In this document: one piece after another, positions 1-64,000 of the stretch
Layout: the number at the start of each line of letters is the position of its first letter
How positions within the stretch are numbered: the stretch's first letter is position 1
DNA from: Isoetes taiwanensis
Lineage: Eukaryota; Streptophyta; Lycopodiopsida; Isoetales; Isoetaceae
Length of the DNA: 64,000 nucleotides
Assembly (NCBI GenBank): GCA_021234155.1
Contig: JAJEKV010000025.1
Location: 2,751,339-2,815,338 of the forward strand
Reading direction: 5' to 3'
Notes under the pieces: generated by a model
What the model was told of the DNA's origin: nothing
Database searches by the model: none
The model's input: only the letters and a program-made list of their open reading frames with translations
Program-made: the position numbers and the translations under genes

Positions 1-904
1 GCTTTATATTGATTATTTGGAAAGTTGGCTTATGGACAATGGAACCGGCAAAAATTAACTTTTACACTAGATCATCAGGCAGCTCATATATGCTGATGAT
101 GTGGAACTCCTAATGCATCGCCATCTGGATGCCTTTGGACATATTACGCGGGGCCAGCGACATGTCGTCAATCGGCCCGGGCAAAGATCTCATCCGCATC
201 AGCCCGGACCTCCCTTATCACAGGGGCAAAATGTGGAGGTGACACACCTCGAGCATTTAGGAGTGCGGTTTCCTTCTACCATGCCTTTGGGACACTTTAT
301 GATTGCAAGTGGCGGGGTGTTGGAAAGCACTATATACAATCTGAGAAACTTGATCCTAAAGCGGGCTGTATGTATTTGGACCCATCAGCCGCATTTATTT
401 AGAGTCTTGATGGAATGTGTTCTTCTATATGGGGTCGAAGTCTGGGCCCTGTAGTGTCCCTTGCCATCTGGAATGACTTGGAGCAGGTGTAGAAAGCCTT
501 CCTAGCTAGGGCACTAGGAGAGAAATCCATGGTCCCATATCAAATGTTGTTGCATGAGATAGGTTTCTTGCCTCTTCAAAGAGCAGTTCTTGATCGCCAC
601 ATCGTCTACTTTTAGAAGGTGGTCAGTATGGACGATTCTCGTCTTCTCAACCTGGTTTACACCGTGGCAATGGGGCCGCAGCGCCTCAAGACCTGCTGGA
701 AGGAAAACAGGGCTCAATGGCTAGCCAGATGGAATGTCCAGGAACACAGGCGCATATATATGCGAACAGATGAACATCGCCATAGCTTAAGGCAGTACTT
801 TGATGCTTGCTTCCTGAGCAAGCTTTGGAATGTCAACACCCTTGAACAAGCCAAGACATCACATTACCAACCCCACACTAGAATGGGTCCACAATGCTAT
901 TTAT

Positions 905-3549
905 CACTAGAGTTGTTACTGGAACTATTCTGGGTTCATCCACCATAATTGGTCCAGCATACCCTCTGCCAGTTAAACCCAGGTATCTAACAAGATAAAT
1001 TTCCATTTCACAAGATACCACCACTTTTGGAATCTTCACTCGATTCTTTATGGCCATGGAGAATTTCATGACCAATAGATTTACTGATATGTTGTGGTGA
1101 TTGCCCAAACCTCATTGAATTCAGCAGTTTTTACGCCAGGCCAGAACTGCATTCTTCAAACTTTCTAGCATAAAGGGGTCCAAACGTTTCTAAAATTGAA
1201 AATAATTTACGTTTTATGATAAAACATGTTGATTTACATATTTTCATGTTTCGTTGCTATTAGATGGCATTATATGAAGTCGTCAAACCATTTTTAGCTC
1301 AAAAACGTTGTTTGAGGTTGTGAATTGTTTCTCCTTTACTATAACAAGTTTTGACATAAGACTTGCGGCCATAAGTTGTCAACTCTAAGATCTATAGTCT
1401 AATAATTTTTTGAAATGTCTATAAGTCATGTTGATCTCAATTTTCACTAAAGAAGATTCGATCTGAGAATCGGGACAAAAATAGAACTAATGTGGTTTAA
1501 CTAAACTTATATATAAGCTTTCTAAAGGCAATAAATGATGCACTCCCATTCATTCCACTTATACATTCATAGTAAAAAATTTTATGAACTTAAATATGGT
1601 GAATAACCATGTATTCTTTACATTTAGAAGTGGTTGCCACTACACAAAATTAGAGTTTAGCTAAGGTAATAATACAAAAACTCATCTTTTATGGTAGGCA
1701 ATATTTTTTTATGAATGTCACTCTTCCTTGGCAACATAAATCTTGAATTTCATGTTAAAGTAACATATTATGTACAAGATTTGATTTAAAATAGACATGG
1801 ACCATTTTGGTTTTTGTACTTAGGCTTGCCATATTTTAAAAGCAAGATAGCATTCTTTTTTTCAACTCATGATTAATGAAACATGTGATAGAAGTTTTAA
1901 AATATAGTTTGTATCGTTTTTAGTGCAAAACACACGATGAAATCTTCTTATTTTTACTATCATAAACTTAGTACACGTGTTTGTTGCTTAGGAGTTCCTA
2001 CTTTAGGTATAATAATAGTAACTTTAGCTTGTCTTTCATGATAGACTATAATTTTTATGGGTTCAAGCTTCATTAGCAACATAGATCTCAATTTGATGTT
2101 AAAATAACATACTACTATATGTAAAATTTGAATATAAATGGGCATGGACCATTATGGTCCACAATTAGCAATTGGGTATAAATTAAATCTCTCTAATTAT
2201 GATTACCAATTTTATTTATTGTTCATTTGTCACTTATACAATGATATGGCAAATTTCTACCTTCTCTAACATAATTTTTGGAAGGGTAGGTGGAGATTAA
2301 TATAGGTTCGGTTTGCTTGTGCTTCAACTTTACCATTAAATAATGCAATTCTAGCAACCAACTAATTAAGATGAGGATGTTACGGCTTCTCGAATGATCA
2401 TAAGCCATGTGGACCAGCAATGGAAGGAAGGAAGGAAGAAAATTTTAGCGTCCACGGAACCCAATCGGGTTATGGGAAGCAGAACATATGATCTATCTTT
2501 ATTTTTTCATAGTTCTAGCTTTTTATATTTGTTTTCATTCTTTTGCATTGCTTCCACAACTTGAGAAGATAAAAATACAAGTTTGAGTTCACCATTCAAT
2601 ATATAGGTTTATGAAATCCATGGAGCAGCGTACTCTAACGAGATAACTTGGAATGAACACTAGAAAGTTTATGCTAAACCTCAAGATCGGGGAGCATTGA
2701 TTATTTTTAATGAATAGATTAGCTCATGAGGTGCTTATATCCATAATTGGCTGAAATTGATTAACATGAGGGAGTTCTTAATTTTAAAAGAAGGTGGGCC
2801 GGTAATGGTTTGAGTATCTGAACCTTTCTTGATTTCTTGAAAACAAAGCGCTATGGCTTTTTTCGTGTTTGTTTTTGGGGTGATTCCATATCGTGGTAAC
2901 CTTTCATAATGTGATTTTTTGCGGATGACTTTGAATCATTTTACTCCTATATAGACATAAGTTATCATTCACTTGTAATTGAAAAAATAAAAAGAAAATC
3001 AAAACCTCATCATCAAGGCTAATGGACATTTTTCTTAGATAAAGCAAGTTGTCTAATACTTATATTCAAAATTTTGGGTCAAAATTCATTTTTTCTGCAA
3101 AAGTTAGAGATTTGATTTGGGAGCGACTTTACGGAAACCGGTATTGGTTCCGAGAGAAGACAAGCGGCGATTTTGACCCTGTCATGTTCAAACAGCCCTA
3201 TCTCCTTCTCGGACCCACCGGTTGAGGTGCGGTTTTTGTGTCTTACTCTCTAACTTCGTGTAGAAAAATACAAAAATAATGAAAAAAATCATAAAAATCA
3301 TCTTACTGAGACAGTTTTACTTTATCTAAACATGTAGCGAAACAGACTTGACCCCCTTGGGTTTACCTAAGTGTAACTCTCATGAATGGGGACCAATAGA
3401 TTTTTAGGTATTTTTCCCATGCAATGTGACTGCTATATATTAACATATAAGAAGGGTTTGACTGATTATTGAACCTTTGATTTTATATGAATTTTAAAGC
3501 AAACAGTGCAAATGCACCTTTTCTGGTTCATCATGTGATGACTCTAGTG
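905..3549. mobile_element. 2.6-kb DNA transposon, CACTA-like termini, non-coding
   Basis: The element starts CACTAGAGT (905-913) and ends with its exact inverse ACTCTAGTG (3541-3549). It is flanked on both sides by TTAT (901-904 and 3550-3553). Duplicated copy B has the uninterrupted site at 7881-7890, with TTGT in place of TTAT, which proves insertion after the duplication or loss-free absence in B. The CACTA start suggests the CACTA (En/Spm) superfamily. Typical CACTA target duplications are 3 bp, and three of the four flanking bases would satisfy that. The interior is AT-rich with no transposase ORF visible, so it is probably a non-autonomous derivative. A LINE-tail fragment lies inside at about 2425-2485. 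Confidence 0.8.
2424..2485 (-). repeat. LINE/SINE-like 3' tail fragment with (GGAA)n
   Basis: A run of GGAA repeats is followed by AAAATTTTAGCGTCCACGG and CCCAATCGGGTTATGGGA. This is the same 3' module, in minus orientation, as at 17812, 42357 and 57628. Here it is short and lies inside the CACTA-like element. Confidence 0.55.
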
Positions 3550-4105
3550 TTATGTATCCAATTTACCGTGAAAAAGCACAGACTCATCGTCTCAATTCAT
3601 GCAGATGCATATCACCTCAAAATTAAGACATGCAGATGGATTGGGGAGCCGCGCGAAGACAGGCTTTGTCAATGCTACTAACTGAGAGTCGTTAAGGACG
3701 AATGTCATACTCTTTATAGTTGTGCGGCGTATGATCACATCCGGGTGCACTACACTGAGTTGGTTAGATCCAGCAGCCGTTGCATGAGATATTAAGCTTG
3801 GCTTCATTGCGGTTGCTAGGATCATTTCTTTAAGAGGTGATTCATGGATATGTAGGCTCAGTTATATCCTCGAACACTATCTTGATATATCCAACAATGT
3901 CTCTTGATGGATGTATAATTGTATAGCCTATCAGCATTCTTATTACTCTCACGGTTTTTCCCTCGAAAATCCTTCAGGACGGGGGTTCTTTCCAATCCAG
4001 ACAGTAATATATCTATTGCACTCCTTCTTTGGATCACATAGACTGATTTCTCTCTGTGGATGATAAAAATCATTCAATTCTTCTAAAAATTCATCTTATC
4101 TTATC

Positions 4106-4176
4106 TATTCTATTCCATTCCATTCCATTCCATTCCATTCCATTCCATTCCATTCCATTCCATTCTATTCTATTCT
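4106..4176 (+). repeat. (ATTCC)n / (ATTCT)n microsatellite at LINE 3' end
   Basis: About a dozen consecutive ATTCC units, then ATTCT units, sit exactly at the 3' end of the LINE module. The copy B equivalent (8440-8470) is much shorter, so the array has changed length since duplication. Confidence 0.9.
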
Positions 4177-4770
4177 CGATTTTGGGGGCGGTGGTCTAGA
4201 AATAAAATGATGTAGATTTGCAGACACGATTCATCTGCACTACCTCCATGCCGGGTGGAACGAAAATCATTCAGTCTTGTAGCTTGTGCAAAAATTGATG
4301 ACTGACGGCTCTGATTCAACCCTGTGATTTGTATAGCTGAGGAAGTTGGGTGCTTTAGGTAGTAAAGCGGGGAAGGGGTAGGCACAAGTAAGAATCTAGA
4401 GTGAGGAAGAGGAAATTTTGGCTATTTGTAGTCAACATCTCACATTCGCAGTGCTGTAGATCTCGACTTTTTTTTGTCTTGTGTGCACAAAACTGAGATC
4501 ACAATAGTTTTCACTTCTTCATTTCTTTCTTAGAGACAATTTAGTGCTTCTTTCTTTATTACAGGGTAATAATTTGGGGGCTGAGATCTTAAGGGTTATG
4601 ACCGGTCAGGGCTCAGAGGCTCCTTCTTCAAATTGTTAGGCCCCATTTTCTGGTGGCTTCGAATCCTTCAGAATCTGCAGGCAAGAGTTTTGGGCTATTT
4701 TCTGTTGGTCTGGACTAGAAACCGTGTTTCTTGGTGGCAATGTCAGCCTAGCTTAATGCCTTGACAAAGA

Positions 4771-4900
4771 ATATCTAGCATAATAACAGGGGATTTCCTT
4801 TTGTATTTTAGTGCAATTTTTAATAAGGTTTTGATATGATTTGGAAGGCATATTTCACAAGGTCTACTAATTAGTATATATAGAGAGTGCACCATATATT
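4771..4900 (+). mobile_element. Diverged MULE-like terminus, copy A
   Basis: The sequence AATATCTAGCATAATAACAG and the 110 bases after it match, with many substitutions, the outer end of the long-arm element at 20399 and its relatives at 28435 and 58658. They share AACAGGGGA, a TTTTGTATTTTAGTGC-like stretch and GAGTGCACCAT. The same sequence occurs in copy B at 9077-9200. No matching inverted end is visible nearby, so this is a lone terminus. An unrecognised gene fragment follows. Confidence 0.6.
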
Positions 4901-4979
4901 TTTCTCCTTTATGTAATTTTTGAATGTGTTTTCTAATGGTTTGTTAAGGTATCTATTTTTTATTTTATTTTTAATGTGT

Positions 4980-6240
4980 CTATTTTCTTTAAATAGACAT
5001 CAACCCTTTCTATTTAGGGCCTGCCAAAAAGTCGTCTAGCTTTTTCTGCAGAATCTCTTAATGGCAAAGCCTGCCGAATGTTGCATTGTGGCTACTTTAA
5101 GGACATACCATGTGGCTTTACTAATTTTTCTCTTCAATAGCCTTCTTTGAATCGGTCTGAAGCCCCTTTTGCAGCAACTAATAATCTTGATTACTTTGAA
5201 AGGACTCTGGTCTGAAGCTTCGGTAGCTTTTTTAAATCTAAAAACCAATATGATATATTGTTGGATGCCAAATCAGGTACGTGGTGTCTGCCGATGTGCA
5301 ATTAGTTTGATTTCCAAAATATTTTCCAAACTGAAGGACATGCTCTGTTTAGATTATGATAGTTCATAGGCTATTGCACTAAAAAAAAATAGGTGTTTGA
5401 AAAGCTTGCATGATGATGCTCTTCTAGAGACATGCCTGCAATGTAGAACTTTTGGCAGTAAATCACTCAATTTGGCATGGGCTTTGTGAAGTTGTAGCTA
5501 TAAAATGGTTATTGTTATCTTGTTAGCAGCATATTTGGATGTCTGACAAATACATAAGCTGAGTTGAAACTGAGTCGAAGGTTTTCGTCCAAAGGCAGAT
5601 TGTTGCTCATTTTCCAGGGCTTCAAGCCAATTTTGTGCCAGTTCCTATGAGCAACACTTGGTTGATTTTTTAGAAGTTGCCATTAGACAAAATGGAATGA
5701 GTTCAGTTAACTCTTTTGTATGTTGTTAAAGGCTATTGAGGAGCAAAAGGTATGTGCAGATAATCAATAGATGTATGATTTGGAATGTATGGGATAGCCC
5801 CATCAAAGATGACCAGGCCAAAAGTGATAGAGCTACTCCATTGGCTAATTTAGCAATGAGACCATTCACACAAAAGTCAACTTTGTCAACTGAGAGCGCC
5901 CAGAAGCAGGGAATGCAATCTTTTGTAAAGCAATTCGAAATTTCAAGGTATTTGTGGCATATTAGTCATAAACTACTGTTTTGAATTTGGTTTGATCAGA
6001 AAGGCATTGCAGAGTTGTCCAAATTCTTGCTGGCAGAGTTGCTACCTCCATGGAGTTCATGCACCGGATTGTTGCAATAGATATTCTTAGAAAGGAACGA
6101 GAGACATTTATATGGCTTGTTCTATATGTTTTACCTGTTCTTTTCCTAGATATGGGCTATTTGAAAGCATATCTGAGGTTTTGTTTGGCAAGATTAAGGC
6201 TAAAATAGTCACCCCCATGTTTTCCCTTTGTATCTTCAAA
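4980..6240 (+). pseudogene. Unrecognised gene fragment (copy A)
   Basis: The region repeats at 9300-10610 and looks like exon and intron pieces of a host gene I cannot name. Readable stretches are a helical segment at 5035-5170 (QNLLMAKPAECCIVATLRTY), a segment at 5600-5670 (IVAHFPGLQANFVPVP) and one at 6000-6190 (HRIVAIDILRKERETFIWLV, then a hydrophobic run). A donor-like AAAAGGTATGT occurs near 5745-5755. The readable pieces lie in different frames and contain stops, so no intact product is likely. It sits just downstream of a MULE-like terminus, which suggests capture of host DNA by that element, but this is inference. Confidence 0.4.
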
Positions 6241-6424
6241 TTAGGAGGTTGACTGAAGACGAAGGTTTTAGACACTATATATCAATATTCTCCACTGCAA
6301 TTGCTCCCAATAGCATTGCTAAATAAAAAATGGCCCTTATAAGCATTGCAATCTTACCTAAAACGACCGAATCCATTTGTCAGAATGCTGAAATGCCGCT
6401 GTCTTTGATGTTTTGATAGGGCAA

Positions 6425-8475
6425 GGACGTGTTCAACTAATTTCAGTCTTGTTGAACGGGGCATTACAAGAAGGCTTCCCTCTGTAGTACCACTAGCAAA
6501 GTCGTTCCCTTCTACAAGACAGGTAACCCACACTGCCTAGCCAATTACTGAACAAACGTGGTTAGTTCGTTATTTGCAAATATTTGCAAAACTTCTAGCC
6601 AGCATTCTCGAGCAGTAGTTGATGAGATGGGCAGAGGCAGTAGAGGTACGAGCCTTCAAGCATCTTGGATTCAGACCCTGACACTCAACCATTGATCATA
6701 TCTTTACATTGCGGACTTTGGTTGAAGATAGCAGGAATTGTCAACAAGACCTATATTCTTGCTTCGTCGACTTCACCAAGGCTATTGATATCGTGCCTAA
6801 GGAAAAGCTATGGGTAAGATTGTGAGAGTTGGGGGTCCCAGTGGATCTGCAGAATGCAGTATAGAGGCTACGTGAGACATGCTCAGGCAAGCTGGAACCC
6901 ACAAACTAACCATACGATAGCAATATTGGGGTCCGCCAAGGATGCCCTCTCTCTTCAACATTATTTGGGCTTTATATTGATTAGTTGGAAAGCTGGCTTA
7001 CGGACAATGGAACCGGCAAAAATTAACTTTTACACCAGATCACCAGGCAGCTCATATATGCTGATGATGTGGAACTCCTAATGCATCGCCATCTGGATGC
7101 ACTGGACATATTCTGCCAGGCCACTGACATGTGCGTCAATCTGGCCCAGGCTAAGATATCATCCATGCATCAGCCCAGGCCTCCCTTATACCGAGGGAAA
7201 AATGTGGAGGTGACACACACCTACGAGCATTTGGGAGTGCAGTTTCCTTCTACCATGCACTGGGACACTTTCATGTGATTGCAAGTGACAGGGTGTGGGA
7301 AAGCACTATATACAATACAGAACAACAGTCCTAAAGCAGAACTGTATGATTGGACCCATCAGTCGCATTTATTTAGAGTCTTGATGGAGTGTGTTCTTCT
7401 ATATGGGGTCGAAGTCTGGGCCCTGTAGTGTCTCTTGCCATCTGGAATGACTTGGAGCAGGTGTAGAAAGCCTTCCTAGCTAGGGCACTAGGAGAGAAAT
7501 CCATGGTCCCATATCAAATGTTGTTGTATGATATTTTCTTGCCTCTTCAAAGAGCAGTTCTTGATCGCCACATCGTCTACTTTTAGAAGGTTGTCAGTAT
7601 GGACGATTCTCGTCTTCTCAACCTAGTTTACACCGTGGCAATGGGGCCGCAGCGCCTCAAGACCTGCTGGAAGGAAAACAGGGCTCAATGTTAGCCAGAT
7701 AGAATGTCCAGGAGCACAGGCGCATACATGTGCGAACAGATGAAGATCGCCATAGCTTAAGGCAGTACTTTGATGCTTGCTTCCTGAGCAAGCTTTGGAA
7801 TATCAACACCCTTGAACATGCCAAGACATCACATTACTAGCACCACATAAACCCCACGCTAGAACGGGGTTCGCAATGCTATTTGTGTATCCAATTTACC
7901 GTGAAAAAGCACAGACTCATCGTCTCAATTCACGCAGATGCACATCGCCTCAAAATTAAGACAGGCAGATGGATTGGGGAGACGCACCAAGACAGGCTTT
8001 GTCAATGCTACCAACTGAGAGCCGTTAAGGATGAATATCATACTCTTTATAGATGTGCGGCGTATGATCACATCCGGGCACGCTATGCTGAGTTGGTTAG
8101 GTCCAACAGCCGCTGCATGAGATATTAAGCTTGGCTTCAGTGCGGTTGCTGGGATCATTTCTTTAAGAAATGATTGATGGATATGCAGGCTCAGCTATAC
8201 CCTCGAATACTATCTTGATATATCCAACAATGTCTCTTGATGGATGTGTATTTGTATAGTCTATCAGCATTCTTATTACTCTCACGGTTTTTCCCTCGAA
8301 AATCCTTCAGGACGGGGGTTCTTTCTAATCCAGACAATATTATATCTATTGCACTTCTTCTTTGGGTCCCATAGACTGATTGCTCTCTGTGGATGATAAA
8401 AATCATTCAATTCTTCTAAAAATTCATCTTATCTTATCTATTCCATTCCATTCCATTCCATTCAATTCCATTTCG
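6425..8475 (+). pseudogene. 5'-truncated LINE reverse transcriptase, copy B
   Basis: RT motifs appear in order across shifted frames: VVPLYKTG.P near 6500, FRP.HSTIDHIFTLRTLVE near 6665-6725, the catalytic-block equivalent CFVDFTKA near 6755-6785, QGCPLS near 6935, and YADD near 7055-7065. The post-RT region runs 7390-7800, and a Cys/His cluster in one open frame lies at 7883-8126 (CQCYQLRAVKDEYHTLYRCA). The 3' module and ATTCC tail end near 8470. The family resembles the plant LINE types with FVDFTKAFD. Frameshifts show it is dead. It lacks the endonuclease and ORF1, as expected for 5' truncation. Confidence 0.85.
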
Positions 8476-9076
8476 ATTTGGGAGGGAGGGAGGGAGAATC
8501 TTGATGGTCTAGAAATAAAATGATGTAGACTTGTAGACCCACGATTCATCGCACTACCTCCATCGGGTGGAGCAAAAATCATTGATCTTGTGGCTTGTGC
8601 AAAAATCGATGAGTGACGGCTCTGGTTCAACCCTGTGATTTATATAGCTGAGGAAGTGGGTGCTTTAGGTAGTAAAGAGGGGAAGGGGTAGGCACAAGTA
8701 AGAATCTAGAGTGAGGAAGAGGAAATTTTGGCTATTTGTAGTCAACATCTCACATTCGCAGTGCTGTAGATCTCGACTTTTTTTGTCTTGTGCACAAAAC
8801 TGAGATCATAATAGTTTTCACTTCTTCATTTCTTTCTTACAGACAATTTAGTGCTTCTTTCTTTATTACAGGGTAATAATTTGGGGGCTGGGATCTTAAG
8901 GGTTATGATCGGTCAGGGCTCAGAGGCTCCTTCTTCAAATTGTTAGGCCCCATTTTACGGTGGCCGAATCCGAGAATCTGCTGCGGTGGGGGCTTTTGGC
9001 CTATTTTACATTGTGCGGACTAAGCCGTATTTCTTGGTGGCAATGTCAGCCATAGCTTGATGCCTTGACAAAGAAT

Positions 9077-9200
9077 ATCTAGCATAATAACAGGGGATTT
9101 CCTTTTGTATTTTAGTACAATTTTTAATAAGGTTTTGATATGATTTGGAAGGCATATTTCACAAAGTCTACTAATTTGTATATATATAGAGTGCACCATA
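9077..9200 (+). mobile_element. Diverged MULE-like terminus, copy B
   Basis: This is the copy B equivalent of 4771-4900 (AATATCTAGCATAATAACAG followed by GGGATTTCC). It differs from copy A by a few indels, including the loss of about 20 bases near 9200. Confidence 0.6.
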
Positions 9201-9299
9201 TACTTTTTGAATGTGTTTTCCAATGGTTTGGTTAGGTATCTATTTTTTTTTTTTTTTAAGTGTCTATTTTCCTTAAATCAAATCTCATGCAGACATCAA

Positions 9300-10610
9300 C
9301 CCTTTCTGTTTAGGGCCTGCCAAAAAGTCATCTAGCTTTTTCTGCAGAATCTCTTAATGGCAAAGCCTGCCGAATGTTGCATTGTGGCTACTTTAAGGAC
9401 ATATCATGTGGCTTTACTAATTTTTCTCTTCAATAGCCTTCATTGAATCGGTCTGAAGCCCCTTTTGCAGCAAGTAATAATCTTGATTACTTTGAAAGGA
9501 CTCTGGTCTGAAGCTTTGGTAGCCTTTTTAACTCTCAAAACCAATATGATATATTGTTGGATGCCAAATCAGGCACGTGGTGTCTGCCGATGTGCAATTA
9601 GTTTGATTTCCAAAATATTTTCCAAACTAAAGATAGATAGATAGTAGTTTTAACGTCACGCCACTAGGCAGCATCCAACTGGACATGTGACCACACACCA
9701 CACTACATTGCTCGGTTGGGCCCTGCCCCCAACATGCTCTGTTTAGATTATGATATCATAGGCTATTGCACTAAAAAAAAATAGGTGTTTGAAAAGCTTG
9801 CATGACGATGCTCTTCTAGAGACATGCCTGCAATGTAGAACTTTTGGCAGTAAATCACTCAATTTGGCATGGGCTCTGTGAAAGTTTTGTAGCTATAAAA
9901 TGGTTATTGTGATCTTGTTAGCAGCATATTTGGTTGCCTGACAAATTACATAAGCAGAGTTGAAACTGAGTTGAAGGTTTTCGTCCAAAGGCAGATTATT
10001 GCTCATTTTCTAGGGCTTCAAGCCAATTTTGTGCCAGTTCCTATGGAGCAACACTTGGTTGATTTTTTAGAAGTTGCCATTAGACAAAATGGAATGAGTT
10101 CAGTTGGAAATTAACTCTTTTGTATGCTGTTAAATGCTATTGAGGAGCAAAAGGTATGTGCAGATAATCAATAGATATATGATTTGGAAAGTATGGGATA
10201 GCCTCATCAAAGATGACCAGGCCAAAAGTGATAGAGCTACTCCATTGGCTAATTTAGCAATGAGACCATTCACACAAAAGTCAACTTTGTCAACTGAGAG
10301 CGCCCAGAAGCAGGGAATGCAATTGTTTGTAAAGCAATTTGAAATTTCAAGGTATTTGTGGCGTATTAGTCATAAACTACTGTTTTGAATTTGGTTTGAT
10401 CAGAAAGGCATTGCAGAGTTGTCCAAATTCTTGCTGGCAGAGTTGCTAATCATGCACCGGATTGTTGCAATAGATATTCTTAGAAAGGAACGAGAGACAT
10501 TTATATGGCTTGTTCTATATGTTTTACCCGTTCTTTTCCTAGATATGGGCTATTTGAAAGTATATCTGCGGTTTTGTTTGGCAAGATTAAGGCTAAAATA
10601 GTCACCCCAT
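9300..10610 (+). pseudogene. Unrecognised gene fragment (copy B)
   Basis: This is the copy B version of the fragment at 4980-6240, with the same readable stretches. In this copy the terminal piece (10419-10601, KFLLAELLIMHRIVAIDILR and on) stays open for 60 codons. The 10134-10388 stretch is open for 84 codons (QAKSDRATPLANLAMRPFTQ). I do not recognise the protein. Conservation between copies is no better in the open parts than outside them, as far as I can see by eye, so this is probably not a functional gene. Confidence 0.4.
9631..9732 (-). mobile_element. About 100-bp LINE/SINE 3'-end insertion with (AGAT)n
   Basis: This piece is present in copy B but absent from copy A at the equivalent point (5338-5340). 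It opens with AGAT repeats and GTTTTAACGTC and ends near CTGCCCCCAAC. On the minus strand it reads as a short retroposed 3' end, GACGTTAAAAC followed by (ATCT)n, like the other LINE tails in this window. No clear target duplication was found. Confidence 0.65.
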
Positions 10611-10959
10611 GTTTTCCCTTTGTATCTTCAAAATAGGAGGTTGAGTGAAGACGAAGGTTTTAGACACTACATATCAATATTCTCCACTGCACTTGCTCCC
10701 AATAGCATCAAGATTAAGGTGGTTGCGGCTCCTGAGAGAAAAAATAGTGGCATATCCAACTTCATTCCATCCTAACAATGATCCTTGAAACTGGTTTACA
10801 TGTTCACATGTGGCCTAACACGTTCATGTGAAAATAAACTACCTTTTTGTATGTTTCTTATGTTTAAGAATATGCTTGTCCTTGCATAATGGTTATGTTC
10901 AATTCAAAGCATAATGGTTATGTTCAATTCAAAGCCGCGTGTTTGTATGCATAACTTAA

Positions 10960-11249
10960 GTTATCATAGGGTTTAGTTATCCGCGGGTTCATTTTGTATG
11001 TGGAAGCCTCGAAGGGGCATTATACATACTTGAGGTTCTAGATAAACGTCAGCAATTACTGAGCCCTCAGTAGTCATTATCTCCGCTTGTCTAGTATCAT
11101 CATTCTTGCCAAAGGTTTTCCCTTGAAAACCTTTCGGCGGGTTTTTAATCCTAGTAGTAATGATTGTACTAGCCCATTGTATGGGTCCCATGACCTATTG
11201 GTCTCCGTGGACGTTAAAAAAAACTATTCTATTCTATTCTATTTAATAC
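10960..11249 (+). mobile_element. LINE 3' end fragment with (CTATT)n tail
   Basis: The conserved 3' module is GGTTTTCCCTTGAAAACC (11117-11134), then GGGTTTTTAATCC, then GTCCCATGACCTATTGGTC and GTGGACGTTAAA, ending in CTATT repeats at 11226-11249. The nearest relative is the minus-strand copy at 42355-42490, which shares the ACTAGCCCATTGTATGGGTC stretch. No coding part remains. Upstream, 10708-10960 holds nothing recognisable. Confidence 0.7.
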
Positions 11250-11254
11250 TTTCA

Positions 11255-11570
11255 AATTAAAATCCCCCTTGAACCCCCTTTTGATTTGGGTGCATATTCA
11301 CACGGGGGGTGACATAGGGCATCGAGAGCCTCTAAAATCGTTCAATACATGTACAAAATCAACACTATTTAATGCAAGTCTCAAATCTTATAGTATTTCA
11401 CAAACTTCATTATATGGTATACCAAAACTTGCACAACCATACCCCCCAAATGAAGATCGTTGTCTATGGTTTAGATGGAGGAATAACTAGCAAATATGCC
11501 CATCCAACAGCTCTCGATGCTCGGAGTCACCCTCCGTGTGAATATGCACCCAAACTGAGAGTTGGTCCGC
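11255..11570. mobile_element. MITE-like palindromic fragment related to the MULE arm core
   Basis: The left end (TTAAAATCCCCCTTGAACCC, then GGGTGCATATTCACACGGGG) and the right end (CCTCCGTGTGAATATGCACC) are inverted copies. The body matches the core of the arm at 21925-22262 with many changes, and its right terminal repeat is truncated after CACCCAAAC. It is a non-coding relic. Confidence 0.6.
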
Positions 11571-11663
11571 TTACAGCCAGGGCAGAGCAAGGAGAAAATG
11601 GTTGGCTCCGTTTCAGTCTATCGCAAGGAGAAAATGCATATGTTTTTTTTTAGGTTTAATTGT

Positions 11664-12792
11664 TGTTTCATCGTTTCAATTGTCTATTTTGCAGACTTCC
11701 TTTTTTATATAGTTCAATGGTTGTTTTAGGCTTAATTCTTTATTTTGCACCATTGACACATGAATGTATTTTTCTTCTCAAAAGTCGATTAGGCTTTGAT
11801 TTAGTACATGATATAGAATATTCCTGACATCAACATCTCCAATTCAAAAATGCAAAAAAAAGCTATAAAGTATGCAACACTTTATACCTCAAAAGAGGCT
11901 AACATAATTCATGAACCCCCTGGGTGCTCCACTCCTTGTGTCCCTTAGACTTCCCACGCGAAACTCGCATTGATCCCTCTGATCAGCACAGCAACATAGT
12001 GCAATTCCAATTCCTAGGTCATTTCCAAAATGATCTTAAATTGAGTTCACATCACAATCTTATAACGATTGTGGTTAGATCCATCTCCTAAAATCTAATC
12101 CAAGCAACCACGAGCTTGTAGCTATAGCAGTGTCTCCTTCATCGAGATCCATGATCCACTACCATTGCCACTTTCATTAGATGTTAGTGAAAACTCCAAA
12201 TATGCCCCTCAAGTTCGCAAATATTCCAAATACCCTTCAAATAAAGCATTTTTTAGAAATATAGTAATATAGTGTTTGTGGCTTCACGAACATTATAGAT
12301 TGAAATAAGATCTTTCCAACAAAATCAAATTCATCTAAATTGAAGTTGAAATTTACAAGTTATGCTCATTTTAGTTGTTTTTAGTAACGCTTATTTAGAA
12401 CACTGTAACTTGAAAATTGCAACTTAGTTTTAAATGACTCTGGATAGGTCTCATTCTCATCTATCAATTTCTTGAAGGGCAACTTTTTATTCGATCGATC
12501 AAAAAAATGTTATTCTATTTGAACAGAACCCTACTTCTGGAGGTATTTTTGAAATGTTTGCAAAAGGGTACATTTGAAATTTCCCCTAGATGTTATTTCT
12601 TAGTTAACAACCATTAAGTCGTGTCACACATATGGCATCGTAACCCATCGTTTTATGCCAAGTGTATTCTCAATGGTTCTAATATACATAGATCCCTTGC
12701 TAGCACCTAAACTATGAATGCCAAGTTTAATAGACTCCTCATCTACACGCGTTCCCATTTCAAAAACAATGTCAAAGCAATTTTCACCTTCC
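11664..12792. other. Intergenic DNA downstream of POLH
   Basis: This is AT-rich sequence without a convincing ORF, RNA gene or recognised repeat. It is the 3' flank of the minus-strand POLH gene and probably holds its 3' UTR at the right end. No clear polyadenylation pattern could be fixed. Confidence 0.5.
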
Positions 12793-15700
12793 TTATAATT
12801 TGGGGTTCTTAAAGAAATCTTCAATTTTTTTACGTTTAGTCTTAGGTAACTGCTTCTGTTGGTACATTTCACGTATCTCTAGTTGGATCTCCAAAGGGAG
12901 CTCGGAAAGTACATTCTCATCGATTTTTTGGTACTGTGGCAATAAGCTACTAGAATTAGTTTCCTTCCTTTCCCATAGATCCTTCAGCTTAAGAGAACTC
13001 TGGGTTTTGTTCGGCTTGCATAAGATACTGTTTGGACGAAATTCATGTCGGGTGGTTCCTAGTGGTTGTCCTTCTTGCTTCGTGGATGATGCCCCTTCCA
13101 CATCCAGCCTTGCTGATTCAAGGTTGTCCTTTTCCTGCATTTGCATATTCCATGCTTCTGATCCACCAGATGGATTTAGTTCTTGTGTATCTTCAGCTTC
13201 AAGATCTCTCTCACCTTCGAAGTTATCTCTATTCTCTCTCTGGTGAGAAGCATCATTTGGGAATACCGAAGTCACTTCATGGCAAGAACTTGCCTCTTCA
13301 CCCTCATTTTGGAAGTGCCCATCACAATCTGTCTGAAAAGCAGCTTCCTCAATCAAACCACAATCATTTGCAGGATTTTCTGCAGCAGTGTTACTTGAGA
13401 CTTGACTATCAACATTTGGTGCTGATGAAAAAAAACGAGTTATGCGATCTACCCCCTGCATATAGGAAGTGTTATTAACAATATCTCGATGGAATTTTAA
13501 GCGTTCTAAAACTAACCGCAGGCAAGGAAACTATGTTGGATGCAGTTATTGATAATCCATTAACCGACCAAACCCTCTGCTTTGTAGACAAATGTGGGAC
13601 TGCTGAGCAGTACTCCTTCAATCCCCGGTCAAAGAGAATGCATGCATCTTCAACGATCTTATCTTTGCCATATCTTAGAGCACATGATTTTGATGGAAAC
13701 TTCCTGCCTGCATTACTTTGCTGTGCAAATTGACAGACATATGACAATTCTACGTGAACCAACAATGACAATAGATGTATAGGCATGTGAGAAATACCAT
13801 GTGACATACAGCATGCAAGGTAAGGAGCCGCGCAGTTCGATGGTTTTGCTCCATATCCAAATCTAGGCGTTCTTGAAGCATTTCAGCAAGTTGCTTTAGC
13901 CAATAGCTAACCTGCAAAAACAACAAAAAGGAAATCACAACTATGTCGCAGAGGATAGTGCCTAGTGTTTCACATGTAGTAATATTATGGTAAAGCAAAA
14001 CAAAAGTTACAGAATCATGATCCTTCAATGCTGCTGGTCCAGAAAACGTTTTCCCACTACTATGGCTTTTTGGAAGAGTGCGCTCTTGAACCTCATCTCC
14101 GCTTATGCCCCTAGCAATTCTCCATAGCCAAGTTCTGTCAATTTACAGAAACATCATACTTATGAGCCACAAGTATCTTTCGATCACTTTTCATAAGACA
14201 TGCTTTCAACTTCGTAATAACTAAAGAGAGCTCATTTTCTAAAAGGACTTCAAACCTGCTAACAAACAAATATTTTTGGCAACTTAAAGTTCCCCAAGCT
14301 TTTGACGACTGGAAAACACCATAAATGGAACCACGTTGCATTTCACCATTTAATTAGGCAGTGCGGCCCATCATCATCATCTGTTCTTATATTCAATAGC
14401 TAGTGTTTGGCTTGCTTTTTACCTTTTTCCTTTGCTCTTATTTGAATTACAATGAAATTGATCTTTTACTATGCCTTTTGCTCTTACATCCTCCAAAGCC
14501 AGCCTTTGGAAGCAGATGCTTATTCAATAAGAAAGAAATTAATGAATCTAATCATACCCAGTGTTTGATCCATAGAGGCTTTGCAGCTTGCCTTCCGAGT
14601 ATTGCAAAAGATCACCTGCTGTCTTGACTCCCAAATCAGTCTCCAAGGCATGCCCAAGCTTGCCACCCAACTGTCCTCTAGCATGCCACCACGGAAAGAA
14701 GATCTACATGAGCATGAACCCATCCATGCAAGGCATTCCACATAAGAATAAAAAACAAGTGCTCACATCTTCCGTATAGGTAAAGACGCAAGCAAGGCAG
14801 GAACCGCGCTTGAGGAAATAACTGTTTGTTGAGAAGGTTTGTGCATACCACTAGCTAACTTTGCAAGCATCTGCACAGCCAATATATACCTCACAAGAAG
14901 TTATACAATTTTCTTCTATGCTCATCCTATGGCTTGATTGACAAATTTACCTTGTTGTGAGCAATTCCTGCAGAACAAGTGAATTGAGTTTCTGCTAAGA
15001 CTGCCATTCGTATTTCAGCAATAATGATGGCCCCACAAGCTAACAACTGGTCACCATAATCTCCATCATTTGCACAGAGCCATTTCTCTACTTCACCATC
15101 CTTGTATCAATAATTCCAATGCTTCAAATCAAAAATGCACAAAGTGAACAAAATGATAACAATGAAAGCTCAAGCATGCCATACATCAGCAAGGCCAACA
15201 ATGTGCGTCTTGAAAGCCTCTTGGTTGAAGGTGCAAACTATAGAATGCCTTTGGGAAAGATGAGTTAAGGCAGCCTCTGTGATGTCAAGATACACTTCAT
15301 CAATGGATGCTCTTTCACATCTTCCTGTACGTGCAAGAATATTTACTACCTGGGGAAGGGAAACGGTAAAGAACAAAATCTATGATAAGAAATTCAAGAT
15401 ATTTGGAATCTTCAAAAAAATATGCATAACTGAACTTGCCTCTGTTCCAGCATCTCGATAAATAGTAAGGTCAGCTTTCCCATGTGACACAGGCACTTGA
15501 ACAAGATTTATATCAGGACATAACTTCTTTGCTTCATCTCCTGCATTGACCTGATTAGAAGCTTCACACAGATATAAAGTTTGTTTGGCATAGAAACCCT
15601 CAAAAAATCTAATCATGAAGCTATCCACAAGTGCATAATTTAAAAAGGCAATCCGCTAAAGGGTCTACGCAGATTATGGCATCAAAAAGTTTGCCAGAGC

Positions 15701-17262
15701 ATGACTAGATGCATTAACCAAGCATGCTGGTACACTGTGCCAGTGTTCTATTACTCAGGCTCGTGTATCATATCCTCCGATGAGGATTAGAAAAGGTTAC
15801 TACCATTATGAAAGCTAGACAACATTGACAAGATGGAAAGAAGGTAAAGATACCGACAAAATTGCCAACAATAGACTATCATCGTTCAGGTTTGCATGCT
15901 TATGGTTACAGAAGAAAAGGGATGGGGTTCATGACAGCACAAATTTGGCAGTTCTCCAAATTAGAATATGTAAAAATAAGTGTGATATACATGTACAAGC
16001 CTGAAGGTTATCGTAGGCCATAAAAGACATAAATCTTTTGAATGTGCTCACATTCACAAGTTTGACTTCCTCCTGCTCAAATGTATATTTGATAAAACTT
16101 CGACACCTTATGCGAAACTAGTTATCCACCTATTTTTTCTTCCGTGTTCTGTCCCCACCTCATATAGTGTATAAACACCCATTAATGGTGATTAGTCTTT
16201 GAACATTTTACTGGAACTGGAAACCTTAGAAAAAAGAATCCAGTACATGGAATACTGAACTCAGTACTGCTTGTTTCCTTTTCCATCTAATCATGCCCCA
16301 AACACAGAACAACTCAGATCTGATAGGTAGGCATTGGGTACCATACACCAGCAACACATGGTTTTATACAAAAAATAGACTAATCCTATATTAGATGATA
16401 GGTATATTAGATGATATCATGTGGAATCTATTCCCACATATGATATATAATAAGCACAGATTGAACACATCTCAGTTCAAGCTAGAAAAGCATTTAATAT
16501 TAATGCATGTATATATAGCATGAATCTTTGTGGCTGACAAATTTGGCCCATTAGAACACTTACTCAGGCTCTGAAAAAACAAACCAATTTGCATATTACC
16601 GTTTGACACCAAATTGACGAGCCTCATAGCCAACAGCAATAAGCCCGCCCCCTTTCCACGAATTATATTGTACAACTGCTGTTGGCTTCCCAAGTAATGC
16701 AGAATTTTTTCTCTGCTCTACTGCAAAGTAGAAAGATAGTGTAAGGTCTTCAAGCCAAAACGATAAAGAACGTTCTAGATGTGTCTCCTATACATGACAT
16801 ATAATTCCACTGCTGGCGCAATGGTTGTGGGTATGTCAGATTACGAATCAGTAGTTTGAGATGCATCATATTGTAAGCTTCCAAAAGATTAACAAGTTTC
16901 TATCTAAAAATAATGTCATTAGAAAAACATTAATCATGGCAACAATCAACAGTGCCCTATCTAATAAGGTTTACATAGCACTAGAATGGTTCTTTGTGAG
17001 CTCAGTTGCGTTGTGAGTACTTAAGAGACTTATTGTTATGCCATGGAAACTCTGAAGTTATGTACGCTGTGCAGTTTAATGTAAAGATGAATAGAATATT
17101 GTCATTTACAGGATTGTCAATAACTAATCCCAACTCTGTTGCAGCTAAACAGACAGACTTTGCAGAAGTGATTTGAGGGTAACCTTGAACATAGAAGCAA
17201 TCGAGGTCGACGTGAGCCACGACGCGGACATCGCCGTGCCGATCAGGTCGCGCAATTGGCAT
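12793..17262 (-). CDS. POLH: DNA polymerase eta (Y-family translesion polymerase), 11 exons, one-base frameshift in exon 3
   Basis: Y-family polymerase that copies past UV photoproducts in the nucleus. The N-terminus carries motif VVAHVDLDCFYVQ with the first catalytic Asp. Exon 4 has SIDEVYLDITEAA with the catalytic Asp-Glu, exon 5 CSAGIAHNK, exon 7 the HhH region LGGKLG, and exons 9-10 the little-finger domain. The C-terminus has a UBM-like LPLEIQLEI and a PIP-like KKIEDFF just before the stop. Exons (minus): 17262-17184, 16720-16600, 15550-15440, 15349-15185, 15100-14951, 14870-14767, 14677-14558, 14134-14011, 13911-13810, 13720-13517, 13455-12793. The exon sum is 1,943 bases, one short of a multiple of three. 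The missing base falls at the start of exon 3, where the family has Ser-Met-Arg-Gly-Asp. Intron 3 uses a GC donor (GAG/GCAAGT). About 647 residues fits the family. It is either a recent null allele or a sequencing error. Confidence 0.93.
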
Positions 17263-17805
17263 TTTCGCGCTCTTTCTTATTTGAAGAAGGTCGGCGCCAA
17301 GAGCAAGCCTCTGTCATCGAAAAAATGATCCAAGCACCTATTTCTTCCTTCTTCCATGGATTTACAGACCCATCATCACTGCAGCCATCCTCCGGTGACT
17401 GATCAGCCCAAAAGTTAAAATTTGGTTACAGAATAGTATTCTGGGTTCTTGCCCTTCAGCTTCACACTGCGTGTAGGCTATTCTTCCCTCCACATAAACT
17501 CTAACTTAAATTAGTTTTTGTGTATTGAGAGTATTTTGATTAAGGTAATGTCTGGCCCAGGCTGATAACTAGAAATGCGTGGCTTCAGTTCTACATTCAA
17601 GGTCAAGTATTTGGCCTAAGGCCTCAAATACGCACTTTTGGTTATCAGCCGAGGTAAAGACCGATAACCACTTATGGAGCTTATATGGGTGGAATCACTA
17701 CTTTTTCAATAGCTAGTTAGTAGTACTGATAACAAATGATATTAGTTATCAGTACTCCTCCAATACTGATTATGAGTATTGCATCAATGGTGATAACTAA
17801 CAAGC
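17263..17805. promoter_or_regulatory. POLH upstream region
   Basis: About 540 bases lie between the POLH start and the LINE tail at 17806. A promoter must be here by position, but I see no strong TATA element at a fixed distance. From 17540 on there are short repeated stretches with the words GATAAC and TTATCAG (17560-17800), possibly a small repeat. Confidence 0.3.
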
Positions 17806-19680
17806 AAGGAAGGAAGGAAGGAAGGAAGGAAGGTTCTTTTATCGTCCGCGGAGGCCAATCCGCCTATGGGACCCAAATTACACGGGTGCAGCAAGCCCGT
17901 TGCTACCCGGATTAAAAAACCCCTCCTTACGAAGGAAAAAACGTCGCAGCAACAAGCCTGCTGGCAGCTGTACAAATATACATATACATATGAATTCCCG
18001 GCACCTCAACTAGGCGCCCGGGGGCAGAGGTGAGTCCGCAGATCCAAAACCTCCTAGAGGTAGGAGCGAGGATCGAGCCCGTGGCGTCTTGAGTAGCTTC
18101 GTCGCGAGGGGCGGAACCGGTCGCACCAAGAGAATGTAAGCGAGCACGAATCGACTATAATTTGGGCAGCTCACGGAAGGCATGGCTTTCATCCTCAACA
18201 ACCCCCAGCTGGCAACACCGACAAAGCATGTCTGGCGGCGGCTCTCCAACCCAGGCCGATCTCAAGCCGAAGATGGTGGGCCCTGATTCGAATGGGCCGG
18301 GATGATCCTGCGCTTAGCCGTGGGCGGCGAGAGCCTTGGTAGAGCGGTGGGCCTCGAACGGGGGGGGTTTATATGCGGTTTGTAGTGTGCCATCTTTACT
18401 GTTCGACGCGCGGTGGTCCCGAGCTTCCCCGAAACAAGAGTCCAAGTACCCCCTCGGCCTATCTCCGTCGGCGTACGTATTGCATCTGGGCGCACCTATA
18501 TCGATCTCGTTCGGCCAGCGCCCGACCTTGGGCTCTCTTGTCCTTCCAACAAGCCTTGAGTCGTTTGCGGGCTCATTCGCCCGCAGCGGCGTAAGCCAAG
18601 TCGCGGGGGCCGAGAGTTAAGCCTATCTTTGGCCACCTTACGGAAATAAACAATGTGTCTATCGGGCGCATCTTTGTAGGGGGCATGAATCTGTCTCTGC
18701 AACAAGATCGATATGGGCGAGGGCTTGACCCCCAAGTGCCGCGTCAAAAATGCCTTCTAGACTGCTCTAAGTGGTTTCCAAAAGTAAGCCATCTGAAGAA
18801 GCTGGCTCCACCGGTGCCCAGAACAAATGTATTTGGTGGCCCCTGATCATCTGGCCTACGCCTGTATTTGTTGTTTTGCATTAGCGTCTGGGCCTTCCAA
18901 CTGCGGTCACCCGAAGGCGAATGGATGCATCCCAATACATTGAGGGGCGGAAATTCCACCCCGGGTACTTGTAGGCACGGGTGTGACCTCTACCATCGCC
19001 CACGATAAATGGCCTTAGGAGGTCTTTGGATGGCGATGAGGAGGATATGAGGACCACCTTAGTCTTGGCGGAGGTTGACCGCATGTCCGTCGCTGGCGAA
19101 TGTGTCCGGGGCATCTAGGTGTGCTGCATGCCCTTTGGTGTATGGGCCAAGAAGTCCACATCATCGCATAGATGAGCTGCAGGATGACACGGTGCAAAGG
19201 CGTATACCGAGTCCCCCCATTGGCGACAAGCCGGGCTTCCAAAAAAGTCGATGTAAAGTCAAAAGTGTGGGTGAGAGAGGACAACCTTGCCTAACTCAAT
19301 GCTCGCGGCAAATGGTTGTTCTTCCGTTTGCATGCGGCACTGTGCAACTCTCGTGCGATCTGTACCTTTGCGTTCTGCAGATCCATAGGGAGCCCCAGAT
19401 GGTGCAATCTCGCCCACAACTTTTCCCGGGTTACTGTGTCGAAAGCTTTTGCAAAGTCCACAAAACATCAGTACATGTCCTCCCGACGGTTCCTGCTGTC
19501 CTCGACCAGGGCCCTGAGTGTGAAGATGTGATCAATGGTCGAATGTCGGGGGTGGGCTTTGCACGGGTAAGTGCCGACTTCGGCGCCCTGCCCGCCCATC
19601 GGTTTTTCTTTGTTTGAGAATGCCAGCGCCGCGGCTTGGCAAAGGTGATGCGCACAGAGGGTTGCCCTCCAGTTTCTTGT
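17806..19680 (-). pseudogene. GC-rich degenerate LINE with (TTCC)n tail
   Basis: Read on the minus strand from 19680, this gives VDFAKAFDTVTREKLWARLH (19480-19420), the RT finger region equivalent to FVDFTKAFD in the copies at 6755. A LIYAMMW remnant of the YADD box follows near 19170. Next come post-RT sequences (19115-18010), and finally the 3' module: TTACGAAGGAAAAA on the plus strand at 17927-17940, then CCTATGGGACCCAAATT and a GGAA run at 17812-17832. It is clearly more GC-rich than its surroundings. Many frameshifts are present. Confidence 0.8.
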
Positions 19681-20398
19681 GGGTAAAGTGGCTTAAATCA
19701 AACCGTGTGGAATCAAAATTTCTACTTCAAACCCCCCCACCATATCTGCCGACTCAATATTTAAATTAAAGTAGACCCCTACCATGTTCTTACAATCAGT
19801 TTGTAGATCCCCTACATTCATCTAGAAGCCCGTCTACAAGTCTCCCTCGATCGAGTTGTGTATGTAACTGAGTAGTTAAGTGTTCTCATCTATACGTGTT
19901 TTATGTCTTCATCTATAACACTGTTGGGCGAGTGGCAACGTATAGAAGAGTCGGGAAAGAACTAGGAATGAAAGTGCATACCCAATTCATTTTGAGTACT
20001 GAAGAGGGTATGTAATGTTGTATAACATTCTTTGTTGTCACAACGTCGATCATGGCATATGGTTTTTTGTAACAACTAGAGGCACTATTTCTTCGCTTCA
20101 TTTCTGAGCATGTGTATGTACTATTGTAGATATGCGAACAGTATATTTAGACAAGTTATAATTTCATGGAATGCAATGATATGAAAATAGCTTCATGTGT
20201 AAATGCGAAAGATGTTCTCAATCATATGATGTGATGTTTTTGAAAATAAAAAGTGCATGTAACTTTTTTTGTTGCATAGAGAAAGAGTAGTTTGTCTTTG
20301 GAACTTTCAAATTGACCTATTTTAGACTTTCTGAACAATACATATGGTGTTTGTGCAATAAATTTAGGTTATATATTTTTCGAATACTTGATCATGTG
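19681..20398. other. Unassigned spacer
   Basis: This AT-rich spacer lies between the LINE relic and the long-arm element. Only short ORFs are present and nothing is recognised. Confidence 0.4.
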
Positions 20399-22110
20399 GA
20401 ATATGTAGCATAATAACAGGGGACTTTCTTTGTGTTTTTGTACGCTTTTCACTAAGGTTTTTCTATGATTTCGTGATGTATTCAAATGGATGTACTAATA
20501 CGTACATTTAGAGTGCACCATTTCTGAGCCATTGATTTTAGCCTTTTTTTTTTCAATGGTCAACAATCAATGGCTCACAACAAAAGCCCTTTTTTTGTGC
20601 GTGTGGTGCATAATGGTCAACAACCAATGGCTCACAACAAAAGCCCTCTTTTTATGTGTGTGGTGCATAATAATGGGCACATGAAGAGCTTGAAGGGCGC
20701 ATGAAGGGCTTGAAGGGCGCATGTAGTGCATGTAGTGCAGTTTCCCGCCGGCAACACATTTCTTATCATAACTTTTGATCCAGAGCTCTGTTTCAGATGA
20801 TTTTTATTGCGTTGGAAAGCTCTCTCCGAGATCTTTTTGATAGTGTATGATATGGATATGTTTGGTTAAGTTATCTATGCTAAAACAGCAATTTTTCGGC
20901 CGGGTTGGGCACATGAAGGGCTTGAAGGGCGCATGTAGTCTGAGTTTTTCCGCCCGGCAACACATTTCTTATCATAACTTTTGATACAGAGCTCTGTTTC
21001 AGATGATTTTTATTGCGTTGGAAAGTTCTCTCCGAGATCTTTTTGATAGTGTATGATATGGATATGTTTGATTAAATTATCTATATTAAAACAGCAATTT
21101 TTCGGCCGGATTTGGTAGGCTTTCACATCCTACCGGTGATTAATCTGAGGATTAGCTATTGGATATTGTTTTATGGCTCATTCGAATGAAGCTTGCAAAA
21201 AATTACCATATATTTTTAGATTTTGAGGTAGTTATTAAGCAAATTCAAGGCTTTTAGATCCTTGTGCTAACAAGCGAGAAAAGTTTCCCACTTTGGTTTC
21301 TCACCATAAAGAAGTGGAGGCCAAAAGGCTGCTTTGTTAAATTCGGTTGAAAAATGTTTGTGTATGGGTGTTGCAAACTTTATGACTTTCGAGAATAATG
21401 GGATCAATCTGCTCTATCTTTATGGTAAGTTTTACTTATGTTCTACTTGTTTTATTGTGATGAACTTCAAAAGCTACGGTGATGAAAGCCTCAAATGAAT
21501 TCTAGTTTTTTCTGGTTTGAATTCTAAAAAAAACTTTTTGGCGTCCCTAACACCTCGAAGGGGCCAAGGGTGGCGGTGTACCACTTTTGGAACCCTCAAA
21601 AGTACCTACAGGTACTTTTTAAAGCTGGTACTTTTGTTTTTTTCTTTCCATTAAAGTCAATCGAGAATTTTTGAATTGGGGCAATAAAAAATTTTAGTAG
21701 AGGATAACAATACTAATAGGGACTAAAATAAAAATTAATCTCAAAACAGTTCAACATGGATAAAATTAAAAAAATCCTCCAAGCGTGCTTTCACCCCAAA
21801 AATTTTTTTTTGCAAACAAACCATTAACATCCAACATTAAAATTAAATCCTCCAACACCAACAACCATTGACATTAAGAACCAAACTACCATTGACATTA
21901 ATTAACACAACCATTGGGTCTAACACATTTAAATTAAAATCCCCTTAAACCCCCCTTTGGTTTGGGTGTATATTCACGGGGGTGGCGAGAGGCGGAGAGC
22001 CCTCATAATTGTATTTTTTACGTCTGGAATCAACACCATATAGTATTAAAGCTTGAAATCTTATAGTATTTTGCGAATCTTGTTATACAGTATAGCAAAT
22101 TTTGTACTTG
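20399..22110 (+). repeat. Left inverted arm of the long-arm element
   Basis: The arm is modular: the outer terminus (20399-20530), a stretch with GGTCAACAATCAATGGCTC repeats (20545-20660), two tandem units of about 215 bp (see separate entry), a spacer with TTGTTTTATGGCTCATTCG, and then the palindromic core. Each module appears in inverse order at 26937-28435. The left arm has extra AT-rich sequence near 21620-21800 that the right arm lacks. Confidence 0.85.
20690..21115 (+). repeat. Two subterminal tandem units of about 215 bp
   Basis: Each unit starts with GAAGGGCTTGAAGGGCGCAT, passes through CGCCGGCAACACATTTCTTA and GATATGGATATGTTTG, and ends at CAATTTTTCGGCCGG. The same pair occurs in the right arm (27725-28150) and in the displaced arm at 58935-59365, so this is a conserved subterminal module and not a local accident. 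Confidence 0.85.
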
Positions 22111-22400
22111 CATACCCCACAAACGAGGAACTTTACGTACGGTGTAGATTAAGGAATAAGGGGTGAATATGCCTATCCAACAGCTCTTGTTGCCCGGAGT
22201 CATCCCCCGTGTGAATATGCACCCAAACCAAAGGGGGTTTAAGGGGGATTTTAATTTAAATGTGTTAGACCCAATGGTTGTGTTAATTAATGTCAATGGT
22301 AGTTATGTGTTGGTTGTTAATGTCAATGGTTGTTATGTGTTGGTTGTTATGTGTTGGAGGGTTTAATTTTTATATGTTGGATGTTAATGGTTTGTGTGGA
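21815..22400. repeat. Palindromic core inside the left arm
   Basis: An outer inverted pair (AACCATTAACATCCAACATT at 21818 and its inverse near 22380) encloses an inner one of about 53 bp (AAATTAAAATCCCC at 21929 and its inverse at 22260). The whole stretch is therefore a nested palindrome of nearly 600 bp. The inner part, 21925-22262, looks like a MITE. The flanking words TGTTAGACCCAATGGTTGTG and TTATGTGTTGG repeat on each side. Confidence 0.8.
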
Positions 22401-22844
22401 TTATTGTCGATTTTCTTCCGATTTAGCTTTTAGAACAAGCATCTCTTTTGACAAGTCAAATGGCTCTTTCTCACGTCGTACTATACTAACAATTGCTTTT
22501 TCCTTTACCTTAAATATCAAAACGTGACAAAAATACCATCTTTTCCAGCATGAGTATCGTCATAACACATGCATATTCGAATAATTTGTTGGGTTGGGGG
22601 GGTGAAGTAGCTTCCTAAATAGAAAGTTTTAGTCTTTTAAGGTTGGTGGACATGGGATCAACAATGTTAGTAATCATAGGAGCAACAATGTTAGTAATCT
22701 CTCCCTTATAATATAGAATTGAAATATCCCTGGTTGTGGTTTTTCTAGTTGCTGCCCCACGTTAGGTGGTCCTGTGCTATTTTGTTTCATTGTGTTTTAG
22801 TTTTAACTTTTAAAGTTCTATGTCTGCATTGTGATAGGCCAGGT

Positions 22845-22913
22845 TCCATTTTGGCTGCGACCCTCTGTAACGTCCCATGACTCAAGGGGGTCTTTGTGGA
22901 CGTAAAAAAGTTT

Positions 22914-22977
<64 letters not shown>

Positions 22978-22980
22978 ATA
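22845..22980 (+). repeat. LINE/SINE-like 3' tail with (ATCT)n
   Basis: GTAACGTCCCATGACTC, then GGGGGTCTTTGTGGACGTAA, lead into about 16 ATCT units (22914-22977). This is the same kind of 3' module as elsewhere in the window, with a different repeat word. Confidence 0.8.
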
Positions 22981-23779
22981 AGAGGAAGAAACAAAAGGCT
23001 AGGTATTGAATAGTTCATATTGGTTATCGGTAAACAATTTAAGTTGAAGCACAATGATTGGGTCTAGGACGGCCTGAAGGTTCTCCTTATGAGAATGATC
23101 TATTTTGATGTTAATATCTCATCACCATACAAGAATTTTGTAAATTGGTTTTACTCTATTTATATTTCCATAAGAATCTTGAATGCTCTCCTTAGTTTAT
23201 CAGGATACTTTCTAGAAGAATAACATAGAATTATAGAGTCGTCACCTCTATTGATTGGGTGGATAGCCTTCACATAGCTAACTTACCTAACTGCTTAACC
23301 TTCTTAATGATGCTTAACCTTCTTACCGCTAGGGCTGCATTTCAAAGATTTAAATTTCCCATTTGGGCATCCGATAAAAAATCCTTTATAAAGCCTTTTT
23401 ACCTAGCAATTTGATAATCTATCACAACATAAATCAACGGTTGGCAAGAATGCAAATTCAGTGTGCATGTGAGGGTGTAAAGGTCATGTCCTTCTTGTCT
23501 TATTTAAGAATGAGCATTAATACTTGTGATTTCCCTTTGAATGCCATCTCAGCTTCTCGCCTGCCATATACATGATGCAATTATTAGAAAAGCACGAAAC
23601 AACTTAAGGAGAAAACATGATTCAGAGTAATGGCTTTTTTATCTACATTGGTAGTAAGACATCAACAAATACTAATATTGCAACTGAAATGAAAGATTTC
23701 GTATAAACTCAATTTCAAAATAGCAATATAAGGTGCAGGCATCAATAGCATCGAAATTAAGTACCACAATATTTTGTTT

Positions 23780-25915
23780 CAAGTGGAAGACATACCTTCT
23801 CTCGAGAAACAAATGGGTACTCAAGAGAGCATGCAGTACATCGAAACTCTGGTAGAACAATTCAAAGGCTGCTCCTCCATAGAGCTTCAAAATTGCATTA
23901 GGAGGGCCTATTGTCTTTCACTTGTCCTGGCCACTTTGTGACTCCAACTTGCAACCTTTCTTCCTTAGTTGTCCAGCCCCACTCTGCGGGGTCAGGATCA
24001 CCAGCTCCATTTAAATGAGCTCCCTTGCAACACATAATAACGAGTCAGAAGATGAAAATAGGTTGATGCAAGGGTATGCGTGCAATTATCCTGCATAACC
24101 AACACAAAAAGATTGCAAAATGATACCACATGTTTTGCTAGAGCTGCAGCATGTGTCATTGTGGCACGACATATAGTGAAGCAACATCAGTTGCTGCAGC
24201 TAATCTCGCATCTGCGTTAGATAACCCTGGCCTCACTACAACGACGCTCCAGAAGTGCAAGCATTGCAGGAGCAGCCTCCTTATATATGTAGCATTTTTA
24301 TGAGAGGATTAGATTTATAAATGCTTGATCCCTAACTAGAGCGCCAACTGAGATGGCGATATCAAAAGCTATAACTCAAATATTTAACTAGAAATTGGCA
24401 TTTCATGCTTCGCATGTAGTTGTAAAGACCCAAATGTCTATAGATCATATACCATAACAAATTTGTACCTTCAATGCAGTTCAGTTTCCAAATACTACCT
24501 TAGATTCCTGAACCCAACATGTGAACCATGCTTATCATCATCAAATCCACCTTTAACTTTTTCTTGGAGGTGTCTCAATACTTCTGCATCAACACTTGCA
24601 ATTTGGTTACGAAATTCCTCATTTGAGACAAGTCCTCTTTCTTTGGGGAGAGCAACAAAAAAAGGATAAACATTTTCTCTGAGATATCCTGAGGCATTCA
24701 GGCACCGGTCTACTTCCCACCTCTCTACAAATTCCTGCAGCCAACAATTGCCCATTTAGACCTTAAAATATAATGCACATCAATCAGCCAATGGATTCTG
24801 AGCATACCATAAGACGATTATCAAATTTGGAGACAACTACAATTGTTCTATGAAGTGAAAGATCAATAGAATGTATAGTATCCAGCCATAATGATGAGCA
24901 CCATTCTACATGGCTCTGCTGGAGAAATAACAACAACCTGTTTGGTGGAGCTATTAATGTTCGAACCATGGCAATTATGTCGTCTGGTGTACTTTTTGAT
25001 TCACCTTTTTTTGCCTAGAATACTAAAGAAAGGCATTGTGTTGTGATATATATCATCAAACATTACAAGGTTACACCTATGACATATAATATTAAAAACA
25101 GTGATATATAAAAGTTAAAATACTTTTATCATCCAAATAAGAGCTTAGGTGAAACCATTTGGACACATTGTGTGGACTAAAATTAGAGATGCCTTGAAAG
25201 TGCAGTCTGTGTTTTGAATATGTTTACGTAGAACAATTCTGCAACTTCAAAAAGCTACCCTAATATACTTTAATCCTCTATGGCATAATGCTGTTCTTAA
25301 TAAAATAGTATTGTTTAAAATGTGTTTCCTTTCTATCCTTGATATGCATGTAGCGGCAGGATTTATACTAAATTTAACCATTCTGCTTGCGACTTATAAA
25401 CCATGGCCATTGTAGAACAAATGATATACATTGGGAACAACGCCAGGAGTGTCAATGATTGTAACGTTGGGACAAAATACATATTCCATACGCGTCACAA
25501 TCGGCTTCCCACTCATTGCCGCTTGAATTTTCTTTAGATGTTCTTCAGCTCGGGCCGAATCGCTTCTGCCGTTGCTGATGATGATGTGATTATAGACCCA
25601 TATTCATTGGAATCCTCATCCTTTAGCAACATAAAAATTTACATTTAGAAGGATTTTACAAAGCAAGATTTTAACATAAGTTATAACTTCATCAAATACC
25701 TAAATTCAACACCTGGGCTCTGTAGTCGAAGCATCGTGAACCATTTGAAATATAAGGGGTCTTTTGGTACCATTTTCACTTCTCTAACATTGAATCTGAA
25801 CCCTAAAAGTGCCTCAAAAAGAGAACTCTTGCCATTAGACTGGCCTCCAACAACTACTATTTCTGGAATAAGAAATTGCTCACCAAATGCTACTGCGCAT
25901 GCTTGAAGCTTAGAA
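23780..25915 (-). pseudogene. ARC5: ARC5 / DRP5B dynamin-like fragment with introns
   Basis: ARC5 (DRP5B) is the dynamin-family GTPase that constricts chloroplasts at division. Minus-strand pieces, in order: the G1 P-loop GGQSNGKSSLFEALLGF (25870-25800), the linker with EDSNEYGS (25610), IIDTPG-type switch sequence read as CPNVTIIDTPGV (25485-25440), LLLFLQQSHVEWCSSLWLDT and VVVSKFDNRL (25010-24810, G4-like), RCLNASGYLRENVYPFFVAL (24735-24640), EKVKGGFDD (24560), KEAAPAMLALLERRCSEA (24290-24240), and LYGGAAFE with VSREK near 23890-23795. GT/AG introns separate several of these. Frame breaks (after NVREVKM and elsewhere) and internal stops, plus loss of both ends, make it a pseudogene. It lies wholly inside the long-arm element. 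Confidence 0.9.
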
Positions 25916-26076
25916 TATCCATATTATCTTGCCCTGCATTCCTTACTATCATAACTGGGCTCCAGTTTTGTTTCAGAGGACAAATAGCGGTGTCGGTTAG
26001 CCAGTTTGCACAGTGGCTGTCTAGCACCATCGGCGACCGCCAGTTTACAGGCAACAGCAAGTTTGGAGCGGTTTCT

Positions 26077-26830
26077 GCATCGACACTTGCAATTTGGTTA
26101 CAGACCTCTTTCTTTGGGTAGAGCAACAAAAAAAGGATAAACTTTTTCCCCGAGATATCCTGAGGCACTTAGGTATCGGTCTACTTCCCACCTCTCTACA
26201 AATTCCTACAGTCAACAATTGCCCACTTAGACCTTCAAATATAATGCACAACAATCAGCCAATGGATTTTGAACATGCTGTAAGCCGATTACCAAATTTA
26301 TAGGCAACTATAATTGTCCTATGAAGTGAAGGATCAATAGAACGTATAGTATCCAGCCATATGATGAGCATCATTCTACACTGCTCTGCTGGAGAAATAA
26401 TAGCAACCTATTTGGTGGAGCTGTTAATGTTCGAACCATGGCAATTACGTCATCTGGTGTACTTTCTGGTTCACCTTTTTTTGCTTGGAATACCAAACAA
26501 AGGCATTGTGTTGTGATATATATCATCAAACATTACAAGGTTATGTCTATGACATATAATATGTGTAAAAGTAGTGATATATAAAAGTTAAAATACTTTT
26601 ATCATCTAAACAAGAGCTTAGGTGAAACCATTTGGACACATTGTGTGGATTAAAATTAGAGATGCCTTGAAAGTGCAGTATGTGTTCTGAACCTCTATGG
26701 CATAATATTGTTCTTGATAAATGGTATTGTTTAAAATGCGTTTCCTTCCTATCCTTGATCTGCATGTAGTGGCAGGATTTATACTAAATTTAACTATTCT
26801 ATTTGTGACTGGCCATTGTAGAACAAATTG
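26077..26830 (-). pseudogene. ARC5: Second, partial ARC5 fragment (duplicate of 24586-25424)
   Basis: The sequence from CACTTGCAATTTGGTTAC to GGCCATTGTAGAACAAAT repeats 24586-25424 with substitutions and small deletions, for example the loss of about 60 bases near 26690. It includes the exon with FFVALPKE and the intron after it. The join on its left (25920-26076) contains a short piece related to the dispersed repeat at 57240 (GACCGCCAGTTTA and GGCAACAGCAAGTTTG). Confidence 0.8.
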
Positions 26831-26936
26831 TTAGAATACGCACCAAGAAAATACTTCTACAGACAGCAAATATCAAAAGCAATAAAGAATTACCACAGAA
26901 GGTTGAGTTATGCTTCCTCCTTCAAACAAAATCATC

Positions 26937-28435
26937 TGTTGCAAGTACAAAATTTGCTATACTGTATAACAAGATTCGCAAAATACTATAAGATTTCAAG
27001 CGGAATACTATATGGTGTTGATTCCGTACGTGCAAAATACAATTATGAGGGCTCTCGCTGCCCTACGTCACCCCCCGTGTGAATATACACCCAAACCAAA
27101 GGGGGTTTAAGGGGGATTTTAATTTAATGTGTTAGACCCAATGGTTGTGTTAATTAATGTCAATGGTAGTTATGTGTTGGTTGTTAATGTCAATGGTTGT
27201 TATGTGTTGGAGGATTTAATTTTTATATGTTGGATGTTAATGGTTTGTGTTGCAAAAAAAAAAATTTTGGCCTTTCGGGGCCTTAGGACGCCATCCCCAA
27301 ATTGTGACAAAAATTTTAGAATTCAAACCAGGAAAAAACTAGAATTCATTTGAGGCTTTCATCACCTGTAGCTTTTGAAGCTCATCACAATAAAACAAAT
27401 AGAACATAAGTAAAACTTACCATAAAGATAGAGCAGATTGATCCCATTATTCTGAAAGTCATAAAGTTTGCAACACCCATACACAAACATTTTTCAACCT
27501 GGAATTTAACGTGACCTTTGGCCTCCACGAATTCTTATGGTGAGAAACCAAAGTGGGAAACTTTTACGCTTGTTAGCACAAGGATCTAAAAGCCTTGGAA
27601 TTTGCTTAATAACTACCTCAAAATTTAAAAATATATGGTAATTTTTGCAAGCTTCATTTGAATGAGCCATAAAACAATATCCAATAAGCGCAATCTCAGT
27701 ATTAATCAATTTGGTAGGATGTGAAAGCCTACCAAATCCGGCCGAAAAATTGCTGTTTTAACATAGATAATTTAATCAAACATATCCATATCATACACTA
27801 TCAAAAGATCTCGGGAGAGAACTTTCCAACGCATAATAAAAATCATCGAAAGCGAGCTACGTATCAAAAGTTATGATAAGAAATGTGTTGCCGGCGGGAA
27901 AAATGCACTACATGCGCCCTTCAAGCCCTTCATGAGCCCAACCGGCCCGAAAAATTGCTGTTTTAGCATAGATAACTTAACCAAACATATCCATATCATA
28001 CACTATCAAAAAGATCTCGGAGAGAGCTTTCCAACGCAATCTGAAACAGAGCTCTGGATCAAAAGTTATGATAAGAAATGTGTTGCCGGCAGGAAACTGC
28101 ACTACATGCACTACATGCGCCCTTCAAGCCCTTCATGCGCCCTTCAAGCTCTTCATGTGCCCATTATGCACCACACACATAAAAAGAGGGCTTTTGTTGT
28201 GAGCCATTGGTTGTTGACCATTATGCACCACACGCACAAAAAAAGGGCTTTTGTTGTGAGCCATTGATTGTTGACCATTGAAAAAAAAAAGGCTAAAATC
28301 AATGGCTCAGAAATGGTGCACTCTAAATGTACGCATTAGTACATCCATTTGAATACATCACGAAATCATAGAAAAACCTTAGTGAAAAGCGTACAAAAAC
28401 ACAAAGAAAATCCCCTGTTATTATGCTACATATTC
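26937..28435 (-). repeat. Right inverted arm of the long-arm element
   Basis: This is the reverse complement of the left arm, from CAAGTACAAAATTTGCTATA at the inner edge to TTATTATGCTACATATTC at the outer edge. It includes both 215-bp units and the CACAACAAAAGCCC-type repeats. The outer 180 bases (28255-28435) match the left end with very few differences. Confidence 0.85.
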
Positions 28436-28440
28436 AATCC

Positions 28441-28860
28441 AAAATCGATTTACAACAGCACTCTACCGCTGTAGGTTTCTACTGTCTGATACCAAGCAAA
28501 ACCAAAACACGGTTATCTCTGTGCAATTTTCCAGTCTGATGTCAGGCCCTGCCGTTCTGCATCAAATCGTGTCTCCTCCCTTGCCGTTCTGCATCAACTT
28601 GGGTCTTCTTGCCTTCCTTTTACAATTCTGGCAGACCAACGAACCTTTGCAAGAATCACCTGTACAAAACCACAGCCATCCGCATCCGCACAATTTTGTT
28701 GCCTAATAACTGCCCGCCCCTATATCAAATATGTTCACCCCCTTTTTTTTTATAGATAGCTTCACCACCGCCTTTGTGTCCACATGCTCTCACAATTTTG
28801 CAACACCAATATGGCATGATCATTTATATAAATAATATAACAATTCCCCTTCATGCCATT
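28441..28860. other. Unassigned spacer
   Basis: No gene or recognised repeat is seen. This is the DNA between the long-arm element and the poly(A) end (poly-T on this strand) of the next LINE. Confidence 0.4.
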
Positions 28861-31012
28861 ATTTTTTTTTTTTTTTTTTGAAGAATATAGGAATATATTA
28901 AACCACTAGAATGTGATCAAGTACAATGATAAGTGTGGTGCTAAGAAATGTAGTGCCCATCATGATTCACAATCTGTAGGAATGTCGACCAAATTTCCCG
29001 CTTAACTGTGCCAGAAAAGCTTGAGACTTGGTAAGCCTGCCACAACTTATGCCTCAAGATCGGAACCAACTGAAAAGGGCTAAGCACTGCATTCTGGAAG
29101 ACCTTCGCTCTCCGTCTTTTCCAAATCAACCACAGAAACCAAGCTCTGCATAAATGGAACGCCTTCTTTGCTTGGCCAGCGACCAAGCTGCTAGGAAAGA
29201 CTCCCATGAGAAGCTTCGATTTGCCGCAGTGAAGACCCAAAGAGGGCTCTCACCCGGGGACCAAGCTGCCCCTACCTCGTGCATAGGACAAAGCGGTGCT
29301 CAATGGTCTCTCGGGCCTCCCACATAGAGGGCATGTTTCCGCTACACGAGGCTTGAACACGTATACTCGGACATTCACCCCGAGGGCTACGGTGCAAGAT
29401 CTGCCATAAAAAAGTGCGGATTTTAGGAGGAGGCAATGTATTCCATGCCCACTTCCACATGGCGGGCCACTTACTCCCTGGAAGCTTAAGTGACCACTTA
29501 TCCAAAGGCGGCAATGTGTCCTGAAGCGCTAGAAGCCCATAAGCCCGATGCTACAAACCGAGATGCATCAAGTCCACTATCGACTTCCAAACGCGATTGA
29601 CTTGAGAAGACAACTGCAATGGAATAGCATTCGCAATTCTGGCCCAAGTCCGAATGTCCAGCAGAAGGCCAAATGGATCCCTAAAAACTCCCACGGCGCC
29701 CAGATGACCCTCCCAATACCAATCACGGATGGATGTTATCCCTGCAACAATCCATCGGCGCTGAGTACCTGGGTGTAGGGAAGAGGCCAAGGGAGATGCA
29801 GAATCCAAGGGTACCCAAAGAAAGGGCGATGAGGTGCTAGGGTCCAATGAAAAGAGAACCTTGACCACCTTCCGGGCCTTGAGGAGATCTTTAAGAAAAG
29901 GAAGCATGAGGGAATGGCCGCAAATCCTCAAACAGAGCCCCGGCAAGCGAGCGGAATTGCTGGCTTCCTAAACACAATAGAGTGGCAAAGCGGCGTGCCA
30001 ACAGAGCCAATCACGGGGATTGTTGCTCACCGCAACAACCGCTGCCGGATGAATTCGACACACGAGAACCTTTGTGTGCAAGGACACATCAAGCATACCT
30101 AAGCCCCCGCCTTTACGGGGCGCACACACACTTCCACCATCGACCTTCATGCAGCCCCCTCCTCATTTCCTCCCCAAACAAAATTGCGAATAGTGTCATC
30201 CAACTCCTTAACCACACTTTCTAGCATAGCAAGTATGGAGGGAGCTGCGTAAACATGAGTGCTCTGAGCAGCGACTTGGCTACCGAATCCCTACCAGCCA
30301 TGGTGAGTTTACTTCCCCTCCACCCGGTTTGAGATCTTTGCTTAAGATTACTCAGAATGTCTCGCCCAAATTGCCCTAGCATTAATGTCCAAGCCAAATG
30401 GTATGCCTAACGGTTTGGCGTTGTGATAATGGCGGTGTAAGAGCCCGGGGAAGCCCGACTCAACCACGCAAGAGGAGGTTCCTCCGGTACCCACATGGCG
30501 CAGCACTTCGACCGGTTAAGCAAGCACCACGAAGCTAAAGAAAAGGCATCAAAATATTCTTGGGCTGCTGGAGATTGGACTCATCTGCATGAAGAAAGAT
30601 GAATGTATCATCCACAAATTGATTGCAAAACTGTTGCGACCCATCATCCATCACGGAGACCTTGCACCACATTGTCGAAGAATCGCCACACGAAAAGTCT
30701 GCGAGAGCTTCTGCCACTATAGTGAGCGGGGAAGGGGCCAGCGGACATCCACGCCTAATGCCTCGACCCACGAAAAGATTGAAGAGGTCTCACCCCGACA
30801 CCACACCGTAAGCCCTAGCGGAACCGTGCGGCTTCATAACCGTTTCCACGAAACTAGGTCCACACCCAAAGGCACGCATCATATCGCCAAGAGCGCCCGC
30901 CTAACACTTGTCATAAGCCTTGGCAAAATCCAGCTTAAGAAAAACAAGGGGCTACCTCATCCTACGAGCCCAATGCACTCCCTCAAAAGCAGCAGCCACA
31001 TTATGAAGAATG

Positions 31013-31168
31013 CCACAGTTCTATTGCGATAGCAATAGAACCGACATTCCTTGGATGGGGACGTCCTACGTCGCATGTCCTATTTATACCGCCTCCTTCC
31101 TCTTTTCCAGTCATCGGCGTTCTCTTGAGCTCTTTTCCATTCTGCTCATTTCTGGCTCCACAAGTTTC
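31013..31168 (+). repeat. Left terminal block of unit A (repeated at 36630-36785)
   Basis: This block differs from 36630-36785 at only two positions that I can see. It opens with a perfect hairpin (stem GTTCTATTGC / GCAATAGAAC, loop GATA, 31018-31041), then CATTCCTTGGATGGG, then a TATA-like CTATTTATACC (31080-31090). The layout suggests a promoter. The right ends carry CCCATCCTAGGAATG, the near-inverse of CATTCCTTGGATGGG. Confidence 0.85.
31075..31092 (+). promoter_or_regulatory. Putative TATA box of the T-rich element
   Basis: CTATTTATACC lies about 65 bases from the unit start and is preserved in both units (the second near 36697). A pyrimidine-rich leader follows, as in plant promoters. 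This is inference from position and motif only. Confidence 0.4.
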
Positions 31169-34100
31169 CTACATTCAACGCTCTGCAAGTTTTCTATCTT
31201 CAAGGCTTTTCCCTACCAGTTTCGGCAAGCGGTTGGATTGTTCCGACTTGGATCCATTCTCTTGGACGCTTCGGTTTTACGATTTCGGGCTTGGATCCAT
31301 TCTCTTGGACGCTTCGGGTTTACGGTTTCGTGAAGAGTTGCGAGGTTGGCAGCTGCGATGGTGAGTTTTTCTTTTTGGTCCTTTGGCTCTGTCGGTATGC
31401 TTTCAATCAGGTTTTTCTGTTTGGACATCGGTTTGTTGAGGTTCATCTGCAAAACTCCGTTCTTGGCTTTATTTCGATTTTCTGGTTGGGGTTGAAAGGG
31501 GATGTCGGTCTCAAGCTTTCTGGTTCTTCCTGTTCTTTTTGGTTTTTTCTATCTCGTTTGTGGCTACTGGTTTGGTCTGGTTTTTCTATCTCGATTTGGC
31601 TTCTTTTTTTTTCACCTCTTCTTGCCGGGTTCATCTGGTTGGACGATGTTGAGCTTCCAGTGATCTGCCTCCTGGCTGCTTCCAGTGATCTGCCTCCTGG
31701 CTGCTTCACCTCTCTGCATATCGGCCCGCACCCCCTGGACCCCGTCAGCCCATGCGATCATGCAGGCCCCCTTTTTTCTTTGCTTATTCTGATCAACACG
31801 GACCCTTCCTGTTCTGCAAGAAGTCGATTCTCTCTCTATCATTTCAATTTCATGGTTTCCATAGCTTGCATCGTGCCTCCATAGCCAGATCCCTGTCGAT
31901 TTGGTGGTAGGTTGACCCTATTGCTTGTGGCTTCCCCATTCGAGTCTGACCGCGAAAATTTCCTGGCCCCATCTGTACCTGTTCTTCCCTGCCACCGCCT
32001 CGGCCTCCGCCTCTGTCATCGCAGGTGTTTAGTGGGGTTACCGGTAGTCAGGTCCCCTTGTCATCCCTTTGCTTGGGGTTACCAAGCCTCTGTTATCCCT
32101 CTTCTTTTTTTAGGAATAAACAACGTTGTTTTAATAGATCCTTTAGCTCTATCTTCTGCGTTTTTTCTTAGGGTTTGCTTTTATGTCACAGTTTTTGTTT
32201 TTACTCATAGGACGGCTTTTAGACTCATGTGGCACTTTGCTCTCAACCTCCTAGATCGTTTTCACTTTCCTATATATTGTCTAGCGAGTGCATTGGGCAT
32301 GTCTTTGGGACTAACTATGGTGGGATTTTCACCTGGATAGGCAAAGTCTTGTCCCACAGTTGTGATTTAGTGTTCTCTCTTATAGTCTGTATATTGTGAT
32401 ACAATTTGGGGCTTGGATCATTTCACGACCGTGTCTTGGGCGTTCCACATCAATTTCGACATTGTTATAATTTCGTTACATTGTTTTGTTTCTTTTGCAT
32501 CCATACTTAGACTTGTTCCCTTCTCATGGCTCCATTATGTACTTTTGAGGTTCATTTGCTCCAGTCTTGGATTTTTACTTGTTTGTTTGTTCTCCTGTTG
32601 AACATTGTTGTTTCATCGATTCACATCTTTTGGGTATGCTTCTTTACTTCTATCTTTTATATTACTTATCTAGACCTTTGGCGTCTTCCAGTTCCTCGGT
32701 TATCTAGCATGCCCCTTTGCGCTTTGTTGTCTTTATTGGAGGATTTGCTGGTTGTGGTTTCATGTGGTTGTTGATGTGGGGGCGGCTTCCATGATTTTTA
32801 TTCTTTTATGCAGCCGAAGTCCCCCTTTTTTATTGTTTATTTTAGATCAGCATGCGCAGTTCCATTGTCCATTGCTTAGTTTCGCTTTCTCAGTTGTACT
32901 GGCATTTTCGTTCTCGCATGCTTAACATGGGTATGATTTTTATACAGTTTGGACCTTATTATCATGTTTCTCAAACCCTTTTGTTTCATCGACGTTTAAA
33001 CAAGTCGTCTAGATTTTGGCGTTGTTTGGATTGTGTGGTGCATATGTTGCAGAGGGGTAACTCCTATGGTCTTTGTCTACGTTGTCTCGACAGGTCTAGT
33101 ACCTTAGATACATTCATATGAGATATGGTATGTACATGTGCAAATGACCTCTAGGACTATTGTATTAGGTGGATCTATCCTGCTACACGCAAGGTTCATT
33201 CGTTCATTATGGTATATATGCTTGACAGTAACTTTAATATCTTTTGATTAGTCGGTTCCCCTTAGTTGCTGGTGTCGGGTGCCCTGCCTGGCTTCATGGT
33301 TGGGGTTCTGGTATCGTGTCCTTTATTTTGATGCAGCGTAGTGACAAAGGTGATTCCTTCTAGGCGTGGTTGCTAGATTTTGTATTCCATAATCTTCATC
33401 AGGTTATCTCTCAAGCTTTCGTATGTTTGTTGGTTTGTCGACTCATTCAGGTAACAATGAATATGTATGTGGCTTCGTTCTTCGCGTTGTTCTATTTTTG
33501 TTTTTAGACGTTTGATCTTCTCTACACACACTCTTGTCTCATTTCTATGCACTCTTGTTAGTTTTAATGGTCTGACTTTGGTTGGCGTGATTTTCGAAAA
33601 CCTTGATTTCATTCAGTCTTATGTGTTGGTTGGCTTGATCGTTGCTATCTGTAGTTCCTTATCAAGTTGGGGGCTATGTGTGTGTCGCTTATCCTATTAT
33701 CTCTAGTTTGTTTTTTGCTCCATTGGCCCATCCAAAGTCTTGATTCATTCCCTTACCAAAATTATGCGTTGCTCTATTTTGCCGTCAGGTTCCTACGTTT
33801 GTCCCTTTTGTCTGCTTATGGTCTGACTGCTAATAGTTCTATTTTGTTTCGTTCGTCCGTTTGGCTGTTGTTGATTCTTCTCTGTCGTTTTTTGTCGCTT
33901 GATGTTCACATTAAATTTTTTCATCTTGGGCTTTTTATAGTTTCATGGGTACGGTTTCTTTTGGTCGTTGACATTCTACATAGTACGCTTGATGCAGGTT
34001 TGGTCATATACTTCTAGCATAGTGTTTATATCATATGGTTTATGTCTCACCTTAGGCTTTTTACATGGTTCCTTTTCAGGCTTATTTGGTTTCATTTACT

Positions 34101-35906
34101 ATACTCTTCTTTCTTCATATATGTTTGCGCATTAGATCCATTCTTAGTATTGTCTTCTTTTATGTTTGCACCTTCTGGCTCAGAGCGTTGGGATCATTGT
34201 GCGTTGCGTCGTTTCCAAGCTCCAGGTTGTTTGATGTTGCCATATTTCATTCTCTAGACCGCATAATTAGCGCCCAATGTTCGCATTACATTGCCTCATC
34301 CTGGGTTGTGTATTTTCATTTATACAGTTTATTTTGGTCTCCGACATTCTACACAGTATGTTTGTTGCATATTTTCATCATATACATTTGGAGATAGTGT
34401 TGTCTTACATGGTTTATGGCTTGCCTTAGGCTTTTTCCGTGGTTTCTTTTCTTACCTTTTCGGTTCCTTTTGATGCATCTTCTTCATATATGTATGGGTA
34501 TTGGATCCATTCTTTATGTTGGCTTCGTTTATTGCTGCTTTGTTTGCATTTGAACGCTTGGACGCACTTCTGAGATTTTTTGGTGTTCTTGGACATTGTC
34601 GATTCCATACATATTTATGCCCACTTTATGTTGACTGTAGCTTTATTGAGCAATTTTTGTGATATCAATTGATCTCTAATCTCGGTTGTAATTTTTTGCT
34701 CCTTTGGTTTGATTACTCCTTTCTGACGGTTCCTTACTTAGTCTTGTCTTCATGACCTTGTGCTATTAAAATCGGTCATCTTGGTCCATTCCTATTACGC
34801 CATTTGTCCCATTGGCTTTAGTTCTTATTTGGCTCTATAATTTCCTTCTCACTTCTTGTTTCTACTCTCTTATTCCTGTTATTCTGTCTCCCTCATATAT
34901 TTTGTTTTGTTTATTGTTTCCTTTATAAGTATTTTCTGTGTTTCCTTTGCCAGTTAGTTTTAGATTCTCTTTTAGTGCTTTTAGTTAATTCTTTGTTTGG
35001 TCTCTTTCTCTTATGATCCGTTTAGCTCTTTCTTGTGTCGTGTTTCTATTTACCCCTTTTGCTCCGTTTATTCTATTTTTAGTTTTGTCTCCTTCGGTTA
35101 TTTTACCCTCTTGACTCACCTGGGTTCACTTCTCTATTTCTATTGCTCCAGTCCCTTATTTGTCCTTCCTTTTTTACTTTTATTTTGAATCGTCTTTTTC
35201 TTCTGCTTCTTATTTGTCATGTCTGACCCTTGTAGTCATTTCATGGGATCCTTTATCATTAGCCGATCATGTTCGTTTGATGGTTCCATTTGCCCCTTTT
35301 TTATGGATATGTGGCCTCAGTGTTTTATATAACATAGGATCCTTTGTCATTAGCCGATCATGTTCGATGGTTTCACATGGTCCCCTTTTGGATCGTTCCG
35401 TCTCATGGTGTTTATAGGACTGTTTTCATTCGTTATTATTTTTATGCATGTGGTTTGATTTACATATCTGCGCATTTCTTTCGGATAGTTGGTCCATTTC
35501 AGGTTTTTATGTCGATGAATTTGCTTTGTTGCTCGATGTTCAGTTATCAGTTTCAATTCCGCATTCTTGGGTTTTAGTTCACCATTTTTGGGCATCTTCT
35601 GGGCTTCACTGGTTTTGTTAATTTGTGGTCTATTTGGGTGTTGATGAGTTTATGATTTTCGTTGCTCTTACATTCATTGTGTACACTTGGCCATCTCTGC
35701 ACTCTTGTTCGTTTCATTTGGATGGTTTTTTGTTTTACGATGAAGCTAAGATTCCATCAATTTTCTGATCTTGTGCATTCCTTTATTAGTATGCTCTCAC
35801 CTGTGTTGCAGATTCGTATTGCTCAACGTCTATTGTGGTCTATGCTATGGTTATTTTGTCCCTTACGTGTTTGCCCTTTCTTCGTGTTGTTTTTCGCTTA
35901 TAGTTT

Positions 35907-36571
35907 AGTTTGACTGCCCAGTTTGACTGCCCCTTTGTCCTCTAGGTACTTCATTGCCTTGTTAATGTTGGTCTTTTTCGTTACCGGCCTTGGCCTTGGC
36001 TCTCTGGTTCTCTCCTTTCGATTTGCCCTCTTGGTGTCCATATATCAGGTTTCTGCCTTTTGCTCTGATTATCCCTGTTACTCCGGCAGCCTTGATTCAC
36101 AGTTTGTTGTTATCCCCCAAGGGCTTGATCTGTTCTAATTGTCTTTTGCCCATGTCTCCCTTAGCTTCGCTTTTTGCCTGATTTTTTCCTTGTCGTCCTA
36201 GTTTGCTCCATGTTTTTTGAGTTTGGTTTGACTGCCCGGTTTGACTGCCCCTTTGTCCTCTAGGTACTTCATTGCCTTGTTAATGTTGGTCTTTTTCGTT
36301 ACCGGCCTTGGCCTTGGATCTCTGGTTCTCTCCTTTCGATTTGCCTTGCTTCTTTTTGCCCTCTTGGTGTCCATATATCAGGTTTCTGCCTTTTGCTCTG
36401 TTTATCCCTGTTACTCCGGCAGCCTTGATTCACAGTTTGTTGTTATCCCCCAGGGGCTTGATCTGTTCTAATTGTCTTGATCTGTTCTAATTGTCTTTTG
36501 CCCATTTCTCCCTTAGCTTCGCTTTTTGCCTGATTTTTTTCTTGTCGATTTAGTTTGCTCCATGTTTTTTG
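35907..36571 (+). repeat. Tandem duplication of about 318 bp inside unit A
   Basis: The sequence from TTTGACTGCCCCTTTGTCC (35922) repeats at 36240 almost unchanged through TTTGCTCCATGTTTTTTGAG. The second copy has short extra stretches (for example GCTTCTTTTTGCCC near 36348). High identity points to a recent event. Confidence 0.9.
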
Positions 36572-36901
36572 AGGTTGATTCCTCCTCTATCGGCCAACTA
36601 GTTGTTACATAGGACCCATCCTAGGAATGCCACGGTTCTATTGCGATAGCAATAGAACCGACATTCCTTGGATGGGGACGTTCTACGTCGCATGTCCTAT
36701 TTATACCGCCTCCTTCCTCTTTTCCAGTCATCGGCGTTCTCTTGAGCTCTTTTCCATTCTGCTCATTTCTGGCTCCACAAGTTTCCCGCCCTCCTCTCCC
36801 TCTGTCATATCTGAGCTTGTTAGTCATTTTCACTTTCCCTTTTTCTCATATTACGTTCTATTGTTAAAGTTGCTCGCGGATATGCTCTTATTTTTCATTT
36901 T

Positions 36902-37175
36902 TCTCGGCGTGGCACTGTAGCCTCCGAGGCTTACTTATCAGTTCTTTCTTTCTCGGCGTGGTTGTAGCCTCCGAGCCATACTTTCTTGTTCATTTTCTCG
37001 GCGTGGCACTGTAGCCTCCGAGGCTTTCTTCTTTTTCATTTCTCTCTCGGCGTGGCAATGTAGCCTCCGAGGCAGCACTAATCGGATGTTTTTTCCCGCG
37101 ATGGTCATTCCGCGGATGGTTCCCGATTGGTCGGCTGTTGTTTCTTCCTCGGCGTGGCCCTGGAGCCTCCGAGTG
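36902..37175 (+). repeat. Array of five short hairpin motifs
   Basis: Five copies (starting near 36903, 36951, 36997, 37046 and 37147) share CTCGG, GTGG, then GCCTCCGAG. CTCGG pairs with CCGAG and GGC with GCC. Between GGC and GCC the hexamer is ACTGTA, ACTGTA, AATGTA or CCTGGA in four copies, while copy 2 is shorter, so changes fall in the predicted loop. Spacing is irregular (about 46-100 bases) with T-rich spacers. Confidence 0.8.
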
Positions 37176-37364
37176 CTATTATATTCTTTTTATATCATTT
37201 CAGTTTGGCACGAGCCCTAGCTTAAGGCTCCGAACTTTCTAACGGGTCATTCTCATTTCCAGACTTTCCATTGCAGGTCCTTTTTTACAGTTCTCTCGAT
37301 GGTCAGCGTCATCCTGTTTGCAGCAGCTCACTTCTTGGCTGACGTATGCTAGCGGCATTCAACG

Positions 37365-37452
37365 AGAGCGGTGGCGACCGTTTCTCATTAGGGTTTTCCT
37401 CGAAAACCCGAAAGGGCGGGGTTTTTCATCCCGATGAGGAGCGGTCGCCAGC
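37365..37452 (+). other. Long stem-loop with LINE-tail-like centre
   Basis: GGCGACCG (37371-37378) pairs with CGGTCGCC (37442-37449), with further pairing TCTCAT / ATGAGGA inside. The centre holds GGTTTTCCTCGAAAACC then GGGCGGGGTTTTTCATCC. This resembles the 3' module of the LINE family at 3953 and 57745, which may mean shared ancestry of 3' ends. Confidence 0.6.
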
Positions 37453-40365
37453 TTTCTCACATACCAAGTGGCGGAACAATCATCTTCTTATTTGGCACTC
37501 TTCAGTTTTCATCATGCTCTCGATCAATTGTCTAGTTTCGGAGCATGTTCAGTTTTCAAGTTTTTAAAATTTTTCTACCCCTTAGTAGGGGGATCAGTAT
37601 GTACTCAAAGATTTTACAAAGCTCAATGAGAACACCACTTCACTTCGGCCAACTAGTTGTTACATAGGACCCATCCTAGGAATGTTCCGTTGTGGTATAA
37701 AATGCTCTGCACTAATGGCGTGAACTAGTACTGGCTTAAGCCTCTCAGCCAAAGCCTTAGCAATGATTTTATACACTACAGACAACAGAGTAATAGGCCT
37801 CCAGTCATTGATGGTTTTAGGATGCTTACACTTGGGTATAAGTGAAATACAGCCTGTATTCAGCAGAGGATGCATCGAGTTATTCCCCAAAAGATCCACA
37901 TACACCTGCACCACCGAGTCCCCCACTTCTGAAAAAACTCCACTGGTATTCCATCTAATCCAGGACACTTATTCCGAGCCAACAGGCGGCATGCATCCCC
38001 CAACTCCTGCCCTGTCAACGGCTCCTCTAAGCTCTGTCTTTGAAGGGCTGAGATTCTTGGCGATACCTTGGCCAGCACCAGCTCTTGAAAAACACTCTGT
38101 GAGGGAAGCGGGCTCTCCTTGAAAAATGTTTCGTAGTGCGCTGCTACAAAGGCCTTGATAGCATCTGGTTGCTGCAACAACACTCCCTGGGGTGTAACTA
38201 TGTCCGCCATGGCTGCTGCATACTTCTTCTGGCGGGCTGCTCGGAAAAAGACTTTAGAGCAAGTGTCAGACTGCTTCAGCCACGTCAAACCTGCTTTGAC
38301 CCTGGCCTGCGACACCTTGGCCTCCTCCTCAACCTCGATCTGACGAAGCACCTGCTGCTCACGCAAGCCATCAGAGACCCGCCCTATAAGAGACTCCAGT
38401 TCCGTATATAAGGCATCCAACCTGCGACACTGAGCCAAAGCCTTTTGCTGCCCCCATTCTTTCGTAAACTATTTTACCCTAGCCAATGCTGTAACCATTG
38501 CACTCATTCCGCTATCCTGGCTGAATATCTGCTGCCAAATGAGCTTACAGCCGTCCTGAAGAAAGCTTGTGTTAAGCTTAAAAACCGTCCTGAGAGGTCG
38601 CGGTGGGTGGTCATGAAGCCGCTGAATGATCTGGGGAGTGTGATCGAGACGAGGTGGCGTAACATTCACCCTAGTGAAGGCTGGAGCATAATCCAAGACT
38701 GCTGGAGTGCCATAAACTCTATCCAGCCTAGAGTATGCCCTACCATGCCCCAGCCAATTATTGCACCAAGTAAAATTCCGATCCCCGGGAAGCTCTGTCA
38801 AACCCCACTCCTGCACAAATCTAAGCCATTGGTCACGCTCAAAACCCTGCACAATATCTCGAACCAATACCATGCACGTCCTCTCCGGGAGCTCCACCAT
38901 GTTAAAGTCACCCAGGACAAACCATGTAGAACCCATACCAAAGGATTGGAGCTTATTTCGCAATTGTGCCCATAAGCAACCTCTCTGAGTGGCCCCAATT
39001 GGTGCATACACATTCAGTAAGCCCCACTCGGACTGGCCCTCCTTCCATTTAATCACGCCTAATGGCCTTGGCTATCGTGGCTGAAAAGGTTACATGTACA
39101 CCCATTTTCCAACAAATCAAAGTACCTCCCTCGGCCCCGCAGTTGTACTACTAATGCGTCTTGATTACCCAAGATATTCATTAGGTTGGTAATATCACCC
39201 CCGGCACATTTATGCTCCGCAACACACAAGATATCCGGATTAAGATTCTTCATGACCATGGCGAGGCGTGCTCGCTTATTAGGAGAGGATTTGATGCCTC
39301 TCACATTCCAAGATAGAATTTTCTTATCCATGTGGGTCGTTGTGCACCAAGGGTCCGGGATCCCCTTGTAAAGCCTCACATGCCTCAACACTATCAGCCG
39401 AGAAGAAAAGTTACGGACTACGATCAATCACCATTCGATCCACTTGAGGAGGGACCATGCGATTGGGGGCTGGAGATGGGCTAAGTGACCCTCTTGAGGA
39501 ACTCTCACTGAGCTCGCCTCCTAGAAACAACTTGTTGCCACCCTTCCTTTTTTCTCGCCGCAACTCTTCAACATTGTGCAAGTCTCCCTGCACCTGGGAT
39601 CCACCATACGCAGAGGAGGGTTCGGGTTGTGTCTCTCGGACTGCCCACCGCTCCACGACCTTCAACACGGGGGAACAAGTGCAGAGGGTGAAGGCGGGCC
39701 AATCACTATTTGCTCGGGCACCTGCTTGGGTGTTGAGTGAGGTTTATGCTGGTGAAACTGCTTAAGCGAGGGAAACATTGCCAAAAGCTCCCCCATTGAG
39801 CAAGTCCAACTGGAAGTAAGAATAAAAATCACCACTTTTAACTACAAGACTCGAGGTACCATCTCATCCGCCCCGAATACCTACACATATCTATGGTGCA
39901 CCCACAATCGAAAAGGCGCGCTATGTGAGTTCCGTGCCTTTGGCCATGGCCACTAGAAACTCGGGCACCATCATCTCCGGAGGCGGATCCCGGATTTGAA
40001 GCCAACATGGCACTCTAACCTGCAGCGAGGCCTAGCGTAAGAGAGAAACACGGAGCATAATTTGGAACAAAACATAGGCCCCTCCCATACGTGCCACTCC
40101 ATGCGAGACCAATCGCTTCCACCGTGGCCTCGAGAATCAACCATAATAAGAAAAAATTATTACCCGAGACTTGGGGTCACATATGGAGGCAACTTGACCT
40201 CTTAAACCGAGCCCGTAGCCGGTACCCAAGCCTCTGCATATCCAAAAAGGCCCCAGTGAAATGGCCTAACACCGAAGATGCAACCAAATTCTCTGTATAC
40301 TGCACATGCTTCTGGTGATTGATTTCTACAACAGGAGGTAATGATTTAAAAACTTGCCATTATTG

Positions 40366-41712
40366 TTATCGTATACCAAGTAATTTTTTGTATGTATCGA
40401 GCTTTCTCTCTGTCATTGTCTTGGTGAATATGTTTGCTGCTTGATATGAAGTTTCTACATATTGCATTACTATTACCTGTTTAGCAATAAGATCTCTTAC
40501 AAAATGCATATGCAATTCGATATGTTTTGTCCTTTCATGATGTATCGGATTCTTTGCTATAGCAATACAACTTAGACTGTCAGTTAGGAGCATAGTAGGG
40601 TCAATTTGTGGTATACCTATTTCAATTAACAGCCTTCTAACCCAGACAATTTCTTTGACTGCCAGAGAAGATGCTGAGTATTCTGCTTCAATAGATGACA
40701 TTGCCACTGACGATTGTTTTTTGCTCCTCCATGAGATTATACCACCTGCTAGAATTAAAGCGTAACCAGATGTGGACCTTCTTGCATCTAGATCACCTGC
40801 CCAATCCGCATCTGAATATGCAAATAGAGTCAAGTTGTCGGAACAAAAGGTAGTTCCCTGATCTTTAGTGCCCTTTATCTTAAAATCCTTTTAGCTGCTA
40901 CCCAATGTCCTTTGCCGGGATTATTATTATACCTACTCAATAGGTTTACTGCATAAGAGATGTCTGACCGAGTACTATTAGCTACATAAAGCAGACATCC
41001 TATAAGCTCTCTGTAAGGTATATTTTCCATTTCCTCCTTCTCGTGTTCTGATGATGGACATAACTCTCTTGAAATTTTATACCCTGCTGCAAGAGGGGAA
41101 TTCACTGGATTTGCATTTTGAAGCCTAAACCTTTTTAACATATTCTTTATATTTCTTGTCTGTGTCAGTTTAAGCATCCTATTTTCCTTGTCTCGGGTCA
41201 TTTCAATACCCAAAAACTGTTTTAGTTCTCCAAGATCCGTCATTTTAAATTTTTGCTTCAAAATTTCTTTGTACTTATCTAGACACTGCATACAATTTGA
41301 TGCCATTATACAGTCATCCACATATAAAGCAATAATGCAAAATTCCCTTCATTCCTAAGCATATATAAGTTTCCATCATTCTCAAGCTTTTCAAACCCTA
41401 CCTTATACATTCATCTACACATCTATTCCATTCCCTGGGTGCTTGTTTTAAACCGTAGACTGCACGATGCAGTTCCCATACCATATTATCCCCCTCCTCA
41501 AATCCTAGTGCTTGTTTCATGTATATTTCTTCTTGCAAGCTTGCATTTAAGAATGCAGTTTTTACATCCATATGATGTACATCAAGCTTCATGGCATTGG
41601 CTAAAGCTAGCACAAGTCTTATACTTGTTAATTTGACTATGGGAGAATATGTTTCTTCGTAATCAATTCCTTTCTTTTGAGAGAATCCCTGTGCAACTAG
41701 TCTTGCTTTGAA
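40366..41712 (-). pseudogene. Truncated copia RT / RNase H fragment
   Basis: This is a Ty1/copia pol fragment. In order: KARLVAQGFSQKKGIDYEET (41710-41650), HHMDVKTAFLNASLQEEIYM (41580), YGLKQAPREW (41455-41425), LYVDDCIMAS (41340-41305), TDLGELKQFLGIEM (41240), then RNase H with YSDADWAGD (40820), STSGYALI and SSIEAEYSA (40690). The stop is at 40366. Small gaps and frame changes are present. The left edge abuts the first LINE's ORF1 and the right edge is fused to the second LINE's 3' domain at about 41712. No LTR was seen, so this is a fragment. Confidence 0.88.
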
Positions 41713-44700
41713 TTTTTGAGAGGTTCTTATTACCATGCACAATTCTATTTCTTGCTTTCCAAATATTCCATAATGCAACAAATATAATAGTATTGGCAAA
41801 TGCACAACTGTTTTGAATATAGGAAAGTAGATTACCAGTGACCCTCGAGGGGAAGAGAGTACCCAACTTATCATTGAACCATGACAAAAAAGGATCAAGT
41901 TTAGGACAGAGAAAGATGTGATCAAGACTTTCTTCCATCGAGCAACCAAGGTGACAGAGAGCAGAAATATTATAATTTTTTGTAGAGATAACTTGAAGGT
42001 TTGGTATACTTCTATGAGCCAAAAACCAAATGAAGAAACTCAACGTAGGTAAACAGAAAGAATTCCACACGTCTTGAAAGAGAGCATTACCTTCCTCCTT
42101 AGAGATAGACCACTTAATAATTGCCTTAGAAGGTACATCAGGTCTGTTGATGATTGAGTAGATCTTACTAATCTTGTAATGACATTTGCCATTCAGACAC
42201 CAATTAGTTGCCTTAGGCACAAAATGATTCAGCCAATTATGAGGAGGATAGATTTTATATGAAGATAAATCCTTTTGTCACTAGAAGTGCCCTGTAAAAT
42301 ATTCCTCAGGGATGTCCAGGATATGAACTTGTTATTAATGTAGAGATCACTTAAAGAATAGAATAGAATAGAATAGATTTTTAACGTCCACGGAGACCAA
42401 TAGGTCATGGGACCCATACAATGGGCTAGTACAATCATTACTACTAGGATTAAAAAACCCCTGCCTCGAAAGGTTTTCAAGGGAAAAACCATAGTCAGAC
42501 CACTTCTTATAGACTCTTGGGTGTCTCAGAGCTAGAACCTTATTAGGATGATTTTTAAGAACAGGGTTCCAGAAAATAGTCATTTGCAAGTTTAAATCAT
42601 CAGGAGCAGCATAATCAAAGCTAGAGTGGACCTTATTCCAGGCCATAATTATGTTTCTCATAAGAGGAGAAGTACTAGGCCCTGGGTGAAGTACATTGAA
42701 ACATGATGAGCAATAGAAAAGTGCCCATCTAGATAGGAACAAGATAGCCAAAAATTGATAAACTGAGCAGAAGGGCTGGATATATTAGTAAAGGACTTCC
42801 AAACATATTTACTAGCAAGGGCACAAGCCTGCAAATGAAAGTTGTTGCAACCCAAACCTCCCAGATTTTTTGGCCTAGCAATAGAATTCCAGTTTACTAA
42901 ATGGGATCCTTTCCATATGAATCTTCTGATGGGTTTCTCTAACTCAGTATAAACAGCCTGGAGCAACTAGAGCAGCGGAAAAGTAAATGTGTGAGCTGGC
43001 CAAGACAGAATTTGCAATAAGAGTTCTACCTGCAAAAGATAAGCAGCCTCTATAATTATTCAATTTCCTCTTAATTCTGTCAATGATAGGCTGCCAAAGA
43101 CCTTTCAAGCAAGGATTTAAGGAGAGAGGCATTCCCAGCAACAGAGTAGCCTGATTGCAGTTTAGAACTTTGATATCAGCAAAGTTTGGCTGGATGTTGT
43201 CATCAATAATAGTGCATTTGGCAATGAACTCCAGAGGCAGCAGAGAATTGTTTGATAATCTCAAGGAAGAAATCAATGTTAGAGGTATTGGCATCCAGGA
43301 AAGCAAAGGTGTTATCAGCATATTGTGAGATGGTGAGAAAATCATCACTATTTGGCATTTTGAGACCCTTAATTCTTCCTAAATCTTTAAAATGCAGGAT
43401 TGCCCTGGTTAAAATTTCAGCCACAATTAAAAAAGATAAGGTGCAAGAGGGCATCCTTGTCTACCACCACGAGATAAAGGAAAGAATTGGGAAGGTGAGC
43501 CATTAAGAATGACAGCAGAATTTGAATTGATGTTCAAACTATGAATAAGCAGTTTGAGCTTAGGATGGAAACCAAATTTTGAAAGGGCAAAGTGAAGAAA
43601 ATTCCATCTCACAGTGTCAAAAGCACGATTAAAGTCCAATTTCAGTAGCACACAATTTTGATTAGAGATCTTACTCCAATGAAGGCCTTCCATGGCTGTA
43701 ATGTAGTTGTCCAAAATGAAACAGTTAGGTAGAAAGGCAGATTGATAATAAGAAATGTTCTCCTGCAGGAATGTCTTAATCCTATTGGCAATAATTTTGG
43801 CACAAATTTTGCATGAGGTATTAGTGAGAGAGATAGGTCTCCAATCAGAGAAAGCAAATGGATTGTCCACTTTAGGAATGAGAGCAATGAAGCCAGCTGA
43901 GATTGAGGGATGTAAACGATTAGCCTCCCAAAAGCCTCTAACCATTGAAAGAATATCAGACTTCAAAATATCCCAGAAATGTATATAGAATTCACTTGGC
44001 ATACCATCAGGGCCAGGAGATTTGCATTTGCCAAAGGACTTCAAGATATTGAGCACTTCTTCCTCATTAGGAGGATTAATAATGGAATCATCCATATAGT
44101 CAATTGAAGAAGGAATCATGTTGTTCATAAGATCAAGGAAGTCCTTCTCTCTGATGAGCAGAGACTTTAGAGAAAAGAGAGGCATAATTGTCTTGAAAGA
44201 AAGGCCTGATGAGTTTAGAATCATCTAAAGAGATACATGCATCAGTTCTGACCTGAGTGATTGAGTTTCCAAGAAGCCTGACTTTAGCCAATTTAAAGAA
44301 GAATCTAGAACTACCATAATCCATTTCCTTATTAAATTTGACTTTACCAATTTTCTCAATGCTTTTCAGGTAATTCTCAATCAATTCTTCACCAATCTGC
44401 AGATTAAGGTTGTAAGGGTCCTCCTGAAGAAGGGATCTAATATCTCTTATTTGAGAAAGCAAGCTCTTTTTCTCCCTTGATTTCGAAAGATGCTTACTTT
44501 TAGATCAGTCCTTAATCCAGCTCTTAATCTTCTTGACCTTACAATAAAAGTTTTTCATAGATTGCCCATTGATATCTCTATGAATATGCTGGTAGAAATC
44601 TCTGAAATCCTTCACAAAGGAATCATTGTCAAGAAGAGCACACTGCTATCTCTTGGAATTTGAGTTAAATGCCGAGTACAGAGGAATTGAGGTTGATGAT

Positions 44701-47700
44701 CTGAGATAATATTACCTTCATCACTGGTAACAAAGCAATTATCCCAAAAAGAAGAGAGGGGACTACAAACATAGAATCTATCTAAGGCACAGTACACTCT
44801 TTTGTCCACTTTTTGTTTATTTGACCAGGTAAAAGTAGCAGTGGACGAAGGAACATAAACAAGGGAAGCATCCGAGATAAAAGCTTCCCAATTTCTTCTC
44901 TCCAGACTAGACATATTAATGTTGTTATCAAGCTTCATATTCCAGGATGGAGTATTGTTGAAATCACCACCAACTATCCAGTCAGAATTGGGACTGTTAT
45001 GCATCCAGGAATTGATCTCAGTCCAAAGGATTTCCCTATCTTTGGGGTTTGTGGAGGCATAAATATTAATAATTCCAAAGACAGAGTCCTGAATGGTGTA
45101 AGTAACAGCCTGCCACATCTTAGATGGGAAATTATAGAAGGAAAGATGTTTAAGATTTTTCCATATCATAATTATACCACCACTTCTTCCAATGGCTTCA
45201 ATCCAAGTTGAGGAAGCACCAGAGTAGATCCAATCACGAAGGTTAGAGATCTCAAATTTAGGAAGTTTGACTTCCTGAAGGAGGATGACATCAGCATTAT
45301 AACTTCTGATTTGGGTGATAACTCTTCTCTTTTTGATGGGGCATACCCCTGACATTCCAAGAAGGAATCTTCATAGGGGGAGAAAAAGAGAAAAGAAAGA
45401 CCAGAGGAGTTAGAGTCTGACAGATCTCCTTTTTCCTTTTCCTTTTTTATTTTTACTCCTAGTATTTGCAGCAGGAGTGTTACCCTTTTAACATCAGAAC
45501 AAAGTAAGCGAGATGAGTCATGACCTGTACTATCAGCAACAATGTTTTGTGTTTCCTCAACCTCCAAAACTGCAACCTTTGTTTGACTGATTTCCTTGGA
45601 TGTATCCATTTGCCTTTATGGAGTAGCTTGGACAATCTCTTCATCCATAAGATTCCAAGAGCAGACTTGTTGAGCTTGTAGCTGGAGTCCTTCTTGTAAT
45701 TAAGCTAGCTGTTCAGCAATATCAGAGGCAATAATGCAGGGAGGAGGAAGGTTTAATTCAGTGACTGGAGAGAGATCAATAAAAGGTGGTTGAATATGAT
45801 CTGGTTTGGCAGTAAGGGTGTTGCTCAACAATAAATCCATATCAAGTTCAAAATTAAGGTTAGCTAATACCGGAAACTGGTTCGATTTACTAGTAAATTG
45901 CTTGGTGCATTCCACCATTTCCTTGTGTTGTAATAGACTTAAGGCAGTGGTCTCCTTTGCATGATTGATCCTTTTGTCCATTTCTGCCATATCTGGAGGG
46001 GGAGCAGGGACAACTTCCACTATGGTATCCAGAGGATTTATTCCAACCTCAAATTCTTGTTCACTACCAAAGTTGGTTTGCTTCAATGCTATACTATGTT
46101 TGTTTTTCTTGTCTAATGGATCACTCTTACCCATACAGGGATTTGAAGGGTCTACAAATGACCTCCTTTATTTCCCTAAGCTCTTGGCATCCGCAATGAT
46201 TCTATTCAAAGTATCATGAAGATTACTGATTTTATCTTTGTCCAAACATACATTTTTTGCAGTATTCTCATGATTTTGTAGCACCTTGACCAATTGAGAT
46301 GAAGCTTTTTCTTTGCTAGGAATCTTTCCAGATGCAACATTATCCTTGGTATTAGCTGTCTCTTCCCTCTGAATCTGGGTCTCTCTTAGCTTTTTCTTCC
46401 CTTGGATTCTCTTGTGACTGCCATTGACTTTAGTCCATTCAAATCTGCTGTCTTTAGAAATGATACTGGGTACACCAAAATCATTGTTAATCTTTGAGGA
46501 GACTCGGTCAATGACTGAGCCCTTTGAGTTTTGCATCACCTGTTGACTATTGACTTCCTGGCTCTGGTTGACCTGCTGGTTGACTTGGCAATTAACAGAC
46601 AGATTGGCAGGTTGGCTCTCAACTTGTCCAGAAATATCTAATTTCTCCTTGCAAGGATCATACCAGAAATGCCTGACCTTGCAATTTTGGCAGTGAGGTG
46701 GCAGTCCGACCATCTTAAATATGGACAGGTTTTTTGTCCAAAAACATCCAAGAAAGGGATCTGGAGGGGAATATCTTTTGAGATGTCAAGTTGAACAAAG
46801 GATCGAGGAGGTCTATAAGGGGAATATTCTGTGCAAATGTAGGATCCAACAGAGTTAAAAAGAATTTTTAGACACCATTTGAGAAAGGATAGCTGAAAAG
46901 CTTCAAAAGTCAAAGGATCGTGATTGAGAAAGAAATTAGCAGTTCTTTTGCTTCCACATTCAATCATGATGTAGGGTGACTGAAGCCAATAGACAGCATT
47001 AATCAACATTCCTTTGTGAAGATTCAGACAAAAAGACCAAAGTTTATCCAGTTTGATCCCATGTTTATTGACCTTTACAATTACAGCAGAATCATGAAAA
47101 GAATTTAACTTTGCATGCACGGAAGGGAGATCCAATGAAATACCATTAAAAGTGTCGAGTTTTTTGCCACTGAAAGGGGGTTTGAAAGGTTGAACATTCC
47201 GGAGGGCCTTGTTGAGGGATTCATCCGAATGCTTCTGCTGAGTCGATCTCCTTTCACCATAAAGTAGAGGCACATCATGGGCAGGGTCCAAAATTGGCAA
47301 TTGACCTCTATAATCTGGATCCTTGGACAGGTTATCCCAGCAAGGAAAATAAAAATTTTTGTTCATGAAAAGATCTTAACTGTTTAAGGAGCTTGGAACA
47401 TCAGAGGGTGCGAAATCAGCAAAGGCGTGAAAAATGGAGAGAAATTTAGGATAATTTTCGCTTTTAAGTTCCATCACAAAAGAACCAGGGGAAAACTACA
47501 AAGGCACGAGGAAAATGGGCAAAAACTCAGGAGGGAAAATCAAAGGGCAGGGAAAAAAGCAGAATAGAGGACCTAATCTATGATTAAGAAGATGAAGAGC
47601 CAATTCACCACCAAATTGCATAAATCCAAGCACCAAAACATGAATCATTGCTCAGAGTATACCTTTACAACAATTTTAATGTCGACCCAGTCACAATGCA

Positions 47701-48040
47701 CATAAAAAATGCCTGATGCCGCGATTTCTTTATTACCAATGAATTCCTGGAGCCAAGATTCAACAATTTCAACTTCAAATTTACTGAGCTCGACACAAAG
47801 GAGTATTCTGGGAGGAATAACTCTTCGGGAAAGTGCTGATTAGAAATTAGAGAGTTTCACAGGTCCGAAAGAGATCCTTTCAGGAAACCACAGGTCAATC
47901 TTGAATAGTGTTTGATAATTGTGAAGATTTTGATATCCATCTGTAGCTTTTGATGAGGGGAAATTTGAAGAATGCAAGCCCCTACAAGGCTGGCAAGCTT
48001 GATCCACCAGATTGACTCAGAACCTACCTGAATTAACACA
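41713..48040 (-). pseudogene. Near-full-length LINE (ORF1, endonuclease, RT, zf-RVT)
   Basis: ORF1 runs 47366-45700 in two frames: a DUF4283-like N-terminal part, then a zinc knuckle CQNCKVRHFWYDPC (46695-46650). ORF2 starts near 45355 with the endonuclease (LLQEVKLPKFE, NIYAST, GGDFNNTPS, ISDHQP). The RT follows: CKSPGPDGMPSEFY (44030), DWRPISL, LLKLDFNRAFDTV (43640), GGRQGCPLAP (43450), and the catalytic box as YADN instead of YADD (43325). The zinc-binding domain is WNSFCLPTLSFFIWFLAHRS (42080), followed by an AlwNIW motif near 41770. Frameshifts are few compared with other LINEs here. The 3' end is replaced by copia sequence. 47367-48040 is probably its 5' leader. Confidence 0.87.
42355..42490 (-). 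mobile_element. LINE/SINE-like 3' end inserted in the LINE, (ATTCT)n tail
   Basis: AGAAT repeats (42356-42376), TTTTTAACGTCCACGGAGAC, GGTCATGGGACCCATACAAT, then AAAAACCCCTGCCTCG and GGTTTTCAAGGGAAAAACC. This is the inverse of the module at 11095-11249. It interrupts the zinc-binding region of the surrounding LINE, so it is a genuine later insertion of about 135 bp. Confidence 0.8.
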
Positions 48041-48711
48041 GCAAATCAAGAAATGTGTTTGAATCAGATAGGACAAAGAAATCAAGAAAGATGGCGCTCG
48101 AAGCTGACGTGTCCATCCCCCACCCTGAATCACCCCTTGTTGAGACTTAATAATACATTAAAAAAATGCATCAATAACACATCAAAACACAACCACATCA
48201 ATGAAAGAGATGATGTTTCTTTTTGGTACCCAAACCTATGTAATTTGCATGGTGTTCAGATGCCTTATGTTGAGCTGGCAGGCTATCAAGAAACAAAAAG
48301 AACCAAGGGAAACGCAAAGATCAAATGCAAAATAATCACTGAATCATAGACCCGAACTTGAATTAGCTGCACAATGATGTTAAAATAGCTATATAGATGT
48401 CTCAATATATTCCTATTGAGAGTTGATATGGGATCTCCTGTTCAAAAAAAGGAAGAAAATGTTTGAGATTATATACCTTCACTTCCATTCAGGCCATGCT
48501 GACGATTGATTTCCAGAACCTGCGAAATAAGCCGGACATTCCAAAATCCCTAGTGCAGCTTCTAGAAGCACCCGCATTCTTCTAGAAAAACTTGGTGCTG
48601 CCACGTGCAAAATGGGGCAATAAGGCACCATAACTCTTCAATTAAAAGAAACATCTTTTATACATATTTTATGCAAAAGACTTATGCAGTTAATTTGAAA
48701 AAATCCCACTT
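48041..48711. other. Unassigned spacer
   Basis: No gene is recognised. The region runs from the presumed LINE leader to the dispersed repeat at 48712. Confidence 0.35.
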
Positions 48712-48890
48712 CCTATTTTTGGGTTGCCCCTAGGGGGGCAAACCCTTGCTTATATGGGGTTTTGGCATATTCCAGGTATATGTTGATATATACCTAGAAT
48801 ATGCCAAAAACTGTTTCAAACTGGCTGTTGCCAGTAAAATGGCGGTCAGCCCTGTTGCAGGTCGGTGTTGTTCGAACCGCCTAACCGGCT
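48712..48890 (+). repeat. Dispersed repeat, copy 1
   Basis: TTTTTGGGTTGCCCCTAGGG, then CTTGCTTATATGGGGTTTTG, a palindromic GGTATATGTTGATATATACC and CCTGTTGCAGGTCGGTGTTG. Inverse copies lie at 57200-57375 (full) and 58462-58515 (outer 50 bases), with a partial match at 25985-26075. The outer part (GGTTGCCCC TAGGGGGGCAA) can fold on itself. The family is unknown. Confidence 0.75.
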
Positions 48891-49378
48891 CTTTCTCCTT
48901 TCCGGCCTCTTCTTTCCCCCTTCCTTGCTTTCTCTGCTTCTCTTCCTTTCTTCTGCTTCTGACCGGAGGCCCTGCTTCTCTGGCTTAGCCGCTCTGGCGA
49001 AACTTCGGCTGCTGTGGAGCTTCTGCCGGCTATGGCTATTGATAGAGAATCATTGGTTGCAGTATGCATGATTGTGTAAGGCTCAGCCCATGACGTTTAT
49101 TTTTCATTGCCATAGTGTTCGTCAAAATTTGGCGTTACTTTTTTTGCATAATACTGGTTACCATCATGATGCAGTTATAGTTCTTGTTATTGCCACCTTT
49201 ATGATGGGGCCCTGTTTAAGTGGGCATTGAAAGCATTTCTCGTCAAGCAAGAATTTGTCCATATGGTTCTAATCAGTTTAACATGGGTTTTGCAACAAAC
49301 AATCGTGCATGCATTCCACATGCATTTAGCATTCTTTTTATCAGAATGGTCTCTTAAATTGGTCTTTGCTAATTACAG

Positions 49379-50965
49379 GTGTTTTTGTTCTTGAATTTCA
49401 ACGATAGCAATGCAGATGAGTTTAACGCTTTGTATGCAGAGCTTGATGCACCAATGAGGGAAAAAGGTTTAAGATTTCTTCTTATAGATGCTATGGATAA
49501 CAAAGAAGTCTTGAAAGTCGTTTTTTTCATTGAGACTTCTTCGTGTATAATTTGCTCTTAATACTGTTGTTCTCATCTTCCATGCTTGCATTTGATTGTG
49601 CATTTAATTTTGCAGCATTTTGGCGTTCATGTGGATAAGCTCCCTTTTATTATGTTTCAAGACACAACAAATAAAAAATATGCTTTGGAGAATATGAGAA
49701 TCAATGAGTTGGAAACCTTTTTTGAAGATTACCTTGTAGGTACTTTTCATGCAAACCAAGATGCATTAGTATTTTACGCTTCTTCTGACTCCTGTTTTAC
49801 TTGAACAATACAGGATGGAAAAGCAAAAGAATGGGTATTATCTGAGCCAATTCCTCTGAAGAATGACGAACCAGTGAAAGTTGCTGTGCGTAACTCGATA
49901 GAGAATGAAGTGTTTAAGTCTGGGAAAGACAGTGCGTCTAAGCCTCACATTGTGTAGTGTGTATTATATGCTTCTAACCTAGAGATATTTGAAGCTAAAG
50001 TCAGATGAATTTCAAAGATACCTTCCTTAGCACTTTGAAGAGCATAATGTAAGCATTTGCAGAGCCCCCTTGAAAATTATTTTGACAACTTTAAACGTGC
50101 CAGCCTGCTCTTTAAATAGATATGGACAGAATAGGGCTAGTCATAAACAGATTACACTGCAGAAACATCATTGTTTGTCAGAGAAGTTTGAAAAGGAAGT
50201 AAAATAAATACATGGGGCCGATGTATTAGACTTGTTGCTTTCTGTGCTCCAAGTTGAACCGATGGATTGAAAACATTGGAAAGAAGTCTTCCTGTTAGAC
50301 AATTATGCTGGCCGTTTTGATTGGTCTCAGATGTTGTTTCTTTTCTTATCTAAATGCCAATATTGATTTTCCTGTTCAGTAAATGAATTGAAACTAATAT
50401 TTTTTTACTTTGATTTGCTGCAGTTCTGCTTGACTACTATGCACCTTGGTGTGGCCATTGCAAGAAGTTAGCTCCCACACTCAGGGAGGTCGCAGAACAC
50501 TTTAAGGATGACTCCCAAATAATGATTGCAAAAATGGTGCGCCCATGAATTGCTGTTTGAGTGGAAACTGTTCTAAATAAGTGGAAAAAGGGTTATATAT
50601 ATAGCCGCAGTTTTCTCCTGGATATGATCTACTCCCCCACATGGAAAATTAGTGGTATGGAAAATTAAGGTTATTATTTTGGTTTGAATTTATGGGTAAA
50701 TTCTCCTATTTCTAGTTAATATTATCATGCTCTCATTTTAATTGACTTTCATGGATTTATTTTGCTATCATATTACAGGATGCTACCAAGAATGACGTTC
50801 CCTGAGTTTAAGGTACAAGGCTTTCCCACAATTTACATATTCTCTCCCAACAAGGAAATAATCCCATATGGCGGTGTTCGAACGAAAGAGAGGTTCATTA
50901 AATTTATTAATGAGCATAGGTCACCTTCCACAAATGGTGAGAAGGAACAGAGAGATAAGCTTTAG
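49379..50965 (+). pseudogene. Protein disulfide isomerase fragment (b' and a' domains), frameshifted
   Basis: Five exons of a PDIL1-type protein disulfide isomerase of the ER lumen: 49379-49516, 49616-49735, 49814-49931, 50424-50536, 50779-50965, each with GT/AG borders. Exons 1-2 give b'-domain sequence (VFLFLNFNDSN, VHVDKLPFIMFQDTTNKKY). Exon 3 has SEPIPLKNDEPVKV, and exon 4 the a'-domain active site [14 protein letters not shown]. Exon 5 reads DATKNDVP, then loses frame (a two-base loss or equivalent), then EFKVQGFPTIYIFSPNKE, ending RDKL instead of a standard KDEL-type signal. The first catalytic domain and signal peptide are absent. It has moved as DNA, not as a spliced copy, because introns remain. 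Confidence 0.88.
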
Positions 50966-51023
50966 AAGTATAAGCATTATTGTGGTCCAAAGGGCATGTG
51001 TTAATGGCTGATCATTTATGATT

Positions 51024-51871
51024 GGGAAATTTCTAAAATTGCCCCTATATTTCCTAGAAATTATGAATATACCCTTGTATTTATTTTAATTGTGAAAATG
51101 CCCTTACGTCACATACAACTAAATACGAAAACAGAATTTTCCACATCGTTCTTTGTCTTCGGATCTGCGGGGCGTGAATGATTCAATGCAGATCTACTTG
51201 TTGCTCTCACAAACATCATTACCATCTTGCCAAGATAAGGATGATGCAACAATTATTCAGTTCGCATCTTTTAAATATTCAGTTTGATTTGCTGTAGTCC
51301 CTTCCGAAGCCCTTTGCAGCCAATGTTTCTGTAAGAAATGGAGCATTGTGAATGTTGTTATCCCTGGTTGCAAGCAGAAACAGATTGTATGGGGACGTTA
51401 TTCAAATAATCAAGCTAGTTTTGATGCGGGATGGAGTGATTTCTGTTTGTTGCATCGTATAAAAGAGGAACTGAATAAGTGCAACAATATTAAGTGATAA
51501 ATCCATTACCATCTTGCAAAATAAGGATGATGAAATTATTGAGACAGAACGTTTCCTTATTCCATTTTTCGTTTTCACATGCAGCATCATACCCAAATCA
51601 CCGAAATGCTAAAGCCACAGAAAAATATTCACCGAAAAAAGGCAACAAATCCTCATCTTCATGGGCAAGGCATTTTATGATGAGATCCTTCTCAATGGGA
51701 CTGATATAGCAAGAATTCGTGGCCTGATTTGAAAGAGCATTCCATGTACGACTGAATTGAGAGGGGTCGCAGGCACAAAACAACAGAACAGGGGCATTTT
51801 GATAATTTATTAAAATAAAGGGGCATTTTAACAATTTCACCAAAATACAAGGGCATTTTTATAATTTGCCC
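51024..51871. mobile_element. 848-bp Mutator-type element with 9-bp target duplication
   Basis: TTTATGATT flanks it on both sides (51015-51023 and 51872-51880). The ends are imperfect inverted repeats of about 30 bases: GGGAAATTTCTAAAATTGCC on the left and, inverted, GGGCAAATTATAAAAATGCC on the right, with a further CCCTTGTATTT-like word shared. A 9-bp duplication with G-starting ends fits the Mutator superfamily. There is no ORF of note, so it is non-autonomous. It lies just after the PDI pseudogene. Confidence 0.88.
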
Positions 51872-52262
51872 TTTATGATTTTATATACTACTAATGGGAA
51901 TGTCAATAGCACCCCACAGATTATCCTTGCCCATGGAATTAAATTATCTCATAATTGTAGCCATCCAGATGGCAGTACTATGTCATGAATAGCAGATTGG
52001 TTGAATAGATTCATGCTACAAAGTTCAAAGGGTTCCTATATTTTCAAGCAAAATAAAATAACAGTTTCATACAATGGAGGGTAGACTTTTATATTTTATG
52101 TAATTGGTAAAGAAGGATGTTTGTTACTCTTCTTCCTGCGAAGCCTTATGTGGCTGGGAATAACTCCATAGAATGTGTTTACGGCTTAGAAACCTCATTT
52201 CTGTACTTTGCAATATAAAGTTCTTTTAAAATATTGCACCATTGAGAAAACATTTTAAATCG

Positions 52263-53054
52263 CCCTTCTCTTATAGTATTTTGCGAATCTTGTTATACAG
52301 TATAGCAAATTTTGTACTTGCATACCCCACAAACGAGGAACTTTACGTACGGTGTAGATTAAGGAATAAGGGGTGAATATGCCTATCCAACAGCTCTTGT
52401 TGCCCGGAGTCATCCCCCGTGTGAATATGCACCTAAACCAAAGGGGGTTTAAGGGGGATTTTAATTTAAATGTGTTAGACCCAATGGTTGTGTTAATTAA
52501 TGTCAATGGTAGTTATGTGTTGGTTGTTAATGTCAATGGTTGTTATGTGTTGGTTGTTATGTGTTGGAGGATTTAATTTTTATATGTTGGATGTTAATGG
52601 TTTGTGTTGCAAAAAAAATTTGGCCCCCTTATTGGCCTTAGGGACGTCACCAGTGTGACAAAAATTTTAGAATTCAAACCAGGAAAAAACTAGAATTCAT
52701 TTGAGGCTTTCATCACCTGTAGCTTTTGAAGTTCATCACAATAAAACAAATAGAACATAAGTAAAACTTACCATAAAGATAGAGCAGATTGATCCCATTA
52801 TTCTGAAAGTCATAAAGTTTGCAACACCCATACACAAACATTTTTCAACTGGAATTTAACAGCAGCCTTTGGCCTCCACGGATTCTTATGGTGAGAAACC
52901 AAAGTGGGAAACTTTTCTGCTTGTTAGCACAAGGATCTAGAAGCCTTGGAATTTGCCTAATAACTACCTCAAAATCTAAAAATATATGGTAATTTTTTGC
53001 AAGCTTCATTCGGAATGAGCCATAAAACAATATCCAATAGCGCAATCCTGTATG
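52263..53054 (-). repeat. Inner half of a second long-arm MULE right arm
   Basis: This matches 22051-22400 and then 27240-27695: TTATAGTATTTTGCGAATCT, the MITE-like core end, TGTTAGACCCAATGGTTGTG, and TAAAACAATATCCAATA. It stops abruptly near 53054, where copia sequence starts. The continuation of this arm lies inverted at 58658-59394. Confidence 0.88.
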
Positions 53055-55668
53055 TATCAGTCTTGCCATTACCAAACCTGACAAGCATAGTCTGTGGCAC
53101 TATCGTCTTTGGCACATCGGTGCAGCACGTTTACGTATTCTCATTCGTCAAGGTCGACTAAAATCTCCACTGTTCTCTGATCCCTGCAATGTATGTCTTC
53201 AAAGCAAGACCACTCGAAGTTCTTTTCCAAGATCTGATTCTCATACTGATAGGAAATTGCAACTCCTGCACACAGATCTTGTTGGCCCCATTAAACCCCA
53301 AGACTTTTAATGGAGCTCAGTATGTACTAACAATTCTAGATGATTTTAGCAGAAAACTCTTCATTTCTCTTCTCAAATCCAAAGGGGAGACTTGCAGTAC
53401 AATCATCAGACTTTCAAAGGAGATGGAGAGGCAATCTAATCACAAAATTGCAATCATCAGAAGTGACGGTGGAGGAGAATTTTGCTCAAATACTTTCAAT
53501 GATTTCTATTCATCTAATGGAATTCAACATCAATTGTCTGCTCTTCAGACTCCAGAGTAGAATGGCAGAGTAGAGAGGGCCAATAGGACTCTTATTGAGA
53601 CAACTATAACTATATTATTGGCTATGGAGGTTCCAACACACTTTTGGAGAGAAGCAATGAACACTGCAGCATATCTGATCAATAGATCTCCACATAAGGT
53701 AATTCAGAATCAAGTACCAGAAGATGTTTGGTCTGGATCCAATGTCTCATACAAACATTTCAAAGTTTTTGGTTGTAGATCTTTTGTGCATGTTGCTAGT
53801 CATCCAAAACTTGCTCCCAAGACAAAAGAATGCATGTTTATAGGGTACCGCACCAACAGGAAAGCTTATAGATTCTTTGATGTTGAAAAAGGGAAGCTTG
53901 TCATCTCCTGCCATGCCACCTTTAATGAGTATGAATCATGCTCTTTGCCACGATCAGCAGATATGCCATCAACCTTTATAATTCTTGATGAAATTGCAGA
54001 ATCCATACCTGCTGTATCTCTCAGATCTGAATCCTATGACACCTGTGCCTCTGATCATGTTGCTTCCAAAACTGTACAGGTCTCCTCATCAGGTCCCTGC
54101 CCTATAGATGATACATCTGAGCCTTATTTCATAGATGAATCACCTGTTGAACCAGTTCTGCCTCTTCATGATAAACCCCCTGTTTCCACTCGACCTATTC
54201 GAAATCCTAAACCACTGTCTGGGCCAAAGATTATACCTTTATTGCTTCAGAAAAACCTACTGAACCACAATGCTATCAAGAGGTATTGAAGGGCCTTTTA
54301 AGCATCAATAAATTGAAGCCATGCAGCAAGAGATGAATTCTATTCAAGAAGCTGAGACTTAGATTCTTGTTACACGACCCACATACCGGCATGTAGTTAG
54401 ATCGAGATGGGTGTTTAAATTGAAATTTAACAGTGATGGAAGCATTGCAAGATTCAAGGCCAGATTGGTAGCCAAATGTTTCTCTCAGATTGCTGGAATT
54501 GTATGCAGAGATGTTTATACTAGTAGCAAGGATGGTTTCTGTTCTTGTGATTCTTGCATATGCGACACTCAATCATTTCTTCATGGTACCTTGAAAGAGG
54601 AAGTTTTCTTGGAGCAGCCAGAAGGTTTCAACAAGGGACACAATAAGGAGATGGTGTGTAAGCACCTCGGGCTTGGTATGAAAGACTACATGACACTTTG
54701 ATTCAGCTCAAGTTTCAGCAAAGCATCAATGATGCAAGTGTTTACTTCAGACATGATTCTCAACCTTTGATTGTCCTTTGTTATGTTGATGATCTGTTGA
54801 TTGTAGCAGCAGATGACAAAGACCTTCAAAATCTCAAGGGTCAACTTCAATCAGAGTTCAAGATGAAAGATCTTGGACAAGTTCATTATTTTCTCGGTCT
54901 AGAGATTCATTATGATCAAACTCTTGGTTCAATGCATATCAGTCAATCTAAGTACCTGCAGGATCTCTTATCTCACACCAATATGCTTGCATGTAATCCT
55001 GTTACAACTCCTCTCGACCCTGGCCTTGTTATGCTTCCTACTGATCCAGATTGTTCCTCTCAATTGCTTTTCTATCATGATCAATACCGTCATATCATTG
55101 GAACCATAAATTTTGCAGTTACAGCCACTAGACCTGATCTAGCCTTAGCTTTTTGCAAATTAAGCCAATTCTGTAATCATCCAAAAGGGACTCATTGCAA
55201 TTCATTAAAGAGATGTCTAAGATATCTTGCAGGTACACATCATCATGGAATACATTATCAGGCCAGTCGGGGAAAATCAGAAATCATGGGCTACTGTGAC
55301 TCAGATTGGGCAGGAGATCAGCATGATCGAAAATCAACATCTGGATACGTGTTTGTGTTGGCAGGGAGTGCAATTAGCTGGGGCAATACGAAGCAGAAAT
55401 GTGTGGCTCAATCAACAACAGAAGCTGAGTATATATCACTTGCAAATGCATGCAATGAGGCAGTATGGGAATGAAACACATCGATATCAGGTATCATATG
55501 ATCAGAGATTTGGTGGAAAGTGGACTCATAAAATTACACTATTGTCCAATAGAAGACATGATTGCAGATATGTTAACCAAGGCCCTGCCACAGCTGAAGT
55601 TCTCAAAAATTTTGAAGGCTCTCAACTTCGACAAGAATCCAATTATCTGATCTATATTCGAGTGGGGG
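53054..55668 (+). pseudogene. Copia pol half (integrase, RT, RNase H)
   Basis: The sequence starts within the GAG-pre-integrase region (LWHYRLWHIGAARLR, 53095-53140, then CNVCLQSK) and continues with integrase HTDLVGPIKP (53270) and IIRSDGGGEF (53455). A stop (TAG) sits after SALQTPE at 53560. RT: SRWVFKLKFNSDG (54405), a deleted central part, LCYVDDLLIVAAD (54775) and LGQVHYFLGLEI. RNase H: YCDSDWAGDQHDRKSTSGYV (55290) and STTEAEY (55410). A polypurine tract GAGTGGGGG (55660-55668) directly precedes the LTR. The gag half is at 59395-60735 on the other strand. Confidence 0.9.
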
Positions 55669-55914
55669 TGTGAGAAATCATGACGAATATAGATCTAATT
55701 AGGTTTTGCTTCTAATTTCGACTTCTTCTGATATTGTTAGTAGTGGCTATTTATGACTGTAACGGTCATGATATTTCTGTTGTAAAGAGACTATAAAATA
55801 GCAAGTCTCCTATGAAAAAAGTACCAAGCTATCTTGAGCATTTTGTACTTCGTTTTGTATTCAAAATATCTTTCTTGTGATCTATTGCATACGTCTGTAT
55901 TTCAAATTCTCTCA
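55669..55914 (+). repeat. Copia 3' LTR
   Basis: It starts TGTGAGAAATCATGACG right after the polypurine tract and ends TTCTCTCA. It matches the inverted LTR at 60771-60989 except for about 27 extra bases near its end (a deletion in the other copy) and scattered substitutions. It is followed by ATTGC (55915-55919), a one-mismatch partner of the target duplication at the other end. Confidence 0.9.
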
Positions 55915-56063
55915 ATTGCCCTCCGGTGGCCCGAGAGTGTGTTTTCATGGGTTCTATTTCGTTCCTTTGTGTTGGATCTTGTTTGTTTTATGTGGAAGCA
56001 AAATCCAAATAGTACAACATATGGGATCAATATTCTTAGACCAAAGTAGCATGCAAGTTCTTT

Positions 56064-56291
56064 TTACATCTGTCTGGGAAACATGACCAAAACTTGGAGA
56101 GTTGCAAAGATAATAATTGTGATGCCAATATATCTATGTGAGTGGTATTCACGGCCAACAGATTTATGCCCTAAATAAAGCCCTATGCCCCAAGCAGTGA
56201 TTCCTAGAGCATAACCAGAAGTTTGGAAAAGGATATGGAGGTAAAACCAAGCAGGACCAAACCTTTGAATGGACGGAGATACCTGGCACAC
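56064..56291 (-). pseudogene. Exon fragment of a DOMON / cytochrome b561 protein
   Basis: One open stretch of 75 codons reads FGPAWFYLHILFQTSGYALG, then a second helix-like stretch, EYHSHRYIGITIIIFATLQV and ends MFPRQM. This matches the transmembrane core of plant cytochrome b561 with DOMON domain proteins, which carry electrons across the plasma membrane using ascorbate. Two His residues at heme-ligand positions (LHILF and SHRYIG) are present. No neighbouring exons with the DOMON domain or remaining helices were found within 1 kb, so this is an isolated gene piece. It lies in the inverted segment between copia and the LINE tail. Confidence 0.75.
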
Positions 56292-56299
56292 GTAGCTTC

Positions 56300-57190
56300 A
56301 AGGATGAGAAGGAAAAATCCATGAGTATTTTTAAGATCCTTGAGTATTTTTAAGATGCTGCCTAGGAAACATCTATGGTTCCATAGCTATCTCATTTAGA
56401 AAGAGAATGCCGTGCTGGAGCATCACCATTTACTGTGCTAGCTCTGTTCCATAAATGGTGCAGCTTGCCAGGAGTGCTGCTGAAACTCAACTTAGCATTT
56501 GAAGAATGTGGAGCTACTTGTAAGTTGAATTGCTTAAGGCAATTAATGCACTGCTTCTAGCCATCTATCCTTCTGTGCTAGGATGAATTCCCCATCCTAT
56601 TTCTAGTATGGTGCCAGTTCTAGTATAAGCCAATTCTGCTCCTTGTTTCACCAGACTAGAGCAATTTGAAAATGTTTTGCTTGAGCTGCTAAATGTGAGA
56701 CCCGTCTAGCAGGCCCTCTGCACTTGAACTGACAACACAACTACAATCACATGAGAGAAAATTTTAACCCCAAATGTTAGGTTCATAATCTTTGCACAAA
56801 TCTTTCTGATAATACCTTTTTGCAGCAAATGCTTGGGGCCACGGAACCCAAATGGCTCCCTGCCTCTACGTCCGCTTCTGCCAAAAGCTAGAGGATTTGT
56901 ATGGGCACCACTGGCTATGGCGATCCGGTTGTGCTAGATGAGAAATAAATATGTGCTAATGTAGAGACCGGAAAGGGGCACAGATTCGCAGAAAAGGGGG
57001 TAGGTCCCCTGTAACAGAAGCGATGACACTGAAGCTAATCTTTGACTACAGAAGAAACAAGAAGAATCTTTGGCCACGTCTTAGCAACAGAGCTTCGTGG
57101 TTGAAATCATGGTCTTTTATCTACAGGGATTGACAGGGATCGGAAATAACCCAAACCCTCAAACATATGGAAGCACAGTAGTAGCAACGC
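56300..57190. other. Unassigned sequence in the inverted segment
   Basis: No convincing ORF or known repeat is seen. It may be intron or flank of the cytochrome b561 gene piece. Confidence 0.3.
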
Positions 57191-57194
57191 AATT

Positions 57195-57375
57195 GTCATA
57201 GTCGGTCAAGCGGTTCGAACAACACCGACCTGCAACAGGGCTGACCGCCAGTTTATTGGCAACAACAAGTTTGAAGCAGTTTTTGGTATATTCTAGGTAT
57301 ATGTCGCATATACTTGGAATATGCCAAAACCCCATATAAGCAAGGGTTTTCCCCCCTAGGGGCAACCCAAAAACA
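57195..57375 (-). repeat. Dispersed repeat, copy 2 (inverse of 48712-48890)
   Basis: This is the reverse complement of copy 1 with about 10-15 percent visible differences, from GGTTCGAACAACACCGACCT to CCCTAGGGGCAACCCAAAAA. It would be a direct repeat of copy 1 if the proposed 53054-59394 inversion were undone. Confidence 0.8.
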
Positions 57376-57627
57376 ATGTTGAAAAATAGAGGATAACTAT
57401 TGTTTTCAACCATAATATTTAAAATTAACTATATAATATTGGAATTACAGAAAGGATGTTATATTGAAGATTGTAGAATATAAGTAGGAAGTAAAACAAA
57501 CAAATTAGTTAATCTGTGGCAAACGAGAACCGTTGAAAAATAACTTGTTGTACTTTTCACTTATGGAATACAAATATTGGTGGTTGCTCAAATGAGATTT
57601 TGAACCTGTGCATCTGCTTGGCCATTA

Positions 57628-58285
57628 GAATAGAATAGAATAGAATAGGTTTTTAGCATCCACGGAGACCAATTGGCCTATGGGACCCAAACAAAAAAGA
57701 GAGCAGCAAGCATATTCTTGTGAGTTAAAACCCCTCCCGAAGAAGGGTTTTCGAGGGAAAAACCTTAGCGATAATAAGCATCTTTGGCACAACGTACAAT
57801 TGCATAGGGACGGTTCAATGCCGCCCCCCGGAGGACACAAGCGAGCCGTGCATCCATAACCTCACGGAGGTGCGACCCCAACAAACCCATCGACGCCAGT
57901 AGTCAATAAGCGATGCAACGGCTGGCCGGGCACTAATGTCGAACATATCGCTCTCGGATATGGGCAAATCTGCCGGGCAGATCTGGAGGGCATGACATTC
58001 ATCCTCAATCGCGCCCTGGTGGCAACACTGGCAAAGCCTTTGCTCTCGTGCTTCCCGGGCCCAACGCCCTATTTCAATGCGGAGGCGATGTGCCCCCGTG
58101 CGAATGGAAGCTATAGAGGATATACCAAGGTAGTAGTTTTCCTGCAAGGCGTCTCCACAAAGATCCACATGCAAGCCTCCTCTTAATCTCTGGTGAGTCT
58201 TCTGGATATTGTAAACGACCAAGGTCCTGCCATCATCATGCAAGGACGGCAATAACTTATTCAAAATTCTAGGCCGCAAGAAGTA
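57628..58285 (-). pseudogene. 5'-truncated LINE 3' end with (ATTCT)n tail
   Basis: The minus strand from 58279 reads AHRLRIEIGRWAREAREQRL, then CQCCHQGAIEDECHALQICP (Cys/His cluster). The conserved 3' module follows at 57770-57650 (GGTTTTTCCCTCGAAAACCC on the minus strand), then TGGGTCCCATAGGCCAATTG, and the ATTCT repeats at 57628-57647. It is the same family as the LINEs at 1-4176 and 6425-8475. Confidence 0.85.
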
Positions 58286-58461
58286 TACTGAGAAAAACCA
58301 GGCCGCAAATACACCAATTCTGAGAAATTCTAGGCTGGAAAAAAACTGGGAAACTACCTGTCAACTAGCAAAACAAGCAGCACATCTGTTCCAATCTGAG
58401 CCCAGGAGGAACCACGATCAGGACGTCTTCAGCATTTGAAAAAATTATTTACAAATAAACA

Positions 58462-58515
58462 TAGTAGCCAAAACCCCATATAAGCAAGGGTTTTTCCCCC
58501 TGGGGGCAACCAAAA
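58462..58515 (-). repeat. Dispersed repeat, copy 3 (outer part)
   Basis: CCAAAACCCCATATAAGCAA, GGGTTTTTCCCCCTGGGGGC and AACCAAAAAAT match the outer end of the repeat at 57320-57375. Confidence 0.7.
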
Positions 58516-58657
58516 AATATCCATTGAAAGAAATATTTTGTGAAATATGAAACAACAGAGCATACATTGACCTAGAGCATCCCGTGAATTTTCAAAAGTT
58601 TAGGTGCATTTCGTGAAAGCAGAAGAGCATTTAAGAATTTTTTTTTCCTCTTAAGCT

Positions 58658-59394
58658 AATATGTAGCATAATAACAGGGGATTTTCTTTGTGTTTTTGTA
58701 CGCTTTTCACTAAGGTTTTTCTATGATTTCATGATGTATTCAAATGGATGTACTAATGCGTACATCTAGAGTGCACCATTTCTGAGCCATTGATTTTAGT
58801 TTTTTTTTTCAATGGTCAACAACCAATGGCTCACAACAAAAGCCCTTTTTTTGTGCGTGTGGTGCATAATAGTCAACAACCAATGGCTCACAACAAAAGC
58901 CCTCTTTTTATGTGTGTGGTGCATAATGGGCACATGAAGAGCTTGAAGGGCGCATGAAGGGCTTGAAGGGCGCATATAGTGCATGTAGTGCAGTTTCTCC
59001 GCCGGCAACACATTTCTTATCATAACTTTTGATCCTGAGCTCTGTTTCAGATGATTTTTATTGCTTGGAAAGCTCTCTCCGAGATCTTTTTGATAGTGTA
59101 TGATATGGATATGTTTGGTTAAGTTATCTATGCTAAAACAACAATTTTTTCGGCCGGGTTGGGCACATGAAGGGCTTGAAGGGCGCATGTAGTGCAGTTT
59201 TCCCGCCGGCAACACATTTCTTATTATAACTTATGATACAAAGCTCTGTTTCAGATGATTTTTATTGCGTTGGAAAGTTCTCTCCGAGATCTTTTTGATA
59301 GTGTATGATATGGATATGTTTTATTAAATTATCTATGTTAAAACAACAATTTTTCGGCCGGATTTGGTAGGCTTTCACATCCTACCAGCTGATT
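58658..59394 (+). repeat. Outer half of the second long-arm MULE arm (displaced by inversion)
   Basis: It starts AATATGTAGCATAATAACAG like the left end at 20399. It contains the two 215-bp units and ends at GGTAGGCTTTCACATCCTAC, then CAGCTGATT. It then meets copia gag sequence. Its orientation is opposite to that expected next to 52263-53054. Confidence 0.88.
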
Positions 59395-60735
59395 ATCAAG
59401 AACATGCCTTTGATTTTGCAACCGGTACCAAGTTCTTGTTCTTTCCCCAGCAAGCAAGATCTTCTTGTTAGCATTCAACACTTGGCAAGAATTATGAAGA
59501 AAGACAACTTGAAGGCCAGCATCTGTAATCTTACATACAGATACCAAGTTTTTATGCAATCCAGAAACATGAAGTACTCCCGTTATGACCTTTTTGACTC
59601 CATGTTGAAAATGAATGACCATATTTCCAACACCAACTGCAACCTGACGACGATTATCTCCCATTCGAACCACTCGTTGAGATTGCAGTTTTTCATATGA
59701 GATGAACGACTCTTGATGAGGAGTCGTATGAGATGTCGCTCCAGAGTCAATATACCAGAAATGATCATTGTGCTTTACATCAGAGTCTGCAATGACAAAA
59801 AACAGATAATCATGAGTTTCATCTTGCTCATCTTCAATTACTAGACTTGCTTCCTCTATTGCAGGTGATGCTGTCTTCCCTTTGGGTATGGGTGCAGGTA
59901 CAATCCTTAGCAAGATGCCCAGTCTTCTGGCATCTGTAACAGGTAATCTTATTTCGATCAAACTTGCCTTTCTTTGGGGAATCTTTCATGATTGAATCCT
60001 TCTTGGAGGCGACCCTGAGATCAACAAGCATTAAAGCATTAGAGGACTTTGAGTCAGTTCCCTGATCTTAACGTAGAGCTTCATTCTTGACCCGCTTCAT
60101 AGCAGATTCAAATGTATGATCTGCAAGACACCCTTCAAGATTGATGACGAGACCTTCAAATGTTTTTGGAAGGCTATTCAATAGAATGCAGACTTTTTCA
60201 TCTTCTGTGATAGTAGACCCAGTAGCACATAAATCATCATTCAGCTCCTTCATGGTGCAGATATGCTTCATGACATCTCCCCCTTCTTGAAGATGCAGAT
60301 ATGAAGTCATTTGCGTAATGCCAAACGATTCCCAGCATTCTGAGATTCATAATGCTTGAGCAGAACTTGCCACATCTCGTTTGCAGTTCGAGCTCCTTTA
60401 ACCAGATAAGCTGGTGTATCATCAAGACTTGCACAAATGACAAGTCTTGCCTTACGGTATTTCTCTAAGAAATCAGATTTTGGAGCAGACACGGACACAG
60501 ACACCGCATTTGGTGAGTCAGGATCAGAGGATACAGATGCAATGGTGGATTTTGCACTGTCAACAAGCACAACATCCCAAACTTGCTTATCTTCCAATAT
60601 CACCTGCATTCGCCATTTCCACATTTGGAAATTGTTACCACTGAATCGTGGCAACATACGCCAATCACTTTGAGTAAGCGTACTGGTAGCAGCAACAGAA
60701 TCCATGACAATATGACAGAAAAGATAGCAGAACAA
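59395..60735 (-). pseudogene. Copia gag and protease half
   Basis: Gag starts at 60699 (MDSVAATSTLTQSDWRMLPR) and continues with FSGNNFQMWKWRMQ and LVICASLDD. After a frame change it reads through LLNSLPKTFEGLVINL (60200). The zinc knuckle CYRCQKTGHLAKDC lies at 59945-59905 and the protease motif WYIDSGATSHTT at 59750-59715. It ends at WYRLQNQRHVLD by 59395. The element is broken there and pol continues at 53054 on the other strand. Several frameshifts are present. Confidence 0.9.
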
Positions 60736-60756
60736 CTCACGCAGCGAGAAACATGT

Positions 60757-60770
60757 GTGGGCCCATAACC
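60757..60770 (-). promoter_or_regulatory. Copia primer-binding site matching the initiator tRNA-Met anticodon arm
   Basis: Directly inside the 5' LTR the minus strand reads GGTTATGGGCCCA. This is the complement of TGGGCCCATAACC, the anticodon stem-loop of plant initiator tRNA-Met. It implies priming from an internally cut tRNA, as known for Drosophila copia, and not from the tRNA 3' end. Confidence 0.75.
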
Positions 60771-60989
60771 TGAGAGATCACAAGAAAGATCTTTTGAATA
60801 CAAAATGGAGTACAAAATGCTCAAGATAGCTTGGTACTTTTGGCATACGAGACTTGCTATTTTATAGTCTCTTTACAACAGAATTATCATGAATGTTACA
60901 GTCATAAATAGCCACTACTAACAATATCAGAAGAAGTCAAAATTAGAAGTTAAACCTAATTAGATCTATATTCGTCATGATTTTTCACA
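60771..60989 (-). repeat. Copia 5' LTR
   Basis: 219 bases on the minus strand, starting TGTGAAAAATCATGACG and ending GATCTCTCA. A TATA-like CTATAAAATAGCA lies in the middle (plus 60855-60870 region). GCAAC at 60990-60994 is the target duplication; its inverse GTTGC pairs with ATTGC at 55915. Confidence 0.88.
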
Positions 60990-61033
60990 GCAACCCCTCG
61001 TGCGCAGCACCTTGTTTAATTTAGCGGACTAAA

Positions 61034-61260
61034 TTTGCGTTTATTTATTATAAAAATTTGTGTGCCATTGGCGTTTAATGGACTAGGTTTGCGTTATTTA
61101 TTTTATAATTTGTGTGCCATTGGTGTTTAATGGACTAGGTTTGCGTTATTTATTTTATAATTTGTGTGCCATTGGCATTTAATGGACTAGGTTTGCATCA
61201 TTTGTTAAGTTTAAGTTTGGCATTATTAGTTTTTTATAATTTGTGTGCCATTAGAGTTTA
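61034..61260 (+). repeat. Tandem repeat, about 56-bp period
   Basis: Three to four copies of GGACTAGGTTTGCG, TTATTTATTTTATAATTTG, TGTGCCATTGGCGTTTAAT, with decay at the right end. This lies beside the copia 5' LTR and downstream of the PPR gene. Confidence 0.85.
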
Positions 61261-61509
61261 GGGGACTTAAGTTTGAGTTTGGCATTATTGCAAAAATTGA
61301 GAAGGAAATAGATTTCTACTTTCTAACATATAATTATAATTATAATGAGGTCGATAAGGGGGCAGCTTGAATATAGTTTTATGTAAGGGATTTTCTACAT
61401 TAGCATATCATGCTGAAAGGGCCTTGTTCCTCGAACATATGTTACGGTTCCAAATTATCCTTTATACAGATTGACAAACAAGTTGTATTGCCCACCTACA
61501 CAGTTAACT

Positions 61510-63258
61510 CTACCATCCATGTGGAACAGTTAAAACAATTCTGTTAAAGCAGTCCTTTCCTGATTCTACTCGATCATGCATTCTACAAGCACTGAGCAGG
61601 GACATCCAACCTTTAATGTCAGTTTGCTTTAGTGCTGCAAGGAGTTCATTGGCCTCAGCAAAATGTCCTGCACGACCTAGAAGATCAATCATGCAGGTAT
61701 AATGGAAAACCTGTGGTATAACACCATGGCATTCTTTCATAGATTCAAAATAGCCACGGGCTTCATCCACTAAGCCAGCGCGATTACAAGCAATAAGTAG
61801 ACTAGCATATGATACATTATCTGGTTGTATGCCTTCCTTTTGCATCCTCACAAAACATTCCAATGCAGAAAATGCTTCTCCATGTTGAGCATGTCCTGTA
61901 ATGATTGCATTCCATGTAGCCACATCAGGGTTGAAGACATTTTCAAAAACCTTATTAGCCTCTGATAAGCTTCCACATTTTGCATATAAATCAATCAGAC
62001 TATTACTCATAACAATATCATATTGAAACCCAGTCCGTATGATGTATTCATGAAACAACCTACCCTGTTCTATTGCTCCAATGCTGCCACATGCCTTCAC
62101 AATGTTCAAAAAAGTGACTTTATCTGAGCCTATGCCTTCGTGCTGCATCTTTTCGAAACAATCTAGAGCCAGAAAGCATTCTTGATATTGCGAATATCCT
62201 CCAATCATTACATTCCATGAAACCAGATCTCGTTTCGGCAATTGATTAAAAACATAGCGAGCTTCCTGTAGTCTGTTGCATTTTGCATACATATCAACAA
62301 GCATGTTGCCAATGACTTCAGAAGTGTGCAACCCACTGTCAATGATCTCTTCGTGAATAAGCCTTCCATGCTCTATTGCAGCTATGCTTGCACATGCTTT
62401 TAACATGCTTAGAAATGTGACTTCGCTCCCTTTTAAACCATCAAGTTGCATCAACTCTACAAAATGTAGAGCAACATGTCCACCCTCATGTTGGACATAT
62501 CCTGCAATCAAAGCATTCCATGTCACTACATTCCTTTCAGGTAAAATGTCAAAGACTTTATGTGCCTCCTCTAAGCTCCCACATTTGCAATACATATCAA
62601 CCAGAGCAGTGCCCACAATGACATTTGATTCCAGTCTATTTCTGATAATCTGGTCATGAACCACCTTTCCCTGCAAAAGATCTTTGGCCACACTACATGC
62701 CTGAAGAAAAGCAACAGAGATATATTTATCTACCCTTATGCCTGATATCTGAACTGTGCAATACAATGAGGGGGCCATCTTACCTTGACCAAGCTTGGCA
62801 TTTGCAAACACTATTGCAGCCCACGTATATTGATTTGGTCTTGAAACTTTATTGAAAACTTGACTTGCTTCAAGCAGATTTCCATGGTATGCAAACAGGC
62901 GAATGAGGTAATCATTCAAAACAGGAACAAAATCTTGCCCGCCATGAACCATAAGGAATTGAACCCTGCGGCCAGATTCAATGTCCTTCTTTCGCTCACA
63001 TTCTTGCAGTAGAAGGTATGCATTATCCCTCGTAATTGGAATTCCATGTTGTTCCATGAGCTCTGCAACCACAATTGCCTCATGGAGTAAACCCTCTTCA
63101 CATAAATCTTCCACAGACCTGGTGGTCACTCAGAAAATTATACAAAGTTGATCCTAGGAATGAGAAAAATATTTAATCTTACCGGACTGATCTTACTTGT
63201 TTCCAAAGACAGAACGCAAGCTCGGAGGCGGCATCAATTTGGTAGTGAAGCGTCGCAT
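61510..63258 (-). CDS. Pentatricopeptide repeat protein, PLS-like, no DYW domain
   Basis: A PPR protein, expected in mitochondria or plastids, where this class binds RNA and often guides C-to-U editing. Repeats run through almost the whole chain, for example TALVDMYCKCGSLEEAHKVF, NVVTWNALIAGY, NMLVDMYAKCNRLQEARYVF, DLVSWNVMIGGY, NSLIDLYAKCGSLSEANKVF and MIDLLGRAGHFAEANELL. It ends shortly after GWMSLLSACRMHD, so the E region is cut short and DYW is absent. The long frame begins with a GTG preceded by a stop, so I propose an upstream exon: ATG at 63258 (MRRFTTKLMPPPSLRSVFGN), a 78-base intron 63119-63196 (donor GTAAG, acceptor CACCAG), then KSVEDLCEEG in frame. That adds a basic targeting start. 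Alternative: an internal ATG at residue 26 of the long frame. Confidence 0.9.
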
Positions 63259-63377
63259 CAGACAGTCTGAACGTAACTTCAAAAGACTAGGGAGAATATA
63301 AAATGCAAGTTTTCCAATCCGAAATTTTCCGGTACATATATACGAAAACTTCATAAACCCTAAACCCTTGAGAGAGC
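63259..63377. promoter_or_regulatory. Shared divergent promoter region
   Basis: About 120 bases separate the proposed starts of the PPR gene (minus) and the repeat protein (plus). ACATATATAC (63333-63342) is TATA-like for the plus gene, and CCCTAAACCC (63358-63367) resembles a telo-box, an element common in promoters of translation and organelle genes. Confidence 0.45.
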
Positions 63378-64000
63378 ATGTCGGCCAGAGCCGGAATAGC
63401 CAGAACATTGGCCAACAGCCTCAAGCTCAGCCTTCGCACACAAAGCTGTGTAACATCTGCTCACAACGGGATTCAGAGTCAAAATCATTTTGAAGGTCGG
63501 AAATCGGATCTCATTCGCCTCTGGCGCCAACAAGAGCAGCAATGGCGTCAGCTTGGGGATAAAGAACAGGCAGAAAGGCCCCAATACCAGGGATCTAAGC
63601 AGAATAATGCAAGCGTTTCAGACCTTCTTCCAGACAAACCTGTCGGTACCAAATCAACTGCCCATAGATCCAAGAAAAAGAATGTAAACGTTTCAGACGC
63701 TCTTCCAGACAAACCTGTAAGTGCCAAAACAAATGCACACGGATTCAAGCAGAAGATTGCAAACGTTTCAGACGCCAAAACTGTAAGTGCTAAGTCAAGT
63801 GCACTTGGATCCAAGCAGAAGAATGCAAAAAATTCAGACACTCTTCTAGATAAACCTGTAAGTGCCAAATCAAATCCACACGAATCCAAGCAGAAGAATG
63901 CAAGCGTTGCAGACGCCAAAACTGTAAGTGCCAAAGCAGATGCACTTGGAGTTGGATCCAAACAGAAGAATGCAAAAGATTCAGACGCTCTTCCAGACAA
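63378..64000 (+). CDS. Unrecognised organelle-targeted protein with Lys-rich tandem repeats (3' end outside window)
   Basis: Open from ATG 63378 to the window edge (207 codons, no stop). The start MSARAGIARTLANSLKLSLR is Arg-rich, free of acidic residues and likely an organelle transit peptide. Then comes a Trp/Gln-rich stretch (LIRLWRQQEQQWRQL). From 63594 six repeats of 22-25 residues begin at 63594, 63669, 63744, 63810, 63885 and 63957. Two forms occur: SKQKNA..SDALPDKPVSAK and a shorter one lacking LPDKP (VSDAKTVSAK); units 3 and 5 are short, the others long. The repeats are Lys/Ser/Ala-rich and probably disordered. I recognise no family. The divergent PPR neighbour and targeting start suggest an organelle role. 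The antisense frame over the same bases is a shadow. Confidence 0.7.
   Translation, partial: MSARAGIARTLANSLKLSLRTQSCVTSAHNGIQSQNHFEGRKSDLIRLWRQQEQQWRQLGDKEQAERPQYQGSKQNNASVSDLLPDKPVGTKSTAHRSKKKNVNVSDALPDKPVSAKTNAHGFKQKIANVSDAKTVSAKSSALGSKQKNAKNSDTLLDKPVSAKSNPHESKQKNASVADAKTVSAKADALGVGSKQKNAKDSDALPD

Follow-up and report, generated by a model that had tools for sequence, protein, structure and literature searches.

What is the A-poor, two-unit insertion that interrupts a LINE in Isoetes taiwanensis, and why does the word GAATG stand before, between and after its units? The window, the whole 64,000-nucleotide stretch of DNA analysed here, contains 210 GAATG words where about 188 are expected, and the informative part is their placement. 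The three positions given in the initial annotation (31008, 36625 and 37680) are correct, and the blocks said to be shared by the two units were recovered. The left blocks (31008-31169 and 36625-36786) are 162 nt long including GAATG and 99% identical, and the right blocks (36590-36629 and 37645-37684) are 40 nt long including GAATG and 100% identical. These repeats follow the order A1-internal-B1A2-B2 of the PAT/Ngaro/VIPER type (Table 1). In addition, the internal junction is fixed, AAT stands at both ends, an empty site exists, and in autonomous relatives the junction adjoins a tyrosine recombinase (YR) gene. We are therefore confident that the insertion is one non-autonomous YR retrotransposon of the DIRS order with the PAT/Ngaro-type layout, inserted in a LINE of a lycophyte.

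Table 1. Features of the insertion and of the interrupted LINE, in window positions
Feature	Position	Strand	Details and basis
LINE reverse transcriptase, portion downstream of insertion	30535..31011	-	joined frame, ORF list
AAT core, left end, common core of presumed recombination site	31009..31011	+	end count; LINE-paralogue empty site
Whole element, very probably a non-autonomous YR-type retrotransposon	31012..37680	+	6,669 bp; ends GCC...CCTAGG where outer ends captured; empty site
A1, left split direct repeat	31012..31169	+	direct repeat D1, 99%
Palindrome within A1	31018-31041	+	sequence read
TATA-like CTATTTATA within A1	31080-31088	+	by eye
Unit A internal region, apparently non-coding, A-poor/T-rich	31170..36589	+	
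B1, right split repeat, internal copy	36590..36625	+	direct repeat D12, 100%
B1/A2 junction, presumed YR recombination site	36612..36679	+	sequence; genome copies
Inverted arms of B1/A2 junction	GGACCCATCCTAGGAAT 36612-36628; ATTCCTTGGATGGGGAC 36663-36679		34-bp spacer between, containing palindrome
AAT core, internal junction	36626..36628	+	GAATG in 11/11 further junctions
A2, left split repeat, internal copy	36629..36786	+	direct repeat D1, 99%
TATA-like box of A2	36697-36705	+	by eye
Five hairpin-like units CTCGGCGTGG...CCTCCGAG, unit B	36903..37173	+	
Strongly structured RNA domain, long stem and two apical hairpins	37358..37463	+	folding, paired changes
B2, right split repeat	37645..37680	+	direct repeat D12
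AAT core, right end	37681..37683	+	end count
LINE reverse transcriptase, portion upstream of insertion	37684..38438	-	joined frame, ORF list

The insertion site is defined by the LINE itself. When the flanks are joined over one AAT, the minus-strand reverse transcriptase (RT) frame is open across the join, as the initial annotation had it, with a stop codon 19 codons beyond. All six aligned paralogous LINE copies are uninterrupted at the insertion point; compared with them, 6 bp are missing from the window copy at a distance of about 20 bp. The boundaries are thus exact and lie inside the LINE, but the element proper spans 31012-37680 and not 31013-37679, with AAT flanking it. Among 16 elements, AAT stands at every left end and at 15 right ends (the exception is AAA in L025, a solo B locus), and the adjoining bases vary. 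This count excludes L004, L006 and L013, in which one outer end is missing; L004 and L013 keep AAT at the left end. A retest of the left ends with a motif lacking AAT found AAT at all 17 non-window left ends. GAATG is present at the target in only 4 of the 16, namely the window element, L001, L009+L010 and L024. Only the 3-bp AAT is common to the outer ends, therefore, and GAATG is no 5-bp duplication; its presence at both outer ends here is a five-letter match of the junction core with the window target. The proposal of a non-autonomous family using an integrase-like 5-bp cut holds for the non-autonomous mobile element and fails for the cut, because the ends share AAT alone, as the suggested examination of copies for 5-bp duplications revealed. 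That examination also found common boundaries, the GCC...CCTAGG ends, in loci with captured outer ends. Sharing of AAT only fits tyrosine recombination at a short core.

Candidate proteins for such a reaction are encoded by relatives. PF00589 has at least 58 matches, and we examined 28 of the best 29 (C1094 was skipped). In 14 of these 28 YR loci the junction comes directly after the YR gene, so that the search for an autonomous partner proposed earlier was successful. L023 and L024 have the complete A1...B1A2...B2 layout and encode both enzymes (L023: RVT_1 8.5e-16, Phage_integrase 4.1e-9; L024: RVT_1 2.6e-16, Phage_integrase 6.8e-10, and RVT_3 3.9e-4, which is below its cut-off). A Dam-like methyltransferase match in the partner (PF05869, E 0.025) is below the Pfam cut-off, as is a zf-CCHC_5 match (E 0.2) for the CCHC motif seen by eye in an L024 ORF. 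The window element is about 73-93% identical to five autonomous loci over 57-244 nt of shared ends, and L023 and L024 are autonomous relatives with RT, YR and matching ends. From these shared ends we infer that the window element uses the RT and YR of its relatives; against this reading, tblastn (E<=1) detects none of the three L024 ORFs (RT, YR, Gag-like) in the window. A Crypton-like DNA element, excised as a circle and reinserted by a tyrosine recombinase with no RNA step, agrees with two features that require only YR, the core used in recombination and the existence of solo units. Autonomous members would then carry YR without RT, whereas L023 and L024 have RVT_1 beside YR. This, the similarity of A1 and A2 within loci and an RNA structure with paired changes (both below) make such an element very unlikely.

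The genome copies speak for a single element. The junction core pattern occurs in 392 exact copies, and its backwards control in none. We picked 11 further loci from search matches suggesting an A unit with an A right end or a B unit; all 11 have the junction CCTAG-GAATG-CC with the B unit after the A unit, and their outer flanks differ where captured (10 left, 8 right). Among 20 further B units, half of 40 matches, the junction precedes 13, five are solo and two are unresolved. Within a locus, A1 and A2 agree at 93.5-100% of ungapped columns, as expected if one replication remakes both; with L006 excluded, the A2 closest to A1 is its own, alone or tied, in 9 of 13 elements and that of another locus in 4. 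The initial annotation had considered two independent insertions of related elements, A then B, into one GAATG site, and GAATG before, between and after the units agrees with this. Sequential junction use probably occurs in the family, as some arrays contain two or more B units (L045). However, the same GAATG joining A to B at 11 of 11 loci with different flanks largely contradicts two insertions here, and the B units preceded by the junction and the similarity of A1 to A2 within loci also oppose them; we find this origin extremely improbable. The solo B units and a B/A-like/B array show that units are gained and lost. L028 and L044 are not independent loci because their right flank is identical.

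A defective LTR retrotransposon of LARD or TRIM-like kind with unusual ends would also be long and apparently non-coding and would carry TATA-like boxes and direct repeats at its termini, and non-TG ends are described for some LTR elements (TARE1, in the portion of PMC3701649 consulted), but the repeats are split and share only about 158 bp on the left and 36 bp on the right where two full-length, near-identical LTRs would be expected, the target duplication does not extend beyond AAT where 4-6 bp would be expected, and the partners carry YR, which leaves this reading with practically no credibility and agrees with the earlier judgement that this is no ordinary LTR element.

The preferred reading, a YR retrotransposon, has parallels in known systems. 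PAT-like elements (Pat1, TOC, Kangaroo) have the same split direct repeats, A1...B1 A2 B2, and the same gene order as the partner here: Gag-like, RT, YR. TOC1 of Chlamydomonas is likewise described as a long element whose repeats are split and which codes for little. Unlike PAT-like elements, the window element codes for none of the partner proteins and resides in a lycophyte, and its A2 starts about 1 kb before B2, with hairpin-like repeats and a structured RNA in the interval; the methyltransferase and zinc finger matches of the partner are also weak. In the echinoderm form of Pat1, the internal repeats appear to follow YR, as here (our interpretation of the relevant part of PMC4157794). Ngaro-like elements have split direct repeats with the internal pair downstream of YR (relevant parts of PMC4157794 and PMC6681497). 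Ngaro lacks the methyltransferase region, whereas the partner here has the weak Dam-like match; PAT and Ngaro are inseparable without a reference tree. In DIRS1-like elements, a 3-bp junction recombines with identical genomic sequence without target duplication (PMC3266345). DIRS1 has inverted terminal repeats; those of the window element are direct and split.

Published views on YR retrotransposons in land plants conflict, as far as the portions consulted go. Green algae have PAT-like elements (PMC8226300). A 2022 review (PMC9033089) omits YR retrotransposons as known from green algae only, and a 2019 review (PMC6696364) states that they occur in plants. DIRS entries appear in repeat tables for a fern (361 fragments, PMC6890710) and for Chinese fir (8.26%, PMC13415678), in both cases without structural proof in the text examined, and PMC11630846 names DIRS in general terms among plant transposable elements. 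The word 'DIRS' is absent from the main text of the I. taiwanensis genome paper. Sequence-level evidence now covers the layout, the core, the empty site and the RT- and YR-bearing partners, with the junction present in 392 exact copies. Both this fixed junction and the arrays show YR junctions at work in many natural cases, so that the site of integration and the model of a circle can be put to the test.

In this model, the RNA would begin in A1 and be copied by the reverse transcriptase of a relative, and the B1A2 region would allow incomplete ends to be rebuilt. The circle would close through a B2/A1 junction identical to the internal one and would carry CCTAGGAATGCC, with unit B adjoining unit A. 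The YR of a relative would then bind the inverted arms and recombine the AAT of the circle with a genomic AAT. Because the junction lies inside the element and would be rebuilt at its ends, units might drop out, leaving solo B, or accumulate into arrays.

Unit B contains a candidate signal for the copying step. The region 37340-37470 folds with a z of -5.1 into a structure of about 105 nt, and its basal stem has changed in a paired manner on either side. An Rfam scan of 31000-37700 gave no match up to E 1, and letters resembling a hammerhead were weighed by eye and dropped. A first alignment of 33 copies mixed subfamilies, with 9 predicted pairs and no useful consensus; a recount used 17 rows after 16 of the 33, whose 5' stem was unaligned, had been removed by eye, a selection that favours structure. 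A second count used 36 rows at pattern-selected places, with helix 2 fixed by the pattern in 19 pattern-selected rows. Pairs changed on both sides numbered 9 against 7.2 in shuffles (84 of 500 shuffles reach 9), which is no excess, and a -1 shift of the partner likewise gave 9 pairs, with 43 cells. Cells with both-side changes (61 against 23.7) and the covariation score (0.171 against 0.105) exceeded all 500 shuffles. The hairpin array as a whole (36890-37180) folds no better than shuffles (z -0.87, 38/200 as low); its units recur in autonomous loci, where the 3' unit of L023 has two copies and L022 and L024 have a single copy each.

The structured-RNA core has 983 exact copies in the genome, and the RNA is common to the window family and a second YR family, whose junction has the geometry of B1/A2 with different letters. 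In four family-2 loci compared over about 3.5 kb each, the sole match of the window family is an 81-nt piece of this RNA, present in three of the four at 93-94% identity. A model search, which included the rows used to build the model, did not detect the RNA in the five end-sharing autonomous (family-1) loci. Window-type copies L007, L008 and L010 score weakly (E 0.11-0.42) and L012 and L045 have no score, so that the RNA has diverged there. As none of the five autonomous loci yielded the unit B RNA, the RT partner may belong to another family. A speculative and rather unlikely extension is that the window family parasitises two YR families. The family-1 recombinase would integrate it, because its ends match family 1, and the shared RNA would be a template signal for a YR-retrotransposon RT. 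If so, a cis-acting RNA whose basal stem is rebuilt by paired changes would be a signal of RT template choice. To our knowledge, how such elements select or prime their templates is an open question, and the shared RNA is a concrete candidate for either step.

The initial annotation also pointed to the shortage of A on the plus strand. In unit A, T makes up 43.6% of the bases and A 15.3%, whereas A reaches 29.8% elsewhere in the window, and every 5.6-kb stretch sampled outside unit A (500-bp steps, both strands) has at least 26.5% A. Its internal region is apparently non-coding, judging from the negative tblastn comparison with the L024 ORFs and from an alignment with L003 in which 83 of 117 gaps have lengths not divisible by three and mismatches fall evenly on the codon phases. 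Two 12-13 kb copies were rejected as autonomous members: the large ORFs of L009+L010 are, by eye, a LINE in opposite orientation, and in L011+L012 tblastn detects none of the L024 ORFs (RT, YR, Gag-like). The autonomous copies are likewise low in A (14.4% and 18.5%).

The insertion in the minus-strand LINE is a single element, not two. Much of what the initial annotation described is borne out: GAATG lies before, between and after the units, both units share a left and a right block (table), A is scarce (15.3% A and 43.6% T in unit A versus 29.8% A in the remaining window), and fusing the LINE flanks over one AAT leaves the minus-strand reverse transcriptase (RT) frame open across the join. 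In a genome-wide search, 40 of 40 scored candidates match the joined LINE sequence across the join, and all six LINE candidates that were aligned are continuous through the insertion point; 6 bp are missing from the window LINE at a distance of about 20 bp, with the insertion point itself unaffected.

Coordinates of features in the window
Feature	Position	Strand	Remark
Element (unit A, then unit B)	31012-37680	+	in minus-strand LINE
GAATG	31008; 36625; 37680		
Left blocks	31008-31169 / 36625-36786		99% identical
Right blocks	36590-36629 / 37645-37684		100% identical
CTCGGCGTGG...CCTCCGAG repeat	36903-37173		five times, unit B
Predicted RNA fold	37358-37463		unit B
Interval of shuffle test	37340-37470		z -5.1
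Weak RNA-model match	11081-11181	+	21.8 bits, E 0.0015
CATTC (minus-strand GAATG)	4116-4165; 8444-8463		short tandem runs

The earlier proposal of two insertions into the same 5-bp site is strongly disfavoured by the other copies. A search with the left block gave 1,833 candidates at first look, of which 40 were scored, and 11 non-window loci were read, picked where matches pointed to an A unit with the A right end or to a B unit. In all 11, unit A is directly followed by unit B with the identical joint CCTAG-GAATG-CC, while the outer flanks (10 left and 8 right captured) vary, AAT alone being constant. The genome contains exact matches to the junction pattern at 392 places and to its backwards control at none. 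The proposed 5-bp duplication fails as well, since the ends of 16 elements with two readable ends (nine full non-autonomous elements including the window's, two autonomous elements and five solo B units, which lack a preceding junction) have AAT in common, not GAATG. AAT stands at 16/16 left and 15/16 right ends; the search motif for seven of these left ends itself included AAT, and a re-test with a motif lacking it still found AAT at 17/17 non-window left ends. The base 5' of AAT is T in 9, G in 4, C in 2 and A in 1, and the base 3' is G in 7, A in 7 and T in 2. In 4/16 the target agrees with the junction over all five letters of GAATG, so the outer GAATG of the window element is a longer match and not a duplication.

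The order A1-internal-B1A2-B2 of the window element is the split direct repeat layout that available passages of PMC6681497 and PMC4157794 give for PAT-, Ngaro- and VIPER-like elements; DIRS1 integration, according to the consulted part of PMC3266345, involves a 3-bp junction without duplication. Autonomous relatives, the candidate partners, were found. PF00589 (tyrosine recombinase, YR) has at least 58 matches in the genome, and the same junction lies 3' of the YR in 14 of 28 examined YR loci (4/8 and 10/20), starting 40-43 bp past the YR ORF end in five loci read at length. Two family-1 loci, L023 and L024, have ORFs matching RVT_1 and Phage_integrase, and the whole layout with an upstream A1; in the family-1 loci L022, L072 and L073 a search for A1 found none. 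For a Dam-like methyltransferase (E 0.025) and for a Gag zinc finger (E 0.2) the matches are no more than suggestive. The kind of element is already known; what makes this variant new is that an apparently non-coding form with two units, arrays and a shared RNA occur in a lycophyte host. LEAFY-family exons have matches at 4 places in this genome, and 14 prokaryotic controls have none. In the portions of the literature available, PMC9033089 has DIRS elements recorded from green algae alone, whereas PMC6696364 places them in plants; also at odds with the former, a fern repeat table has 361 DIRS fragments (PMC6890710) and a 2026 conifer study puts DIRS at 8.26% of the genome (PMC13415678), both giving no structure or domains in those portions. 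No description of a lycophyte YR retrotransposon was found in the open-access literature searched.

We read the window element, from its sequence, as non-autonomous. It has no tblastn match up to E 1 to the RT, YR or Gag-like ORF of L024, and among four non-autonomous elements tested against the L024 proteins the sole match is 20 aa (E 0.047, in L013). Its longest ORFs reach 197 aa, in unit A. Gaps and mismatches against the copy L003 have no codon pattern, and 83/117 gaps are not multiples of three, a rough comparison because the alignment is only 64% identical. Another window-type element (L009+L010; C985, about 18813647-18828330) appears by eye to hold a LINE with long open frames in opposite orientation.

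At the junction, inverted arms GGACCCATCCTAGGAAT / ATTCCTTGGATGGGGAC flank a 34-bp spacer containing a palindrome. A second YR family (L015, L019, L021) has equal geometry in other letters, with ends CCTTTCCCAGAAT|CCC and 68 exact junction copies (control 0). Inside one locus A1 and A2 are 93.5-100% identical, and an element's own A2 is the closest or tied in 9/13, the exceptions being L001, L002, L005 and L011+L012. Transcription may start from A1, the enzyme of a relative would carry out reverse transcription, the circle would close through B|A, and the YR would integrate it at AAT.

The units act as cassettes. Among 20 further B-unit matches checked, out of 40 listed, 13 are preceded by the junction, five are solo units flanked by AAT and two are ambiguous. 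The array at L045 runs from an earlier unit's right end through B, a unit A-like at its ends, and B again (B units of about 1.07 and 1.21 kb), with the same junction throughout. Of the 392 junction matches, the first 100 listed include 6 neighbouring same-strand pairs closer than 10 kb, versus about 0.24 expected. Two B-unit loci on different contigs, L028 and L044, have an identical right flank, which suggests a duplicated segment.

Unit B also contains a predicted RNA fold, in which a long stem carries two hairpins at its apex; 0/200 shuffles of 37340-37470 are as low, and Rfam gives no match for the window copy. In a count on 17 rows, retained by eye from 33, 94.1% of cells are paired, and 14 cells, lying in 8 pairs, are changed on both sides versus 4.2 and 3.0 in shuffles (0/500 reach either). 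With 36 rows, both-side changed cells are 61 versus 23.7 in shuffles; the pairs are 9, not above shuffles (7.2; 84/500 reach this), and sliding the partner by -1 likewise gives 9 pairs, plus 43 cells. Kinship among rows inflates counts of this kind. The domain of ~105 nt with paired stem changes occurs in the window and in L015, L019, L021, L065, L074-L089 and L091-L093. Exact copies of its 27-nt apical core number 983 in the genome (control 0); the core was confirmed at 19 of 20 places fetched, the other having been mistyped, in several sequence contexts.

The RNA stretch common to the window element and the three family-2 loci is limited to 81 nt (93-94%). L017, with a YR similar to that of family 2, lacks both the RNA and the family-2 junction. 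The autonomous family-1 loci L022, L023, L024, L072 and L073 have no RNA-model match up to E 1, and the window-type copies L012 and L045 have no such match. At L065 the RNA is antisense to the YR gene and at L082 the basal stem fails to form, which disfavours a simple template-signal role in these two. The 3' units of L022-L024 contain the CTCGGCGTGG...CCTCCGAG repeat of unit B once or twice.
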